Below are positions 1 through 64,000 of a DNA stretch of 64,000 bases, piece after piece. The notes beneath the pieces are model-generated. The model was not told where the DNA came from and searched no databases. It saw only the letters and a list, made by a program, of their open reading frames with translations. The position numbers were made by a program, and so were the translations under genes. Each line of letters opens with the position of its first letter. The stretch's first letter is position 1. The DNA is from Porticoccaceae bacterium (GTDB taxonomy: Bacteria; Pseudomonadota; Gammaproteobacteria; Pseudomonadales; Porticoccaceae): NCBI GenBank assembly GCA_018654575.1, contig JABILI010000097.1, positions 62,001 to 126,000 of the forward strand, in the 5' to 3' direction.

Positions 1-600
1 GGTACGCCTCTGGCCTGGTGGCTGTCACGTAGCCAATGGCGATTTAAGTATATTATCGAAGCCATTATTGCCCTCCCACTTATTTTACCCCCGACGGTGC
101 TAGGCTTTTATTTGCTAATTTCACTGGGCCCCAATGGTCCGATCGGCGGCCTTGTGGCTATGTTAGATGGTGCGCCTTTGGCCTTTACCTTTACCGGACT
201 TGTTATTGGCTCGGTGTTTTATTCTATGCCTTTTGTTGTGCAGCCACTGCAAAATGCCTTTACTGCTGTTGGCCAAAGACCCTTAGAGGTAGCGGCAACA
301 CTTCGCGCATCGCCACTAGACCGATTCTTTACCATTGCAGTCCCCATGGCTAAGCCCGGGTTTATGACTGCGAGTGTGCTGGGCTTCGCTCATACACTTG
401 GAGAATTCGGGGTGGTTTTGATGATTGGCGGCAATATCCCCGGCAGTACACAGGTGGCTTCAATTGCTATTTATGATCATGTCGAGGCACTAGAGTATGG
501 CCAAGCACATTGGTTAGCCGGCAGCCTTTTGCTCTTCTCATTCCTGCTGTTAATTGTTGTTTATGGTGCTAATCGTCGCTATACCGTGGCACAACCATGA
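1..600 (+). CDS. modB: Molybdate ABC transporter permease ModB (5' partial)
   Basis: Inner-membrane permease of the molybdate (possibly tungstate) importer, passing the oxyanion from the periplasmic ModA protein into the cytoplasm. The reading frame is open from base 1, so the N-terminus lies outside the window; about 199 residues remain. Visible are hydrophobic segments and the cytoplasmic coupling loop of ABC permeases, with [15 protein letters not shown] followed by a conserved G-rich stretch ([17 protein letters not shown]) typical of ModB. The stop overlaps the start of modC by four bases (ATGA), so the two are translationally coupled. modA is expected upstream, outside the window. Identity is firm from the loop motif and the adjoining modC. 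Confidence 0.9.
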
Positions 601-1664
601 CCATAGCCGTGCGCTTTAATATTCAACGTGGTGAGTTTGCTCTCAACATCGACACTGTTATCCCTGATACCGGGGTGACAGCCATATTCGGCCCCTCAGG
701 GAGCGGTAAAACAACGCTTTTAAGGGCTATTGCAGGATTAGAGCATAGCGAGGATGGCTACCTTAAAGTAGGTGACATTCTATGGCAGGGAAATAAAACA
801 TTTTTGCCGGCACACCAACGTAAAGTCGGTTATGTTTTTCAAGAGCCTAGCCTGTTCAGCCATCTCGATGTGCAAGGTAATATCAACTATGGCCTGAAAC
901 GTGCACAAGATGGTTCTGCTGCTGCGGTCCTACAGCAAGCCATCACCCTGCTTGGTCTTGAGCACTTGCTCAAACGTATGCCGTGGCAATTATCCGGCGG
1001 TGAACAACAGCGTGTTGCTATCGCACGTGCAATGGCCGCGAGCCCTTCAATGTTGCTACTGGATGAGCCCTTGGCGGCATTGGGAGATGAGCAAAAAACA
1101 GCCATATTGCCGTACCTTGAATCCGTTTATAAAACACTGGATATCCCAGTGCTCTATGTCAGTCATTCCCGTGACGAAGTCGCTCGGTTAGCCGACCATA
1201 TGTTGCTGCTTGATCATGGCGAGATAAAAGCCTCCGGTAAAATAAGTGACATTTTTACGGCTTTGGATTTACCGCTGGCTCATCAATCCCATGCTGAAAG
1301 CATTATTGAAGCTACCGTATCGTCCTATGACGAAGAATTTGGTTTAGCCGCGATGACATTTTTAGGCGGTCAATTTCTAGTGGCAGCCGAACCTTTAATA
1401 GTCGGCGCAAAAGTTCGCTTGCAGGTGCTCGCTCGGGATGTCAGCATTACTCTCGAGCAGCAAAAAAATACCAGTATTCTCAATATTATTCCTGTCACCA
1501 TCGATAAGATTGTAAAAGAAACTAAGTCTCAGATGACGGTACGATTATTTGCCGAAGAAACCGCTCTGCTATCCAGAATTAGCTGTAAATCAGCTTATGA
1601 TCTAAATCTTAAAGAAGGTGATAAGGTTTTTGCCCAAGTTAAAACTGCGGCTTTACTGACCTAA
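597..1664 (+). CDS. modC: Molybdate ABC transporter ATP-binding protein ModC
   Basis: ATPase that powers molybdate import with ModB. The 355 residues show Walker A ([10 protein letters not shown], about 31-40), the ABC signature LSGGEQQRV (about 132-140) and Walker B ([11 protein letters not shown]) in the usual order. A C-terminal region from about 290 has the size and position of the TOBE/Mop molybdate-binding domain that separates ModC from other ABC ATPases. The length fits the family (about 350). The ATG overlaps the modB stop as ATGA. Sulfate or iron transport ATPases are alternatives, but the ModB neighbour and the Mop-like tail favour molybdate. Confidence 0.92.
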
Positions 1665-1684
1665 CATTAAATAACGAGGCTTTA

Positions 1685-3046
1685 ATGGAACAACCTAATC
1701 AGCTTAAAAATCAGTTCCATCTCTTTAGTCAAAGACGGTTTCTGCCATTTTTTATTACCCAATTTCTCGGCGCGCTCAACGATAATCTGTTTAAAAATGC
1801 GCTCTTAGTGATTGTCGTCAGTACCGCAGCAGCGGGCTCAGATAGCAGCACTAACTTTACCACCAACTTTGCGGTTGGTTTATTTATCCTGCCCTTTTTC
1901 CTTTTCTCTACGACGGCTGGCCAATTGGCGGATACCTATGACAAAGCAATGTTGATGCGCAGAGTTAAATTAGCTGAAATTTTTATTATGCTAGCTGGCA
2001 GTTACGCTCTGGTGACGCTGAATTTTAATTTCATGCTGATCATCTTATTTTTGCTGGGTACCCAATCAGCATTTTTTGGCCCGGCAAAATATTCTCTCAT
2101 CCCTCAGCATTTAAACGATGACGAGCTATTAGCCGGTAATGCACAGATCAGCATGGGGACGTTTGGATCTATTTTGCTGGGTACCTTGATTGGTGGATGG
2201 ATGGTAACGCTCGAAAATGGCATTACCATGTTAAGCGTGCTCATTGTGCTTGTCTCTCTAGTCGGCTGGATTAGTAGCCGAGAGATCCCAGAGGCCCCTT
2301 CAGAAAATCCTGGTCAAAAGTTACGGCTAAATCCATTTACCGAAACAGCGGGCAACTTTCGTATGGCCCGGGAGAACCGCACGGTGTTTTACTGCATTCT
2401 AGCGATTTCTTGGTTTTGGCTCTATGGTGGTTGCTTTCTAACCCAGGTGCCCAACTACACAATTACGATATTAAATGGGCATCCCCGCCTAATTTCCATT
2501 TTACTCGGCGCCTTCATTGTTGGCGTCGCTATTGGCTCCTTACTCTGTAACCGGTTATCTAAAGGCGCTGTCGAACCAGGTCTCGTGCCCTTGGGCGCTC
2601 TCGGTTTAAGTGTCTTTGCCTTTGACCTGAGCTTTACTTCCATCGCCTATCAGCAAGCAAATGCGTCTTTCGCCGACATAATGCCAGGCCAGTTCTTAAG
2701 CCTAAGCGGCGGGACCCATATTCTCATCGACTTAGTGATGATTGGTATGTTTGGTGGTTTCTTTATCGTGCCTCTGAACTCAATGGTTCAGCAGCGCACT
2801 GCTGGCAATAAGCGGGCGCGCGTTCTCTCAGTAAATGCTATTATTAATGCCGCATTTATGGTCGGTGGCAGTCTACTAGGTATGTTTTTCCTAAGCTTTT
2901 TGGGCTGGAGTATTATGGAGTTTTTCATTACTGTAGCCATCATGAATATAATGGTGGTTGGGATGATATTCATTCGAGTACCTGAGTTTTTTTCAAGGTT
3001 TATACTCTGGTCCTCGAACCGGTTTAAACTGCACTCTAATCGCTAA
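1685..3046 (+). CDS. MFS transporter, LplT-like (lysophospholipid flippase family)
   Basis: Probable inner-membrane carrier of the major facilitator superfamily, 453 residues with about twelve hydrophobic segments. The N-terminal motif FLPFFITQFLGALNDNLFKNAL is characteristic of the LplT subgroup, which in Escherichia coli flips lysophospholipids inward for re-acylation by Aas. In many bacteria this domain is fused to, or followed by, an acyltransferase/acyl-ACP synthetase; here it stands alone between modC (20 bases upstream) and a symporter gene. Substrate is therefore uncertain. ATG start is preceded by the purine-rich sequence AACGAGGC. Confidence 0.75.
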   Translation: MEQPNQLKNQFHLFSQRRFLPFFITQFLGALNDNLFKNALLVIVVSTAAAGSDSSTNFTTNFAVGLFILPFFLFSTTAGQLADTYDKAMLMRRVKLAEIFIMLAGSYALVTLNFNFMLIILFLLGTQSAFFGPAKYSLIPQHLNDDELLAGNAQISMGTFGSILLGTLIGGWMVTLENGITMLSVLIVLVSLVGWISSREIPEAPSENPGQKLRLNPFTETAGNFRMARENRTVFYCILAISWFWLYGGCFLTQVPNYTITILNGHPRLISILLGAFIVGVAIGSLLCNRLSKGAVEPGLVPLGALGLSVFAFDLSFTSIAYQQANASFADIMPGQFLSLSGGTHILIDLVMIGMFGGFFIVPLNSMVQQRTAGNKRARVLSVNAIINAAFMVGGSLLGMFFLSFLGWSIMEFFITVAIMNIMVVGMIFIRVPEFFSRFILWSSNRFKLHSNR

Positions 3047-3065
3047 CACGGAGTTCTAAGCGCAC

Positions 3066-4349
3066 ATGCAACTTTCATCAAAAATTCTATTGGGAATGGT
3101 CCTCGGCATAATGCTAGGTTTAGTGCTAAATGCGCTAGGCGGTGCTGATCCTGCCCAAACACCGCTTATTGCTTGGTTTGTAGATAATATTTTTGATGTG
3201 ATTGGTAAGATTTTCGTCATCTCTTTAAAGTTGCTAGTAGTTCCACTGGTATTTTTCTCCCTGGTGTGCGGTTCTGCCTCTATGGGTGAGGACGTCAAGA
3301 TGGGGCAAGTAGCCTTAAAAACCATAGCCCTCTACTTAGTAACAACCGCCATTGCAGTAAGTCTTGCTCTGACTATCGCCAACATCGTCGATCCTGGCGT
3401 AGGCATCAATACAGCTGAAGCGGCTAATTATGTCGCTAAAGCAGCACCATCCTTTAAAGACGTCTTTATTGGGATTTTCCCCTCTAATCCTTTTCAGGCC
3501 ATGGTTGAGGGTAACATGCTACAAGTTATTGTCTTCGCCATTTTAGTAGGTGTCGCCATATTACAGGCTGGAGATTCTGGAAAAACCGTTTTGCGCGGTT
3601 GCCAGATGATTAGCGATGTTATTATGCGCATGGTGGCTATTTTGATGAATCTGGCGCCCTATGGTGTGTTTTGCCTATTGGCAAAATTATTTACTAGTCA
3701 AGGCTTCTCCGCCATTATTAATCTTGCTCTGTATTTTGGCACGATAGTGTTCGTTCTATTTCTCCATGCCAGTGTTGTGTATACCAGTATATTTTCATTA
3801 CTTACCCAGCTAAATCCTTTAACCCTATTCAAAAACATGCGCCCGGCACTCTTGTTTGCTTTTAGCACTTCATCTAGTAATGCAACGATGCCAATCACCC
3901 TAAACGTGGCTCGAACAAGAGTCGGCGCACACAACTCAATTGCTTCGTTTACTATCCCTTTAGGGGCAACAGTCAATATGGATGGCACCGCAATTATGCA
4001 AGGTATTGCAACCGTCTTTATCGCTCAGGCTTATGGCCTTGACCTGGCTATGAGTGAGTACCTGGCAGTTGTTGCGACCGCCACCTTAGCTTCTATCGGC
4101 ACGGCAGGTGTGCCGGGTGTAGGGTTAATTACCTTAGCAATGGTCTTGCAGCAAGTTGGTCTACCTGTCGAGGGTATTGGCTTGATTATCGGTGTTGATC
4201 GCCTACTGGATATGATGCGAACGGTTGTCAATGTCTCGGGAGACGGCATGGTAACTGCAGTAGTAGCCGATAGCGAAGGTCTATTAGACCGAGATATGTT
4301 TAATGATTTGTCGGATCAGGACGATCACCAAAAAGCCAACGCCAGCTAA
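3066..4349 (+). CDS. Dicarboxylate/amino acid:cation symporter (DAACS family)
   Basis: Secondary transporter of the glutamate/aspartate/C4-dicarboxylate family (GltP/DctA-like), importing acidic substrates with Na+ or H+. The 427 residues contain the family hallmarks: a serine-rich re-entrant loop (FSTSSSNATMPIT, about 270-282) and GATVNMDGTAI (about 302-312), where NMDGT coordinates cation and substrate, plus a second hairpin with GTAGVPGVG. Length is normal (400-440). It is 19 bases after the MFS gene, and GGAG lies upstream of the ATG. Choice between glutamate, aspartate and dicarboxylates cannot be made from sequence alone. Confidence 0.88.
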   Translation: MQLSSKILLGMVLGIMLGLVLNALGGADPAQTPLIAWFVDNIFDVIGKIFVISLKLLVVPLVFFSLVCGSASMGEDVKMGQVALKTIALYLVTTAIAVSLALTIANIVDPGVGINTAEAANYVAKAAPSFKDVFIGIFPSNPFQAMVEGNMLQVIVFAILVGVAILQAGDSGKTVLRGCQMISDVIMRMVAILMNLAPYGVFCLLAKLFTSQGFSAIINLALYFGTIVFVLFLHASVVYTSIFSLLTQLNPLTLFKNMRPALLFAFSTSSSNATMPITLNVARTRVGAHNSIASFTIPLGATVNMDGTAIMQGIATVFIAQAYGLDLAMSEYLAVVATATLASIGTAGVPGVGLITLAMVLQQVGLPVEGIGLIIGVDRLLDMMRTVVNVSGDGMVTAVVADSEGLLDRDMFNDLSDQDDHQKANAS

Positions 4350-4410
4350 AACAATCCATTGCCGGTTTTTTAACGTATTTCTAGTATAAAAATACGTTAG
4401 CTCTGGCGTT
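4338..4410. repeat. Nested inverted repeats after the DAACS symporter gene
   Basis: Two inverted repeats overlap here. The inner pair is TAACGTATTT (4371-4380) and AAATACGTTA (4390-4399), a perfect 10-bp stem with a 9-base loop. The outer pair is AACGCCAGCTAA (4338-4349, including the stop codon) and TTAGCTCTGGCGTT (4397-4410), matching apart from a two-base bulge. The right arms share three bases, so the two hairpins are alternatives. There is no T-run after either, so it is not a classical intrinsic terminator. The rest of the gap to 4555 holds nothing recognised. Confidence 0.6.
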
Positions 4411-4555
4411 CTGGTCTCTTAGGCATTAAAGTCCTCAAACTTCGTCAACCATGCGGCCTCTGGTGCGTTTTATCCCAGATAATAGTAATTTATGTGTGGC
4501 TTTTGTCTAGGCCCATAGAAAGTCAAAATGTACTCAATTTAAAGGTTACCCATTA

Positions 4556-5764
4556 ATGTCATTGTTAAGTCGCAAGGAACTGATCGCAGTATGCGCTTTA
4601 ATCGCAGGGCTATTAATAATAGTCTCACTCTACTATTTCAGCCCTAAACCTCAGCGCACACCGCTGGCACCTAAACCAGCACTTTCAGTTCAGGTTATGA
4701 CGATCTCGCCTTCGCCTATTGCCGTGACCATTCGCTCTCAGGGCACAGTCGCACCAAAACGCGAAATTGACTTAGTTTCTCAGGTCGCTGGACGAGTCCT
4801 TTCAACTGCTGATCAATATGCCAACGGTGGGTTTTTTAAGGCCGGAGAGCAGCTCATGCAGATTGAGCCGGAAGATTATGAATTTTCGGTTACTCGGGCA
4901 AAAGCCCAGGTGGCTAAAGCTGCTGAACTGGTCGCCCTGGAGCAAGGGCGCTCGCGACAAGCCAAACGTGAATGGCGAGATCTCAAGGATACAACAGCAA
5001 ACGCTCTTTTTTTGCGGCAACCACAGCTAAACTCAGCAAAGGCAGGGCTTGAATCGGCACAAGCCGATCTAAAGAAGGCGCAACTGGACCTTGCGCGCAC
5101 CGGGATTAGCGCGCCCTTTCGCGGTCGCATTCGACAGACATTTGCTAACCTTGGACAATACGTTAATCCCGGAGCCCGAATCGCGAAGGTTTATAGCACT
5201 GATGTCGTAGAAGTGCGCCTGCCGCTGTCCGATCGAGAAGCCGCATTAGTTAAACTGCCCGTGAATTTCGAAGACAACAAAACCATTTACTATCCTAGCG
5301 TTACTCTGCGCAGTAGAGTCGGTGATCAAGTTTATGAGTGGCAAGGTAAGATCGTTCGAACCGACGCTTCAATTGATGTAAAAAGCAGAATGACCTATGC
5401 AGTGGCGGAGGTAGAGAACCCTTTTAAATCAAATATTTCAGGTAACAGGCCACCCTTAAATATCGGACTTTTTGTTGAAGCTGAAATTACAGGGAAAACC
5501 ATTACGGATGCAGTAACTATTCCAAAGACCGCCGTGTATCGAGGCAATGAGATTCTCATCCTGAATAAAGACAATGAAATCCACTATCAGTTAGTTTCGG
5601 TCGTTCAGACCCAAGCTAATAGCATAACCGCCGTTGGTCTTACTCCTGGTATGCGCATTGTTTCTTCTCGTATCCCCCTAGCCATCAATGGCATGAAAGT
5701 TTCGCCTCAGAAAGGGGTCTTGGCCAAAAGCCAAAATCCCGATACTGAGGAACCAATACTTTGA
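4556..5764 (+). CDS. RND efflux transporter, periplasmic adaptor subunit
   Basis: Membrane-fusion protein linking an inner-membrane RND pump to an outer-membrane channel. The 402 residues begin with one N-terminal membrane anchor (about 10-28). A barrel-sandwich (biotinyl-lipoyl-like) half-motif follows (SQVAGRVL near 75-82), then an alpha-helical hairpin rich in Ala, Gln and Lys (about 115-180), the returning half (ISAPFRGRI), and a beta-barrel plus membrane-proximal domain. It overlaps the pump gene by four bases at its stop, so the two form an operon. No TolC-like gene is nearby, so the outer channel must be encoded elsewhere. Substrate is unknown. Confidence 0.9.
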   Translation: MSLLSRKELIAVCALIAGLLIIVSLYYFSPKPQRTPLAPKPALSVQVMTISPSPIAVTIRSQGTVAPKREIDLVSQVAGRVLSTADQYANGGFFKAGEQLMQIEPEDYEFSVTRAKAQVAKAAELVALEQGRSRQAKREWRDLKDTTANALFLRQPQLNSAKAGLESAQADLKKAQLDLARTGISAPFRGRIRQTFANLGQYVNPGARIAKVYSTDVVEVRLPLSDREAALVKLPVNFEDNKTIYYPSVTLRSRVGDQVYEWQGKIVRTDASIDVKSRMTYAVAEVENPFKSNISGNRPPLNIGLFVEAEITGKTITDAVTIPKTAVYRGNEILILNKDNEIHYQLVSVVQTQANSITAVGLTPGMRIVSSRIPLAINGMKVSPQKGVLAKSQNPDTEEPIL

Positions 5765-8700
5765 ATGCGTCCATTCGGTGGTTTGTAAACAACCCAGTTG
5801 CGGCTAACCTATTGATGTTCTTAATTTTAATCGGTGGTTTTTTTGGTGCCTACGGCATTGGGAAAGAGGTTTTTCCCTCCATATCGGTGAATTATATTAC
5901 CGTCAACATGCCCTACCCTGGAGCAGGCCCAAAAGAAGTTGAAGAACAAATTGTGGTGCGTATTGAGGAAGCCATTTATAACCTAGAAGGTATCAAAAGT
6001 TTATCATCAGAAGCGCGTAAAGGTCGCGGATCTGTGACGGTCGAGGTTGACACAAATTATGAAATGACAAAAATGCTTAACGACATAAAGAGTCGTATCG
6101 ATGCTATCACCACCTTTCCTGGAGACGCTGAACGGCCTATTGTGACTGAATTGGTTGAGCGCGAGGAGGTCATCAGAATTGCTCTGTTTGGCGATGCCGA
6201 GGAGCGCGTGCTGAAAGAATATGGCGAGCGTATTCGTGATGATCTTGCCGCCATGCGCGATATTGATTTTGTTGAGGTCTGGGGTGTTCGGCAACCTCAG
6301 GTCGACATAGAGCTATCTGAGATTGATATGCGTCGCTATGGGCTTTCTTTTAACGATGTTGTCACCGCAATTCGTCGTACCTCCCTGAATTTACCCGCAG
6401 GGACGATCCGCGCCGATAGTGGTGATATTCAGGTACAAACGCGCGGACAGGCCTACTACGAAGACGACTTTAACAAAATTATCGTGACTAGCCGCGGTGA
6501 CGGAACAGAGATTACCATTGGCGATGTGGCGGTCGTTAAAGACACGTTTGAAGAGCGCAATTCGCTGACCCGGTTTAATGGTAAAACGTCGATTTTCCTT
6601 GCTATCAGCGTGGGTGAAGATCCCGACGTGATGGCAACTACCAGAGCAGTTAAGAACTATGTCGCAACCGGTGCCTCATTTTTGCCCGACGAGCTTCAAA
6701 TGGATACCTGGTTAGACTTTTCAGTGCTGTTTGAGGGACGCCTATCGCTGCTCACCAAGAATGCCATAGGCGGTTTAATCCTGGTCTTTATTATATTGAT
6801 GCTGTTCCTCAGCCCGCAGCTAGCACTTTGGGTGGCCTTAGGTATCGGTGTTGCCTACATGGGTGCGCTCTGGATTTTACCAGGGGTCGGTTTGACAATA
6901 AATATGCTATCAATGTTTTCATTCCTGTTGATTTTAGGGATTATTGTGGATGATGCGATTATCGTTGGTGAAAGTATTTTTCGTCACCAAGAAGAGGGAT
7001 ATGACCGTTTTACGGCTGCGCAATTCGGCGCTCAGGCAGTTTCAAAGCCCGTATTTCTAGCGGTGCTAAGCACTATGATTTTCTTCTCCCCTATCTTCTT
7101 TCTACCTGGACTATGGGCGAAATTACTCTGGGCGATACCTTCTATAACAGTTATTGCTCTAGGCTTTTCATTAATCGAGTCACTGTGGATTTTGCCCTCA
7201 CACCTGGCGCAAATGAAACCTGAGAAAGAAAGAACCGCAGAATTAGGCACATTGTACAAGGCACGCCTGTGGTGTGCCTCCAGCTTGAAGCGGGTAGGTC
7301 AAAATGTATTCCGGCCTCTACTTGAAAAAGCATTGCGCTGGCATAGCTTAACGCTGGTATTATTCTTGTTAGCCTTCGTCCTATCGCTCACGCTCGTCGG
7401 GGCGGGCTATGTTAGGCAGGTCCAAATGCCGAATGTTGCCTCAGACTTCATTAGGATGCGCTTGGAGATGCCAGACGGTCACTCTAAAGAAGCTAAGTTA
7501 GAAATCATAAAGCGAGCAGAGCGAGCGTCAACGCAACTTGCTGGAGATCCCGAGATTCAAGAAGTAATTGTGACTGACCGTCTGATCGCCAATCAACTAT
7601 CGTTCATGTGGGGAGATACCCTTCGCCTAATGATCGAGCTCAGCCCCGAGGTAAGCGGTGAAATAGAACCAAAACTAGTGGCTGAACGATGGCAGTATCA
7701 TATGGGACCAGTGCCAGAGGCTAAAAAGATTGATATGGATATAACTCTGGGACCTCCCCAGTCTCAATTTTCTATGTCACTAACGGCATCCAATGTCGAA
7801 CAGCTCGCAGAAGCCGCACAATTTTTAAAGCATCAACTAGAGCAGTTGCCCGGCACCAGAAATATCCGTGACGACTTACATTCTGGGCGCGAAGATATTG
7901 ACATTAGTTTGCTCCCTAACGCGGACAGTCTTGGCGTTAGTCTTTCCCAAGTGGCCACGCAAGTGCGCCAGGGCTTTTATGGCGCCGAAGCCCAGAGAGT
8001 GCCGCGCGGCCGCGATGATGTGCGCGTGATGGTGCGTTACCCAAAAAATGCTAGATCGCAGGTAGATACACTTGCAGATATGCGTATTCGAACAGCAAGT
8101 GGCGCAGAGGTGCCCTTTTACTCCGTAGCAGAAGCTAGTTACGTGCCCGGATATTCTAGGATCAAGCGCAACGACCGGGAGCGAAGTATTGTGATCAGTG
8201 CTCTGCCTTCCACCGGCAAGCTAACTGTAAGTGAGATAGCTGACATCATGTATGGCGATGTTGCCGAGGAGATGCAGCTGTTATTTCCTGAGGTATCGAT
8301 TAAAAAAGATGGTCAAATCGAAGATCAAGAAGAATTTAACCGTGCGGCGCTTAAGCTCTTTGGTCTAGCCATTTTGCTGATTTATTCTCTCATGGCAATC
8401 GAATTTAAATCATATCTAAAACCCCTGGGGGTTTTATCGGCAATTCCTTTCGGAATTATGGGAGCTATTTTCGGGCATCTCTTGATGGGCTTAGACTTCA
8501 GCTTGCTTTCACTGGTAGGAGTGTTGGCGGTATCTGGGGTGGTCGTCAATGATAATCTAGTACTGATAGATCGAATTATTCAGCTGCGCGAAGAGGGAGA
8601 AGATGTTTATACGGCCCTGGTCAGAGGCAGTGTTGATCGATTCAGGCCCATTATTCTAACCTCACTGACAACGTTTATTGGGCTTACTCCGATTTTATTC

Positions 8701-8874
8701 GAAACCAGCGTACAGGCTCAGTTTCTTATTCCAATGGTCGCGTCTCTCGCTTTCGGAGTGTTATTTGCTACGACAGTAACATTGCTATTTGTGCCTTGTC
8801 TTTACATGGCTGGAGCCAGTTTTAAGCAAAAGATAATGGGTAATGGTCTGAATGCTGATACCTTGGTTAATTAA
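5761..8874 (+). CDS. RND efflux transporter permease subunit (AcrB/MexF-like)
   Basis: Proton-driven inner-membrane pump of the resistance-nodulation-division superfamily, 1037 residues, normal for AcrB-type proteins. It starts with a TM1 (about 12-30) and a periplasmic porter domain (PYPGAGPKEVEEQ). TM4 carries the paired acidic residues of the proton relay (IIVDDAIIVGES, D397-D398). The second half repeats the layout with VVVNDNLVLIDRI in TM10. The C-terminus ends in a short cytoplasmic tail. The TTG start overlaps the adaptor stop region. Export of hydrophobic or amphiphilic compounds is known for the family; the particular substrate cannot be inferred. Confidence 0.93.
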   Translation: MNASIRWFVNNPVAANLLMFLILIGGFFGAYGIGKEVFPSISVNYITVNMPYPGAGPKEVEEQIVVRIEEAIYNLEGIKSLSSEARKGRGSVTVEVDTNYEMTKMLNDIKSRIDAITTFPGDAERPIVTELVEREEVIRIALFGDAEERVLKEYGERIRDDLAAMRDIDFVEVWGVRQPQVDIELSEIDMRRYGLSFNDVVTAIRRTSLNLPAGTIRADSGDIQVQTRGQAYYEDDFNKIIVTSRGDGTEITIGDVAVVKDTFEERNSLTRFNGKTSIFLAISVGEDPDVMATTRAVKNYVATGASFLPDELQMDTWLDFSVLFEGRLSLLTKNAIGGLILVFIILMLFLSPQLALWVALGIGVAYMGALWILPGVGLTINMLSMFSFLLILGIIVDDAIIVGESIFRHQEEGYDRFTAAQFGAQAVSKPVFLAVLSTMIFFSPIFFLPGLWAKLLWAIPSITVIALGFSLIESLWILPSHLAQMKPEKERTAELGTLYKARLWCASSLKRVGQNVFRPLLEKALRWHSLTLVLFLLAFVLSLTLVGAGYVRQVQMPNVASDFIRMRLEMPDGHSKEAKLEIIKRAERASTQLAGDPEIQEVIVTDRLIANQLSFMWGDTLRLMIELSPEVSGEIEPKLVAERWQYHMGPVPEAKKIDMDITLGPPQSQFSMSLTASNVEQLAEAAQFLKHQLEQLPGTRNIRDDLHSGREDIDISLLPNADSLGVSLSQVATQVRQGFYGAEAQRVPRGRDDVRVMVRYPKNARSQVDTLADMRIRTASGAEVPFYSVAEASYVPGYSRIKRNDRERSIVISALPSTGKLTVSEIADIMYGDVAEEMQLLFPEVSIKKDGQIEDQEEFNRAALKLFGLAILLIYSLMAIEFKSYLKPLGVLSAIPFGIMGAIFGHLLMGLDFSLLSLVGVLAVSGVVVNDNLVLIDRIIQLREEGEDVYTALVRGSVDRFRPIILTSLTTFIGLTPILFETSVQAQFLIPMVASLAFGVLFATTVTLLFVPCLYMAGASFKQKIMGNGLNADTLVN

Positions 8875-8878
8875 GTCT

Positions 8879-9463
8879 TTAGTAATATGCAGTGGCTGAT
8901 GTGGTCAGCACTAGAGCTGAGGCAACTTCTTCGCGCTTAACCACACCACAGAGCTGCTCAACAAGCTCCAGAGAAAAATCTATGGCCGTGGCAGGGCCCT
9001 GGCTGGTTACACATTTCCCGTCTACCACAACGCGAGATTCAACGTCCACCTCTTTAGCTAATAAAGACTGATGGAACTTCGGATGGCAGGTAGCTGTTCT
9101 ATCCCCCAAGAATCCTTTTGCCCCCAGCACTAGGGCTGGGGCCGCGCAGATGGCAGCGAACAACTTGTCACCAGACACTTGTTGTCGAAGTAACTTGTCA
9201 AGCCTGTCGCAACCAGCCAAAGCCTCTGATCCAGTCACACCGCCTGGAAGTGCAATCAAATCCCACGACTGCCCGACACAGTCTTCAACAGCGCAATCAG
9301 CAACAATACAAGTCCCTCTAGCCGCGGTTATTTTCAATTCTGATTGTTCGCTAACACTGGCAACAGTGACATCTACGCCGGCTCGCCGTAGCAGATCGAT
9401 GATCGTTACAGCTTCGATTTCTTCAGTTCCGTCTGCAATGGGAACTAAGGCTTGCTTGCTCAT
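8879..9463 (-). CDS. DJ-1/YajL family protein
   Basis: Cytoplasmic protein of the DJ-1/PfpI superfamily, 194 residues. Family members act as glyoxalase III-type or redox chaperone/deglycase enzymes; exact activity is debated. The nucleophile elbow AAICAAPALVL puts the conserved cysteine at residue 106, the same number as in human DJ-1, and the acidic partner is in DGTEEIEAV (about E15-E17). The His following in TCHPKF fits the family. The ATG at 9461-9463 is preceded by GGGG on the minus strand. It ends four bases from the stop of the convergent RND pump gene and is divergent from the small gene at 9539. Confidence 0.88.
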   Translation of the reverse strand: MSKQALVPIADGTEEIEAVTIIDLLRRAGVDVTVASVSEQSELKITAARGTCIVADCAVEDCVGQSWDLIALPGGVTGSEALAGCDRLDKLLRQQVSGDKLFAAICAAPALVLGAKGFLGDRTATCHPKFHQSLLAKEVDVESRVVVDGKCVTSQGPATAIDFSLELVEQLCGVVKREEVASALVLTTSATAYY

Positions 9464-9538
9464 TTTTTTCCCCTTTTTATTCAGTATATGTATGGGTTAC
9501 ACTGTGCCCGAAAACCACAGGTCTGTCACGGAGATAGC

Positions 9539-9808
9539 ATGAAAACTTACGCTCTGCAGACGCAGAATAATGACATCCTCGACAAGGAATTTCAGTGGAC
9601 GTCAGAAATTGTTGCCAAGCATATTTTTACTACTCCCCATAGAGATATAGCGCTTAATCAACTAGTTGAGCTCAATGCCAAAGATGCTAGTTTAAGGGCT
9701 GAGGTTGTTGAGTATGAATTGGGGCCGAACGGAGTGCCGCTGCTATCAGCTGACGCTATCAGTAAAGAACAGATCGCAGCAAACACTGACCAATCCAGCG
9801 CTGCTTAA
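9539..9808 (+). CDS. Small conserved-looking hypothetical protein, 89 aa
   Basis: Unrecognised 89-residue protein. The frame is open from 9452, but ATG at 9539, preceded by CGGAGA at a proper distance, is the better start; the upstream codons overlap the DJ-1 gene's leader. The protein is hydrophilic and acidic, predicted helical in the middle (HRDIALNQLVELNAKDASLRAEVVEY), with no signal peptide or membrane segment. It ends 14 bases before gshA and points the same way, so both may share a transcript. Codon use looks like its neighbours. Function is unknown. Confidence 0.65.
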   Translation: MKTYALQTQNNDILDKEFQWTSEIVAKHIFTTPHRDIALNQLVELNAKDASLRAEVVEYELGPNGVPLLSADAISKEQIAANTDQSSAA

Positions 9809-9822
9809 TAGGGGATAGCCAT

Positions 9823-11388
9823 TTGTCTTTAGACGCCAATCTCGAGTTATTAAGAGATCCCGCCCGAGCAGCTCGACTAACTGGCATTATGCGAGGCATA
9901 GAGAAAGAGAGCCTGCGTGTTGAATCCAGCGGTCGCTTGGCGCAAACGCCCCACCCCAAAACACTGGGTTCGGCGCTAACCCACCCGCTTATTACCACCG
10001 ACTTTTCTGAAGCGCTACTTGAGTTCATCACCGCCCCTTCTTCCTCGATGGATAGCGTTTTAAAGCAGCTAGAAGAAATTCATCGGGTCACATATCAAGA
10101 GCTTGGGGATGAATTGCTGTGGGTCAGTAGCATGCCTTGCCAGCTGGGCGATGATGACAGCATACCCATTGCTTACTACGGCAGTTCGAATATCGGCACC
10201 ATGAAGAGAATTTATCGAGAAGGTCTCGGCAATCGCTATGGTCGACTGATGCAGACTATTGCCGGTATTCATTATAATTTTTCTGTGCCCGATTCTCTTT
10301 GGGAGGATTTAAAAGAGGCCGCCGGTAATCAGCAATCACTGCAAGACTTTAAGTCTGACGGCTACTTTTCTCTAATTCGCAATTTCCGCCGCTATTCCTG
10401 GCTATTACTCTATCTTCTAGGAGCGGCACCGGCAGTTTGCCGCAGCTTTGTTCGTCATCAGAAGCATCGGCTAATGCCTTTTGGCAGTGATTCCCACAGC
10501 CTGCATCAGCCCTTTGCTACGTCATTGCGCATGGGTGATCTGGGCTATCAAAGCGACTCTCAGAGTTCTTTGACTGTGTCTTATAACGATTTGTCGCAGT
10601 ACACAAAAACACTACAAGAGGCTCTTAAGAAGCCGTACCCTGACTACGAAGCCATAGGCCTTAAGAGCAGTAAAGATAGTCACAAACAGCTAAATACTCA
10701 CCTGCTGCAAATCGAAAATGAGTTCTATAGCTCTATTAGACCTAAGCGGACTACAGCTACCGGAGAAACGCCATTACATGCGCTGGCAGAGCGCGGAGTA
10801 GAATATGTTGAGGTACGCTGCATCGACCTTAACCCGCTATTACCCTGCGGTATTGACATGCAAACGATGTGCTTTCTTGATACGTTCTTGTTATTTTGTC
10901 TACTCAAAGACAGCCCGAAAACTAACAATGTAGAGTACGCGCTGATTCCGCAGAATATCGATCGGACTGTCTACCAAGGTCGAGACCCTGAGCTAAAGTT
11001 GCTCGTTGGTGATTCTGAAATTCTCCTCAGAGAATGGGGCCAATTATTATTTGATGAAATGCGACCGGTCGCTGACCTTCTCGATAGTGCCAATCAAACC
11101 AATGCCTATGGCCAGGCCTTTAATGTCATGATGCTAAAGTTGACTGACGGCGGCGCCACGCCAGCGGCAATGCTGTTAGAAGAGATGAGGGCCAATGGCG
11201 AAACCTATTACGCTATGGCCATGCGCAAAGCCACTGAGCATCGCGCCTATTTTCAAGCTAAACCACCAAGCGCAGAGACAACTGCTAAATACAGACAACT
11301 GGCTGAGGAATCTTTACGGCGACAAACTGAGATAGAGGCTAGCGATACTCTCTCTTTTGATGATTTCCTCGCTGGCTATTACCGCTAA
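9823..11388 (+). CDS. gshA: Glutamate--cysteine ligase
   Basis: Catalyses ATP-dependent joining of L-glutamate and L-cysteine, the first and usually rate-limiting step of glutathione synthesis, in the cytoplasm. At 521 residues it matches the gammaproteobacterial GshA type (about 518). Recognisable blocks are GIEKESLRV (about 25-33), GIHYNFSVP (about 147-155), the LGAAPAVCRSF region and EVRCIDLNPLLPCGID with conserved acidic residues. TTG is the start, with AGGGGA about five bases upstream. The second enzyme, gshB, is not nearby. Confidence 0.95.
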   Translation: MSLDANLELLRDPARAARLTGIMRGIEKESLRVESSGRLAQTPHPKTLGSALTHPLITTDFSEALLEFITAPSSSMDSVLKQLEEIHRVTYQELGDELLWVSSMPCQLGDDDSIPIAYYGSSNIGTMKRIYREGLGNRYGRLMQTIAGIHYNFSVPDSLWEDLKEAAGNQQSLQDFKSDGYFSLIRNFRRYSWLLLYLLGAAPAVCRSFVRHQKHRLMPFGSDSHSLHQPFATSLRMGDLGYQSDSQSSLTVSYNDLSQYTKTLQEALKKPYPDYEAIGLKSSKDSHKQLNTHLLQIENEFYSSIRPKRTTATGETPLHALAERGVEYVEVRCIDLNPLLPCGIDMQTMCFLDTFLLFCLLKDSPKTNNVEYALIPQNIDRTVYQGRDPELKLLVGDSEILLREWGQLLFDEMRPVADLLDSANQTNAYGQAFNVMMLKLTDGGATPAAMLLEEMRANGETYYAMAMRKATEHRAYFQAKPPSAETTAKYRQLAEESLRRQTEIEASDTLSFDDFLAGYYR

Positions 11389-11434
11389 TGGCATAATAAG
11401 CCAGAGCAAGACCCAGCCAATTACGGAGTGACGC

Positions 11435-11929
11435 TTGGTTTACCCAAATAATAGAACAGTCAATTTTTTGATCGCCCTTGGCTGTGGTGGTGCGCTACTT
11501 ATTGCGGTGCTTTATTTCCAAGAGCACCTTGGACTGGAGCCCTGTTATCTGTGTATTACTCAACGCGTATTTGTTGCTCTTGTTGGTGTTATCTTTTTGA
11601 TAGCGGCATTACATAACCCGCAACAGAAGGGCCAAAAAATCTATGCTACTCTAGGGTTTGCAGGTGCTATCGCGGGCGGCTTTTTTTCAGCAAAGCAGAT
11701 ATGGCTGCAAAATCTGCCGGAAGAAAAAGTGCCAACCTGTGGCCCGCCTGTAGACTATCTTTTTGATGTCTTCCCTGCGTCCGAGGTCATTACCATGCTA
11801 ATACGCGGCGATGGTAACTGTGCCAAAGTCCAGTGGGAACTTTTCGGTGTCAGCATGCCGGGATGGGTATTATTTATTTTTGTCGTACTGGCCGTCATAG
11901 GGCTATATCAATTATTTCGAAAGGGTTGA
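11435..11929 (+). CDS. dsbB: Disulfide bond formation protein B
   Basis: Inner-membrane quinone reductase that re-oxidises the periplasmic thiol oxidase DsbA. The 164 residues form four hydrophobic segments with two periplasmic cysteine pairs: C37-x-x-C40 in EPCYLCITQR and C102/C129, close to the E. coli positions (41/44 and 104/130). The conserved QR after the first pair, used in quinone binding, is present (Q43-R44). The start is TTG with GGAG six bases upstream. The end overlaps the presumed TTG start of the LrgA gene. Confidence 0.95.
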   Translation: MVYPNNRTVNFLIALGCGGALLIAVLYFQEHLGLEPCYLCITQRVFVALVGVIFLIAALHNPQQKGQKIYATLGFAGAIAGGFFSAKQIWLQNLPEEKVPTCGPPVDYLFDVFPASEVITMLIRGDGNCAKVQWELFGVSMPGWVLFIFVVLAVIGLYQLFRKG

Positions 11930-12276
11930 AATTAATCGCAGGACTTACTGTCTTGGTCATTTTCCAATGGCTTGGAGAGTTAGTCGTCCAGAGGGCTGGC
12001 GTGATCGTTCCAGGGTCATTAATGGGCATGTTGCTCCTACTAATATTTCTCGCTTATCCTAGCCGCTTAGCCTCAATCGTTGAACCTGTCAGTAACAGGC
12101 TTATTCAAAATCTTTCTTTGTTGTTTATACCTGCCTGCGTAGGCGTATTTTTCCTTGGCCCCGCTATCAGCTTACAAATACGCCTACTAATGGTTGTGAT
12201 CGCCTTAAGTACTCTGCTAGCGATCATTTTCATGGCGGTGTTGATCAAAACTATCGGAGCGGATAAAAATGACTGA
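11926..12276 (+). CDS. lrgA: CidA/LrgA family holin-like protein
   Basis: Small membrane protein, 116 residues, four hydrophobic segments, matching the CidA/LrgA family through LGELVVQRAGVIVPGSLMGMLLL. With LrgB it is linked in other bacteria to murein hydrolase control and to pyruvate or glycolate export. The frame extends upstream to 11833, but those codons are the +1 shadow of dsbB, so the start is placed at TTG 11926, which overlaps the dsbB stop as TTGA. The RBS (AAAGGG) is very close, so translation probably depends on coupling to dsbB. The stop overlaps lrgB by eight bases. Confidence 0.85.
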   Translation: MKLIAGLTVLVIFQWLGELVVQRAGVIVPGSLMGMLLLLIFLAYPSRLASIVEPVSNRLIQNLSLLFIPACVGVFFLGPAISLQIRLLMVVIALSTLLAIIFMAVLIKTIGADKND

Positions 12277-12988
12277 TTTACTTGCCATGCAATGGCAGCA
12301 GATTACAGCCTCCTCCTGGGTAATGCTTCTCTCAGTGACGGGTTTTTGGCTTGGGATGTCGATCTATCGGCGTAGTTCAGAAAAACCTTTACTGCATCCA
12401 CTAATTATTGGTACTCCCTTTATTGCTATCTTGCTCGTTCTCATGAGCGTTGATTTTGACCAGTACTACAAGGCCAACGGCCTATTGAGTTGGCTGCTAG
12501 GCCCTGCCACCGTGGCCCTGGCTGTGCCTCTTGCTAAATATTTAAAGCAAATGTCTAAAGTGATACCGATATTAACTATTGCAGTGCTTTTTGGTGGTTT
12601 TTTCGCTGCTGTTTCTGCCCTTTCTTTAGCTTTGTGGCTGACTTCCGAACCCATTATGATGTTGTCTATAGCCGCTAAATCAGTCACCACCCCGATTGCT
12701 ATGGTTATCACTCAGCAACTAGGAGGGCTCATTACACTGATTACTCCAATAGTACTTTTCACTGGAATTATTGGAATTTTGGTTGCTCCTCGGGTTTTTC
12801 ATATTGTTGGATTAGAAGACGAACGCTGGCAAGGACTGATTCTTGGTGTCACAGCACATGCTATTGGAACACTAAAGGCATTCGAAAAAAGCCCTCGATG
12901 TGGAGCCTTTTCAACCATAGGAATGGGCTTAAATGGTATTTGGACTTCCATTTTTTTAGTGCCAATGATCCAGATATTTACGGTTTAA
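12269..12988 (+). CDS. lrgB: LrgB/CidB family membrane protein
   Basis: Polytopic inner-membrane partner of LrgA, 239 residues, about seven hydrophobic segments. The family block KSVTTPIAMVITQQLGG (about 132-148) and the C-terminal HAIGTLKAFEKSPRCGAFSTIGMGLNG are characteristic. LrgAB homologues in plants and bacteria transport glycolate or pyruvate, while in Gram-positives they affect autolysis; which applies here is open. The gene starts inside the end of lrgA, so the two are made as a unit. No LytSR-type regulator is adjacent. Confidence 0.9.
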   Translation: MTDLLAMQWQQITASSWVMLLSVTGFWLGMSIYRRSSEKPLLHPLIIGTPFIAILLVLMSVDFDQYYKANGLLSWLLGPATVALAVPLAKYLKQMSKVIPILTIAVLFGGFFAAVSALSLALWLTSEPIMMLSIAAKSVTTPIAMVITQQLGGLITLITPIVLFTGIIGILVAPRVFHIVGLEDERWQGLILGVTAHAIGTLKAFEKSPRCGAFSTIGMGLNGIWTSIFLVPMIQIFTV

Positions 12989-13053
12989 AAATTATCCTTT
13001 TGTTAGAAAAGCTGTAAACTTATGTAAAACTGAGTCAGTTCGGGAATAAGCTT

Positions 13054-13545
13054 ATGGTTACGGAGAATCAAACGTTACAAACGCATTGGAATAACGCCAG
13101 TGACCTTATTGATAGATGGCTGGAGGACCGCCGCGAACTATTGTCCATGTATTGTGAGTTAACTGAGATTACCGACTTTTCTGAAGCGGGCAGTAATCAC
13201 AGTGAAGAATTAAAACTCTTCTGCGAGATGATGGTGGATTATGCCTCCGCGGGACACTTCGAAATATTTGACTATCTGAATCAAGAGGGCGCTTTATTTA
13301 ACGATAAATCAGGCCTTAAGAAAGGCGATGAGCTGATTAAAAAAATTCAACCATCAACAGAGTTGATTCTTGATTTTAACGAGAAATACCTCATTACAGA
13401 TGATCTGGAATCACTTGTTATTGATCTTGCCAGTATTGGAGAGACCCTAGCTAAACGTTTTGACCAGGAGGATACGTTGATTGATGTACTGCATAGCTCT
13501 CATGTCGGTAAGTTACTCAATGAACCTCCGCCAGATACCGTCTAA
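13054..13545 (+). CDS. rsd: Rsd/AlgQ family anti-sigma-D regulator
   Basis: Cytoplasmic regulator that in E. coli binds the housekeeping sigma factor RpoD and favours alternative sigma factors in stationary phase; the Pseudomonas homologue AlgQ affects alginate and siderophore genes. The 163-residue protein is all-helical, with the conserved N-terminal LIDRWLEDRRELLSMYCEL (about 18-36) and the FCEMMVDYASAGHFEIF block. The ATG follows a 65-base gap after lrgB that includes TTGTTA and TGTAAA 17 bases apart, a weak sigma70-type promoter. It is convergent with the FKBP gene; no terminator hairpin is visible between them. Confidence 0.88.
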   Translation: MVTENQTLQTHWNNASDLIDRWLEDRRELLSMYCELTEITDFSEAGSNHSEELKLFCEMMVDYASAGHFEIFDYLNQEGALFNDKSGLKKGDELIKKIQPSTELILDFNEKYLITDDLESLVIDLASIGETLAKRFDQEDTLIDVLHSSHVGKLLNEPPPDTV

Positions 13546-13581
13546 ACAAAAATAATGAGCATAAAAAAGAATCGAAACAGA

Positions 13582-14319
13582 TTAATTCTCGTCAGATACA
13601 TTAGCCTGGAGCAACTCAACTTCAAAAATGAGTGTTGCATTGGGTCCAATAGGTCCTCCTGGCCCGGTACCTCCTGGCCCATACGCCAGATCTGAAGGAA
13701 TATACAGCTCCCATTTAGATCCCTCAGACATCAACTGCAATCCTTCGGTCCAGCCGGGAATCACTTGCGTCACTCCAAATTGCGTTGGAACGCCACGCTT
13801 AATTGAACTATCAAATTCAATACCATCAAGTAGTCGTCCAGCATAGTGCACCTCAACGGTACTTTCTGCTGTCGGTGTCGAGCCAGTACCTGCGGTTAAC
13901 ACTCTATACTGGAGGCCACTAGCTGTCGTGGTAACGCCTTCTTTGGCGCCATTTATTTCTAAAAATTCGGCTCCTTCAATCGCATTGGTGTCGGCCTGGA
14001 GCGCAACTGCTTGCTCTTGTTCATTTTGCATAGCTTGCTGCTTCGCTGTCATTTGTTGTTCGAAAACTTCGATCGCTTCAGCGATTTGCTCTTCTGACAA
14101 GCTTGGCAACGCATCAGTCAACCCCGCTTCTTGACCACTGTCGAAAGCGTCTTTATTAAAACCCATGTCCATACTTTGAAGTCTCTTGCCGCTATCTAAT
14201 CCCATCAAATAACTAATTTTTTGCTCTTGCGTATCCAATACGACCTCTTTTTTGGCCTCAGAATCACAAGCACTAATTGCCAACAGGGCGGTAAGAGGGA
14301 GAATTTTTACTAGATTCAT
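13582..14319 (-). CDS. FKBP-type peptidyl-prolyl isomerase, lipoprotein (FkpA/Mip-like)
   Basis: Probable periplasmic, membrane-anchored prolyl isomerase and folding helper. The 245 residues begin with a lipoprotein signal whose lipobox ISAC gives lipidated Cys18. A helical dimerisation domain of the FkpA/Mip type (about 30-105) is rich in Gln and Glu, and an FKBP domain (about 135-240) shows VEVHYAGRLLDGIEFDSS, VIPGWTEGLQLM and LAYGPGG. Asp19 directly after the lipid-carrying Cys is the inner-membrane retention (Lol-avoidance) signal known in E. coli, so it may stay in the inner membrane. Its upstream region is AT-rich. Confidence 0.9.
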   Translation of the reverse strand: MNLVKILPLTALLAISACDSEAKKEVVLDTQEQKISYLMGLDSGKRLQSMDMGFNKDAFDSGQEAGLTDALPSLSEEQIAEAIEVFEQQMTAKQQAMQNEQEQAVALQADTNAIEGAEFLEINGAKEGVTTTASGLQYRVLTAGTGSTPTAESTVEVHYAGRLLDGIEFDSSIKRGVPTQFGVTQVIPGWTEGLQLMSEGSKWELYIPSDLAYGPGGTGPGGPIGPNATLIFEVELLQANVSDEN

Positions 14320-14440
14320 TTTATTTCCTTTATTAAGTGTTCTTTTGTTAGTAAGTAATTATTTAATTTAAGCCATTTGAGTGCTGGCAGCAACTATGCT
14401 GTTCACTTGATTTTCTATCTTCATCCAGTGTCTTGCGTCA

Positions 14441-15136
14441 CTAGCTAGTTTTTTTGAAGATCAAATCCCAAACTCCGTGACCTAATCGTTCGCCTCGCTT
14501 TTCAAATTTAGTGAGCGGTCGATAGGCGGGCCTAGGTGAATATTGTCCAGATCCGGTACAATTTTCAAACCCTTCGGCCTCACTCAGGGTCTCCAGCATT
14601 TGTTCAGCATACGGCTGCCAGTCTGTAGCCATGTGCAAGACCCCATTGGGCCGCAGCTTTTCTCTAACTTGTTGCAAAAACGACGGTTGGACAATCCGCC
14701 GTTTGTTGTGCTTTTTCTTGTGCCAAGGATCAGGAAAGTACAACTGCAGACGATCAATGCTCTCTGGCGCAAAGCATTCTTCAAGCACGTCATTTGCATC
14801 GGCGAGATAAACACGCAAATTGGCTAAGCCTTCCATGCGGGCAGAATTAATAATAGTACCAACCCCCGGGGGGTGCACCTCAATACCAATAAAGTCAGTA
14901 TCAGGTTCAGCGGCCGCCATTTGTAATAAAGAGTCCCCCATACCAAAACCGATTTCTAGTACCTTGGGACCTGCGCGGCCAAACACCTCATCTGCATTAA
15001 TAGCGCCGTCGGCTAATTTTAGACCATAGATAGGCCAGCTGGTTTCAAATGCCTTGCGCTGACCATCAGTCATGCGTCCCGCTCGCACCACATAGCTGCG
15101 AATAGACTTCTTTCTATACTCCGGTCTCATCTCCAT
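14441..15136 (-). CDS. trmB: tRNA (guanosine(46)-N7)-methyltransferase
   Basis: Uses S-adenosylmethionine to methylate N7 of G46 in the variable loop of tRNAs. The 231 residues contain the SAM-binding motif [12 protein letters not shown] (about 55-66), the tRNA-binding block [15 protein letters not shown] (about 132-146) that is diagnostic for TrmB, and a C-terminal [17 protein letters not shown]. Length is usual for the family (about 230-240). Its start directly abuts the DUF423 stop on the minus strand, so both are probably co-transcribed. Confidence 0.96.
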
Positions 15137-15514
15137 CTACTGAGCTCGCTTAACGACAATGATGAGTAGCAGCCATCCAATGATGAAAGCGCTACCGCCA
15201 ATGGGAGTGATCATGCCAAGAGCGCCTATTTGAGTGACAACCAAAAGATATAGTGAACCAGAAAATATTAGAATGCCAAGGGCAAAACTTATTGCCGCCC
15301 AATCTCGAATCTTAGAATTTACTAGCTGGTCTGGTAAGCAGACAAGGCCAAAAAGCGCTAATGTGTGTAGAAATTGATAAAATATCGCTGTCTGGAAAAT
15401 ATCCATGTAGCGCTCAGTTAAACGAGCTTCTAGGCCATGCGTAGCAAATGCACCTAGCATTACGCACACTGCGCCACTAATTCCGATAAACCTAAGCCAA
15501 AGTAGTTTATTCAT
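15137..15514 (-). CDS. DUF423 family membrane protein (YgdD-like)
   Basis: Small inner-membrane protein of unknown function, 125 residues with four hydrophobic segments. The N-terminal GISGAVCVMLGAFATHGLEARL and the block FYQFLHTLALFGL are hallmarks of DUF423 (E. coli YgdD). The stop immediately precedes the trmB start, and it lies downstream of rpoH and its terminator, so a promoter for this pair would have to sit in the short gap 15515-15571 or be read-through. No specific role is suggested by the neighbours. Confidence 0.88.
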   Translation of the reverse strand: MNKLLWLRFIGISGAVCVMLGAFATHGLEARLTERYMDIFQTAIFYQFLHTLALFGLVCLPDQLVNSKIRDWAAISFALGILIFSGSLYLLVVTQIGALGMITPIGGSAFIIGWLLLIIVVKRAQ

Positions 15515-15522
15515 AGCAATAA

Positions 15523-15555
15523 AAAAGCCGCACGTTGGTTAGAGTGCGGCTTATT
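15523..15555 (-). terminator. Intrinsic terminator of rpoH
   Basis: On the minus strand the perfect 9-bp stem AAGCCGCAC/GTGCGGCTT with a 10-base loop is followed by a T-run, 17 bases after the rpoH stop codon. This is a standard rho-independent terminator, separating rpoH from the DUF423-trmB pair. Confidence 0.88.
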
Positions 15556-15571
15556 GTAGTAGTTTATTAAA

Positions 15572-16423
15572 TTAAGCTTCCATTAATACGCGAACTTTCT
15601 TCATTGCGTTCTTCTCTAACTGACGAATACGCTCAGCAGAAATACCGTACTCAGCAGCTAGCTCGTGTAAGGTTGATTTTTTATCATCCAACCACCGGCG
15701 TTGAAGTATTGAACGACTACGCTCATCAAGACTTTTTACAGCCTGGCTAAGGCGGAAATTGTTATCGCCTTCATAATTCTCATTTTCAACTTGTTCGGCA
15801 GGATCTGCACCCTTAGATTCTAAATACAGAGATGGTGAGTAGTAAGTGCTCTCTTCGTCATCTACCGGAGCATCGAAAGTTGCATCCCTTGACGTCAAAC
15901 GCATTTCCATTTCCATCACGTCTTTTACCGGAACACCAAGATCGTCTGCGACGGCTTTTGCCTCTTCAGCGGAAAGCCAATCTAACTCTTTTTTAGCACT
16001 GCGTAGATTGAAGAATAACTTGCGCTGAGATTTAGTCGTCGCAACCTTCACAATACGCCAGTTACGCAAAATAAACTCATGGATCTCTGCCTTAATCCAG
16101 TGAACGGCGAAAGATACGACCCGAACACCTTTTTCAGGATTGAATCGACGGACTGCCTTCATTAGCCCAACATTGCCTTCTTGGATGAGGTCAGCCAGAG
16201 GCAGTCCATAACCGTTGTAAGATCGGGCAATGTGCACAACAAATCTGAGGTGCGACATAACGAGTTTGCGAGCGGCATCAAGATCATCTTGATAGTATAA
16301 AGCTTCGCCCAAAGCCTTCTCCTCATCGATAGATAAGATGGGCACAGTTGCAGTACCCTGAATGTAAGCATTCAGGTTTGCACCGGGAGTCATCCATTCC
16401 ATTGTTTGGAGCGCTTTACTCAT
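15572..16423 (-). CDS. rpoH: RNA polymerase heat-shock sigma factor RpoH (sigma-32)
   Basis: Directs RNA polymerase to heat-shock promoters (chaperones, proteases). The 283 residues carry region 2 ([24 protein letters not shown]), the core-binding stretch [15 protein letters not shown], the RpoH-specific box QRKLFFNLR (about 134-142) that sets it apart from RpoD and RpoS, and region 4 ending in the helix-turn-helix [27 protein letters not shown]. Length matches E. coli RpoH (284). It lies downstream of ftsX, as in many gammaproteobacteria. A 135-base leader precedes it; an RNA thermosensor is known in E. coli but cannot be established here by eye. Confidence 0.97.
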
Positions 16424-16544
16424 AATTTTCTCTTAATATCGTCGGTCGGCAATAATAACACTAATTACTACGTAGTTCCTAGCCCTAAAAAGCCCCTTAA
16501 ATTGTCTTCAAAGCGCCTATTTACAAGGCTTTGATGGGCAAAAT

Positions 16545-16577
16545 GCTCTATTTTGGCTCTATTTTGGCTCTATTTTG
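16545..16577. repeat. 11-bp tandem repeat, three perfect copies, across the ftsX stop codon
   Basis: The unit GCTCTATTTTG occurs three times without mismatch. The ftsX stop codon (16559-16561) lies inside the middle copy, and the last codons of ftsX (K-I-E-P-K) are written by the repeat. Because 11 is not a multiple of three, a gain or loss of a unit would alter the FtsX end or the non-coding spacer. Confidence 0.85.
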
Positions 16578-17569
16578 CGTAAATATTGCATTACCGCGAC
16601 CCATGCACCGATCAGCCCGGTCATAGCACCAATAGCACAGAGCGCCAATATCCCAGACAGACCAGGCCCTACAAGCTCAAATTGACTCTGATATAGACTG
16701 GCCAGAACCTCTACGGAGCGGCCAACCCAAATAACACAAGCAATCAGTATCAAGGACGCGATAATGGCGCCAAATAAACCTAAGAGTGTGCCAGTATAAA
16801 GAAATGGTCGGCGCACATAAGCATCTGTGCCGCCCACCAACTTAACCACGATAATTTCTTCTTGTCGGCCTTGAATGGCCAAGCGGATAGTATTTCCGAC
16901 AATTAATAGCACACCAATGCCAAGAGCAAGGCTAATAGCTAGCACTAACTTTTCTCCAATTTGGGTTATTGCATTTAATCGCTGTATCCAGAGCATATCA
17001 ACCTGAACATCTTCAACAGATTCAAGCTCATCAATACTCGCAATCAATTTTCCAGCCTGACTTACCCCAGCCTCCCCAGATAACAGTGGTTGCACCAAAA
17101 AAACTGCCGGCAGCGGGTTTTCGTCCAAATACTGTAGCGCCGTGCCAAATCCCGATAACGCTTTAAATTCTTCCAGAGCTTGCTCAGCCGACACATAGGT
17201 TACTGAAATCACTCCCTCTAAATCCTCTAATTGCAAAGCAAGACCATCGACCGCTGCACTATTAGCAGACTTTGCTACAAATACGGTAATCTGTGAGGAA
17301 GACTCCAGATCTCCACCTATTGTTTGCACATTGCTGAGCGCCAACAACATTGCCGAGGGCAACGCTAGTGCTATCGCAATTACCAAAGCGGTCATCAATG
17401 TTTGAACTGGCTCACTGAGCATTTTTCTCACGCTGCTACTTAGCGTTGCTCGATGATGCGCTCTATATCCACGCCACCGATCACTAAGGCGAAATTTTTG
17501 TCCCGTCGCTCCGCGCTGTGGAGCTTCTCGATTAGATTTCTCAGTAGTGGCCATGGTGCACACCATCAT
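16559..17569 (-). CDS. ftsX: Cell division protein FtsX
   Basis: Inner-membrane partner of FtsE; the FtsEX complex sits at the division ring and, through EnvC in E. coli, activates septal amidases. The 336 residues have a basic cytoplasmic N-terminus, a first TM (about 60-80), a large periplasmic loop (about 85-210), and three further TMs in the C-terminal half, the last leading into VAVMQYLRKIEPK. Length fits the family (about 330-350). The ATG shown overlaps the ftsE end by 29 bases; ATG at 17552-17554 is an equally possible start. It is the third gene of ftsY-ftsE-ftsX. Confidence 0.93.
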   Translation of the reverse strand: MMVCTMATTEKSNREAPQRGATGQKFRLSDRWRGYRAHHRATLSSSVRKMLSEPVQTLMTALVIAIALALPSAMLLALSNVQTIGGDLESSSQITVFVAKSANSAAVDGLALQLEDLEGVISVTYVSAEQALEEFKALSGFGTALQYLDENPLPAVFLVQPLLSGEAGVSQAGKLIASIDELESVEDVQVDMLWIQRLNAITQIGEKLVLAISLALGIGVLLIVGNTIRLAIQGRQEEIIVVKLVGGTDAYVRRPFLYTGTLLGLFGAIIASLILIACVIWVGRSVEVLASLYQSQFELVGPGLSGILALCAIGAMTGLIGAWVAVMQYLRKIEPK

Positions 17570-18218
17570 CCGTTATCATGCCGTTTTCTATATGCATAAT
17601 CCTTTCATCCATGGTATTGATCAAATTAATATCATGGGTCGCAATCAACACAGTAACGCCAACACCTTGAAATCGTCTAAACATGGCCATAATTTCGGCA
17701 GACAATTTAGGATCTAGGTTTCCTGTGGGCTCGTCTGCTATCAAGATCTTAGGCTTATGCACTACCGCCCGAGCAACACCCACCCTTTGCTGCTCACCTC
17801 CAGACAGGGTCAGGGGGTTGTGCGTCTCTTTATCGAGCAAGCCAACCCCATCAAGAGCAGCTCGGACACGACGCCCCGTCTCAGAGGCAGGGTATCCTGA
17901 GATCTGAAGAGGTAACGCTACATTATCAAAAACGGTTCGGTCCGTAAGGAGCTGATGATTTTGAAAAACCACTCCTATCTGACGCCGGTAGGTTGGAATT
18001 GCCGATCTGGATAACCGGTTTAAGTTTTTACCATTGATCAACAAAGTGCCAGAAGTAGGCCTTTCCATCAGCATCAACAATTTGAGAAGCGTACTTTTCC
18101 CCGCCCCTGAGGGGCCGGTGAGGAAGGCCATTTCACCCGCATTCAGCTCAAAATTAACGTTACTTAAAGCCTCCAAACCTCCTGGGTAACGTTTACTCAG
18201 ATTATCAAAGCGAATCAT
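17541..18218 (-). CDS. ftsE: Cell division ATP-binding protein FtsE
   Basis: ABC-type ATPase of the FtsEX complex in septal wall splitting. The 225 residues show Walker A GPSGAGKST (about 36-44), signature LSGGEQQRV (about 138-146), Walker B ILIADEPTGNLD and the H-loop IATHD, all in FtsE order; the N-terminal MIRFDNLSKRYPGG is typical. It starts 11 bases after the ftsY stop and overlaps ftsX, supporting one operon and stoichiometric production. Confidence 0.96.
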   Translation of the reverse strand: MIRFDNLSKRYPGGLEALSNVNFELNAGEMAFLTGPSGAGKSTLLKLLMLMERPTSGTLLINGKNLNRLSRSAIPTYRRQIGVVFQNHQLLTDRTVFDNVALPLQISGYPASETGRRVRAALDGVGLLDKETHNPLTLSGGEQQRVGVARAVVHKPKILIADEPTGNLDPKLSAEIMAMFRRFQGVGVTVLIATHDINLINTMDERIMHIENGMITDDGVHHGHY

Positions 18219-18229
18219 AGCTATACTCG

Positions 18230-19276
18230 TTAAGTCTTAGTGTTTAATAATGCCTGAACAAAATCTTCCGCAACAAAAGGTTGCAGGTCGTCTGGCCCTT
18301 CTCCTACACCAATATAACGAATTGGAACCGCGAATTTATCTGCGAGCGCAAAAACAATGCCTCCTTTGGCGGTGCCATCAAGCTTGGTAAGAGCTAACCC
18401 CGTAACACCAACCACCTGATTGAACTCAGCCATCTGCGCCAAGGCGTTTTGTCCAGTACCTGCATCAAGCACTAATAAAATCTCATGGGGCGCTGTTTCA
18501 TCCAGTTTGCCGGCTACTCGCTTCACCTTTTTCAGTTCTTCCATTAGATTACTTTTATTATGCAAGCGGCCCGCCGTGTCGGCAATAATGACATCAACGT
18601 CTCTTGATTTAGCTGCTTGGATGGCGTCAAAAATGACCGAAGCACTATCTGCCCCAGTATGCTGCGCCACCACCGGTATCTGATTGCGCTCTCCCCAAAC
18701 CTGTACCTGTTCTACCGCTGCCGCCCTAAATGTGTCGCCTGCCGCCAGCATCACTGACCGGCCTTGTCCTTTTATCTGCTGAGCAAGCTTTCCAATCGTT
18801 GTCGTTTTACCAACCCCATTCACTCCAACCGCCAACATTACAAAGGGCTGGCCCTGTCTATCAAAATCAATAGCTTTTTCACTGCCACTTAACCGGTCGA
18901 TCAATATTTTTTCTAGCGCGGACTTTAATGCGGCGCCATCTTTGAGCGATTGACGGTTAGTCTGCGCTGTTAGATCAGCAATAATTTTAGCAGTCGTTTC
19001 AACACCTACATCAGCTATTAGCAAAGCGGTTTCAAGCTCCTCAAATAATTCTTCGTCAATAACTTTATTGCCCAGAAAAATACTGCCTATACCCTCTCCC
19101 GTTCTAGACAGCGCCGAGCGCATACGCTGCGCAAGATTTGGCTTGGCAATAGCTGCCTGAGTCTCTGGTAACTCTTCGTTAGATTCTGCGAGGGGCGCCT
19201 GGCTGCGCTTAAAGCGGTCGAGAAAAGATCGCTTGGGCACCTTCTCGTCATCACTGTTCGTTGATTTTGAATCCAT
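18230..19276 (-). CDS. ftsY: Signal recognition particle receptor FtsY
   Basis: SRP receptor GTPase delivering ribosomes making membrane proteins to SecYEG/YidC. The 348-residue protein has an acidic, variable A domain (1-50), then the N domain and G domain with P-loop GVNGVGKTTTIGKLA (about 153-167), DTFRAAAVEQ, DTAGRLHNKSNL and the TKLDGTAKGG motif near the end. The A domain is short compared with E. coli FtsY (497 residues). The gene is divergent from rsmD, with 92 bases between them holding both control regions. Confidence 0.96.
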   Translation of the reverse strand: MDSKSTNSDDEKVPKRSFLDRFKRSQAPLAESNEELPETQAAIAKPNLAQRMRSALSRTGEGIGSIFLGNKVIDEELFEELETALLIADVGVETTAKIIADLTAQTNRQSLKDGAALKSALEKILIDRLSGSEKAIDFDRQGQPFVMLAVGVNGVGKTTTIGKLAQQIKGQGRSVMLAAGDTFRAAAVEQVQVWGERNQIPVVAQHTGADSASVIFDAIQAAKSRDVDVIIADTAGRLHNKSNLMEELKKVKRVAGKLDETAPHEILLVLDAGTGQNALAQMAEFNQVVGVTGLALTKLDGTAKGGIVFALADKFAVPIRYIGVGEGPDDLQPFVAEDFVQALLNTKT

Positions 19277-19368
19277 TTTAATCAGTATACTTAGGTTGAT
19301 GAGATTTGGTGTATCCTACCATTTACAATGGAAAAAGTAGTTAAAAGTAGTTCAAATGGAGCGTCAAA

Positions 19369-19968
19369 TTGGCAACAAAAAAACTAACGGCCACATCAAA
19401 AGCGGATCGTAGTGTCAGAATTATTGGCGGCACTTGGCGTAGCCAAAAGATTTTATTTGCCGAGGCTCCGGGCTTGCGGCCCACCGGTGACCGTATCCGA
19501 GAGACACTTTTTAATTGGCTGGCCGCCGATATCTCAGGGGCTAAATGTCTAGACCTTTTTGCTGGGTCCGGCGTGCTCGGGTTTGAAGCTTTATCTCGTG
19601 GCGCGGCTCACTGCACGGCTCTAGAAAGTCATCCGGCAGCGGCTAAAAATCTACACTCAACCAAAGTGGCACTGTCAGCAGATATCAACATCATTAATAT
19701 CAACAGCCTCAAGTTTCTCGCTCAGCCATCGAAAGGACAAGTATTCGATATCGTGTTTATAGACCCCCCTTTTGATGCGGAATTGCTCAATCAAAGCTGC
19801 TCCTTATTGGAGGAAAATGGCTGGTTAACTACCAGTGCAATGATCTACTGCGAGCTAAGCTTAAGTGACAACACTTTCGTACCACCATTAAATTGGCAAC
19901 AAGTGCAGGACAAATATGCAGGCGAGGTGAGATACTGTTTGTTTACTCGCATTGAGCCTAGCAACTAA
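19369..19968 (+). CDS. rsmD: 16S rRNA (guanine(966)-N(2))-methyltransferase
   Basis: Methylates G966 of 16S rRNA with S-adenosylmethionine during 30S assembly. The 199 residues carry VRIIGGTWRSQKI, the LRPTGDRIRETLFNWL block, the SAM motif CLDLFAGSGVLGFEALSRGA (about 61-80) and the catalytic DPPF motif in VFIDPPFD. The start is TTG, with GGAG seven bases upstream. It precedes coaD, the common gammaproteobacterial pairing, and is divergent from ftsY. Confidence 0.95.
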   Translation: MATKKLTATSKADRSVRIIGGTWRSQKILFAEAPGLRPTGDRIRETLFNWLAADISGAKCLDLFAGSGVLGFEALSRGAAHCTALESHPAAAKNLHSTKVALSADINIININSLKFLAQPSKGQVFDIVFIDPPFDAELLNQSCSLLEENGWLTTSAMIYCELSLSDNTFVPPLNWQQVQDKYAGEVRYCLFTRIEPSN

Positions 19969-19977
19969 ATTAAGTAA

Positions 19978-20493
<516 letters not shown>

Positions 20494-20504
20494 CATCCTT
20501 ACCC

Positions 20505-20534
20505 CCCCCTGTGCCTTAACGTTGGCACTGGGGG
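20505..20534. repeat. GC-rich hairpin at the coaD/mutM junction
   Basis: CCCCC-T-GTGCC and GGCAC-T-GGGGG form two 5-bp stems separated by a T-T mismatch, around an 8-base loop (20516-20523). It covers the last mutM codons and the spacer. Neither strand has a T-run after it, so it is a hairpin that may stop convergent transcription only in part. Confidence 0.6.
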
Positions 20535-21322
20535 CAAAAGACCGAACTTCGCTGGCCAAGCCGAATGTCCTTAAGAATCCCAGCACAGGTTATACAGCCT
20601 TTGCCCCCGCGGCCGTACACAGCCAAGGTTTGCTGGAAATATCCCGGCTCCCCACTGCTATTAACAAAATCACGTAAAGTGGTTCCTCCCTGCTCTATGG
20701 CGGCGGCGAGTACATCCTTTATATGGCTGCCTAATAACTCATAGCGCTGCTTTGAAATCTTGCCTGCCGGCCTGTCTGGCCGAATACCACTGCGAAAAAG
20801 CGCCTCAGCCGCATAAATATTGCCGACCCCAACAACGATTTTGTTATCCATAATAAAAGGTTTAACGGACATCTTTCTGGCTTTTGCTTTTCGCCACAGC
20901 AGAGTACCATCGAAGTCCGTTGATAATGGCTCTGGCCCTAAGTGAGCTAACTGTTGATGTTCGCCCAAAGACCAAAGCCAAGATCCAAAGCGTCGCGGGT
21001 CGTGATAGCGCAGGCAGGCGCCATTAACTAACTGTAATTCTATATGATCATGCTTACGCCACTCGGCCTCCGCACTAACGACTCTTAAGCTACCACTCAT
21101 ACCAAGATGGACTAGCATCGACCCTCGGTCTAATTGCATAATCAGGTATTTAGCTCGCCGAGACACCGCTATTACCGTTTGACCCTCTACAATAGATTCG
21201 ATTCCGTCGGTCACTGGCCATCGCAAAGAGCCCTGACGAACGATTAATTTATTTATTTTTTGCTCTTTTATAAAAGGCTTTATGCCTTTTAGAGTAATCT
21301 CAACTTCAGGTAATTCAGGCAT
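20516..21322 (-). CDS. mutM: Formamidopyrimidine-DNA glycosylase
   Basis: Base-excision repair enzyme that removes 8-oxoguanine and ring-opened purines and nicks the backbone. The 268 residues start MPELPEVE, with the catalytic Pro2 and Glu3 after removal of Met; Lys in SRRAKYLIMQL (about 57) is the second catalytic residue. The helix-two-turn-helix region (VGVGNIYAAEALF) and the C-terminal zinc finger with four cysteines (CITC...CPQC) are intact, ending at QCQR. Fpg and Nei are distinguished by this ending and by PELPEVE. Confidence 0.97.
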   Translation of the reverse strand: MPELPEVEITLKGIKPFIKEQKINKLIVRQGSLRWPVTDGIESIVEGQTVIAVSRRAKYLIMQLDRGSMLVHLGMSGSLRVVSAEAEWRKHDHIELQLVNGACLRYHDPRRFGSWLWSLGEHQQLAHLGPEPLSTDFDGTLLWRKAKARKMSVKPFIMDNKIVVGVGNIYAAEALFRSGIRPDRPAGKISKQRYELLGSHIKDVLAAAIEQGGTTLRDFVNSSGEPGYFQQTLAVYGRGGKGCITCAGILKDIRLGQRSSVFCPQCQR

Positions 21323-21435
21323 CGGATAACTCTAGCTTTGATTCTGTCAGGGGTCGGTAAAAATAATGCGCTCTTAGTCCATTTTTAACAACGATAATAG
21401 TATATATTGTGTATGGAATTGTCGGATTGGAAGCT

Positions 21436-21465
21436 GGCATTTTACAAAAAAATCAGTAAAATGCC
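21436..21465. repeat. Perfect 10-bp inverted repeat upstream of exbD
   Basis: GGCATTTTAC and GTAAAATGCC flank a 10-base A-rich loop, 44 bases upstream of the exbD start. The symmetry suggests an operator site or a leader hairpin; there is no T-run, so it is not a terminator for either direction. The rest of the gap 21323-21508 shows nothing firm. Confidence 0.55.
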
Positions 21466-21508
21466 GAGTCCTGTTACAAATAAAGCTTCGAAAAGGAAAT
21501 AGGCGCGC

Positions 21509-21916
21509 ATGGCTCTAGGAAAAAGACGTAGATCAGAAGACGAAAATGAAATTGATATGACGCCAATGTTGGATGTTGTTTTTATCATGCTTATTTTCTT
21601 TATTGTAACTGCGTCGTTTGTAAACGAGTCAGGTTTGGGTGTTAGCCGGCCACCAACCTCTGACCAGCCACCACCAGATTCTGAAAATACTAATATCGTA
21701 TTCCGGGTCTCTGAAAGCAATGAATTGACTTTTGAAGGTCGCCGCATTGACATTCGTGCAGTACGCGCCAACGTCGAACGCATGCATGCCGAGAAGCCGG
21801 AAGCTAAAGTGGTCATTAGTTCACACCCCAAAGCTAAAACAGAGGTCTTCGTTGAGATTTCAGACCAAGCGCGCGAAGCGGGTGTCTACGACATATCTTT
21901 GTCGACTGACGAATAA
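21509..21916 (+). CDS. exbD: ExbD/TolR family biopolymer transport protein
   Basis: Membrane protein of proton-driven ExbBD/TolQR energisers. The 135 residues have a short cytoplasmic tail, the signature EIDMTPMLDVVFIMLIFFIVTA with the proton-carrying Asp in MLDVVF (about D27), one TM, and a periplasmic domain. It stands alone: no exbB/tolQ or tonB gene is adjacent, whereas family members normally sit in such clusters. It may be one of several ExbD copies that pair with an ExbB encoded elsewhere. The RBS AAAAGGAAA lies upstream of the ATG at a somewhat long distance. Confidence 0.9.
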   Translation: MALGKRRRSEDENEIDMTPMLDVVFIMLIFFIVTASFVNESGLGVSRPPTSDQPPPDSENTNIVFRVSESNELTFEGRRIDIRAVRANVERMHAEKPEAKVVISSHPKAKTEVFVEISDQAREAGVYDISLSTDE

Positions 21917-21949
21917 ATCAATAACGTTTCCGCTGTTGTAAATACTCCG

Positions 21950-21968
21950 CCTGCGCCTTCAGCGCAGG
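21950..21968. repeat. Short GC-rich hairpin after exbD
   Basis: CCTGCGC and GCGCAGG pair around a 5-base loop, 33 bases after the exbD stop. It resembles a terminator stem but is followed by GGCTTGC rather than a T-run, so termination is uncertain. Confidence 0.5.
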
Positions 21969-22081
21969 GGCTTGCTGTCAGCACGCCGCTATAGAGCTCC
22001 CTGCACATTAACTCTGCCCCAACGCCTTACTTGTATTCCATTAATATTCTGACAATATAGTGGACCGCAACGCACTTACTT

Positions 22082-23047
22082 TTGGATTACTCTATGGAAG
22101 ATCCCGGCGGAAATTTTAATCAAACACAGATTGACTGGTTGCGAAGGGAATTACCCGCCTTTGGCAGTGAGGCCTCTAACTCAGACGAACCAAGCCTTCA
22201 ACTGACGCAGTATCTGACATTTTATCACCTGCCTAAAGCCTCTAACGACGTTCAACTTATCGCCGGCAAGTCCGCTGATCGACAAACCCTCATCGTGGCT
22301 TGGAAGCCTACTATTAGCAAAGGCACCGCCGTAGTAGTACATGGTTATATGGATCATATTGGTTTGTACAACCACCTTATTGAATATCTTTTGCAGCAAC
22401 AGCTCACCGTTGTCTGTTTTGACTTAATTGGTCACGGCTTGTCCAGTGGTGATCCAGGCTCTATCAATAATTTCAGCCAGTATGTGGACCAACTTGAACA
22501 GGTAATTGCCCTCTCTAATAAACACTTTCCGGGGCCAACTCATGGTATTGGCCAAAGTATGGGTGGAGCTATTTTGCTCAAACACCTGATCAACCAAACC
22601 GATAACCAGCAATACCCTTTCACCAGCCTTAACTTATTTGCACCCCTATTGCAGCCGTGGGCTTGGAAACAAAGCCGCCGGATGTATTTTCTCTCTAGGC
22701 TATTTATTAAATCTATTAAGCGTGTTTTTCGTCCCAGCTCTCACGACCGTGATTTTCTACATTTTTTGCGCACTCGGGATCCTCTGCAACCAAGGTCGGT
22801 GCCCCTTAAATGGATAGGCGCAATGAATCACTGGGTGTCGGAATTTGAACGCGCTCCGGCCAACGACTTTGCTATCAATATTATTCAGGGAGACAACGAC
22901 AAAACGTTAGACTGGGTGCATAACCTGAGGGCCTTTAGGCAGAAATTTACCGCTCTGTCAGTCACAATGATCGCCACAGGCAATCATCACCTGATCAATG
23001 AAAAAGAGGTTCTTAGAACAGCCATTTTTGACGCGCTAAAAATCTAA
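22082..23047 (+). CDS. Alpha/beta hydrolase (monoacylglycerol lipase-like)
   Basis: Cytoplasmic serine hydrolase, 321 residues. It has VVVHGYMDHIGLY (oxyanion-hole region, about 82-94), the nucleophile elbow GIGQSMGGA with catalytic Ser, an acidic residue near IIQGDNDKTLDW, and the final NHHLINE histidine. The layout resembles monoacylglycerol lipase or lysophospholipase L2 (PldB). The frame opens at a TTG (22082); ATG four codons later is as plausible, and neither has a strong RBS. It meets dctM tail to tail with no spacer. Substrate is unknown. Confidence 0.82.
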   Translation: MDYSMEDPGGNFNQTQIDWLRRELPAFGSEASNSDEPSLQLTQYLTFYHLPKASNDVQLIAGKSADRQTLIVAWKPTISKGTAVVVHGYMDHIGLYNHLIEYLLQQQLTVVCFDLIGHGLSSGDPGSINNFSQYVDQLEQVIALSNKHFPGPTHGIGQSMGGAILLKHLINQTDNQQYPFTSLNLFAPLLQPWAWKQSRRMYFLSRLFIKSIKRVFRPSSHDRDFLHFLRTRDPLQPRSVPLKWIGAMNHWVSEFERAPANDFAINIIQGDNDKTLDWVHNLRAFRQKFTALSVTMIATGNHHLINEKEVLRTAIFDALKI

Positions 23048-24412
23048 CTAGTTATAAATATAGCTAGGCAGCCAGGTAGCCAATGCTGGCCACAACGACA
23101 GCAGCAACATTAAGAATAGCTGCATTATGATAAAGGGCACCACGCCACGATACATATCAGAGGTCTCAACCGACTCGGGGGCCACTCCGCGCAAATAAAA
23201 CAATGCAAACCCAAATGGCGGGGTTAGGAAGGAGGTCTGTAGATTGATGGCGATCATCACGCCTAACCACACCGGGTCAAGGCCCATAGCCAACAAGACA
23301 GGGCCAACAATAGGCACAACCACAAAGGTAATCTCGATAAAATCAAGGATAAAGCCCAGTAAGAAGATCACCACCATGACTAGCAGCGTTGCTCCAAACA
23401 GCCCGCCGGGCAAATTAGTGAAAAAATTCTCCACTATTTCTTCACCACCAAAACCTCGAAAGACCAACGAAAATATTGCTGCGCCGATGAGTATCAGAAA
23501 GACCATAGACGTAACTTGTGTGGTGCTAATCGCGACTTCACGGAGCTTGGTGAAATTCAATTGGCCTTTAATAGCGGCAAGTGCTATGGCGCCAAAAGCC
23601 CCTACGCCGGCAGCCTCTGTTGGTGTCGCAAGCCCAGTAAGAATCGAACCCAACACTGTCACAATTAAAAACACCGGTGGCAATAAGTTTTTCATCGCCC
23701 TTGATAGACTAGCCTTGCCACCACTTTGTGACGGATTTTCAATTGCCGCTGGACGCGAAAAAAGAACCAGATAGACACAATAAAATATCACCAGTAATAA
23801 TCCGGGAATAAGAGCACCCACAAATAAATCACCAATAGAGATCGTTTTAGGGGTAAAGATCCCCATATTTAGTTGCGCCTGTTGGTAGGCGCTAGAGAGC
23901 GTATCGCCAAGTAAAACCAACGCAATAGACGGCGGAATGATCTGCCCCAGTGTCCCCGTGGCCGCAATGAGCCCAGTGGCTTGGGAGGGAGAATAGCCTC
24001 GTTTGAGCATAGTGGGTAAGGACATCAACCCCATTGTTACCACTGTAGCTCCGACAATGCCGGTGCTAGCGGCTAACAATGCGCCAACCAACACCACCGA
24101 AATACCGAGACCGCTGCGAAATTCACCAAAGAGGTCGGCCATGCTCTCAAGCAGATCTTCGGACAACTTCGACTTCTCAAGCATCACCCCCATAAATATG
24201 AAGAGTGGCACCGCAATCAAAGTGGTATTTTCCATAGTGCCAAACAAGCGATTAGGCAGGGCCTGTATAAACGCCATGTCAAAATGGCCCGTAAAAGTAC
24301 CCACCAAGGCAAAAAGCAACGCCGTGCCCGCCAACGAAAAAGCCACTGGGTAGCCAGCCATTAGGACTAGGCAAGCGGCTAAAAACATTAAAAAAGGAAT
24401 AAACTCAGCCAT
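23048..24412 (-). CDS. dctM: TRAP transporter large permease (DctM family)
   Basis: Large membrane subunit of a tripartite ATP-independent periplasmic transporter, which uses an ion gradient to import a substrate bound by a periplasmic DctP-type protein. The 454 residues include about twelve hydrophobic segments, with GALLAASTGIVGATVVTMGLMSLPTML, the family block LIAATGTLGQIIPPSIALVLLGD and FLTPPFGFALFYLRGV near the C-terminus. Similar subunits carry dicarboxylates, sugar acids or ectoine. It overlaps the dctQ stop by one base. The substrate-binding protein is not in this window. Confidence 0.92.
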   Translation of the reverse strand: MAEFIPFLMFLAACLVLMAGYPVAFSLAGTALLFALVGTFTGHFDMAFIQALPNRLFGTMENTTLIAVPLFIFMGVMLEKSKLSEDLLESMADLFGEFRSGLGISVVLVGALLAASTGIVGATVVTMGLMSLPTMLKRGYSPSQATGLIAATGTLGQIIPPSIALVLLGDTLSSAYQQAQLNMGIFTPKTISIGDLFVGALIPGLLLVIFYCVYLVLFSRPAAIENPSQSGGKASLSRAMKNLLPPVFLIVTVLGSILTGLATPTEAAGVGAFGAIALAAIKGQLNFTKLREVAISTTQVTSMVFLILIGAAIFSLVFRGFGGEEIVENFFTNLPGGLFGATLLVMVVIFLLGFILDFIEITFVVVPIVGPVLLAMGLDPVWLGVMIAINLQTSFLTPPFGFALFYLRGVAPESVETSDMYRGVVPFIIMQLFLMLLLSLWPALATWLPSYIYN

Positions 24413-24963
24413 CAGATTATAGGCTCATTATTTTCACCCATTTGAGTCGCTGAAATGTTCACGCCACTGACAACCAAACCACTTTTAATAACTTCAGCAA
24501 TACCCTGCAATAACAACGTAACAGGCATGAGCAACATGAGAGTTTTCAGCAAATAAACAAAGGGAAGTCCATTGTTCTCGACTGAGGTTTCATGAATTGC
24601 CCAGCTGGCTAAAACATAGTCCCGGCTAGTAAAAAATATCACCAGGCAGACCGGCACTAAAAACAAAAGGCCGCCTATCAGATTAACCATGGCTTTAGCC
24701 TTTGGCGAAAAGTCTCTATAGAAAATATCAACCCGCACATGCCCATCATGCTTTAGGGTAAAAGCTAGCCCCATCAAAAACACCAAACAGTGCAAATAGG
24801 TAACTGACTCTTGCAGAGCAATCGACCCGACCTCCAAAAAATAGCGCGTGACCACCACTAGCACAACCAAGGCCACCATGACCATGGTCAGCCAGGCAAT
24901 AAGACGTCCAGTAATCTCGGTAAATTTCTCAATAGCATTAAGTACTATTATTAGAGGCTTCAA
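24412..24963 (-). CDS. dctQ: TRAP transporter small permease (DctQ family)
   Basis: Small membrane subunit that joins DctM in the TRAP transporter. The 183 residues have four hydrophobic segments and the family block ALQESVTYLHCLVFLMGLAFTLKHDGHVRVDIFY. It precedes dctM on the minus strand. In the 236 bases before it no dctP gene or convincing promoter was found, so DctP is likely encoded elsewhere. Confidence 0.9.
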   Translation of the reverse strand: MKPLIIVLNAIEKFTEITGRLIAWLTMVMVALVVLVVVTRYFLEVGSIALQESVTYLHCLVFLMGLAFTLKHDGHVRVDIFYRDFSPKAKAMVNLIGGLLFLVPVCLVIFFTSRDYVLASWAIHETSVENNGLPFVYLLKTLMLLMPVTLLLQGIAEVIKSGLVVSGVNISATQMGENNEPII

Positions 24964-25148
24964 GAGGTTTAAGATTCCTAATTACGAGCGGTTGATAGTA
25001 TACCGACTGAATAACAAGGCCGATACCACTCTGCAGTTTAGGCTTATAAAAATAGTCTCGCAGAGGATTAAAGTCCTTGACCATGGTGCCGACATAAACG
25101 ATGAGGACAGTTCCCGCCTTTAATTAGCTAAACAGTTGTCAGCAGGCT

Positions 25149-25157
25149 TGGTATACT
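25149..25157 (+). promoter_or_regulatory. Extended -10 promoter candidate for yaaA
   Basis: TGG-TATACT is an extended -10 element (TGn followed by a near-consensus -10), 43 bases before the yaaA start. No good -35 is seen, as is common with extended -10 promoters. The rest of 24964-25199 carries no recognised gene. Confidence 0.45.
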
Positions 25158-25199
25158 AAAGCCAGTTGTAAAATGAACCTTTTCATTAGGTAACTAAAA

Positions 25200-25967
25200 A
25201 TGATGCTCACCGTTATTTCGCCGGCCAAGAAACTCGATTACAGCAGTACTGTAAGCGCAGCGGCTCATACACAACCGGCTCTTTTAAAACACTCGCAGGA
25301 ATTGTTAGAGGGCTTGAAACTGTTGTCGCCTCAGGATGTCTGCAGGCTAATGGGGTTGAGTGATAAGTTAGGTGCGCTTAACTATGGGCGCTTTCAAGAG
25401 TGGCGCACTCCATTTAATAAAGATAACGCTCGTCAGGCCGTGCTGGCGTTTAAGGGCGACGTTTATCAGGGCTTAGATGCCGGTAGCATGAGTGAGTCTG
25501 AGCTCCATTGGGCACAAGACCATCTCCGCATTTTGTCAGGTCTTTACGGTATTCTGCGCCCCCTCGATTTGATGCAAGCCTATCGCCTCGAGATGGGAAC
25601 CAAGTTTGCCACTCAGCGTGGTGACGATCTTTATTCTTTTTGGGATGGTATTATTACAGCGGAACTTAACAATCTGCTCAAAGGCCCTGATGCAGTGCTC
25701 TTAAATCTTGCCTCCAACGAGTACTTTAAGGCGGTTAAACAAAAAAACATTCATGCTCGCATTGTCACCCCAATATTCATGGACTATAAAACCGACAAAT
25801 ATAAGATTATTAGCTTTTTTGCCAAAAAAGCGCGGGGCTTGATGTCAGCCTTTATCGTTAAAAACAAAATCACCCAGGTAGAGGGCATCAAAGGCTTTGA
25901 TGCCGGTGGGTATGCTTTTAACGAAACTATGAGTGAGGGCGACAAATGGGTTTTCACTCGCGGTTGA
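25200..25967 (+). CDS. yaaA: Peroxide stress protein YaaA
   Basis: Member of the YaaA (DUF328/UPF0246) family, which in E. coli is under OxyR control and limits iron-driven damage during peroxide stress; it binds DNA. The 255 residues start with MLTVISPAKKLDY and include ARGLMSAFIVKNKI and FDAGGYAFNETMSEGDKWVFTR at the end, all conserved. Two ATG codons stand in tandem at the start. Three bases separate its stop from the next methyltransferase gene, so the two form a unit. No OxyR site was identified. Confidence 0.94.
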   Translation: MMLTVISPAKKLDYSSTVSAAAHTQPALLKHSQELLEGLKLLSPQDVCRLMGLSDKLGALNYGRFQEWRTPFNKDNARQAVLAFKGDVYQGLDAGSMSESELHWAQDHLRILSGLYGILRPLDLMQAYRLEMGTKFATQRGDDLYSFWDGIITAELNNLLKGPDAVLLNLASNEYFKAVKQKNIHARIVTPIFMDYKTDKYKIISFFAKKARGLMSAFIVKNKITQVEGIKGFDAGGYAFNETMSEGDKWVFTRG

Positions 25968-25970
25968 TGT

Positions 25971-26591
25971 TTGTCTATGCGTAAACCGTTTTCCCAAGCG
26001 TGTGAAAATAATCGCGGCCCTATCTGCCAGATCCTAGAACGTGTCTTGGCTGACAAAAACACTATTCTCGAGATAGGTAGTGGGACTGGTCAGCATGCGG
26101 TTTGGTTCGCCAAAAAGATGCCGCATCTTCACTGGCAAACTAGCGATCGAATAGAAAATCATTCTGGTATCAAACAATGGCTAGCCGACGCATCTCTCAG
26201 CAATCTAGCCGCTCCACTCACTCTTGACGTGTCACAATTCGACTGGCCACAAGGCAAGTACGACGGCGCCTTTTCAGCAAATACCGCTCACATAATGTCT
26301 TGGCCCGAAGCCCAGCAGATGGTTTGTGGCGTTGCCTCGATGCTAGCTGATGGCGGCATCTTCGCTCTATACGGACCAATGCAATATTCTGGGGTGATTG
26401 AGGCCGACAGTAATCGCGCGTTTAATGCACGGCTTAAGGCTCAGAATCAGCAGCAAGGCATTAGAGAATTCAACGATTTGAATGCCTTGGCCTCCAGCCA
26501 AGGACTGATTTTGTGCGAGGACAACCCCATGCCGGCTAATAATCGACTATTAGTCTGGCAAAAGGCCAATAACAATATCTCGGCTTGCTAA
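25971..26591 (+). CDS. Class I SAM-dependent methyltransferase, DUF938 family
   Basis: Uncharacterised methyltransferase of 206 residues. The SAM-binding motif LEIGSGTGQHAVWFAKK (about 26-42) and the DUF938 signature SANTAHIMSWPEAQQM, together with LYGPMQYSGVIEADSN, are clear. TTG at 25971 begins the frame; ATG two codons on may be the real start. It follows yaaA by three bases and overlaps the convergent ubiA stop by four bases. Substrate is unknown. Confidence 0.88.
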   Translation: MSMRKPFSQACENNRGPICQILERVLADKNTILEIGSGTGQHAVWFAKKMPHLHWQTSDRIENHSGIKQWLADASLSNLAAPLTLDVSQFDWPQGKYDGAFSANTAHIMSWPEAQQMVCGVASMLADGGIFALYGPMQYSGVIEADSNRAFNARLKAQNQQQGIREFNDLNALASSQGLILCEDNPMPANNRLLVWQKANNNISAC

Positions 26592-27472
26592 CCAAGTAGT
26601 AAATAGTCCAGAGCAACACCCATAAACACAACCATGCCCACTCGATGGTTATTTAAAAAAGCAGAAAAACAAGCCTGTCTGGCTCGCTCGCTCGTGATGC
26701 GGTACTGATTATAGAAATAGCCCGCCGCTAAGACTAAGCTCGCAAAATAAATCCACCCGCGGGCAAATTCGACGCCCACTAACACTAGCAACCCAAGCAT
26801 TATGATCTGTAAGATCGCAATAATTGTTCGGTCATACCGTCCAAATAGAATAGCTGTGGACTTAATCCCAATTTGCACATCATCATCGCGATCAATCATT
26901 GCATAGTACGTATCAAAAGCGATTGTCCAAACCACCACCGCAGCGAATAAAAGCCAAAGTTCGCTTGGTAACGCCCCTCGCTCTGCGGCAAACCCCATTG
27001 GGATCGCCCAGGCCCAGGCCACCCCAAGACCTATTTGAGGCAAGTTGGTAACCCGCTTCATAAACGGATAAACGGCTGTCACCGCGACCCCGCCAAAAGA
27101 CAATAAAATAGTGAGTGGGTTCGTCTGTAGTACCAAGATCAGGGCCGCTATGAGTAGGCCGGCGCATAAAATCAAAGCATGCTTTGGCTTTATTTCTCCA
27201 GCAGGCAACGGCCGTGTCTTAGTACGCTCAACGAGCCCGTCTACATGACGGTCTGCATAATCATTAATGACACAACCTGCAGCACGCATAACCAGCAAGC
27301 CTGCGACAAATATTACTAAATTGCTCGGTGTCGGCACCCCCTCTGCGGCAAACCAAAGCCCCCAGAGTGTTGGCCATAATAGGAGGTAAACGCCTATTGG
27401 CCTGTCCATTCGCATTAGTCGTAACCAAGGATTTGATCCGCTTGCGGTAGGGGCTTCGCCTGATGTACTCAT
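26588..27472 (-). CDS. ubiA: 4-hydroxybenzoate octaprenyltransferase
   Basis: Integral membrane prenyltransferase that attaches the polyprenyl side chain to 4-hydroxybenzoate in ubiquinone synthesis. The 294 residues have eight or nine hydrophobic segments and the two Asp-rich Mg-diphosphate sites: INDYADRHVDGLVERTKTRPLP (about 69-90) and DTYYAMIDRDDDVQIG (about 191-206). It lies one base after ubiC, the order that matches the E. coli ubiCA operon and the flow of intermediates. Confidence 0.96.
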   Translation of the reverse strand: MSTSGEAPTASGSNPWLRLMRMDRPIGVYLLLWPTLWGLWFAAEGVPTPSNLVIFVAGLLVMRAAGCVINDYADRHVDGLVERTKTRPLPAGEIKPKHALILCAGLLIAALILVLQTNPLTILLSFGGVAVTAVYPFMKRVTNLPQIGLGVAWAWAIPMGFAAERGALPSELWLLFAAVVVWTIAFDTYYAMIDRDDDVQIGIKSTAILFGRYDRTIIAILQIIMLGLLVLVGVEFARGWIYFASLVLAAGYFYNQYRITSERARQACFSAFLNNHRVGMVVFMGVALDYLLLG

Positions 27473-27473
27473 G

Positions 27474-28070
27474 TTATGTAGAGAATCCTAAAGAGGGATA
27501 TTGATTATACGGTTTAAATTCGGGCAAAAATATTTCGCTGACCAATAGCGGCTTTTGGTCAAGCCTAAATACTGATCTGCGCCCCCAAAGAGGACCTTTA
27601 ATATGGCTTAAGCTATCCGGCAAGTGTGCTCTTTCAGTTGGCAAAAAAGCCGCTTCGACAGGCGCTCTCGTCATACTAGGGTCTTTAAATAATAATGCGC
27701 CTAGCGGCTGGCTGTTGATGTCTCGCAAAAACTCCAACCGCCCCGTCAACGTCGATAATGGCATAATGCTTCGAGCAAAAACCCAAGGCTCACCATTGCC
27801 AAGAAGTAGGACCTGCCTTGAATAAACCGGAGTATCGCAGTCTATATTAAGCGCTTGGGCTTCGCTCTCTGTCGGCATAGTTTCAACCTGATCGAGCACC
27901 TCAACCGTAAAGCGATTTGCACTGGCTTCAATTAAGCGCTGGGTCAAAGACCCGCGGTCAGACAGCCAGTCGACCCAATGTGGCGGTATTGTCTTGTCCG
28001 GCACAGCCGCAAGAGCCTGCCATATAAAAGCGGGCGGTAGAATTAATTGAGCGTCTTGTAATATGGTCAA
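27474..28070 (-). CDS. ubiC: Chorismate--pyruvate lyase
   Basis: Cleaves chorismate to 4-hydroxybenzoate and pyruvate, the first committed step of ubiquinone synthesis. The 198 residues are a little longer than E. coli UbiC (165). Characteristic parts are WVDWLSDRGSLTQRLI (about 32-47), YSRQVLLLGNGEPWVFARSIMP and the C-terminal GRRSVF...EIFLPEF with the active-site Arg and Glu. The ubiA gene follows directly. The minus-strand start has no strong RBS. Confidence 0.93.
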   Translation of the reverse strand: MTILQDAQLILPPAFIWQALAAVPDKTIPPHWVDWLSDRGSLTQRLIEASANRFTVEVLDQVETMPTESEAQALNIDCDTPVYSRQVLLLGNGEPWVFARSIMPLSTLTGRLEFLRDINSQPLGALLFKDPSMTRAPVEAAFLPTERAHLPDSLSHIKGPLWGRRSVFRLDQKPLLVSEIFLPEFKPYNQYPSLGFST

Positions 28071-28112
28071 AATTGTCTCTTTAATCGGTGTGGGTAAAAC
28101 ATCAGGTTCTCA

Positions 28113-28988
28113 CTAAGGGTAAATGGGTGGCTCACCCTCAGGCCTCGCCCTAAAGCGCTTATACTCCCATTGGTACTGCTCGGGAGCTAACTCTATAATG
28201 GACTCGACCCCCTGATTAAGCGCAGCTAAACTTGCCTGTTCGTCGTCACTGTAGAGCTGCCTTGCCACTGGCAAAAAGTGTATCTCCCAGCCGCCAGAAA
28301 CCCGAAGTGCAGTACACATTAACGCACGGCTCCCTGAACGTTGCAGCAGCTTATGAATAAGCGTCATGGTCTGAGTTTGTACCCCTAGCAAGGGCGCAAA
28401 AGCACCACTGTTCGGTGGGGGCTGTTGGTCTGGCAAGATCCCCGTAATCTCGCCTCTTTGTAGCGCCGTGATGAGGGCAGCGACGCCGCGTAAATTAGTC
28501 GGAACCAAGGTTGCGCCAGCTTGCTCGCGTGATGTTTTTATCCACTCTTCTAACTCCGCCATTCTTGGCGGGTCATACAAAGACGTCATTGCTGCCTGCT
28601 GCGAAGCCCACAAGCCAAGCACCTCCCAGTTGCCTTGATGGGGGATAACTAAGATAGTGCCCAGCCCTTCTGACAATGATTCCTCGAAAAGCTCTAGCCC
28701 CTTAACGGCTAGTATTTTTCGCTCCAACCCAGCATTGCCAGCTCGCCACACTTTGGGAGTTTCAAAAAGGGCCTGCGCTAAATGCGTCATGCGCTTGGCA
28801 CTAAGGCACTTAATTTCTTTCTTTGACATCTCAGGATAACAAAGAGACAAATTAATTTTAGCAATTCTAGCCGGCTGAAGATTCAAAATAACGATTACCT
28901 CTCCCAGCACTTTCCCCAGGGCTCGGCCCACCGTGAGTGGCAGCCAGGCGATGCCCTTAAGAAAATATAAAATTAACGTGTTTCTCAT
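28113..28988 (-). CDS. Lysophospholipid/lipid A acyltransferase (LpxL/HtrB family)
   Basis: Membrane-associated acyltransferase, 291 residues, of the LpxL/LpxM family that adds secondary acyl chains to lipid A or acts on related lipids. After one N-terminal hydrophobic segment the catalytic HX4E motif is seen in IPHQGNWEVLG (about 116-126), then ITGILPDQQPP and the QWEYKRFR ending of the family. Whether it modifies Kdo2-lipid A or ornithine/other lipids is not settled. It is 42 bases upstream of ubiC and divergent from glyQ. Confidence 0.85.
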   Translation of the reverse strand: MRNTLILYFLKGIAWLPLTVGRALGKVLGEVIVILNLQPARIAKINLSLCYPEMSKKEIKCLSAKRMTHLAQALFETPKVWRAGNAGLERKILAVKGLELFEESLSEGLGTILVIPHQGNWEVLGLWASQQAAMTSLYDPPRMAELEEWIKTSREQAGATLVPTNLRGVAALITALQRGEITGILPDQQPPPNSGAFAPLLGVQTQTMTLIHKLLQRSGSRALMCTALRVSGGWEIHFLPVARQLYSDDEQASLAALNQGVESIIELAPEQYQWEYKRFRARPEGEPPIYP

Positions 28989-29220
28989 TATTGTCTATCT
29001 TCATTTATTTTCGCGAGCGATGGTAACAATACTATCCCCCAAGAACACCAAATAACGCTTTTCCTGTGGCTTTAGGTGCAATCTTATCTCTATCTGTTGT
29101 AACGATAGCATTATCGTATTTAATCATTCTTAAGGTCATTATATCTAAAGCCTGTTCAAGCAAGCCACCTTATTAAAGCCTTTGCTGCACTTATCCCCTA
29201 TCTTTATCGTGGTGCGGCTT

Positions 29221-29226
29221 TATAAT
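29221..29226 (+). promoter_or_regulatory. -10 element candidate for glyQS
   Basis: A perfect TATAAT lies 42 bases before the preferred glyQ GTG start, though no good -35 is found at 16-18 bases. Transcription from it would begin near 29233, which argues against the upstream TTG at 29238. The perfect inverted repeat ACGATA/TATCGT (near 29103-29118) is in the same 279-base gap. Confidence 0.4.
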
Positions 29227-29267
29227 TGCGTTTTTGATTGAACATTTTATTACCGTGGGTGAATGTT

Positions 29268-30218
29268 GTGGCCAAACTCAGTGCGCCGCCTGAGACTTTT
29301 CAGGATTTAATTTCCAGACTACAAAATTACTGGGCCGAAAAAGGCTGTGTGGTCATGCAACCTCTTGATATGGAAGTTGGCGCAGGTACTTTCCATCCCG
29401 CTACATTTTTGCGTTCAATTGGGCCAGAAATCTGGAATAGTGCTTATGTTCAGCCTTCAAGGCGCCCTACCGATGGGCGCTATGGCGAAAACCCAAATCG
29501 GCTCCAGCACTACTATCAGTTTCAGGTGGTTATGAAACCTTCGCCGAAAGACTTTCAAGAGCTCTATCTAGAGTCCCTACGAGAGCTCGGCTTAGATACT
29601 TTAATCCATGATGTCCGCTTTGTAGAAGATAACTGGGAATCACCCACTCTTGGCGCCTGGGGCTTGGGCTGGGAGATCTGGTTAAATGGAATGGAGGTCT
29701 CCCAATTTACCTATTTTCAACAGGTTGGAGGTCTTGAGTGCTACCCCGTCACAGGCGAAATCACCTATGGCCTAGAGCGAATTGCTATGTACCTGCAAGG
29801 GGTTGATAGTATTTATGACCTGGTTTGGGCGCATGGCCCGCAGGGCGACGTCAGCTACGGGGATGTTTTCTTGCAAAATGAAATCGAGATGTCCGCCTAC
29901 AATTTTGAACATGCCGACATCGCATTTTTGTTTGAGAGCTTTGATCAACATGAAAAAGACTGTCAGCGTTTAACGCTGCAAGGCCTGCCTCTTCCCGCCT
30001 ATGAAATGGTAATGAAGGCGTCGCATGCCTTTAATCTGCTGGATGCTCGTAAAGCCATTTCCGTAACAGAACGCCAACGCTTTATCCTGCGCGTTAGAGC
30101 GCTGGCCAGAGACGTAGCGCAGTGTTACTTTGATTCTCGCCTGGCGGCGGGCTTCCCCTTGGCAGACCCGCCAATTGCAGCCGAAGTGATAGCTCGTCAT
30201 ACAGGAGCGTCTAAATGA
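29268..30218 (+). CDS. glyQ: Glycine--tRNA ligase, alpha subunit
   Basis: Catalytic subunit of the bacterial alpha2beta2 glycyl-tRNA synthetase. From GTG 29268, preceded by GGGTGA, it has 316 residues; the frame extends to a TTG at 29238, but those ten codons do not resemble the family start. Family blocks are [39 protein letters not shown] and [12 protein letters not shown], near-identical to other GlyQ proteins. The stop overlaps the glyS start by four bases. Confidence 0.96.
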
Positions 30219-32299
30219 GTAGCGACTTTCTATTTGAGCTAGGGACTGAAGAGTTACCGCCAAAGGCGCTGCTAGGGCTGTCGGAAACGCTAACCTCTGG
30301 CATTTTAAAAGGCTTTGAAAGTGCTCGCCTTTCCTTCGGTGAAGTCTCTTCTTTTGCAGCGCCTCGCCGGCTTGCTTTGCTGGTGCGAGACCTAGCTGTA
30401 AAGGCTCCGGATAATGAAGTCGTTAATTGGGGGCCGCCAACTAAGGTTGCCTTTGATAGTAAGGGGTCGCCGACGAAGGCGGCACAAGCGTTTGCGATGA
30501 AAAATAATTTGGCGCTAACAGAGCTGCTAAACAATATTGACCATGACGGCAAGCAAGAAAAGCTTTGTGTGCGCAAAACCGAAGAGGGAAAAGCAACTGC
30601 CTCCCTTCTGTCGGACCTTATTAACGCTTCCTTGTCGGGACTACCCATCGCAAAGCGAATGAGTTGGGGAAATGGCAAAGAGCTGTTTGTTCGTCCTGTT
30701 CAATGGGCCGTTTTGCTGTTTGACGGACAGACATGCGAAGAATCAATTTTGGGAATCACGTCAAGCAATGTGAGCCGGGGTCACCGCTTTCATGGCTCAG
30801 GCGATATTACGATCGATTCGCCCCTTAGTTATGAGCAGCAGCTAAAAGAGCAATTCGTCATTGCTAGCTTCGATGATCGGCGGAATATTATTCGAGAGGG
30901 CGTGGCGAGTTTAGAGAAAACAATTAGCGGGCGGGCGGTCATTGACGATGCTTTGTTAGATGAAGTGAGCGCTCTAAATGAATGGCCCGTGCCTTTAATG
31001 GGGCATTTTGATAGGCATTTTTTAGAGGTTCCCTCTGAAGCGCTTATCTCTTCCATGAAAGAACACCAAAAGTATTTCCATCTGATTGATGATAACGATC
31101 ACTTATTGCCTGCGTTTATCACAGTAGCCAACATTAAAAGTAACGACCCCTCTCAAGTGGTCGCTGGGAACGAGCGTGTCATTCGTCCTCGATTGGCCGA
31201 CGCGGCCTTCTTTTACGAAAATGATCGTCTTGTGTCGCTTGAGCAACGGAGAGAATCTCTAAAAAAGGTGGTTTTTCAGGACAAATTGGGCTCGGTCTTC
31301 GATAAAACGGTGCGCGTCGCCAACCTTTGTTCGCTACTTGCCCCATTTACCGGTGCCGATGCCAAATTAACGCGTCGCGCTGGCGAGCTCTGTAAGTCCG
31401 ATTTAGTAACAGACATGGTGGGTGAGTTTGCCGACCTGCAAGGTGTAATGGGCCGTTATTATGCACTTCATGACGGGGAACAGCCTGACATAGCGGAAGC
31501 ACTGCTAGAACAATATCTTCCTCGCTTTTCAGGCGATAAAGTCCCAACAACTGCGGTTGGGGCAACCTTGGCTCTTGCGGACAAGCTAGATACGCTTGTT
31601 GGGATCTTTAGTATCGGCCAACCGCCTTCCGGATCGCGTGATCCTTTTGCCCTAAGACGTGCGAGTCTTGGGATTTTACGCATTATTTTGGATGGAAAGA
31701 TCAATATTGACTTATCAGAAGCCATTTCTCTTGCCGCAAAGAATTTTAACTTAGACGCTTCTAGTCTAGACAAAACGCGAAAGCAAGTACTTACATACGT
31801 ATTAGAGCGCCACCGGTCGTGGTATCGCGATGAGGGCTTTAGCGCCGCGGTGTTTTTATCCGTCTCCACGCTCGGGGTTTCGAATCCGTTGGATATCGAC
31901 GCCCGAATAAAGGCTGTCGCCCAGTTCTGCCTGTTGCCAGAAGCTAGCGCGCTCTCGTCAGCCAATAAGAGAGTGTCTAATATTTTAGCTAAACAGCTAA
32001 GCACGCGAATGCCAGAGCCTCTAAACAAAGCGTTACTCAAAGAATCGGCGGAAAAAGCGCTAGCCCGGTCAATTATGGCGCTTGAAGGCAGCTCTAAGCC
32101 GCTATTAGCCTCACGAGATTACAATACGTTACTACAAAATCTTGCCTCCCTTCACGGCCCCGTCGATCAATTTTTTGAGGAGGTGATGGTGGTGTCAGAT
32201 GACGCGGCTCTGCGAGAAAACCGCCTAAGTCTGCTCAAAAGACTACGCGATTTATTCCTTAATGTCGCTGATATTTCGCAGCTAGCCCCAGGCAAATAG
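30215..32299 (+). CDS. glyS: Glycine--tRNA ligase, beta subunit
   Basis: Beta subunit of glycyl-tRNA synthetase, required for tRNA binding and editing-type functions. The 694 residues match E. coli GlyS (689): N-terminal [37 protein letters not shown], the HD-like segment ([25 protein letters not shown]) and the anticodon-binding DALR region at the end. It overlaps glyQ at the start, and its TAG stop overlaps the GTG start of plsC, so the three are translated in series. Confidence 0.96.
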
Positions 32300-33033
32300 T
32301 GCGCAGGGGCGATAACCTGAACGCCTTCCAAAAGGCTTTGCTGCCTCTACGCGCATGCGTCTTCTATTTGGGGTTTATTACGATAATTGTAGCCCTGGGG
32401 CTTGTTTGCTGCACCACGTGGTTCCTCCCTTTCCGGCATTTACAGTCAATCGCCGCAATGGGCAATTATTTGTCATTAGCGTGGCTCCGCTTAACCTGCA
32501 ATATTGAGGTTAAGGTCTCTGGCCGGGAACACATACCTGCGGGGGCCTGCGTCATTTTAAGCAACCACCAAAGCTCCTGGGAATCCTTCTATCTGCAGTG
32601 GCTGTTGCAGCCGGTAAGCTTTGTTTTGAAGCGCGAATTACTGTGGATTCCCTTTTTCGGCTGGTCTTTGGCTCTTTTACACCCCATTGCTATCAAGCGT
32701 GCCCGGCCGGCTGAGGCCATTCGACAGGTCTTTACTCAAGGTCAATTGCGTCTAGAAGACGGGCTCAAGGTTATTATTTACCCCGAGGGTACTCGAATGC
32801 ACCCTGGGGCGTTAGGAAAGTTTAAAACTAGCGGTGCGGCGCTAGCCGCGCGAGCTGGAGTGCCTGTTGTCCCGATCTCTCACAATGCGGGTGATCACTG
32901 GACTTTACACGGCTTCCTCAAATACCCCGGAACCGTGCGCTTAAACATTGGGCCGGCACTTCACACCTCCAACAATAGCGCCCGAGAAGTAACAGAAATG
33001 GCACGTTCTTGGATTGACCGCTCGCTTAAGTAG
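32299..33033 (+). CDS. plsC: 1-acylglycerol-3-phosphate acyltransferase
   Basis: Membrane enzyme adding the second acyl chain to lysophosphatidic acid in phospholipid synthesis. The 244 residues begin with a hydrophobic anchor (about 15-40) and contain the acyltransferase blocks NHQSSWES (about 92-99), IYPEGTRMHPG (about 160-170) and GVPVVPISHN. The first block uses HX4E instead of HX4D; this HQSxWE form is found in a subgroup of PlsC proteins, so it is unlikely to be a defect. It starts with GTG overlapping the glyS stop, and is convergent with gyrB. Confidence 0.92.
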   Translation: MRRGDNLNAFQKALLPLRACVFYLGFITIIVALGLVCCTTWFLPFRHLQSIAAMGNYLSLAWLRLTCNIEVKVSGREHIPAGACVILSNHQSSWESFYLQWLLQPVSFVLKRELLWIPFFGWSLALLHPIAIKRARPAEAIRQVFTQGQLRLEDGLKVIIYPEGTRMHPGALGKFKTSGAALAARAGVPVVPISHNAGDHWTLHGFLKYPGTVRLNIGPALHTSNNSAREVTEMARSWIDRSLK

Positions 33034-33066
33034 TTCCGCCGCCGCTCCTTGGCCCTCGATGCGCGC

Positions 33067-35487
<2,421 letters not shown>

Positions 35488-36591
35488 TTAGCTTCCCGTT
35501 ATCTCGCTTTTTGTAGTAACCCCATGTTCCACATGGAACATATGATGCGCCATCCCTTCCACCAACACCTGAAAATCTCTTTTATCGACGCCCGTCATAA
35601 ACACCTGGCAATCCAATCCTCTCAAAAACCCCACAATCTGCTGGCGATGAAGGTAATCTAACTCCGCCGGCAAATCGTCCAACAAGAACAGGCACGACTC
35701 GCCGGACTTCTCCCTATAGAACGTAGCCTGAGCCAGCTTTAAAGCATAAACGAGCAGCTTAATCTGACCTCGGGACAAGCATTCTGATGCCGGCACCCCG
35801 TCTACCTTAATTTTCATGTCCGCCTTGTGGGCTCCATGGCTCGTAGTTCCAACAGCCAAATCCCGCGCCTGGTCTTCCGCCATAACCCCTGCAAGCCCCA
35901 GCTCATCAGGCCACCCCTGATAATAATCAAAACTCAACTCTCCCAGACCTTCAAGCTCTCTCGAAGCTGCCTCAATATGCTCTACCAGCCCTTCCAGATA
36001 CTCTCTGCGGTGACGCGTTAGCTCTTCACTCAACGGTATAAGCTCTGTTGTCCAGGCGCGCAACGAATCTTCGTCTATTCTACCATGACGAAGTAGTTGA
36101 TTCCGCTGTTTTAATGCTTTTTGAAATCGTCGCCACAAGTCAGTGTAAGAATGTTCCACGTGGAACACCCCCCAATCTAAAAACTGCCTTCTTTGAAGGG
36201 CGCCGCCTTCTAGCAAGTTAAAACTATGGGCATCTATTAGCTGCAAAGGAAGCTCCTCAACAAGCTGAGTTGCAGACTGCAGCGCCCTCCCATCGAGACG
36301 GGCCTCAAAAAGCCCTTTAGACGTGCGCCTTATTCCTAATCGATGGCTGCCTTTTGGTTTTTGACGCTCTAGCTGAGCTGAGACTACTAGCTCTTCAGCC
36401 TTGTGATTTACCACCAAGCGTAAATCGCGATGCTTAAAGGACCGCCCCCGGCCCAAAAGGTAAATAGCCTCAAGCACGCTAGTCTTGCCGCTACCGTTAG
36501 CGCCATAAATAACGTTGATAGCCGGATGGCACTCCAATTTAAGGCTTTTTAGGTTTCGTACTTGAAGTATGTCAATGCTTGAGAGATACAT
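35488..36591 (-). CDS. recF: DNA replication and repair protein RecF
   Basis: SMC-like ATPase that helps load RecA at single-strand gaps. The 367 residues have Walker A YGANGSGKTSVLEAI (about 29-43), the family block RRQFLDWGVFHVEH (about 136-149), the signature SRGQIKLLVYALKLAQ and Walker B LFLLDDLPAELD. Two 16-bp parS palindromes lie inside the gene; each is read as Phe-His-Val-Glu-His (in the family block, and in the C-terminal tail). The tail beyond about residue 345 extends past the conserved core. It sits between dnaN and gyrB. Confidence 0.96.
   Translation of the reverse strand: MYLSSIDILQVRNLKSLKLECHPAINVIYGANGSGKTSVLEAIYLLGRGRSFKHRDLRLVVNHKAEELVVSAQLERQKPKGSHRLGIRRTSKGLFEARLDGRALQSATQLVEELPLQLIDAHSFNLLEGGALQRRQFLDWGVFHVEHSYTDLWRRFQKALKQRNQLLRHGRIDEDSLRAWTTELIPLSEELTRHRREYLEGLVEHIEAASRELEGLGELSFDYYQGWPDELGLAGVMAEDQARDLAVGTTSHGAHKADMKIKVDGVPASECLSRGQIKLLVYALKLAQATFYREKSGESCLFLLDDLPAELDYLHRQQIVGFLRGLDCQVFMTGVDKRDFQVLVEGMAHHMFHVEHGVTTKSEITGS
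35525..35540. other. parS site (TGTTCCACATGGAACA), inside the recF 3' end
   Basis: 16-bp partition site differing by one base from the Pseudomonas-type parS palindrome TGTTCCACGTGGAACA. Its identical half-site arms and the second, perfect copy 627 bp away inside the same gene, with parA and parB 11 kb away, make it a probable ParB-binding site. It codes for FHVEH near the RecF C-terminus. Confidence 0.82.
36152..36167. other. parS site (TGTTCCACGTGGAACA), perfect 16-bp palindrome inside recF
   Basis: Exact match to the chromosomal parS consensus known from Pseudomonas. ParB binds it, spreads in a CTP-dependent way and loads SMC complexes, directing origin segregation. It lies about 3 kb from the DnaA boxes, within the usual distance of an origin. 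Confidence 0.93.
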
Positions 36592-36622
36592 GGGCGCTCA
36601 TTTTTGACCATATGCCCCCAAA

Positions 36623-37720
36623 CTAAAGGCGCATTGGCATAACGACATAAACGGCGCCACTGTCTGCAGCGCCACTAACAAGGGCGCTACTATTGGAATT
36701 AGACAGCGTAATACGCACCTCAGGACTTGAAATAACGTTAAGCACATCAATTAGATAGCTAACATTAAACCCAATCTCAAGATCTTCGCCGGAGTAATTG
36801 ACAGAAACCTCTTCTTCGGCTTCTTCTTGCTCAGGGTTATTAGCAACCATCTTAATCGAACCCCCCGACAGTAAAACACGAACCCCGCGGTACTTCTCAT
36901 TCGACAGGATGGCCGCACGCCCAAACGCTTGCTTGAGCTCAGCCCTATCACCAACGACCTCTTTATCTCCACCCTTAGGTAGCACTCGATCATAATCAGG
37001 GTAGGCGCCATCGACTAACTTAGACGTAAAGCAATAGTCCTCGCCTGTAACCCGAATATGGTTTGATCCCATAGCAACACTAACCTCGTGTTCATCCAGC
37101 AGCCTAGAGAGCTCTATAATTCCTTTACGCGGCAGGATGGCTGAGATTGTCTCTTCAACCGAGACGTCGCAAGCGCCATCACAAAGCGCCATGCGGTGGC
37201 CATCTGTAGCCACCGCTCTAAGGTTGTTGTTGGTTAGCTCCCAGAGCATGCCGTTTAGGTAATACCGGACGTCTTGTTGGGCCATAGCAAACGAGGTAGC
37301 TTCGATTAATCCCTTAAGAACCGAACCCTTCACTACAAACTCTATTGTCTTTTCTCCTTCATCCACTGAGGGAAACTCATTGGCCGGCAGAGTGGCCAGG
37401 GTGAATTTGCTTCTTCCACTTTTAAGCGTCGCCTTGCCTTCGCCACTGGAAAAATTAATTTGCGCTCCATCCGGGAGTGACCGGCAAATGTCGACCAGCT
37501 TACGAGCAGATACTGTTACCTCGCCATCCTCACCCTCAGGGCCGCTATCGCTAAAGCCGATGACTTCGACTTCAAGATCAGTGCCCGTCATTGACAACCG
37601 GCCATTTTCTAAACTTAACAGCACGTTAGATAAGATCGGTAATGTTTGTCGTCGCTCGACAACACCCACGACAAGCTGCAAAGGCTTGAGAAAAGCTTCA
37701 CGCGATAAGCTAAATTTCAT
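36623..37720 (-). CDS. dnaN: DNA polymerase III beta subunit (sliding clamp)
   Basis: Ring-shaped clamp that tethers DNA polymerases to DNA. The 365 residues (E. coli 366) start MKFSLSREAFLKPLQLVVGVVERRQTLPILSNVLL, with the three repeated clamp domains following and the conserved ending GAVYVVMPMRL. The gene is separated from dnaA by 44 bases and followed by recF at 31 bases, matching the usual order. Confidence 0.98.
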   Translation of the reverse strand: MKFSLSREAFLKPLQLVVGVVERRQTLPILSNVLLSLENGRLSMTGTDLEVEVIGFSDSGPEGEDGEVTVSARKLVDICRSLPDGAQINFSSGEGKATLKSGRSKFTLATLPANEFPSVDEGEKTIEFVVKGSVLKGLIEATSFAMAQQDVRYYLNGMLWELTNNNLRAVATDGHRMALCDGACDVSVEETISAILPRKGIIELSRLLDEHEVSVAMGSNHIRVTGEDYCFTSKLVDGAYPDYDRVLPKGGDKEVVGDRAELKQAFGRAAILSNEKYRGVRVLLSGGSIKMVANNPEQEEAEEEVSVNYSGEDLEIGFNVSYLIDVLNVISSPEVRITLSNSNSSALVSGAADSGAVYVVMPMRL

Positions 37721-37764
37721 AATATTGTATTATCTCCAACTTCATTTATGTTCTTTGCTGCGGT

Positions 37765-39180
37765 TTAAGTGGATAAGGCTCTGTACAGATTTTTAAGATC
37801 TCTCTGCACCTCTCTATCACTGCCCTCCAGCTCTTTAACTTTGCGGCAAGCATGCAATACCGTGGTGTGGTCTCTACCTCCAAATGACTCGCCAATTTCA
37901 GGCAAACTATGACTTGTTAATTCTTTCGCAATCGACATAGCAACTTGCCTGGGCCGCGCCACCGAACGGCTGCGTCTCTTAGAGAGCATATCGGACATTT
38001 TAAGCTTGTAGTAGTCCGCCACCACCCTTTGGATATTATCTATGGTAACGAGCTTATCCTGAAGAGCCAATAAATCTTTCAAGGATTCCCGAATTAAATC
38101 AATATCTATTACTCGGCCAGTAAACTGTGCATGCGCCATCACTCGCTTTAATGCGCCCTCCAGCTCTCTAACATTCGACCGAATTCTCTGGGCTATAAAG
38201 AAAGCAGCGTCCTTAGACAGTGCCATGCCCGTCTGCTCCGCCTTGTTAATCAAAATAGCGGCTCGAGTTTCAAGTTCTGGCGGCTCTACAGCAACAGTCA
38301 GACCCCAACCAAACCTAGACTTCAAGCGCTCCTCAACACCATCTATTTCTTTGGGGTATCGATCACAGGTCAAAATCATCTGCTGGCCCCCTTCCAATAA
38401 AGCATTATAGGTATGGAAAAACTCCTCTTGAGAGCGCTCTTTGCCAGAAAAAAATTGAATATCGTCAATCAATAACGCATCTACCGAGCGATAGAACTGC
38501 TTAAACTCGTCGATAGCTTTTAGCTGTAGAGCTTTAACCATATCAGCAACAAATCTTTCAGAGTGCAAATAGACTATCTTCGCCTCTGGATTTTTTGCTC
38601 TCATGGCATGACCTACCGCATGCATTAAATGCGTTTTACCAAGCCCAACGCCACCATAAATAAACAATGGATTGTAGGAGCCACCTGGGTTCTCAGCAAC
38701 CTGGCGTGCCGCAGCAAATGCTAACTGATTTGATTTCCCCTCAACAAAGCTGTCAAAGGTAAAATTTGGATTGAGGTTTGTTTTTAAGCTACTCTCCGCG
38801 GCCGACTTAATGATCGAAGGCGCAGCGACAATATTGTTGCGAAACGGCTCTATTGAGTCTGCCGCGGCTGCAGGAATCGACACCCGATCCAACACTGCGC
38901 TCCCACGAAAACCATCCAAATCTGCTCTACTAACCTTTATATCAACTTTAACCGACCTGCCACCCAACTGAGCCAATAACTCCTCAATTCTCGATAAAAA
39001 TTTATTTTTGACCCAATCCTCAATAAATCGATTCGGTGCCAATAAATGCAAATCAAACGCTCCCTCCGCAGATTGAATAGTGAGCGGGCGTATCCAGGTG
39101 TTGTATTGCTGTTCTGGCAATTCGCTGCGGAGCATGGTCTGGCATTCGGCCCAAACCATAGTGTCGACATTAGATTCCAT
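37765..39180 (-). CDS. dnaA: Chromosomal replication initiator protein DnaA
   Basis: AAA+ ATPase that binds DnaA boxes and opens the origin. From ATG 39178-39180, with AGGGG eight bases upstream on the minus strand, it has 471 residues; the frame extends upstream to TTG 39237, but those 19 codons have no family support. Domain I ([24 protein letters not shown]), a variable linker, the AAA+ domain with Walker [12 protein letters not shown], Walker [10 protein letters not shown], and the DNA-binding domain IV signature [14 protein letters not shown] are all present. It leads the dnaA-dnaN-recF-gyrB cluster. Confidence 0.97.
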
Positions 39181-39215
39181 AATTGAAACCCCTAGTGACG
39201 CAGGCAGCGGAAAGA

Positions 39216-39249
39216 CTGTTTTTATGGGTTCCCCCAACCAAAAAAACAG
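39216..39249 (-). promoter_or_regulatory. Hairpin in the dnaA leader
   Basis: CTGTTTTT (39216-39223) pairs with AAAAACAG (39242-39249), and inside it GGTT pairs with AACC around a C-rich loop. It lies 36-69 bases before the dnaA start codon, within the likely leader. A regulatory hairpin is possible; no function is known. Confidence 0.45.
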
Positions 39250-39366
39250 CGTCTCTTTTGAGTAATTTAGGTATCAATTTATCCCAACCAAAGTTAAAAG
39301 ACCGTCGATCTTTAAAAATTAAAATTTATTCTTGTTTTCACTTGAGTGTATATAACAAAACGACGA

Positions 39367-39375
39367 TTATCCACA
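39367..39375 (+). promoter_or_regulatory. DnaA box TTATCCACA
   Basis: Exact match to the strong DnaA-box consensus TTATCCACA, at the dnaA-proximal edge of the AT-rich run. Confidence 0.85.
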
Positions 39376-39501
39376 ACTAAAAAATCTCAACCGCTTTTAT
39401 AAAATTTAAAAATACCAATATAAAACAATAACTTAAATAAATGCAATGTTTTTTTTATTAACAATAAAAAATTTAAACATGGTTGTTTTTTGATCAGTAT
39501 T

Positions 39502-39521
39502 TGTGGATAACCTGTGGATAT
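39502..39521 (-). promoter_or_regulatory. Pair of DnaA boxes (TGTGGATAA, TGTGGATAT)
   Basis: Two boxes in the reverse orientation separated by two bases: the first is a perfect consensus complement, the second differs at one base. They lie on the mnmE-proximal side of the AT-rich run. The head-to-tail packing is typical of an initiator array. Confidence 0.82.
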
Positions 39522-39616
39522 ACAGTTAAGAAACAGTGTTTATCTTCTCTTTTCCCCCATTCAGCGAGAAACTAGACGCCGGGGGAAAACTATCGTGACC
39601 TAAAGTAAATTGCTGG

Positions 39617-40978
39617 TCACTTTCCTATACAAAAAGAAGAGAAAATTCGGCCCAAAAGATCATCTGGTGTGAATTGGCCGGTAATTTCTGACAATTCATT
39701 TTGCGCCTGCCGCAAGTCTTCCGCCAATAATTCTCCGGCGCCGGCACTTTTGAGTTGGTCTATACCATTTTGGACAAAAGTTAGAGCATTGGTAAGAGCG
39801 ATCAAATGGCGTCGTCGGGCAGAAAACAGTCCTTCCGCATGACCTAAGTAGCCAGCCCTTGTTTGCAAATGTGACACAAGAGCGTCAAACCCACTCTTGT
39901 CTTTTGCCGAAATAGCGACTGTGGTCTCGTCGATCATCCCAGGTCGATGGCCAGATAAATCAATTTTATTTAACAGCAAAGTAACCGGCTGAGTAGAGCC
40001 TGGATTGCGTTGAAAATACTCAGGCCACAGATCCTCCAACTTGGGGTTACTTGCGTCTGTAGCATCAACAACAAATAGCACTTGATCGGCGCTAGTTATT
40101 TCCTTCCAAGCTCGGCGCACGCCCTCCTGCTCTATCTCATTATCGCTATCGCGAAGACCGGCGGTATCGATAATATTAAGCGGTAATCCGCCTAAGGTGA
40201 TCCTCTCCCTCAACACATCTCTTGTGGTGCCCGGCACAGAAGTCACTATGGCAGCATCATTGCCGGCCAGCGCATTTAACAAGCTAGACTTTCCGGCATT
40301 GGGTTTTCCCGCTAACACAACTGTCAGCCCATCTCTCAGTATTGCGCCCTGCTGAGCCTGCGCTAACACTTCTGTTAAATCGGTAGAAAGCTGGTCGAGG
40401 TTTATCGCCAGCGTCTTATCTTGGAGAAAATCTATCTCCTCTTCAGGGAAATCAATGGCCGCTTCGACAAATATTCGCACTTGAATCATTGTCTCTACCA
40501 AAGCGTTTACTAATTGCGAAAATTCGCCCTGCATTGACCGGACAGCCGACCTAGCGGCCTCGACAGAAGACGCATCAATTAGATCAGCAATAGCCTCCGC
40601 TTGAGCCAAATCCATTTTGTCATTAAAAAAAGCTCGCTCGCTAAACTCTCCGGGCCGAGCCACCCTAGCCCCCAACTCCACGCAACGCTGCACCAGGCGA
40701 TCGAGGACCACCATACCGCCGTGCCCTTGGAGTTCGAGTATGCTTTCACCGGTAAATGAAGAAGGCCCTGGAAAATAAAGCGCTACGCCTTCGTCTATGG
40801 CCTCTCCTTCTGCACCGACAAAAACACTATAGGTTGCTCTTCTAGGGAGTAAAGGTTTACCTATCAGGCTGTCCACAAACGGCAAGATATCTGAACCAGA
40901 CAAGCGCACGACTCCCACCCCGCCCCGGCCAGCGGCGGTGGCAATAGCGACAATGGTGTCTTTGCTATTTTGAAACAT
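39617..40978 (-). CDS. mnmE: tRNA modification GTPase MnmE
   Basis: GTPase that with MnmG installs cmnm5/mnm5 groups at U34 of certain tRNAs. The 453 residues start [28 protein letters not shown], followed by the tetrahydrofolate-binding domain, a G domain with P-loop [14 protein letters not shown] (about 223-236), DTAGLR, NKID, and the C-terminal FCIGK with the essential Cys (C451). The start is only about 20 bases downstream of a terminator hairpin and has no clear Shine-Dalgarno sequence. In this genome it follows yidC but is not adjacent to mnmG. Confidence 0.97.
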
Positions 40979-40997
40979 ATTGAAAGTATGCCAGATT

Positions 40998-41020
40998 AAA
41001 AAGGCTCCCGCAGGAGCCTC
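40998..41020 (-). terminator. Terminator hairpin between yidC and mnmE
   Basis: On the minus strand the 6-bp GC-rich stem GGCTCC/GGAGCC with a 4-base loop is followed by five Ts. It lies just after the yidC stop. Because mnmE begins about 20 bases beyond, it may act as an attenuator that lowers mnmE expression, not as a true operon end. Confidence 0.75.
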
Positions 41021-41031
41021 TTAAGTTGTCA

Positions 41032-42708
41032 CTATTTCTTCTTATTGATTAGTTGGCCATTAACGTACCACTGCTGGACCATTGATAATAAATTATTAAC
41101 CGTCCAGTAAAGAACCAAACCAGACGGGAAAGTCATAAACAAAAACGTGAAGCCTATGGGCATAAACTGCATCACTTTGGCTTGCATTGGATCGGCGGGC
41201 ATTGGCTGCATTTTTTGCATCAAAAACATGCTCGCTCCCATCACAAGGGGTAAAATAAAGTAGGGGTCTTTGGCGGATAAATCTTGAATCCAAAACACCC
41301 ACGGCGCATGGCGTATTTCTACCGACTCTAGCAACACCCAATAAAATGATAAGAACACCGGCATTTGCAGCAACATTGGAAAACAACCTCCAGCCGGATT
41401 AACTTTTTCTTTCTTATACAGGCTCATCGTCTCTTGAGACATCTTTTGCCGGTCATCGCCATAAAGTTCTTTAAGGCGTGCCATTTCCGGTTGCAAGTTA
41501 CGCATTTTCGCCATCGATTTAAGGCTTGCCGCCGAGAGAGGGAACAGCAGCAATTTTATCAGGAGCGTTAACAATATAATCGACCAACCCCAATTACCGA
41601 TAACACCATGGATCGCTTTCATCGCAAAAAAGATAGGCTTCCCGATCATCCACAAAAACCCGTAATCAACAGTCAAATCAAGATACTCGGCAAGCTTTGA
41701 CAGCTCTTCTTGGTCTTTGGGGCCAACGTAAAAAATTGCTTCATAACTACCAGACTGCCCCGCATCGACAATAATAGGCGCTCCAATGAAGCTCATTAAA
41801 TACACGTCTTCTTCTTTAACTTTTCGGAGCTCATACCTATTTTGGTCACCTGTTGGTGGTATCCAGGCGCCAATAAAATAATGCTGAATCATCGTTATCC
41901 AGCCACCAGTAATCGACGTTTTTACACTGCCTTCTGCGATCTCACTAAAATCATACTTGGCATAGTTTGTCTCAGGCTCACGAAGAGCCGCGCCCAAGTA
42001 TGGCTGCGCGCCAAGTCCGCTAGAGCCTCCTGCTGGTGGTTTAGAATCTCGCTTTATTTGGCCATAAAAATTGGCCCTAAACTCGGAGCTAGTTAGGTTG
42101 TTAATTAAATATTGAACGCTGACATCATACCCATCTTGGCTAAACTGAAACCGCTTAATAATTTCTACTCCATCCATATTCAACGTTAAATCAACGTTCA
42201 TTGTTTCTTGGTTGTCTTGTGTTTCATAGCGATCGCTTGACGACGCAAATTGGGGTCTGTTGCTGTTCTTATCTGTGGCATTTGGGCCTATTAGCCCGCT
42301 TTTCGCAATATAAGTTGCCATATTGTTTTGTTGTAAGATGGCTAAAGGTTGTCCGCCGAGGTTCGGCATTTTATCTAAGTGTTGTAATAGCTTAGCGCCT
42401 ACAATATCGCCTCCCAACGTATCAATGGCGACCTCAATAACATTGTTTTTGACTATAATTAGATTTCTTTTCGGCGCCTGCCTTTCCTGTGGAATCACAA
42501 TTGGTTGTTGCAATAGCGGCAACTCTGAATCTAGATTGTCATTTTTAAAGGACGCTGGGGGCTCATTGTTAGATAAATAAGCCGGCTCCTGAACTTGGGC
42601 GGCCTGTGAAAGCTTTATTCGATCGTCTTGAAATTGATTCCACTGAATAACTAGCAACCACGCCACAATAGCCATACCCGCGATTAAAACTGTTTTTTGC
42701 CAATCCAT
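41032..42708 (-). CDS. yidC: Membrane protein insertase YidC
   Basis: Inserts proteins into the inner membrane, alone or with SecYEG. The 558 residues have an N-terminal TM, a large periplasmic beta domain (about 55-330), and five C-terminal TMs with the conserved GNWGWSIILLTLLIKLLLFPLSAAS, the cytoplasmic PEMARLKELYGDDRQKMSQE loop and FPSGLVLYWTVNNLLSMVQQW. The length is typical for Gram-negatives (about 550). It follows yidD by five bases. Confidence 0.97.
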   Translation of the reverse strand: MDWQKTVLIAGMAIVAWLLVIQWNQFQDDRIKLSQAAQVQEPAYLSNNEPPASFKNDNLDSELPLLQQPIVIPQERQAPKRNLIIVKNNVIEVAIDTLGGDIVGAKLLQHLDKMPNLGGQPLAILQQNNMATYIAKSGLIGPNATDKNSNRPQFASSSDRYETQDNQETMNVDLTLNMDGVEIIKRFQFSQDGYDVSVQYLINNLTSSEFRANFYGQIKRDSKPPAGGSSGLGAQPYLGAALREPETNYAKYDFSEIAEGSVKTSITGGWITMIQHYFIGAWIPPTGDQNRYELRKVKEEDVYLMSFIGAPIIVDAGQSGSYEAIFYVGPKDQEELSKLAEYLDLTVDYGFLWMIGKPIFFAMKAIHGVIGNWGWSIILLTLLIKLLLFPLSAASLKSMAKMRNLQPEMARLKELYGDDRQKMSQETMSLYKKEKVNPAGGCFPMLLQMPVFLSFYWVLLESVEIRHAPWVFWIQDLSAKDPYFILPLVMGASMFLMQKMQPMPADPMQAKVMQFMPIGFTFLFMTFPSGLVLYWTVNNLLSMVQQWYVNGQLINKKK

Positions 42709-42713
42709 ACTCT

Positions 42714-42971
42714 TTATAACTCTTTTTGGTTTTTATGCGAAGTCACTTGAGCTGCGTTATTGTCTTCAACGGGATCAAAGCCACCAGGGTGAAAAGGATG
42801 ACACTTTGCTATCCTTAATATTGTTAAATAACCGCCCTTAATAAATCCAAACCGATCAAAGGCCTCCTCTGCATAACAAGAGCAGGTCGGGTGAAATCGA
42901 CAGTTACTGCCAAGCAGCGGGCTAATGGCTCGCTGGTAAAAACGAATGCTTATAAGGACCAGTTTACGCAT
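42714..42971 (-). CDS. yidD: Membrane protein insertion efficiency factor YidD
   Basis: Small protein that assists YidC-dependent insertion. From ATG 42969-42971, preceded by a strong GGGGG purine stretch, it has 85 residues with the family block [27 protein letters not shown] and [13 protein letters not shown]. The ATG lies inside the end of rnpA (8-base overlap), as commonly seen in this cluster; the frame extends seven codons further, but without homology. An amphipathic N-terminal helix is visible. Confidence 0.94.
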
Positions 42972-43347
42972 TTTTCCCCCTTTGCTTGTCACAGCGCTGA
43001 CGAAGTCTGCACCAAGACTGCTGCAACAACAAGGTCATCTCATCAGAGCTAAGCTTGTGAGCATCTTTTCTGGCAAAAAAAACAACATCTATCGGCTGAG
43101 TGAACTGCTCGAGCCTAAATGTTTCACGTACTATTCTTTTAACGCTATTACGCCCTACCGCAGTTGAAATATTTTTTTTGCCCACAACTAGACCCAGCCT
43201 TGATTTATCGCGGTAGTTAAACTTTGCAAGCATTAAAAGCTTTGGGTGTGCAATCTTGAATGTACTAGTATCGAAGACCTCTTGAAATTCAGAGGCCTTA
43301 AGTAATCGCTTTTCTTTATTAAATCTTAAGCTGGGCACCGAGCCCAA
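42964..43347 (-). CDS. rnpA: Ribonuclease P protein component
   Basis: Protein subunit of RNase P, which matures tRNA 5' ends with the M1 RNA. The 127 basic residues contain the RNR-type motif [18 protein letters not shown] and [17 protein letters not shown]. The frame begins at a TTG three bases after the rpmH stop; a GTG three codons later could also serve. It overlaps yidD by eight bases. The block rpmH-rnpA-yidD-yidC-mnmE is complete. Confidence 0.95.
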
Positions 43348-43350
43348 ACC

Positions 43351-43485
43351 TTACGCCGAAAGACGCTTTCGGCCTTTTGCTCGCCGACGGTTTAACACTG
43401 CACGGCCACCAGATGTCGCCATGCGAGCTCTGAAGCCATGGGTGCGCTTGCGCTTTAGGTTGCTTGGTTGGAATGTTCTTTTCAT
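43351..43485 (-). CDS. rpmH: 50S ribosomal protein L34
   Basis: Ribosomal protein L34 of the large subunit. The 44-residue frame reads [20 protein letters not shown] at its start, followed by a basic tail ending KRLSA, as in all L34 proteins. It is the first gene of the rpmH-rnpA-yidD-yidC-mnmE block. The ATG at 43483-43485 follows a purine-rich sequence (AAAAGTGGAAATAACG). A strong promoter lies upstream on the minus strand. Confidence 0.97.
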
Positions 43486-43530
43486 GACGTTATTTCCACT
43501 TTTCTTTGGGCTTCTGCTTCAGGGTCGGCG

Positions 43531-43559
43531 ATTCTAAAGAAATTAACCCCACAGATCAA
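43531..43559 (-). promoter_or_regulatory. Sigma70 promoter of rpmH
   Basis: On the minus strand, TTGATC and TAGAAT are spaced by exactly 17 bases, 46 bases before the rpmH start. The -35 contains a GATC, so if a Dam methylase is present it could be sensitive to methylation. Confidence 0.7.
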
Positions 43560-44019
43560 TGATTTATTCAGTATATATACAAAATAACCCCCAGCAGGCT
43601 AGTGATTCAGCCAATAAATAAAAATCCACAGCTTGCGCATAGTTAATACATCAATTACTAACATTTGGTTGAAACCGCCAATAACCTGTTAAGAACTACC
43701 GGTGAGACAAAAAAGTTACACACAAAAGTACTGCCTTTATTCCTATAACCTCTGGAATAGGTGTTTTTAATACAAAACCAAACATAGGTGTGCGCAGCAT
43801 AAAAACATAAAACCCCCGTTGTTATACAGCTAAAATCCCAGGCTAAGTAATTGAAAAACAAAACAAATTCTATTTAACCCACAATTAAGCGCCTCCCTAA
43901 TAACAACAACAATAATCTAATAACTTAAATATACTAATATTATTTAGATCATTAAATAATAGTGTTTAGACTTAAAAAAACCCGAGAAAACGAAATCAAT
44001 CAAAACCCTTTGAATAACG

Positions 44020-44025
44020 TATAAT
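44020..44025 (+). promoter_or_regulatory. -10 element candidate for mnmG
   Basis: TATAAT is a perfect -10 with a poor -35 at 17 bases (TCAATC region), placed 33-38 bases before the mnmG ATG. Confidence 0.45.
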
Positions 44026-44057
44026 GTTCGGCCGAGAAATAAGAAGCAGTGGATGCC

Positions 44058-45926
44058 ATGCTGTACCCAGGTGATTTTGACGTTATTGTTGTTGGTGGAG
44101 GCCATGCTGGAACTGAGGCATGTCTTGCTGCTGCGCGCATGGGCGCCCACACCTTATTGCTAACACATAGCATTGAAACATTAGGCCAAATGTCTTGTAA
44201 TCCCGCTATCGGTGGGATTGGCAAAAGCCATTTAGTTAAGGAGGTAGATGCCTTAGGCGGCGCAATGGCCCTAGCAACGGATCTTAGCGGGATTCACTTT
44301 AGGGTTCTAAACGCAAGGAAAGGCCCTGCGGTAAGAGCGACAAGGGCCCAGGCAGACCGTGTTAGGTACAAAGCCGCTATTAGAGGCATTCTCGAAAACC
44401 AGGAAAACTTAACAATCTTCCAACAAGGCGTCGATGATTTAGTTATCGAGCAGGATAGAGTTGTTGGGGTTATCACCCAAATGGGATTAAGATTTAAGGC
44501 GAAAACAGTCGTCGTCACGGCGGGAACCTTTCTCGCAGGTAAGGTCCATATAGGGTTAGAAAACCATTCAGCTGGCCGAGCCGGAGACCCACCTGCTGAA
44601 ACCTTAGCAAAACGCCTTAGAGAACTACCCTTTAGGGTTGAGCGGTTAAAAACAGGCACGCCACCAAGGATTGACTCCAGAAGTGTAAACTTTAAGCCTC
44701 TTCAGGAACAGTGGGGCGATAAACCAGAACCAGTCATGTCCTACTTGGGTAATGTCGAGCAACACCCCAGACAAACCTGTTGTTGGATCACCTACACGAA
44801 CCCCACAACACACGTAATAATCAAAGACGGCATGGATAGGTCGCCGTTATACACCGGTGTGATCGATGGTGTTGGCCCGAGATATTGCCCGTCTATTGAA
44901 GATAAAGTGGTTAGATTCGCCGACAAAGACCAGCACCAAATTTTTGTAGAACCAGAAGGTCTTGATACCTATGAGCTTTACCCAAATGGCATTTCAACCA
45001 GCTTACCGTTTGACGTGCAGCTGGAGTTAGTTCGGTCGATAGTCGGGTTTGAAAAGGCCCACATAACAAGGCCGGGGTATGCCATAGAATATGACTATTT
45101 CAACCCCCAAGATCTTAAGTATTCCTTAGAAACAAAGTTGATAGAGGGCTTGTTCTTTGCGGGTCAAATTAACGGCACTACTGGTTATGAGGAGGCTGCG
45201 GCACAAGGCTTGCTAGCGGGAGCCAACGCCGCGTTAAAAGTACAAGGAAAAGACAGCTGGTGTCCTACCCGCAATACAGCCTATATGGGGGTGTTGGTTG
45301 ACGACTTAATTACCATGGGAACCGATGAGCCCTATCGAATGTTTACCAGCCGTGCCGAGTATCGATTACTGCTTCGAGAAGATAACGCAGATGCTAGACT
45401 TACTGAAAAGGGACGAGAGCTTGGGCTGGTCAGTGATGACAGGTGGAAACGTTTTTGTGAAAAGAGGGAAGCAATTGAAACCGAAAGCCAAAGGTTGAAA
45501 AACACCTGGATACAACCAGGCAGCGAAGGAGCCAAAAAATTATTAAAACACATAGACCACCCAATTTCGCACGAATACTCTTTGTTTGACCTATTAAAAA
45601 GACCCGAACTAAACCACACCATTATTGGAGAGTTATTTCCAGATAACAAACCTAACCAAAATATTGCTCAACAAATAGAGGTTGACGCTAAGTATTCAGG
45701 GTATATCAGCCGGCAACAAGCGGAAATAGACAGACTTCAAAGACATGAAAATACGCCCATACCAGCTGATTTTGATTACGAAAAAGTCAAAGGCTTGTCT
45801 AATGAAGTAAAGCAAAAGCTTGGTGATGCCCTCCCTGCAACCTTAGCTCGAGCGTCTCGCGTTGCCGGGGTCACACCAGCGGCCATTTCACTCTTGCTGG
45901 TTCAGCTAAAAAAACAAGCTGCCTAA
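44058..45926 (+). CDS. mnmG: tRNA uridine-5-carboxymethylaminomethyl modification enzyme MnmG (GidA)
   Basis: FAD-dependent partner of MnmE in U34 tRNA modification. The frame opens at GTG 44049, but ATG 44058 gives [21 protein letters not shown], which aligns with the E. coli start (MFYPDPFDV); 622 residues result. The FAD-binding [33 protein letters not shown], and [17 protein letters not shown] blocks are diagnostic. It starts the rightward cluster mnmG-rsmG-parA-parB. Confidence 0.96.
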
Positions 45927-45941
45927 TAAAAAGACAATAAA

Positions 45942-46598
45942 ATGAATTCAAAGCACTTCACGGGTGGGCCTAAAAGTCTAAAGCAGGATCAACTTAAACA
46001 GGGCTTGGAGTTGCTCCACTTAACCTGCAACGATAAACAGATAAATCAACTATTAAACTACCTAGATCTTTTGGAGCGCTGGAATAAAGCTTACAACCTA
46101 ACAGCCATTCGCGATCCATTTGACATGATTAACCTACATCTTTTAGACAGCCTAGCAATCTCAGCAGAGCTCCAGGGCGAGCGCTTCATCGATGTGGGCA
46201 CTGGCCCGGGCCTACCAGGCATCCCTCTCGCCATTATTAACCAAAATAAAAACTTTACCCTGCTTGATAGCAACGGTAAGAAAACGCGCTTTTTATTCCA
46301 AACAAAACTAGAGTTAGGCTTGAATAATATTTCGGAAGTGAACCAGCGAGTACAGGACTTTTACCCAAAACAAACTTATGATTGTGTTTTAAGTAGAGCG
46401 TTTAGCTCCTTAGGTGATATGGTTGAAAACTGTCAACACCTCCTCAATAAAAATGGTTGTTTTTTAGCAATGAAAGGTAAATTACCGCAAACAGAGTTGA
46501 GTGAACTGCCGAAAAACTATAAGGTCGAAACGTTAAACTCGATAAATGTTCCCGGTGTTGGCGGCCAGCGGCATTTAATAAAAATAGTAAAAACATAA
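45942..46598 (+). CDS. rsmG: 16S rRNA (guanine(527)-N(7))-methyltransferase
   Basis: Methylates N7 of G527 in 16S rRNA; loss causes low-level streptomycin resistance in other bacteria. The 218 residues contain YLDLLERWNKAYNLTAIRDP (about 44-63), the SAM motif DVGTGPGLPGIPLA (about 85-98) and LDSNGKKTRFL. It follows mnmG by 15 bases, the standard order. The ATG is clear. Confidence 0.96.
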   Translation: MNSKHFTGGPKSLKQDQLKQGLELLHLTCNDKQINQLLNYLDLLERWNKAYNLTAIRDPFDMINLHLLDSLAISAELQGERFIDVGTGPGLPGIPLAIINQNKNFTLLDSNGKKTRFLFQTKLELGLNNISEVNQRVQDFYPKQTYDCVLSRAFSSLGDMVENCQHLLNKNGCFLAMKGKLPQTELSELPKNYKVETLNSINVPGVGGQRHLIKIVKT

Positions 46599-46623
46599 AT
46601 TATATTTAGTGGGAAACAGAACG

Positions 46624-47424
46624 TTGGCGAAGATTATTTCGATAGCAAATCAAAAAGGAGGTGTTGGTAAAACAACAACAAGCGTCAACTTGGCCGCCTC
46701 TCTTCATGCTTACAAGCAGCGAGTTTTACTCGTCGATATTGACCCTCAAGGTAACGCTACTATGGGGTCTGGCGTTGACAAACAAAGCTGTCAGCTCAGC
46801 GTCTATAACGTTTTAACTGAGAAGAACTCGATAGAAGAGGTTGTTGTGACCACCGAAGCCGGCGGATATGATTTATTGCCAGCCAACAGAGATTTGGTGG
46901 CGGCGGAAGTAGAACTAATGCAGGAAATTGGTCGAGAAACGCGACTACGTCATGCGTTAAATCGGATTGCGAGTAATTACGACTTTATTATCATTGATTG
47001 CCCGCCTTCATTAAATATGATGACGGTGAATGCGTTGGTTGCTAGCGACGGCGTTATAATACCCATGCAATGCGAATACTATGCTCTGGAGGGACTGTCT
47101 GATTTAAACAACACCATTCGGCAAATTGCTAAGCTTATCAATCCAAAACTGCGGATTCAGGGTATTTTAAGAACCATGTATGATCCGCGTAGCAGTCTCA
47201 CTAATGCAGTGTCAGCGCAACTTAGAAGGTATTTTGGCGACCGGGTCTATCGAATTAGTATTCCAAGAAACGTAAGGCTAGCGGAAGCACCGAGTCACGG
47301 TTTACCTGCGTTGGCGTATGACCGCAACTCAAAAGGTTCTTTAGCTTACCTTGCTTTGGCTGGAGAAATACTTCGGTTAGAGAAACAACAACCGACAAAT
47401 ACAAACACCTTGAAGGCGCAATAA
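46624..47424 (+). CDS. parA: Chromosome partitioning ATPase ParA (Soj)
   Basis: Walker-type ATPase that moves ParB-bound origins. The deviant Walker A KGGVGKTTTSVNLAA directly follows MAKIISIANQ, when started at TTG 46624, and the Walker B-like IIIDCPPSLNMMTVNAL and SIPRNVRLAEAPSHGLPA follow. The frame also starts with GTG 46609, which lacks an RBS; TTG 46624 has GGGA upstream and matches other ParA starts. 266 residues. parB follows one base later. Confidence 0.95.
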   Translation: MAKIISIANQKGGVGKTTTSVNLAASLHAYKQRVLLVDIDPQGNATMGSGVDKQSCQLSVYNVLTEKNSIEEVVVTTEAGGYDLLPANRDLVAAEVELMQEIGRETRLRHALNRIASNYDFIIIDCPPSLNMMTVNALVASDGVIIPMQCEYYALEGLSDLNNTIRQIAKLINPKLRIQGILRTMYDPRSSLTNAVSAQLRRYFGDRVYRISIPRNVRLAEAPSHGLPALAYDRNSKGSLAYLALAGEILRLEKQQPTNTNTLKAQ

Positions 47425-47425
47425 G

Positions 47426-48313
47426 ATGGTGGCAAAACGACAAAGTTTAGGAAAAGGATTAGATGCGCTTCTTGGTTTTAACGAAGACCAAGCCGACGCG
47501 AGCGAAGAAAACGCAATACAGGCGTTTGGCGATGGGACGTTAGCTGAACTACCCGTTGAATTTTTGCAGCGAGGCAAGTATCAACCGCGTAGAGATTTAA
47601 ATCCTCACGCCTTACAAGAGTTAGCAAGCTCCATCTCTCAGCAAGGGGTTATGCAACCCATTGTTGTACGCATGTTGGGCGAAAACAAATATGAAATAAT
47701 AGCCGGTGAGCGCCGCTGGAGGGCAACCCAGCAAGCCGGAATTGATACAATCCCCGCTATTGTTCGTGATATTAGTGATGAAACTGCGATCGCGATGGCG
47801 TTAATTGAAAACACACAGCGCGAAGATCTCAATGCCATAGAAGAAAGTCAGGCCTTATTAAGGCTCCAGGATGAGTTTAAGCTAACACAGCAGCAGGTTG
47901 CTGAGGCGGTGGGTAAATCAAGAACTGCCGTGACCAACTTAATGCGCCTAGCAACCCTCGATAGTGCTGTTCAGCGGCAACTGGAATTAGGGGAGATTGA
48001 GTTGGGCCATGCTAAGTGCTTGCTCGCCCTAGAGGGAGAGCGACAAGTGAAGGCGGGGCGAGAGGTGGCGGCTAACTCAATGACGGTTCGGCAAACTGAG
48101 GCTCTAGTAAAGAAGATGCAGCTTGGCACTACCGAGCCGGGTGTGGCGAAGCCTTCTACGGTTAATACTGACATCATCAGGGTGCAAGAGGACCTCTCTG
48201 AAAAAATCGGCGCTGCGGTACTAATTAAGCATAGCGCAAAAGGCTCAGGAACCCTAACGGTGAAATACAACAGTGTTGATGAGTTGGAGGGGATTCTTGC
48301 CCACATAAAATAG
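47426..48313 (+). CDS. parB: Chromosome partitioning protein ParB (Spo0J)
   Basis: DNA-binding CTPase that loads at parS and spreads. The 295 residues have the N-terminal LGKGLDALLG, the CTP-binding GERRWRATQQAG (about 93-104) and NTQREDLNAIEESQAL, the helix-turn-helix LTQQQVAEAVGKSRTAVTNLMRLATL (about 151-176) and a C-terminal dimer domain. Two candidate parS sites lie in recF. It is co-transcribed with parA, and is followed by the atp promoter region. Confidence 0.96.
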   Translation: MVAKRQSLGKGLDALLGFNEDQADASEENAIQAFGDGTLAELPVEFLQRGKYQPRRDLNPHALQELASSISQQGVMQPIVVRMLGENKYEIIAGERRWRATQQAGIDTIPAIVRDISDETAIAMALIENTQREDLNAIEESQALLRLQDEFKLTQQQVAEAVGKSRTAVTNLMRLATLDSAVQRQLELGEIELGHAKCLLALEGERQVKAGREVAANSMTVRQTEALVKKMQLGTTEPGVAKPSTVNTDIIRVQEDLSEKIGAAVLIKHSAKGSGTLTVKYNSVDELEGILAHIK

Positions 48314-48368
48314 ATGGCTAAGCACTATCAGGAAGATGAATTATTAATATATAACCCGCATGTTTGTG

Positions 48369-48397
48369 TTGAATAACACCCCGAGTAAACCTATAAT
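48369..48397 (+). promoter_or_regulatory. Sigma70 promoter of the atp operon
   Basis: TTGAAT and TATAAT are separated by exactly 17 bases in the parB-atpI gap, 70 bases before the atpI ATG. The match is close to the consensus. A weak inverted repeat (CCCAC/GTGGG) lies in the following leader. Confidence 0.82.
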
Positions 48398-48466
48398 GCC
48401 CACCGCTTCCGAGTGGGTTAAGATGGCTCGGCAAAGATTTTGGGAACAAGGCGGCAAGGCCCTTTG

Positions 48467-48835
48467 ATGACGACCATTTCAAGACCGCCGGTTTTTAAAG
48501 TTTCGCTCATTCAGTTTTTAGTGTTACTGGCGCTAACGTTTGGAGCGGCATGGTTTAGTTTAAACGCGGCGCTCTCGGTTTTTTTTGGGGGGTTGTGTCA
48601 GGTTCTCCCTCAGGCATGGTTTACCTTCCAGGCATTTAAATATGCTGGAGCAAACCAAGCAGATAAGGTTTTAAGTTCAATGTACCGGGGTGAGGCTGGC
48701 AAGGTATTACTAACCGCTTCGGGATGCATTGCCACTTTTGTTTTGTTTGATAGTGTGAATATTTTTGGGTTTGCGGTTGCTTTTGTTGCCATGATCCCTT
48801 TGCAAATAGTACTGATGGTAAAAGCATTAAAATAA
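48467..48835 (+). CDS. atpI: ATP synthase subunit I
   Basis: Small membrane protein at the head of the atp operon, thought to assist c-ring assembly or cation supply. From ATG 48467, with AAGG upstream, it has 122 residues and four hydrophobic segments (VSLIQFLVLLALTFGAAWFSL, LSVFFGGLCQVLPQAWF). The frame opens at TTG 48440, but the extra nine codons are not typical. It is weakly conserved; assignment rests largely on position and topology. Confidence 0.85.
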   Translation: MTTISRPPVFKVSLIQFLVLLALTFGAAWFSLNAALSVFFGGLCQVLPQAWFTFQAFKYAGANQADKVLSSMYRGEAGKVLLTASGCIATFVLFDSVNIFGFAVAFVAMIPLQIVLMVKALK

Positions 48836-48894
48836 AAAATAATTGGCACGCAAGTGATGTTACTGAGTGCCGCCTTTAGGTTTGAGATAAGTAG

Positions 48895-49965
<1,071 letters not shown>

Positions 49966-49990
49966 CTTTGTTTTTATTTATAACTATTGA

Positions 49991-50245
<255 letters not shown>

Positions 50246-50290
50246 CAGAAAGTAATTTTTTAAACCAACCTTAATTAATGAGGTGATGGC

Positions 50291-50761
50291 GTGAATATTA
50301 ATTTAACGCTTTTTGGCCAGATGGTGACGTTCGCAATCTTTGTGTGGTTTTGCATGAAGTTTGTTTGGCCAGTCATTATTGGTGCCATGGAAGAGCGACA
50401 GCAAAAAATTGCTGACGGCCTTGACGCAGCTGATCGCGCGATGCGCGATCTAGAGGCAGCTAAGAGCGACGCTACAGACCAGATGAAAGAGGCCAAGCAG
50501 GAGGCTGCTGGAATCGTTGATCAGGCTAACAAGCGCGCAAATCAGATTGTTGATGAAGCAAAGGTCCTGGCTGTCGCAGAAGGCGATAGGCTCAAGGCCG
50601 CGGCAGAAGCAGAAATTGAGCAAGAAATTAATCGGGCCAAAGAGGAGCTTCGCTCTAAGGTGGCGGGGTTAGCGCTTGCAGGAGCCGAAAAGATTCTCGA
50701 GGCGTCGCTTGATGATGAAGCTAATCGAGCGTTGGTCGATAAACTGGCCACACAGCTCTAA
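50291..50761 (+). CDS. atpF: ATP synthase Fo subunit b
   Basis: Peripheral stalk subunit, 156 residues (E. coli 156), with one N-terminal membrane anchor ([27 protein letters not shown]) and a long charged coiled coil. Family features include [19 protein letters not shown]. It starts with GTG preceded by GAGGTGATG, and is followed by atpH at 12 bases. Confidence 0.95.
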
Positions 50762-50773
50762 ACGAGGTTTACC

Positions 50774-51310
50774 ATGGCAGAATTGAGCACCTTAGCTAGA
50801 CCCTATGCCAAAGCAGCGTTTGAATTTGCTGTGGATGCTAAGGATCTGAAAGGTTGGGCACAAAGCCTAGCCACTGCGGCAGCGGTAACCCAGCAGCCCG
50901 CGGTTGTTAAGCTGTTGGGTTCGCCTAGCTCAACTGCGGCATTACAGGCGTCAACCGTTATTGACATTTGCGGTGATGCTCTTGATGCAGCAGAGGAGAA
51001 CTTTGTGGTTATTCTGTCTGAAAATAGACGTTTAACATTATTGCCACAAATTTCTCATCAGTTCGAAATTATGAAAGCTAATCGTGAAAAAGCGATTGAT
51101 GTGGAAGTAACTTCGGCTCAGACGTTGGACGCTGCTCAGGAGCAGATGTTGTCTGAGGCGCTGAGTGAAAAATTAGAACGCAAAGTAAATATGCAGGTTA
51201 GTTTAGATAAGAGCCTGTTGGGTGGTGCGGTTATCCGTGCCGGGGACACCGTTATCGACGGTTCCATTCGCGGTCGTTTGACCAAACTTGCCGAGACACT
51301 AAATTACTAA
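50774..51310 (+). CDS. atpH: ATP synthase F1 subunit delta
   Basis: Links the stalk to the F1 head. The 178 residues (E. coli 177) start MAELSTLARPYAKAAFEFA and end with the family block VIDGSIRGRLTKLAETL. The LLGGAVIRAGD segment is also typical. Located between atpF and atpA as usual. Confidence 0.95.
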   Translation: MAELSTLARPYAKAAFEFAVDAKDLKGWAQSLATAAAVTQQPAVVKLLGSPSSTAALQASTVIDICGDALDAAEENFVVILSENRRLTLLPQISHQFEIMKANREKAIDVEVTSAQTLDAAQEQMLSEALSEKLERKVNMQVSLDKSLLGGAVIRAGDTVIDGSIRGRLTKLAETLNY

Positions 51311-51326
51311 GGATTGAGGCCTAAGC

Positions 51327-52871
51327 ATGCAGCAACTGAATCCATCAGAGATCAGCGAAATTATCAAGAGTCGTATTGATAACCTTGATGTTTCATCAGA
51401 AGCCCAAAATGAGGGCACCATTGTTTCCGTATCGGACGGAATCATTCGTATACACGGCCTAGCCGATGTAATGTATGGCGAAATGATTGAGTTCGATGGC
51501 GGGGTTTTCGGTATGGCACTTAACCTTGAGCGCGACTCTGTCGGCGCTGTTGTGTTGGGCGATTACCAATCACTGGCTGAAGGCCAAAAAGCACGATGCA
51601 CTGGGCGAGTACTGGAAGTTCCAGTTGGTCCAGAGCTTGAAGGCCGTGTTGTCGATGCCTTGGGCAATCCAATTGATGGTAAGGGGCCGGTCAATGCCGC
51701 TCTTACCGATGCGCTTGAGAAAGTGGCTCCTGGTGTTATCGAGCGTCAGTCAGTCGATCAGCCTGTGCAAATTGGTTTAAAAGCGGTTGACGCTATGGTG
51801 CCAATCGGCCGTGGTCAGCGAGAGCTAATTATTGGTGACCGCCAGATAGGGAAGACGGCCATTGCTGTTGATGCCATTATCAACCAGAAAGGTTCGGGCG
51901 TTAAGTGTGTCTATGTGGCAATCGGCCAGAAAGCAGCCTCTGTGGCAGCTGTGGTTCGAAAGTTGGAAGAGCACGGTGCCATGGAGCACACAATCGTAGT
52001 TGCAGCCACAGCTGCTGACCCGGCGGCCATGCAATACTTGGCGCCATTTGCCGGTTGCTCGATGGGCGAATACTACCGAGACCGTGGGCAAGATGCGTTA
52101 ATCATCTATGATGATTTGACCAAGCAAGCTTGGGCTTATCGTCAAATTTCACTTCTCTTGAAACGCCCACCAGGACGTGAAGCCTATCCTGGTGACGTGT
52201 TCTATTTGCACTCTCGTCTCTTAGAGAGAGCGGCGCGAGTGAATTCCGATTACGTTGAGAAATTTACGAGTGGTGAGGTTAAAGGCCAAACTGGGTCATT
52301 GACAGCATTGCCGGTTATTGAAACCCAGGCAGGTGATGTGTCTGCATTTGTTCCAACCAACGTAATTTCGATTACCGATGGGCAGATCTTCCTTGAGGCT
52401 GACATGTTTAATGCGGGTGTTCGGCCAGCGATGAATGCGGGTATATCTGTCTCACGTGTCGGTGGAGCAGCGCAAACTAAAATAATCAAGAAGCTTTCTG
52501 GTGGTATTCGTACCGCGTTGGCACAGTATCGTGAATTAGCGGCTTTCTCACAGTTTGCATCTGATCTGGATGAGGCGACTAAAGCACAGCTAGACCACGG
52601 CGAGCGCGTGACGGAGTTGATGAAGCAGAAACAGTACTCTCCTCAGAGCATTGCTGAAATGGGCGTCATGATTTTTGCCGCTGATCAGGGCTTTTTGAAA
52701 GCTATTGAAGTTAATAAGATTGGTGATTTTGAGTCCGCACTTCTTTCTTATATGAAAGCAGAGCACGGGGATCTTATGGATAAGATTAATCAGTCTGGCG
52801 ACTACAACGACGATATTGCAGCAGGATTTAAAGCGGCATTAGAAAAGTTCATCGCAACGCAAACGTGGTAA
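51327..52871 (+). CDS. atpA: ATP synthase F1 subunit alpha
   Basis: Non-catalytic nucleotide-binding subunit, 514 residues (E. coli 513). It starts [14 protein letters not shown] and contains P-loop GDRQIGKTA (about 170-178), the [12 protein letters not shown] block, [27 protein letters not shown] and [21 protein letters not shown] good RBS precedes the ATG. Confidence 0.98.
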
Positions 52872-52898
52872 GTCGGCTAGGGTAAATAGGCATAAGAG

Positions 52899-53759
52899 AT
52901 GGCAATCGGAAAAGAAGTTAAAACCAAAATTGCTAGCATTGGTAGCACGCAGAAAATTACCAGCGCCATGGAAATGGTTGCTGCGAGTAAGATGCGTCGA
53001 GCCCAAGAACGCATGTTGCTGGGAAAGCCCTACTCCCAACGCATTCGAGATGTTGTCAGTCACATCGCCAATGCTGTGTCTGAGTATAAGCATCAGTACT
53101 TAGAGCAAAGAGATGTGAAGCGGGTTGCCTACGTTATTGTGTCTACTGACCGTGGCCTCTGTGGAGGGCTAAATATTAATCTGTTTAAGGCGGCTCTGCG
53201 ATCAATGAAAGAGTGGTCTGACCAAGATGTCGAAGTTGATATCTGCGTGGTAGGCAACAAGGCGGCGAGCTTCTTTGGTGCGGTCGGCGGTAACGTGGTT
53301 GCGGCGATTAAAGATGTTGGCGACGAGCCTCTGGCTCAGGATTTGATTGGAGGCGTCAAGGTGATGTTAGATTCGTTCGATCAGGGGCGTATCGACAAAC
53401 TGTTTGTGGTTAGCAATGAGTTTGTCAACACCATGACCCAAACGCCATGTGTAGAGCAGTTGTTGCCTTTGGCGCCGGCTGGTGATGAAAGACTCTCCCA
53501 TCACTGGGATTATATTTATGAGCCCGATGCTCAGGAATTGTTAGATGGTCTTTTGATTAGATATATTGAGGCTCAAGTGTACCAAGGTGTTGTTGAAAAC
53601 AAGGCCTGTGAGCAAGCAGCGCGAATGCTTGCGATGAAAAATGCCACCGAAAATGCTGGTGAGATGATAGATGAATTGCAACTGCTTTATAACAAAGCGC
53701 GTCAGGCAGCTATTACCCAAGAGCTGTCAGAAATTGTAAGCGGCGCGGCGGCAGTATAA
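52899..53759 (+). CDS. atpG: ATP synthase F1 subunit gamma
   Basis: Central rotor shaft, 286 residues (E. coli 287). The N-terminal [33 protein letters not shown] and the C-terminal [38 protein letters not shown] are the coiled-coil pair of gamma. It is between atpA and atpD as expected. Confidence 0.97.
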
Positions 53760-55199
<1,440 letters not shown>

Positions 55200-55224
55200 C
55201 CTTGAGTAAGCATGGGCTGTAAAA

Positions 55225-55650
55225 ATGGCTATAACCGTTCATTGTGACATCGTAAGTGCAGACGAATCCCTGTTTTCAGGGGCGGTTGAAATGGTCGTTG
55301 CCACAGGATCATTGGGCGAGCTGGGAATCACTCCTGGCCATGCCCCGCTGTTAAGTGATTTGAGGCCTGGACCAGTAAGACTGGTCAAAGAAAACGGTGA
55401 AGAGGAAGTGTATTACCTCTCTGGCGGCTATTTAGAAGTACAACCGGGAAGCATTGCGATTCTAGCAGACACCGCTGTGCGTGCTGGTGACATCGATGAG
55501 GCTGCCGCTGCCGAGGCAGTCAAATCAGCCGAACAAGCGATTGCCAACCAAACTGGTGAGATTGAATACGCTAAAGCGGCAGCCATGTTAGCAGAGGCTA
55601 CAGCTCAGTTAAGAACGGTACAAACGCTGCGGAAAAAACTGGGCGGCTGA
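55225..55650 (+). CDS. atpC: ATP synthase F1 subunit epsilon
   Basis: Regulatory rotor subunit, 141 residues (E. coli 139), with an N-terminal beta domain ([36 protein letters not shown]) and a C-terminal helical pair ([17 protein letters not shown]). It closes the operon and is followed by an intrinsic terminator 13 bases after the stop. Confidence 0.96.
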
Positions 55651-55663
55651 GACCGCCAAATAC

Positions 55664-55694
55664 AAAAAAGAGTAGCTTGGCTGCTCTTTTTTTT
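55664..55694 (+). terminator. Intrinsic terminator of the atp operon
   Basis: AGAGTAGC and GCTGCTCT form an 8-bp stem (one G-U pair) with a 3-base loop, followed by eight Ts. It lies 13 bases after the atpC stop. Confidence 0.92.
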
Positions 55695-55803
55695 GCACGC
55701 AAGAAAAACCGCAAAGGGCTCTAGAAAGCGTTCCATCCTCCTCAACCTCTCGGCATATACTTGTAAAAAGGTTCATGTGTATACTTAATAACTTAACAGG
55801 CAA

Positions 55804-55821
55804 GATGCCGCAAAAGGCATC
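55804..55821. repeat. Short hairpin upstream of the TPR-sulfotransferase gene
   Basis: GATGCC and GGCATC form a perfect 6-bp stem around GCAAAA, 111 bases before the ATG. It could be part of the leader. The surrounding 55695-55931 holds no other recognised element. Confidence 0.4.
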
Positions 55822-55931
55822 GCAGTATTCTGGCAGAAAATGTGCAACATTAATGCTTTTTGCGGCGGTTAATCTGGCGTAGGCATTTTTATAAGTACGG
55901 TGCTCTTGCAAACAGTAAGGCGATTGACAAT

Positions 55932-57923
55932 ATGAACAATGAAGGCAATGTTAAGGCGCTGGTTGAGGCTGCTCGAGGCAGCTTACAGGCAGGCAACATA
56001 CAGCAAGCACTAAAAGAAGCGACGCAGGCAGTGGCCGCCGACTCAAAACACCCACCGGCATTATTTTTGCTAGGTGTTGCATTGCGTCGTAACGGGTCGC
56101 TAGACGAGGCTATCCAAAGGCTGTCTGAGTTTTTACTGTTGGCACCAAGTGTTGTCCAGGGGCGGCATGAGCTAGCGTTAGCGTTGTCTTCTAGAGGCCA
56201 GCTATCTGCTGCCGCAGTGGAATTGCAAAAAGCGGTCGACATGGACCCCAAATTTTCGCCGGCTTTGCTTGCGCTTAGTGATGTCCTTTTAGCCCAAGGA
56301 GATGAAAGCGCTGCCGCTAAAGCCCATGCAAGGGCCGTCTTAACCCAGGACGTAGACCCCGCGTTGCGAAAAGCTACTGAGTTATTCGCTTCAGGTAGAG
56401 TTGGTGTTGCAGAGGGCATTTGCCGAGAATATTTACGCGTCCACCCTACTGATGTAAACGCTATTAGATTGCTAGGTGACATTGGCTATAAGCTTGGCAT
56501 TATGGAAGAAGCCGTGCAGCTCTATGCGCGGTGTTTAGAGCTGGCACCCGACTATCACAGGGCACGGCACAAATATGCCTTAGCACTTTCTAAGCAGGAT
56601 AAATTTGAAGCCGCTATGAAAGAGGTTAGCCGCCTGATTACAATTGATTCTAATAATATTGCTTATAAAGCATTACATGCCGCTGTAGCGTCAAGCGCTG
56701 GGCGCTTCGATGAAGCGCACGTCGTTTATGAAGATGTACTTGCGCGTGCGCCTGATGCCGTTGCGATTTTGACCAGCTACGGTCACTCTTTGCGTTATTC
56801 TGGGCAGGGAGAAAAAGCCGCGACTATTTACCGTCGAGCTATCGAGGTTGACCCCGGGCATGGCGATGCTTATTGGAGTTTGGCCAATTTAAAAACGGTT
56901 AAGTTTACGGCGCCTGAAGTGGAGGAAATGTCAAACCAGCTGCATGCCTTAGAAGGCGATAGCCCGGATAAATACCATCTGGCTTTTGCTGTGGGCAAAG
57001 CGCTCGAAGATTTAAAGGATTACGCGGGCTCTTTCGATGCATATAAGACCGGCAATGAAATAAAGAGACGCTATAGCGGCTACGATTCTAAAGATAATGC
57101 TCACCGGATTGATGACAGCATTGCTGTGTGTGATGAGAGCTTCATGGCTCAATTTAATGCTGGAGGACATCCTGATTCGAGCCCAATTTTTATTGTGGGC
57201 CTGCCCCGGTCAGGCTCCACATTACTTGAGCAGATATTGGCAAGCCATTCACAGGTAGAGGCTACCGCAGAGCTACATTTCATTAGTCGCATCGCGGCCC
57301 AGCTAGAGGGGACACGCAAGCGAGGAGAGCGCCGCAGGTACCCAAGACTCCTAGCGGATTTAAACAGTGACGAGCGCGTTGCTCTGGGACAGCAATATCT
57401 TGATGCCTGCTCGGTCTATAGAACCACCGGCAAAAAATTTATTGATAAACTACCTAATAATTTCATGCACATTGGCCTCATCCGTGCAATTTTACCTAAT
57501 GCTACGATCATTGATGCGCGAAGAGCCCCAATGGCAGCCTGTTTTGCTAATTTCAAACAGCTCTTTGCCGAGGGGCAGCCGTTCACTTATAGCCTAGAGG
57601 ATATCGGCCATTATTATGTTGACTACCATCGTTTGATGGGGCATTGGCAGAAGATTATCCCTGAGCAAACGCTTACAGTACATTATGAAAATGTTGTTAC
57701 AGATTTGGAGGGGCAAGTCGCCCGGTTACTTGATCACTGTAGTCTGCCTTTTGAGGATGCCTGTGTAAGGTTTCATGAGAACGATAGGGCCGTTCGTTCG
57801 GCAAGTTCTGAACAGGTTCGCCAGCCGATTTTTCGCGGCGGCTTAGACCAATGGCGGCATTACGAAGAATATTTAGGGCCGCTCAACAACGTGCTTAAAA
57901 GTTGCGATTTGGGCATAGTCTGA
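55932..57923 (+). CDS. TPR-repeat sulfotransferase family protein
   Basis: Predicted two-part cytoplasmic protein. From ATG 55932 (AAGG 11 bases upstream; the frame opens at 55860 without homology) it has 663 residues. About 1-345 is tetratricopeptide repeats, each about 34 residues with the A-x-x-x-G/Y pattern. About 415-660 is a sulfotransferase domain with the PAPS 5'-phosphate loop GLPRSGSTLLEQILASH (about 423-439) and a later LPNNFMHIGLIRAILPNATIIDARRAP block with the 3'-phosphate-binding part. It transfers sulfate from PAPS to an unknown acceptor, which might be a protein or peptide bound by the TPRs. No signal peptide. It is upstream of the TonB-dependent receptor gene in the same direction. 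Confidence 0.9.
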   Translation: MNNEGNVKALVEAARGSLQAGNIQQALKEATQAVAADSKHPPALFLLGVALRRNGSLDEAIQRLSEFLLLAPSVVQGRHELALALSSRGQLSAAAVELQKAVDMDPKFSPALLALSDVLLAQGDESAAAKAHARAVLTQDVDPALRKATELFASGRVGVAEGICREYLRVHPTDVNAIRLLGDIGYKLGIMEEAVQLYARCLELAPDYHRARHKYALALSKQDKFEAAMKEVSRLITIDSNNIAYKALHAAVASSAGRFDEAHVVYEDVLARAPDAVAILTSYGHSLRYSGQGEKAATIYRRAIEVDPGHGDAYWSLANLKTVKFTAPEVEEMSNQLHALEGDSPDKYHLAFAVGKALEDLKDYAGSFDAYKTGNEIKRRYSGYDSKDNAHRIDDSIAVCDESFMAQFNAGGHPDSSPIFIVGLPRSGSTLLEQILASHSQVEATAELHFISRIAAQLEGTRKRGERRRYPRLLADLNSDERVALGQQYLDACSVYRTTGKKFIDKLPNNFMHIGLIRAILPNATIIDARRAPMAACFANFKQLFAEGQPFTYSLEDIGHYYVDYHRLMGHWQKIIPEQTLTVHYENVVTDLEGQVARLLDHCSLPFEDACVRFHENDRAVRSASSEQVRQPIFRGGLDQWRHYEEYLGPLNNVLKSCDLGIV

Positions 57924-58191
57924 AATAGTTAAGCCTTGACGCCATAGATTTTTTAATCATGAGCCGAGGGACAGACCGCATTATTTAGCCGCCTGTCATT
58001 AATTCATAACAGCATTAATGTTGAGTTCTCGATACAAAAAGTAGAGAGGCTGTGCTACAGTCAAAAAAGCCTTAATCTCAGGGGTTAGGGTAGCGGCTAG
58101 GTGGGTTTTCCAAAAGCTGCTTATTCGGCAGTGTTTTACATTAAGAAAAGAGAAAAAGAGCACATCACTTGCAGACAAGAGGGATAATCTT

Positions 58192-60672
58192 ATGACAAGA
58201 AGCACCGGCAATTTAAAAGCATCACGAGCACGGAGATACTCTCCGAAACCACTGGCAGCAGTTATTGCTGCACTAACAGTAGGCCTTGCGCCAGCCGCCG
58301 CTGCGCAGCAATTAGAAGAGATAGTAGTAACCGCAACCAAGCGCGCAGAAAGCGTGCAAGACATTCCTATGTCTATTGCGGTTCTAGGAGAAGAAACCCT
58401 TGAGAACCTCAATATCACCGATCTTGAAGATTATGTGACTATGTTGCCCAATGTTAGCTATATCGGCTTAGGGCCAGGCAGCGGAAACGTCTATATTCGT
58501 GGAATTTCATCCGGTGGTGAGAGCTCTCTGGGAGCAAACCCCAGTGTTGCTGTTTATTTGGATGACCAGCCAGTCACAGCTACGGGTGCATATTTAAATC
58601 CACATATCTACGACGCTTCCCGTATCGAGGTTCTTGCTGGTCCTCAAGGTACTTTGTTTGGGGCAAACGCCCAGTCAGGAGCCATGCGGATTATTACGAA
58701 TCAGCCTGACACTAGCGAATTTTCTGGGGGACTAGACTTGGATGTCAACTCTCCAAAAAGCGGCGGTGTAGGCAACACTATTGAAGGATTTATCAATGTC
58801 CCAATAACAGATTCTGTAGCACTAAGGATTGTTGGCTACTCAAAGCATGATGCGGGGTTTATTGACAATGTGCGTGGCGAGCATACCTTCTCTCATGGTT
58901 ATATTCGAGATGGGCTTGTAGCTGGTGGCGCGACAGTAGAGCAGGCAGCAGCTATGGCGCCTGACTTCACCTACAACAACTATACTGAGGGTGATATCGG
59001 TAATGTGGCCGGCGATAATTTTAATGAAGCCACCACGACAGGGCTTAGAGCCGCATTGCGAGTTGATCTTAACGATAGCTGGACAGCTACAGCGAGTATC
59101 ATACAGCAAGACCTAGAGTCCGATGGAGTTTGGGATCACGATCCAACTGTCGGCGATTTACAGGTTTTTCGTATAATGCCTGATAGCCTGGATGATGAGT
59201 GGACTCAATATTCTCTTAAGGTAGAGGGCGAGATAGGAGGGGGTACTCTTACCTTCAACTATGGCGATCTTGATCGGGACTATGAATCGCGTGCGGACTA
59301 CTCTATGTACAGTGATTACTATGTATCTGCTGGCTTTGTGCAACCTTACTATTCTTGCTATGCGGCGTATTATGGTTGTTCTGATCCCCGCGAGCAGTAT
59401 GAGGGCCATTCCAAACTTAAGCGCGAAACAATGGAAGTGCGCTATGCTTCCGATTCAAGCAAGACGCTCCGCTGGCAGCTAGGTTACTACTCGGTCGATG
59501 TTAAAAACAGTCATGATGCAGAATGGCATGTTTTAGGACTTGCTGACCTAGGAATGATCACCGCTATTGACGCACCTGATATCTATTGGACCACAGATTT
59601 TCGTCGTAGCTATGAAGAGACCGCAATTTTTGGCGAGATCACCTATGACATCGCAGACAATCTAACGGTCTCCGCTAGTATGCGGCAATTCGATGCTGAG
59701 AGCTTTTTGGATGGCTTCTCTGGCACGGTCTGGTGGCCTTGTGGCGGTGGCCCTAGCGCTGCAGCACAAGCGGCATCAGGGGTCTATCGGCCGCAGAATA
59801 ACTACGGGGCGGACTGTGTGGATGCTAATCGTGTAACAGCGTCAAAGGATGAAGTGTATCGTGTGACCGGCGAGTGGGCATTGAACGAAGACCTCATGGT
59901 TTATGGAGCTTGGGGCGAGGGTTATCGACCCGGCGGACTTAACCGGTTCTGTTCAGTCGGAAATACTGCGGATTATGGTGGTCAGGGAAGAGACGATGCC
60001 ACAGGCGCACAATGTGACTTTACGCCGGACTTCTTGACTTCATATGAGGTGGGCATTAAGGCGACTCTATTGGATGGTCGTATGCAGGTTAATGCGTCAG
60101 CCTTTCTGCAAGATTGGGATAATTTCCAGTTTTCGCGTTTAGACACGTCGATATCACCCGTGACGCTAACCTATAATATTGGACAAGCTAAGAGTGATGG
60201 GTTTGAGGCTGACTTTAGCCTTATGCTAACGGAGACATGGAGCCTTACCGGTGCCGCCTCTTATATACAAGCTGAGTTGAGCCAAGATTACTTCAAGAGT
60301 GACGGACTAGCGGCACCTACTGCGGCAAGTGGCACACCATTGCCTCGCGTGCCAGAGGTAAAGTGGAATTTGTCGACACGATACGGCTTCAACACAGACT
60401 GGTTTATGCAAGCAAGCTACATCTATACGGGCTCATCGTATAATAATCTTTTCGATGGGGGCAGCCTTCAGACCAAGAGGTATAAGCAAGGGGATTACCA
60501 AATTCTAAATGCTTCAGTTGGTATTGATCGTGATTCCTGGGTAGCTGAAATGTATGTGCGAAACCTTACTGATGAACGAGGGGAAGTGTTCCGTAATGCG
60601 GTTAATTGGGATGACCGTGTTATGACGAATAGGCCTCGTACGATAGGTACGCGAGTAAGCTTCCGTTTCTAA
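58192..60672 (+). CDS. TonB-dependent outer-membrane receptor
   Basis: Ligand-gated outer-membrane beta barrel that takes up a substrate with energy from TonB-ExbBD. The 826 residues start with a long basic signal peptide (cleavage near AAA-AQQ, about residue 38), followed by TonB box EEIVVTATKR (about 42-51), the plug domain (IPMSIAVLGEETLENL to FGANAQSGAMRIITNQP) and a 22-strand type barrel ending in ...VSFRF with terminal Phe. It belongs to the group common in marine Gammaproteobacteria and sphingomonads. Substrate is not known. The ATG has GAGGG upstream. Confidence 0.93.
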   Translation: MTRSTGNLKASRARRYSPKPLAAVIAALTVGLAPAAAAQQLEEIVVTATKRAESVQDIPMSIAVLGEETLENLNITDLEDYVTMLPNVSYIGLGPGSGNVYIRGISSGGESSLGANPSVAVYLDDQPVTATGAYLNPHIYDASRIEVLAGPQGTLFGANAQSGAMRIITNQPDTSEFSGGLDLDVNSPKSGGVGNTIEGFINVPITDSVALRIVGYSKHDAGFIDNVRGEHTFSHGYIRDGLVAGGATVEQAAAMAPDFTYNNYTEGDIGNVAGDNFNEATTTGLRAALRVDLNDSWTATASIIQQDLESDGVWDHDPTVGDLQVFRIMPDSLDDEWTQYSLKVEGEIGGGTLTFNYGDLDRDYESRADYSMYSDYYVSAGFVQPYYSCYAAYYGCSDPREQYEGHSKLKRETMEVRYASDSSKTLRWQLGYYSVDVKNSHDAEWHVLGLADLGMITAIDAPDIYWTTDFRRSYEETAIFGEITYDIADNLTVSASMRQFDAESFLDGFSGTVWWPCGGGPSAAAQAASGVYRPQNNYGADCVDANRVTASKDEVYRVTGEWALNEDLMVYGAWGEGYRPGGLNRFCSVGNTADYGGQGRDDATGAQCDFTPDFLTSYEVGIKATLLDGRMQVNASAFLQDWDNFQFSRLDTSISPVTLTYNIGQAKSDGFEADFSLMLTETWSLTGAASYIQAELSQDYFKSDGLAAPTAASGTPLPRVPEVKWNLSTRYGFNTDWFMQASYIYTGSSYNNLFDGGSLQTKRYKQGDYQILNASVGIDRDSWVAEMYVRNLTDERGEVFRNAVNWDDRVMTNRPRTIGTRVSFRF

Positions 60673-60688
60673 GGGCTTAGTTGGGAGA

Positions 60689-60716
60689 AAGGGCGCTTTA
60701 GAGCGCCCTTTTTTTT
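60689..60716 (+). terminator. Intrinsic terminator of the TonB-dependent receptor gene
   Basis: GGGCGCT and AGCGCCC pair around a short loop, followed by eight Ts, about 17 bases after the receptor stop. On the opposite strand only a short T-run follows, so it mainly serves the rightward gene. Confidence 0.92.
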
Positions 60717-60732
60717 GCCTGAAAAACGGACG

Positions 60733-61911
60733 TTAACTATCGGACAAAAATTGGCGCTGGAGCTGTCGGATTTTAGACAGCACGTCATCACGGTCAAGAT
60801 AGGTGCCACGAAGTGCGCGATCTCCAGAGTTTGGATCATACGCTGTGCGACCATGCAAAATACGACGATTATCAAAGATAATGAGGTCACCCGCCTTAAA
60901 AGGAAAGCTCATTTGATACTCTGGCGAGTTTGCTTTTTCCATGTAGCACCTTAACGCGGCATACGCCTCTTTGATGTCCTCGAAGCTTCCTTGTAAGGGA
61001 GCTCGAGAGAACGGAAGCATGCGTATTTCCAGTAATTTGCCTGCATCATCTAAACCAATGGTGGGTGCTTCCCAGCGATAATCTTTGGGCCCTGCTCGAT
61101 TTGCATAACACCATTTTGTAGACGTTAGCGTCTTATAGTGGCCAGGAAATTCCTGCTCAATATCTTTAGCCACCTTGAAACCGTCAGTCATTAAGCTTTC
61201 ACCGCCTTGAGCGTCGGCAACTCGGGAGTGAAGTATTTGGATGCCTGGAGGTGATTCTCGCGTTGGTATGTCAGTATGAGCGGCTAGATATTCGCTGGTA
61301 TAGGCATTACTGTCACCATCGGCCTTTGAGATTACGTCGAAAATTCGATCAAAATGAGTCTCCCTAATCGCACCTATACGCAGAGCAAAGTCCTCAACGA
61401 GCTCTAGATCTGTTGGCAAGTCTCTCAGGCGCGCAAGCCCATGACGGCCAACAGAAACAAGGACATCATATAACAGCGCGTCACTGATCAGGCCATCGAG
61501 GGCATAAAAAGTCGGCGGCTCAGGGAGTTGCGCGGTGCCCCAAAATTCAGAGCTAACGAGGGGCGCTGGCGGCTGTACGCTATTAGCATAGAGCCAGGCG
61601 GGATTAAACCGGCTCACATGAGAGCGCTCTGGCCAGGTTATACAAAGAGCACCTTCAGCATCAATCTCAAGCGATAAGGCCTGAATATCTGCAGGAATAT
61701 CCCGTAAATCTAACAAATTTTCTCGAGTTACCTGATGCAAGCAGAGTGCGCAGCAACAGTTGTCTCTCAGCCATAAAGGATGTAGCGTAGAGCGCTTGTC
61801 GTTGTCCCATAACACCAGAATTGCATTATCATTGATCTCGACTGAAGCAATGTTTTGGCTTGGCGGCCAGTACCAGTTGTCAGGTGTCGGAATAAGGTTA
61901 TTTGCGCTCAT
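60733..61911 (-). CDS. Gamma-butyrobetaine dioxygenase-like Fe(II)/2-oxoglutarate oxygenase
   Basis: Probable enzyme hydroxylating gamma-butyrobetaine to L-carnitine using 2-oxoglutarate and oxygen. From ATG 61909-61911, with AAAGGAGGTGA upstream, it has 392 residues (the frame also opens at a GTG two codons earlier that overlaps the RBS). The N-terminal zinc-binding domain has C52-x-C54-x-x-C57 and H98, as in human BBOX1; the catalytic domain has the iron triad H212-x-D214 (AAHTDIP) and H353 (RILHGR). It lies downstream of the carnitine dehydrogenase fusion. A related trimethyllysine dioxygenase cannot be fully excluded. Confidence 0.87.
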   Translation of the reverse strand: MSANNLIPTPDNWYWPPSQNIASVEINDNAILVLWDNDKRSTLHPLWLRDNCCCALCLHQVTRENLLDLRDIPADIQALSLEIDAEGALCITWPERSHVSRFNPAWLYANSVQPPAPLVSSEFWGTAQLPEPPTFYALDGLISDALLYDVLVSVGRHGLARLRDLPTDLELVEDFALRIGAIRETHFDRIFDVISKADGDSNAYTSEYLAAHTDIPTRESPPGIQILHSRVADAQGGESLMTDGFKVAKDIEQEFPGHYKTLTSTKWCYANRAGPKDYRWEAPTIGLDDAGKLLEIRMLPFSRAPLQGSFEDIKEAYAALRCYMEKANSPEYQMSFPFKAGDLIIFDNRRILHGRTAYDPNSGDRALRGTYLDRDDVLSKIRQLQRQFLSDS

Positions 61912-61937
61912 ATTCACCTCCTTTTATAGTAGATTGC

Positions 61938-63371
61938 CTATTGTAATCGAGCCAAGGCAGCAGCAATAGGCGGCCGGGGAGGGCAAGATTTGCGCGTATT
62001 CAAATCAACATGTAGCAAAAACTGTGAGCATGTTGCACAGAGTTCACCCTCCGCATTTTTCATCTCATGGGCCAGCTTTAGTTTTTTGCCTTCGGCCAAC
62101 ATAATTGATGTGAAAACGGCAAGTGCGTCTCCAGCCAAACACTCTGCCAAATAACTAATTTGTAGGTCAACCGTAAAATAACTATACCCTTGCGACACAT
62201 AATCTTGATCAGCCCCCATGCCGGCCAATAACTCATCACTGGCCTTAGAAAAGACTTCGCCATAATGGCTGTCATTCATATGCCCGTTATAATCCACCCA
62301 GCTAGACGGAACAACACGGCGAGTGGTGCAAACAGAATCGCCTAGCGCGGGCGGTGCAGTGAAGGTGTCCGCTTCTACGCTTAGGGTTTGGTCAACCTGG
62401 TTAAGCAGGTTGCCTGCCCCCCAATCTTTGACCTTTAACGCCCGCATCATGCCGACTAAATTGTCGTCGCGAATACGCTCCAATGCTCTGATCGAATATT
62501 GTCCAGACTGCTGATCTGATTGACTGGCGATCTTATCGACTAGCTCATCGGTGAGTTCTGGCACGTCCATAAGCTTGGTCCAAGGCCATTTTAAGGCCGG
62601 GCCAAATTGCTGTATGAAGTGCGCCATGCCTGCCTCACCACCCGCTATTCGGTAGGTTTCAAACATTCCCATCTGCGCCCAGCGCAGGCCGAAGCCATAA
62701 CGGATAGCGTCATCAATTTCCCTCGTTGTAGCAACGCCATCATTGATCAACCAAAGGCCTTCTCGCCACACTGCCTCCAGCAAACGGTCAGCTAGATGGG
62801 CATCAATTTCTTTGCGGACTCTTAATGGGTACATCCCAAGATCAGATAAAATGTTGGCAGCATGCTCAGTTGTTTGAGCGTCGCCGACTAGCTCCACTAA
62901 GGGAAGCAAGTAAACCGGATTAAAGGGATGAGCAACGATAATTTGTTTGGGATTGGAGGCATGTCTTTGTAATTCTGAGGGTTTAAAGCCAGACGTCGAG
63001 GAGGCAATAATTGCATTTTCTGGGCAGTGAGACTGTATTTCAGTGTAAGCCAAGTGCTTAATATCTAAACGCTCGGGAATACTTTCGCTTATCCACCCAG
63101 CATTTCTAACGGCTTCGGCAATGCTGGGGCAAAATACAAGCTGCCCTTCCTTTGGCAAAACATGTTCGTACAAGCCAGGCAGTGAACGGCGGGCATTTTT
63201 AAGCACCTCATTTATTTTTCTTTCCGCGTCTGGGGCCGTGTCAAAAACACTGACGTCATAGCCCATTAATAAAAAGCGAGCGGCCCAGCCACCACCGATA
63301 ACGCCGCCGCCAATTACAGCGAAATGTATTTTTTTATTACGGCTACTGTGAGAGGTGGCATTCGCCGCCAT
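61938..63371 (-). CDS. L-carnitine dehydrogenase fused to a betainyl-CoA thioesterase-like domain
   Basis: Two-domain enzyme of 477 residues. About 15-320 is a 3-hydroxyacyl-CoA dehydrogenase-type NAD domain (GGGVIGGGW at 21-29; catalytic H148 in VAHPFNP), matching L-carnitine 3-dehydrogenase. About 345-465 is a 4HBT-type hotdog thioesterase (VDYNGHMNDSHY, with D360 and H364). In Rhizobiales this fusion acts on carnitine and on betainyl-CoA; in Pseudomonas these are separate proteins (CdhA, CdhB). It starts as TAATG with the BKACE gene and is followed after 26 bases by the dioxygenase. Confidence 0.9.
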   Translation of the reverse strand: MAANATSHSSRNKKIHFAVIGGGVIGGGWAARFLLMGYDVSVFDTAPDAERKINEVLKNARRSLPGLYEHVLPKEGQLVFCPSIAEAVRNAGWISESIPERLDIKHLAYTEIQSHCPENAIIASSTSGFKPSELQRHASNPKQIIVAHPFNPVYLLPLVELVGDAQTTEHAANILSDLGMYPLRVRKEIDAHLADRLLEAVWREGLWLINDGVATTREIDDAIRYGFGLRWAQMGMFETYRIAGGEAGMAHFIQQFGPALKWPWTKLMDVPELTDELVDKIASQSDQQSGQYSIRALERIRDDNLVGMMRALKVKDWGAGNLLNQVDQTLSVEADTFTAPPALGDSVCTTRRVVPSSWVDYNGHMNDSHYGEVFSKASDELLAGMGADQDYVSQGYSYFTVDLQISYLAECLAGDALAVFTSIMLAEGKKLKLAHEMKNAEGELCATCSQFLLHVDLNTRKSCPPRPPIAAALARLQ

Positions 63372-64000
63372 TACCGCGGAGCTCGTTTCGTTAGGCCTAA
63401 CTGATCTCGCACTTGCTGGGGAGTCATAATGCTAGACCCCATAGCGTCGATAATGGTGACCGCCTTCTGGACTAAAGCCTCATTAGTCGCAAGGACCCCT
63501 TTTTCTAGCCAAATGTTATCTTCTAGGCCGACCCGCACATTACCGCCCGCCAAAATGGAAGCCGCGACATAAGGCATTTGACTGCGCCCAATAGAGAACG
63601 AAGACCAGTTCCAATCACGGGGGACATTGTTCACCATTGCCATATAGGTGTTCAAATCATTAGGAGCTCCCCAAGGAATTCCCATACACAGTTGGACTAA
63701 AGCCGGGCTATCGAGAACGCCCTCTTCCACTAGTTGTTTTGCAAACCACAGATGCCCCGTATCAAAGGCTTCAATCTCTGGCTTAATGCCCAATTCAGTC
63801 ATCATGCCACCCATCTCCCGCAACATACCTGGGGTGTTGGTCATGACATAATCAGCCTCTGCAAAATTCATCGTGCCACAATCTAGAGTACAGATTTCAG
63901 GCAAGCAATCAGCCATAGGCTCTATTCTGCTTTCAGCGCTGCCCATGTCCGTGCCTTCCTGTAAAGGCAGAGGCGCCGATGAAGGACCAAACACGACATC
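63371..64000 (-). CDS. BKACE family dehydrocarnitine cleavage enzyme (5' partial)
   Basis: Beta-keto acid cleavage enzyme (DUF849). In carnitine catabolism it turns 3-dehydrocarnitine and acetyl-CoA into betainyl-CoA and acetoacetate (CdhC in Pseudomonas). About 210 C-terminal residues are in the window; the frame is open to the edge, so the N-terminus is missing. Visible family motifs are LDCGTMNF, PEIEAFDTGHLWFA, FSIGRSQMPYVAASILAGGNVRVGLEDNIWL, which hold catalytic residues of the TIM barrel. The stop overlaps the next start by one base (TAATG). It is the third gene that fits carnitine breakdown. Confidence 0.92.
   Translation of the reverse strand, partial: DVVFGPSSAPLPLQEGTDMGSAESRIEPMADCLPEICTLDCGTMNFAEADYVMTNTPGMLREMGGMMTELGIKPEIEAFDTGHLWFAKQLVEEGVLDSPALVQLCMGIPWGAPNDLNTYMAMVNNVPRDWNWSSFSIGRSQMPYVAASILAGGNVRVGLEDNIWLEKGVLATNEALVQKAVTIIDAMGSSIMTPQQVRDQLGLTKRAPR

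Follow-up and report, generated by a model that had tools for sequence, protein, structure and literature searches.

A parS pair in one reading frame of recF and its apparent imprint on RecF residues in the Gammaproteobacteria

RESULTS

Gene content of the origin region

The window, a 64,000-nucleotide stretch of a Porticoccaceae draft genome, carries yidC (assigned by eye), mnmE, dnaA, dnaN, recF, and gyrB on its minus strand and mnmG, rsmG, parA, and parB on its plus strand. The relevant features are the following:

33067..35481, minus strand: gyrB, the downstream neighbor of recF; above the cutoffs of NF011501 and TIGR01059
35488..36591, minus strand: recF, host gene of both parS sites; TIGR00611
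35525..35540, no strand: tail parS TGTTCCACATGGAACA; one mismatch, in the central CG; recF codons 351 to 356, MFHVEHG
36152..36167, no strand: core parS, perfect palindrome TGTTCCACGTGGAACA; no mismatches; recF codons 142 to 147, DWGVFHVEH
36623..37720, minus strand: dnaN, the upstream neighbor of recF in the dnaA-dnaN-recF-gyrB block; above the cutoff of TIGR00663
37765..39237, minus strand: dnaA; above the cutoff of TIGR00362; the true start is possibly inside the listed open frame
39367..39521, no strand: DnaA-box cluster, candidate origin; two exact boxes and one near box
46609..47424, plus strand: parA, partition ATPase, located after rsmG and directly before parB; best NCBIfam match ParA_partition, below the model cutoff
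47426..48313, plus strand: parB, presumed to read the recF sites; above the cutoff of TIGR00180, with the Noc model below its cutoff

The recF product scored 344 bits against TIGR00611 (NCBIfam cutoff, 172) over model positions 1 to 338 of 339, and its identity was further indicated by a profile including the window RecF that was matched by the RecF structures 5z67 and 2o5v. At one mismatch, 17 DnaA boxes were found in the window versus 13.9 expected, so what favors 39367 to 39521 as the origin is only the grouping of its boxes and the exactness of two of them; the GC-skew minimum falls near 44 kb of the window. An mnmE-yidC-yidD-rnpA block adjoins dnaA on the dnaA strand (window positions 39237 to 44049), and mnmG starts at 44 kb. 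The gene order from 39237 to 44049 is one that we take to differ from the Pseudomonas order. Toward the end of the window (60733 to 63994), three minus-strand genes resemble, by eye, a carnitine breakdown set comprising a hydroxylase, a dehydrogenase-thioesterase fusion, and a cleavage enzyme.

The parS pair and its presumed reader

An earlier note, made from the letters of this DNA, had claimed a perfect parS palindrome and a one-base variant inside recF, both read as FHVEH in the same frame, with the first in a conserved RecF block. A mismatch search against the 16-bp palindrome TGTTNCACGTGNAACA returned both, the core site with no mismatch and the tail site with one. Since their starts are 627 bp, or 209 codons, apart in recF, they share one reading frame, both being translated FHVEH, and the core site does fall in the conserved block. 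The note had also placed the tail site beyond conserved RecF, which proved to be wrong, as F352, H353, and G357 were invariant in a 13-sequence alignment.

Inside the window, the mismatch count alone is weak evidence, because four matches to parS were found at up to three mismatches versus 2.43 expected from shuffling. Across the whole draft genome (2,419,146 bp in 103 contigs, a draft state that could conceal further parS sites), the core and tail sites were the only ones within one mismatch of the palindrome. The chance expectation per genome, calculated from base composition, was 0.01 for exact sites and 0.4 to 0.8 for one-mismatch sites, according to how strands are counted, and the tail site alone is therefore unremarkable. 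What is notable about the tail site is that it shares its gene and frame with the core site and is conserved in relatives. Approximately 3 kb separates the pair from dnaA and from the cluster of DnaA boxes that is the candidate origin.

The same genome encodes a cognate parS-type ParB 10 kb from the recF sites. By alignment, this ParB has the equivalents of R173 and G201, which are the parS-type specificity residues of ParB (excerpts of PMC7383237), and it resembles the solved ParB structures 7bnk and 6t1f. Its R and G stand in place of the Q173 and R201 equivalents of a Noc protein, and it scored 210.9 bits against the Noc model versus a cutoff of 315, so that no membership in the Noc/NBS system was found by these two measures.

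Conservation in the family, order, and class

Family loci L038 and L045 have recF sequences identical to those of records named Porticoccaceae (L150 and L151), making this the probable family of the window. Within the family, RecF was sought in 98 genomes and found in 92, and 90 loci were used, G054 and G075 being left out because their recF is split. At one mismatch or fewer, the core site was present in 86 of the 90 genes, the tail site in 83, and both in 79. The tail peptide was variable (FHVEH, FHMEH, FHVEQ, FHVKQ, and FYVEH), while the underlying DNA remained parS-like. The tail site was gone and the core site retained in one group (L042 to L046). One genus (L086, L089, L090, and L092) had lost the core site, with the peptide now DWGLFHTAS and DWGLFHTHP in its two aligned members. 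All four members of this genus carried another recF parS. It lies approximately 250 to 280 bases into the read frame, in another codon phase where it is translated GVSRET, and it was exact in three of the genes and had a single mismatch in the fourth. From sequence, this GVSRET-phase parS looks like a replacement of the lost core site, though maybe one that arose in a single event.

A wider set of 226 recF genes was made up of the 90 family genes, 26 from the order (30 loci obtained, 4 of them already in the set), 30 from class genomes lacking the core pattern (30 of the 49 recF-bearing genomes among 71 that lacked it), and 80 named loci. Removal of 6 repeated places and 6 identical sequences left 214 distinct genes for alignment. 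Sampling was partly by peptide, which may inflate the conservation of the core amino acids but not codon choice. At one mismatch or fewer, 175 of the 214 genes had the core site, 186 the tail site, and 166 both, while 15 had lost both, these counts being of related sequences and not of independent events. In all 166 two-site genes the core-tail spacing was 612 to 657 bp and a multiple of 3. The only extra recF sites at one mismatch or fewer in the 214 genes were those in the GVSRET phase.

Of the 244 order genomes searched, 123 matched the DWGxFHxE codon pattern, 239 the parS pattern, and none a register-shifted core pattern that was one base short. The number of sites per genome, which was counted by hand with the larger strand count taken, was two in 162 genomes, one in 35, three or more in 42, and none in 5. 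Among the matches listed, 42 order genomes were complete; 27 of these had a pair 612 to 657 bp apart, 6 had one site, and the 9 arranged otherwise among those matches were G245, G197, and seven genomes of family f37. In f37 genomes (for example, G264, G244, and G133) parS was present but not at the recF spacing, and in G264 it lay approximately 10 to 15 kb from recF, suggesting a shift of the centromere to another place in the origin region. Several genomes of groups f35 and f36 had many more parS sites, up to 11, than the two-site majority.

At the class level, DWGxFHx[E/K/Q] was matched in 136 of 275 genomes, at 137 places. The earlier note had suggested looking for relatives that keep the peptide with the palindrome destroyed by synonymous changes; 129 of the 137 places read FHV[E/K], of which 121 had no mismatch over the 14 bases of parS that the pattern covers and none had more than one. 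At the 131 places with one mismatch or fewer, the codon before F was GTG, TTG, CTG, or ATG in 127 and NCG in 4, H was CAC in 129, and V was GTG in 127; D was GAT in 91 and GAC in 40, and G appeared in all four of its codons. This agreement of peptide and site, together with the codon counts, supports the suggestion in the note that the DNA site and the protein constrain each other.

Among the 80 named loci, most of those from Pseudomonas had both sites, as did Azotobacter, Stutzerimonas, Halopseudomonas, Chromohalobacter, Haliea, Rheinheimera, and Pseudidiomarina. A tail site, in some cases imperfect, was all that remained in both Vibrio loci, two of the three Shewanella loci, and one Aeromonadaceae locus, the core site having been lost. 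Neither site was found at up to two mismatches in Marinomonas, Marinobacterium, Salinicola, and several Enterobacterales (Klebsiella, Citrobacter, and Gilliamella), and 40 recF-like genes taken from the phylum's other classes, a few of them poor RecF matches, likewise had no parS at up to two mismatches. Judged from this distribution, the recF parS pair is to all appearances an old gammaproteobacterial arrangement, ancestral or very old.

The core site of L167 (Pseudomonas chlororaphis) and of L170 (P. botevensis) had decayed by 3 and 2 bases, respectively, with the peptide unchanged and the tail exact, and what appeared to be a relic of the tail site, with one to two mismatches, was present at the recF end in Kluyvera (L208), Xenorhabdus (L212 and L220), and Yersinia (L227). 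The par genes are described as absent from Enterobacteriaceae in the accessible part of PMC3909081. Of 30 class genomes tested for ParB, 29 had it, and both recF sites were lost in three of these 29 (G469, G376, and G380, with the match in G376 being weak at an E value of 1e-23). The recF arrangement is thus not obligatory, since lineages lacking one or both sites still carry ParB.

Codon choice at the sites

When 92 conserved degenerate codon columns of recF were ranked by codon uniformity, the top seven were all parS codons (355E, 145V, 146E, 142V, 354V, 144H, and 353H), followed in eighth place by 312D at 0.77. F143 and F352 ranked lower, their third base being the variable Y of parS. The codons CAC-GTG-GAA were used in 156 of 167 core FHVE genes versus 11.4 predicted by the codon usage of the individual genes and in 122 of 141 genes at the tail versus 10.6 expected on the same basis, the background frequencies in these genes being 0.40 for CAC, 0.34 for GTG, and 0.48 for GAA.

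Changes were also counted on a FastTree phylogeny of RecF from which the parS columns had been removed. The third base changed 3 times at H144, 2 times at V145, and once at E146 of the core; the corresponding counts were 18 at F143, 26 at F352, and 11 at H353, and 19 to 55 at the 18 other tabulated conserved columns outside the sites. Residue 142 underwent 17 amino acid changes versus 2 changes in bases 2 and 3 of its codon. Residue 356 underwent 39 amino acid changes, with 5 changes in bases 1 and 2 and 58 in base 3; most of its switches are between H and Q, since the site covers only bases 1 and 2 of this codon. The presence of the core site had to change at least 12 times and that of the tail site 9 times on this tree, which was unrooted, so that gains and losses were merged. 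DNA conservation at the sites thus exceeded the need of the protein.

What RecF retains without the sites

Residue 145 was V in all 175 recF genes with the core site. Of the 37 genes without the core site, only 2 had V at this position, the others having N, T, H, S, A, L, Y, F, Q, R, or D; all 37 retained F143, and 28 retained H144. Among the 19 ungapped recF genes without the tail site, F352 was present in 15, V, L, M, or I at position 354 in all 19, and G357 in 18, with H353 in only 6 and E355 in only 3. Many of the 40 recF-like genes from other classes end, by eye, in a comparable x-V-x-x-G C-terminal strand. In an AlphaFold2 model of RecF (mean pLDDT of 89), the core site corresponded to the end of a predicted helix (residues 131 to 145) and the tail site to a predicted C-terminal beta hairpin (residues 349 to 355 and 358 to 361). 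As these RecF elements are kept without parS, they are independent of the site, which fixed residues within them.

DISCUSSION

Considering the sequence evidence as a whole, we regard it as very likely that the two palindromes form the parS centromere of this chromosome, set within recF approximately 3 kb from the candidate origin, and that selection on the DNA froze their codons. By analogy with P. aeruginosa, we infer that ParB binds the window sites and that they function in segregation. ParB, encoded 10 kb away, would bind the recF pair, close as a CTP-dependent clamp, and slide outward, and movement of ParB by ParA would separate the newly copied origins. The tail parS may be a weak binder, because its center is changed and center changes lowered affinity in P. 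aeruginosa (excerpts of PMC4368675). The pair occupies codons of two RecF elements, one being the LDWxxF block and the other the x-V-x-x-G strand at the C terminus, and selection on the DNA would have frozen these codons, dictating Val145 and largely Glu146 at the core and His353, Glu355, and His/Gln356 at the tail. Across the class, several "conserved" RecF residues appear to be fixed by the parS signal in the DNA and not by the RecF protein. With moderate confidence, we further propose that the gammaproteobacterial ancestor had a two-site recF centromere, that V145, E146, H353, E355, and H/Q356 are DNA imprints and not needs of RecF, and that selection keeps two sites, a lost one being replaceable in other recF codons.

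It is very unlikely that the FHVE peptides are instead conserved for RecF function with the palindromes as a by-product. F143 and H144 do persist without the core site (37/37 and 28/37), as do F352 and G357 without the tail site, but synonymous codons are beyond the control of a peptide, and CAC-GTG-GAA was used in 156 of 167 core genes versus 11.4 expected. Furthermore, V145 was lost in 35 of the 37 genes without the core site, and residues 142 and 356 vary while the in-site bases hold. Codon uniformity, codon usage, and the tree counts all contradict pure protein conservation, which was dropped. The earlier note had suggested that the RecF C-terminal tail exists to carry the second parS, in line with a tail length that is variable after the site and with H353, E355, and H/Q356 tracking the site. 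Genes that lost the site nevertheless keep the F-x-V-x-x-G strand (F352 in 15/19, a hydrophobic residue at 354 in 19/19, and G357 in 18/19), a similar strand was seen by eye in many RecF proteins of other classes without parS, and the element is a predicted hairpin. The suggestion is therefore unsupported, and an acquisition of the tail for this purpose, contradicted by the strand in site-less recF and in other classes, was rejected as most improbable.

Regulation of the dnaA-dnaN-recF-gyrB block by ParB, and not segregation, might alternatively be the main role of the sites, as excess ParB lowers expression near parS1 to parS4 in P. aeruginosa (excerpts of PMC5521831). At the native ParB level, however, mutation of parB or parS did not derepress the genes beside the intragenic sites parS1 and parS2 (same excerpts), and a single site of parS1 to parS4 is enough for partition (excerpts of PMC4368675), making this role unlikely. 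Finally, 0.4 to 0.8 one-mismatch sites are expected in a genome of this size and many of the sequences are related, which could be taken to mean that chance matches were kept by common descent only; yet other codons of the same genes underwent 19 to 55 third-base changes versus 1 to 3 at the core parS codons, and the pattern spans the class, so the probability of this explanation is negligible.

The preferred reading, a parS centromere selected as DNA within recF, means that a centromere would be locked in a replication-repair gene and would set part of its protein, a caution that a conserved residue is not always a protein requirement. Because the segregation site is tied to the dnaA-dnaN-recF-gyrB block, it could move along with the origin region as gene order is rearranged. 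The locus also offers a natural test of overlapping selection, since one set of codons can be compared among genes that have the site, lack it, or have replaced it.

Livny et al. (2007) is reportedly a survey of parS sites. The recF sites of P. aeruginosa are known; for class-wide conservation of parS in recF or an effect on RecF residues, no report was found in the open-access literature, a scope that excludes Livny et al. Of the sources on P. aeruginosa, PMC3909081 and PMC5521831 locate parS1 and parS2 in recF, PMC10419367 gives ChIP-seq data for the parS1-parS4 region, and ParB binding and function of the recF sites are demonstrated between PMC5521831, PMC10419367, and PMC4368675, all as represented in the accessible portions of these papers. 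Within those portions, PMC3909081, PMC4368675, and PMC5521831 leave aside both the conservation of the sites in relatives and any effect on RecF residues. Silent mutations were made in the intragenic parS of P. aeruginosa, one of parS1 to parS4 being sufficient (excerpts of PMC4368675), and we infer that the positions of these mutations fit the same reading frame.

The window genome is like P. aeruginosa in having two parS sites in recF, which in that species are approximately 4 kb from oriC (excerpts of PMC3909081, PMC4368675, and PMC5521831), and the published parS1 and parS2 sequences, TGTTCCACGTGGAACC and TGTTCCACGTGGAACA, are the core and tail of most Pseudomonas loci. Unlike the window genome, in which only the recF pair was detected, P. 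aeruginosa has two further strong sites, parS3 and parS4, outside recF, again according to the accessible text. In Caulobacter, a screen of inserted parS favored the recF-gyrB area as a hot spot, but there the recF-gyrB parS was inserted experimentally and the native sites are elsewhere (excerpts of PMC5815017). The arrangement described here is like chromosomal ParABS systems generally in having parA and parB close to rsmG-mnmG and a parS palindrome of 16 bp close to the origin, and it is unlike them in that all of the sites detected in the window genome are in one gene, in one frame, and codon-frozen.
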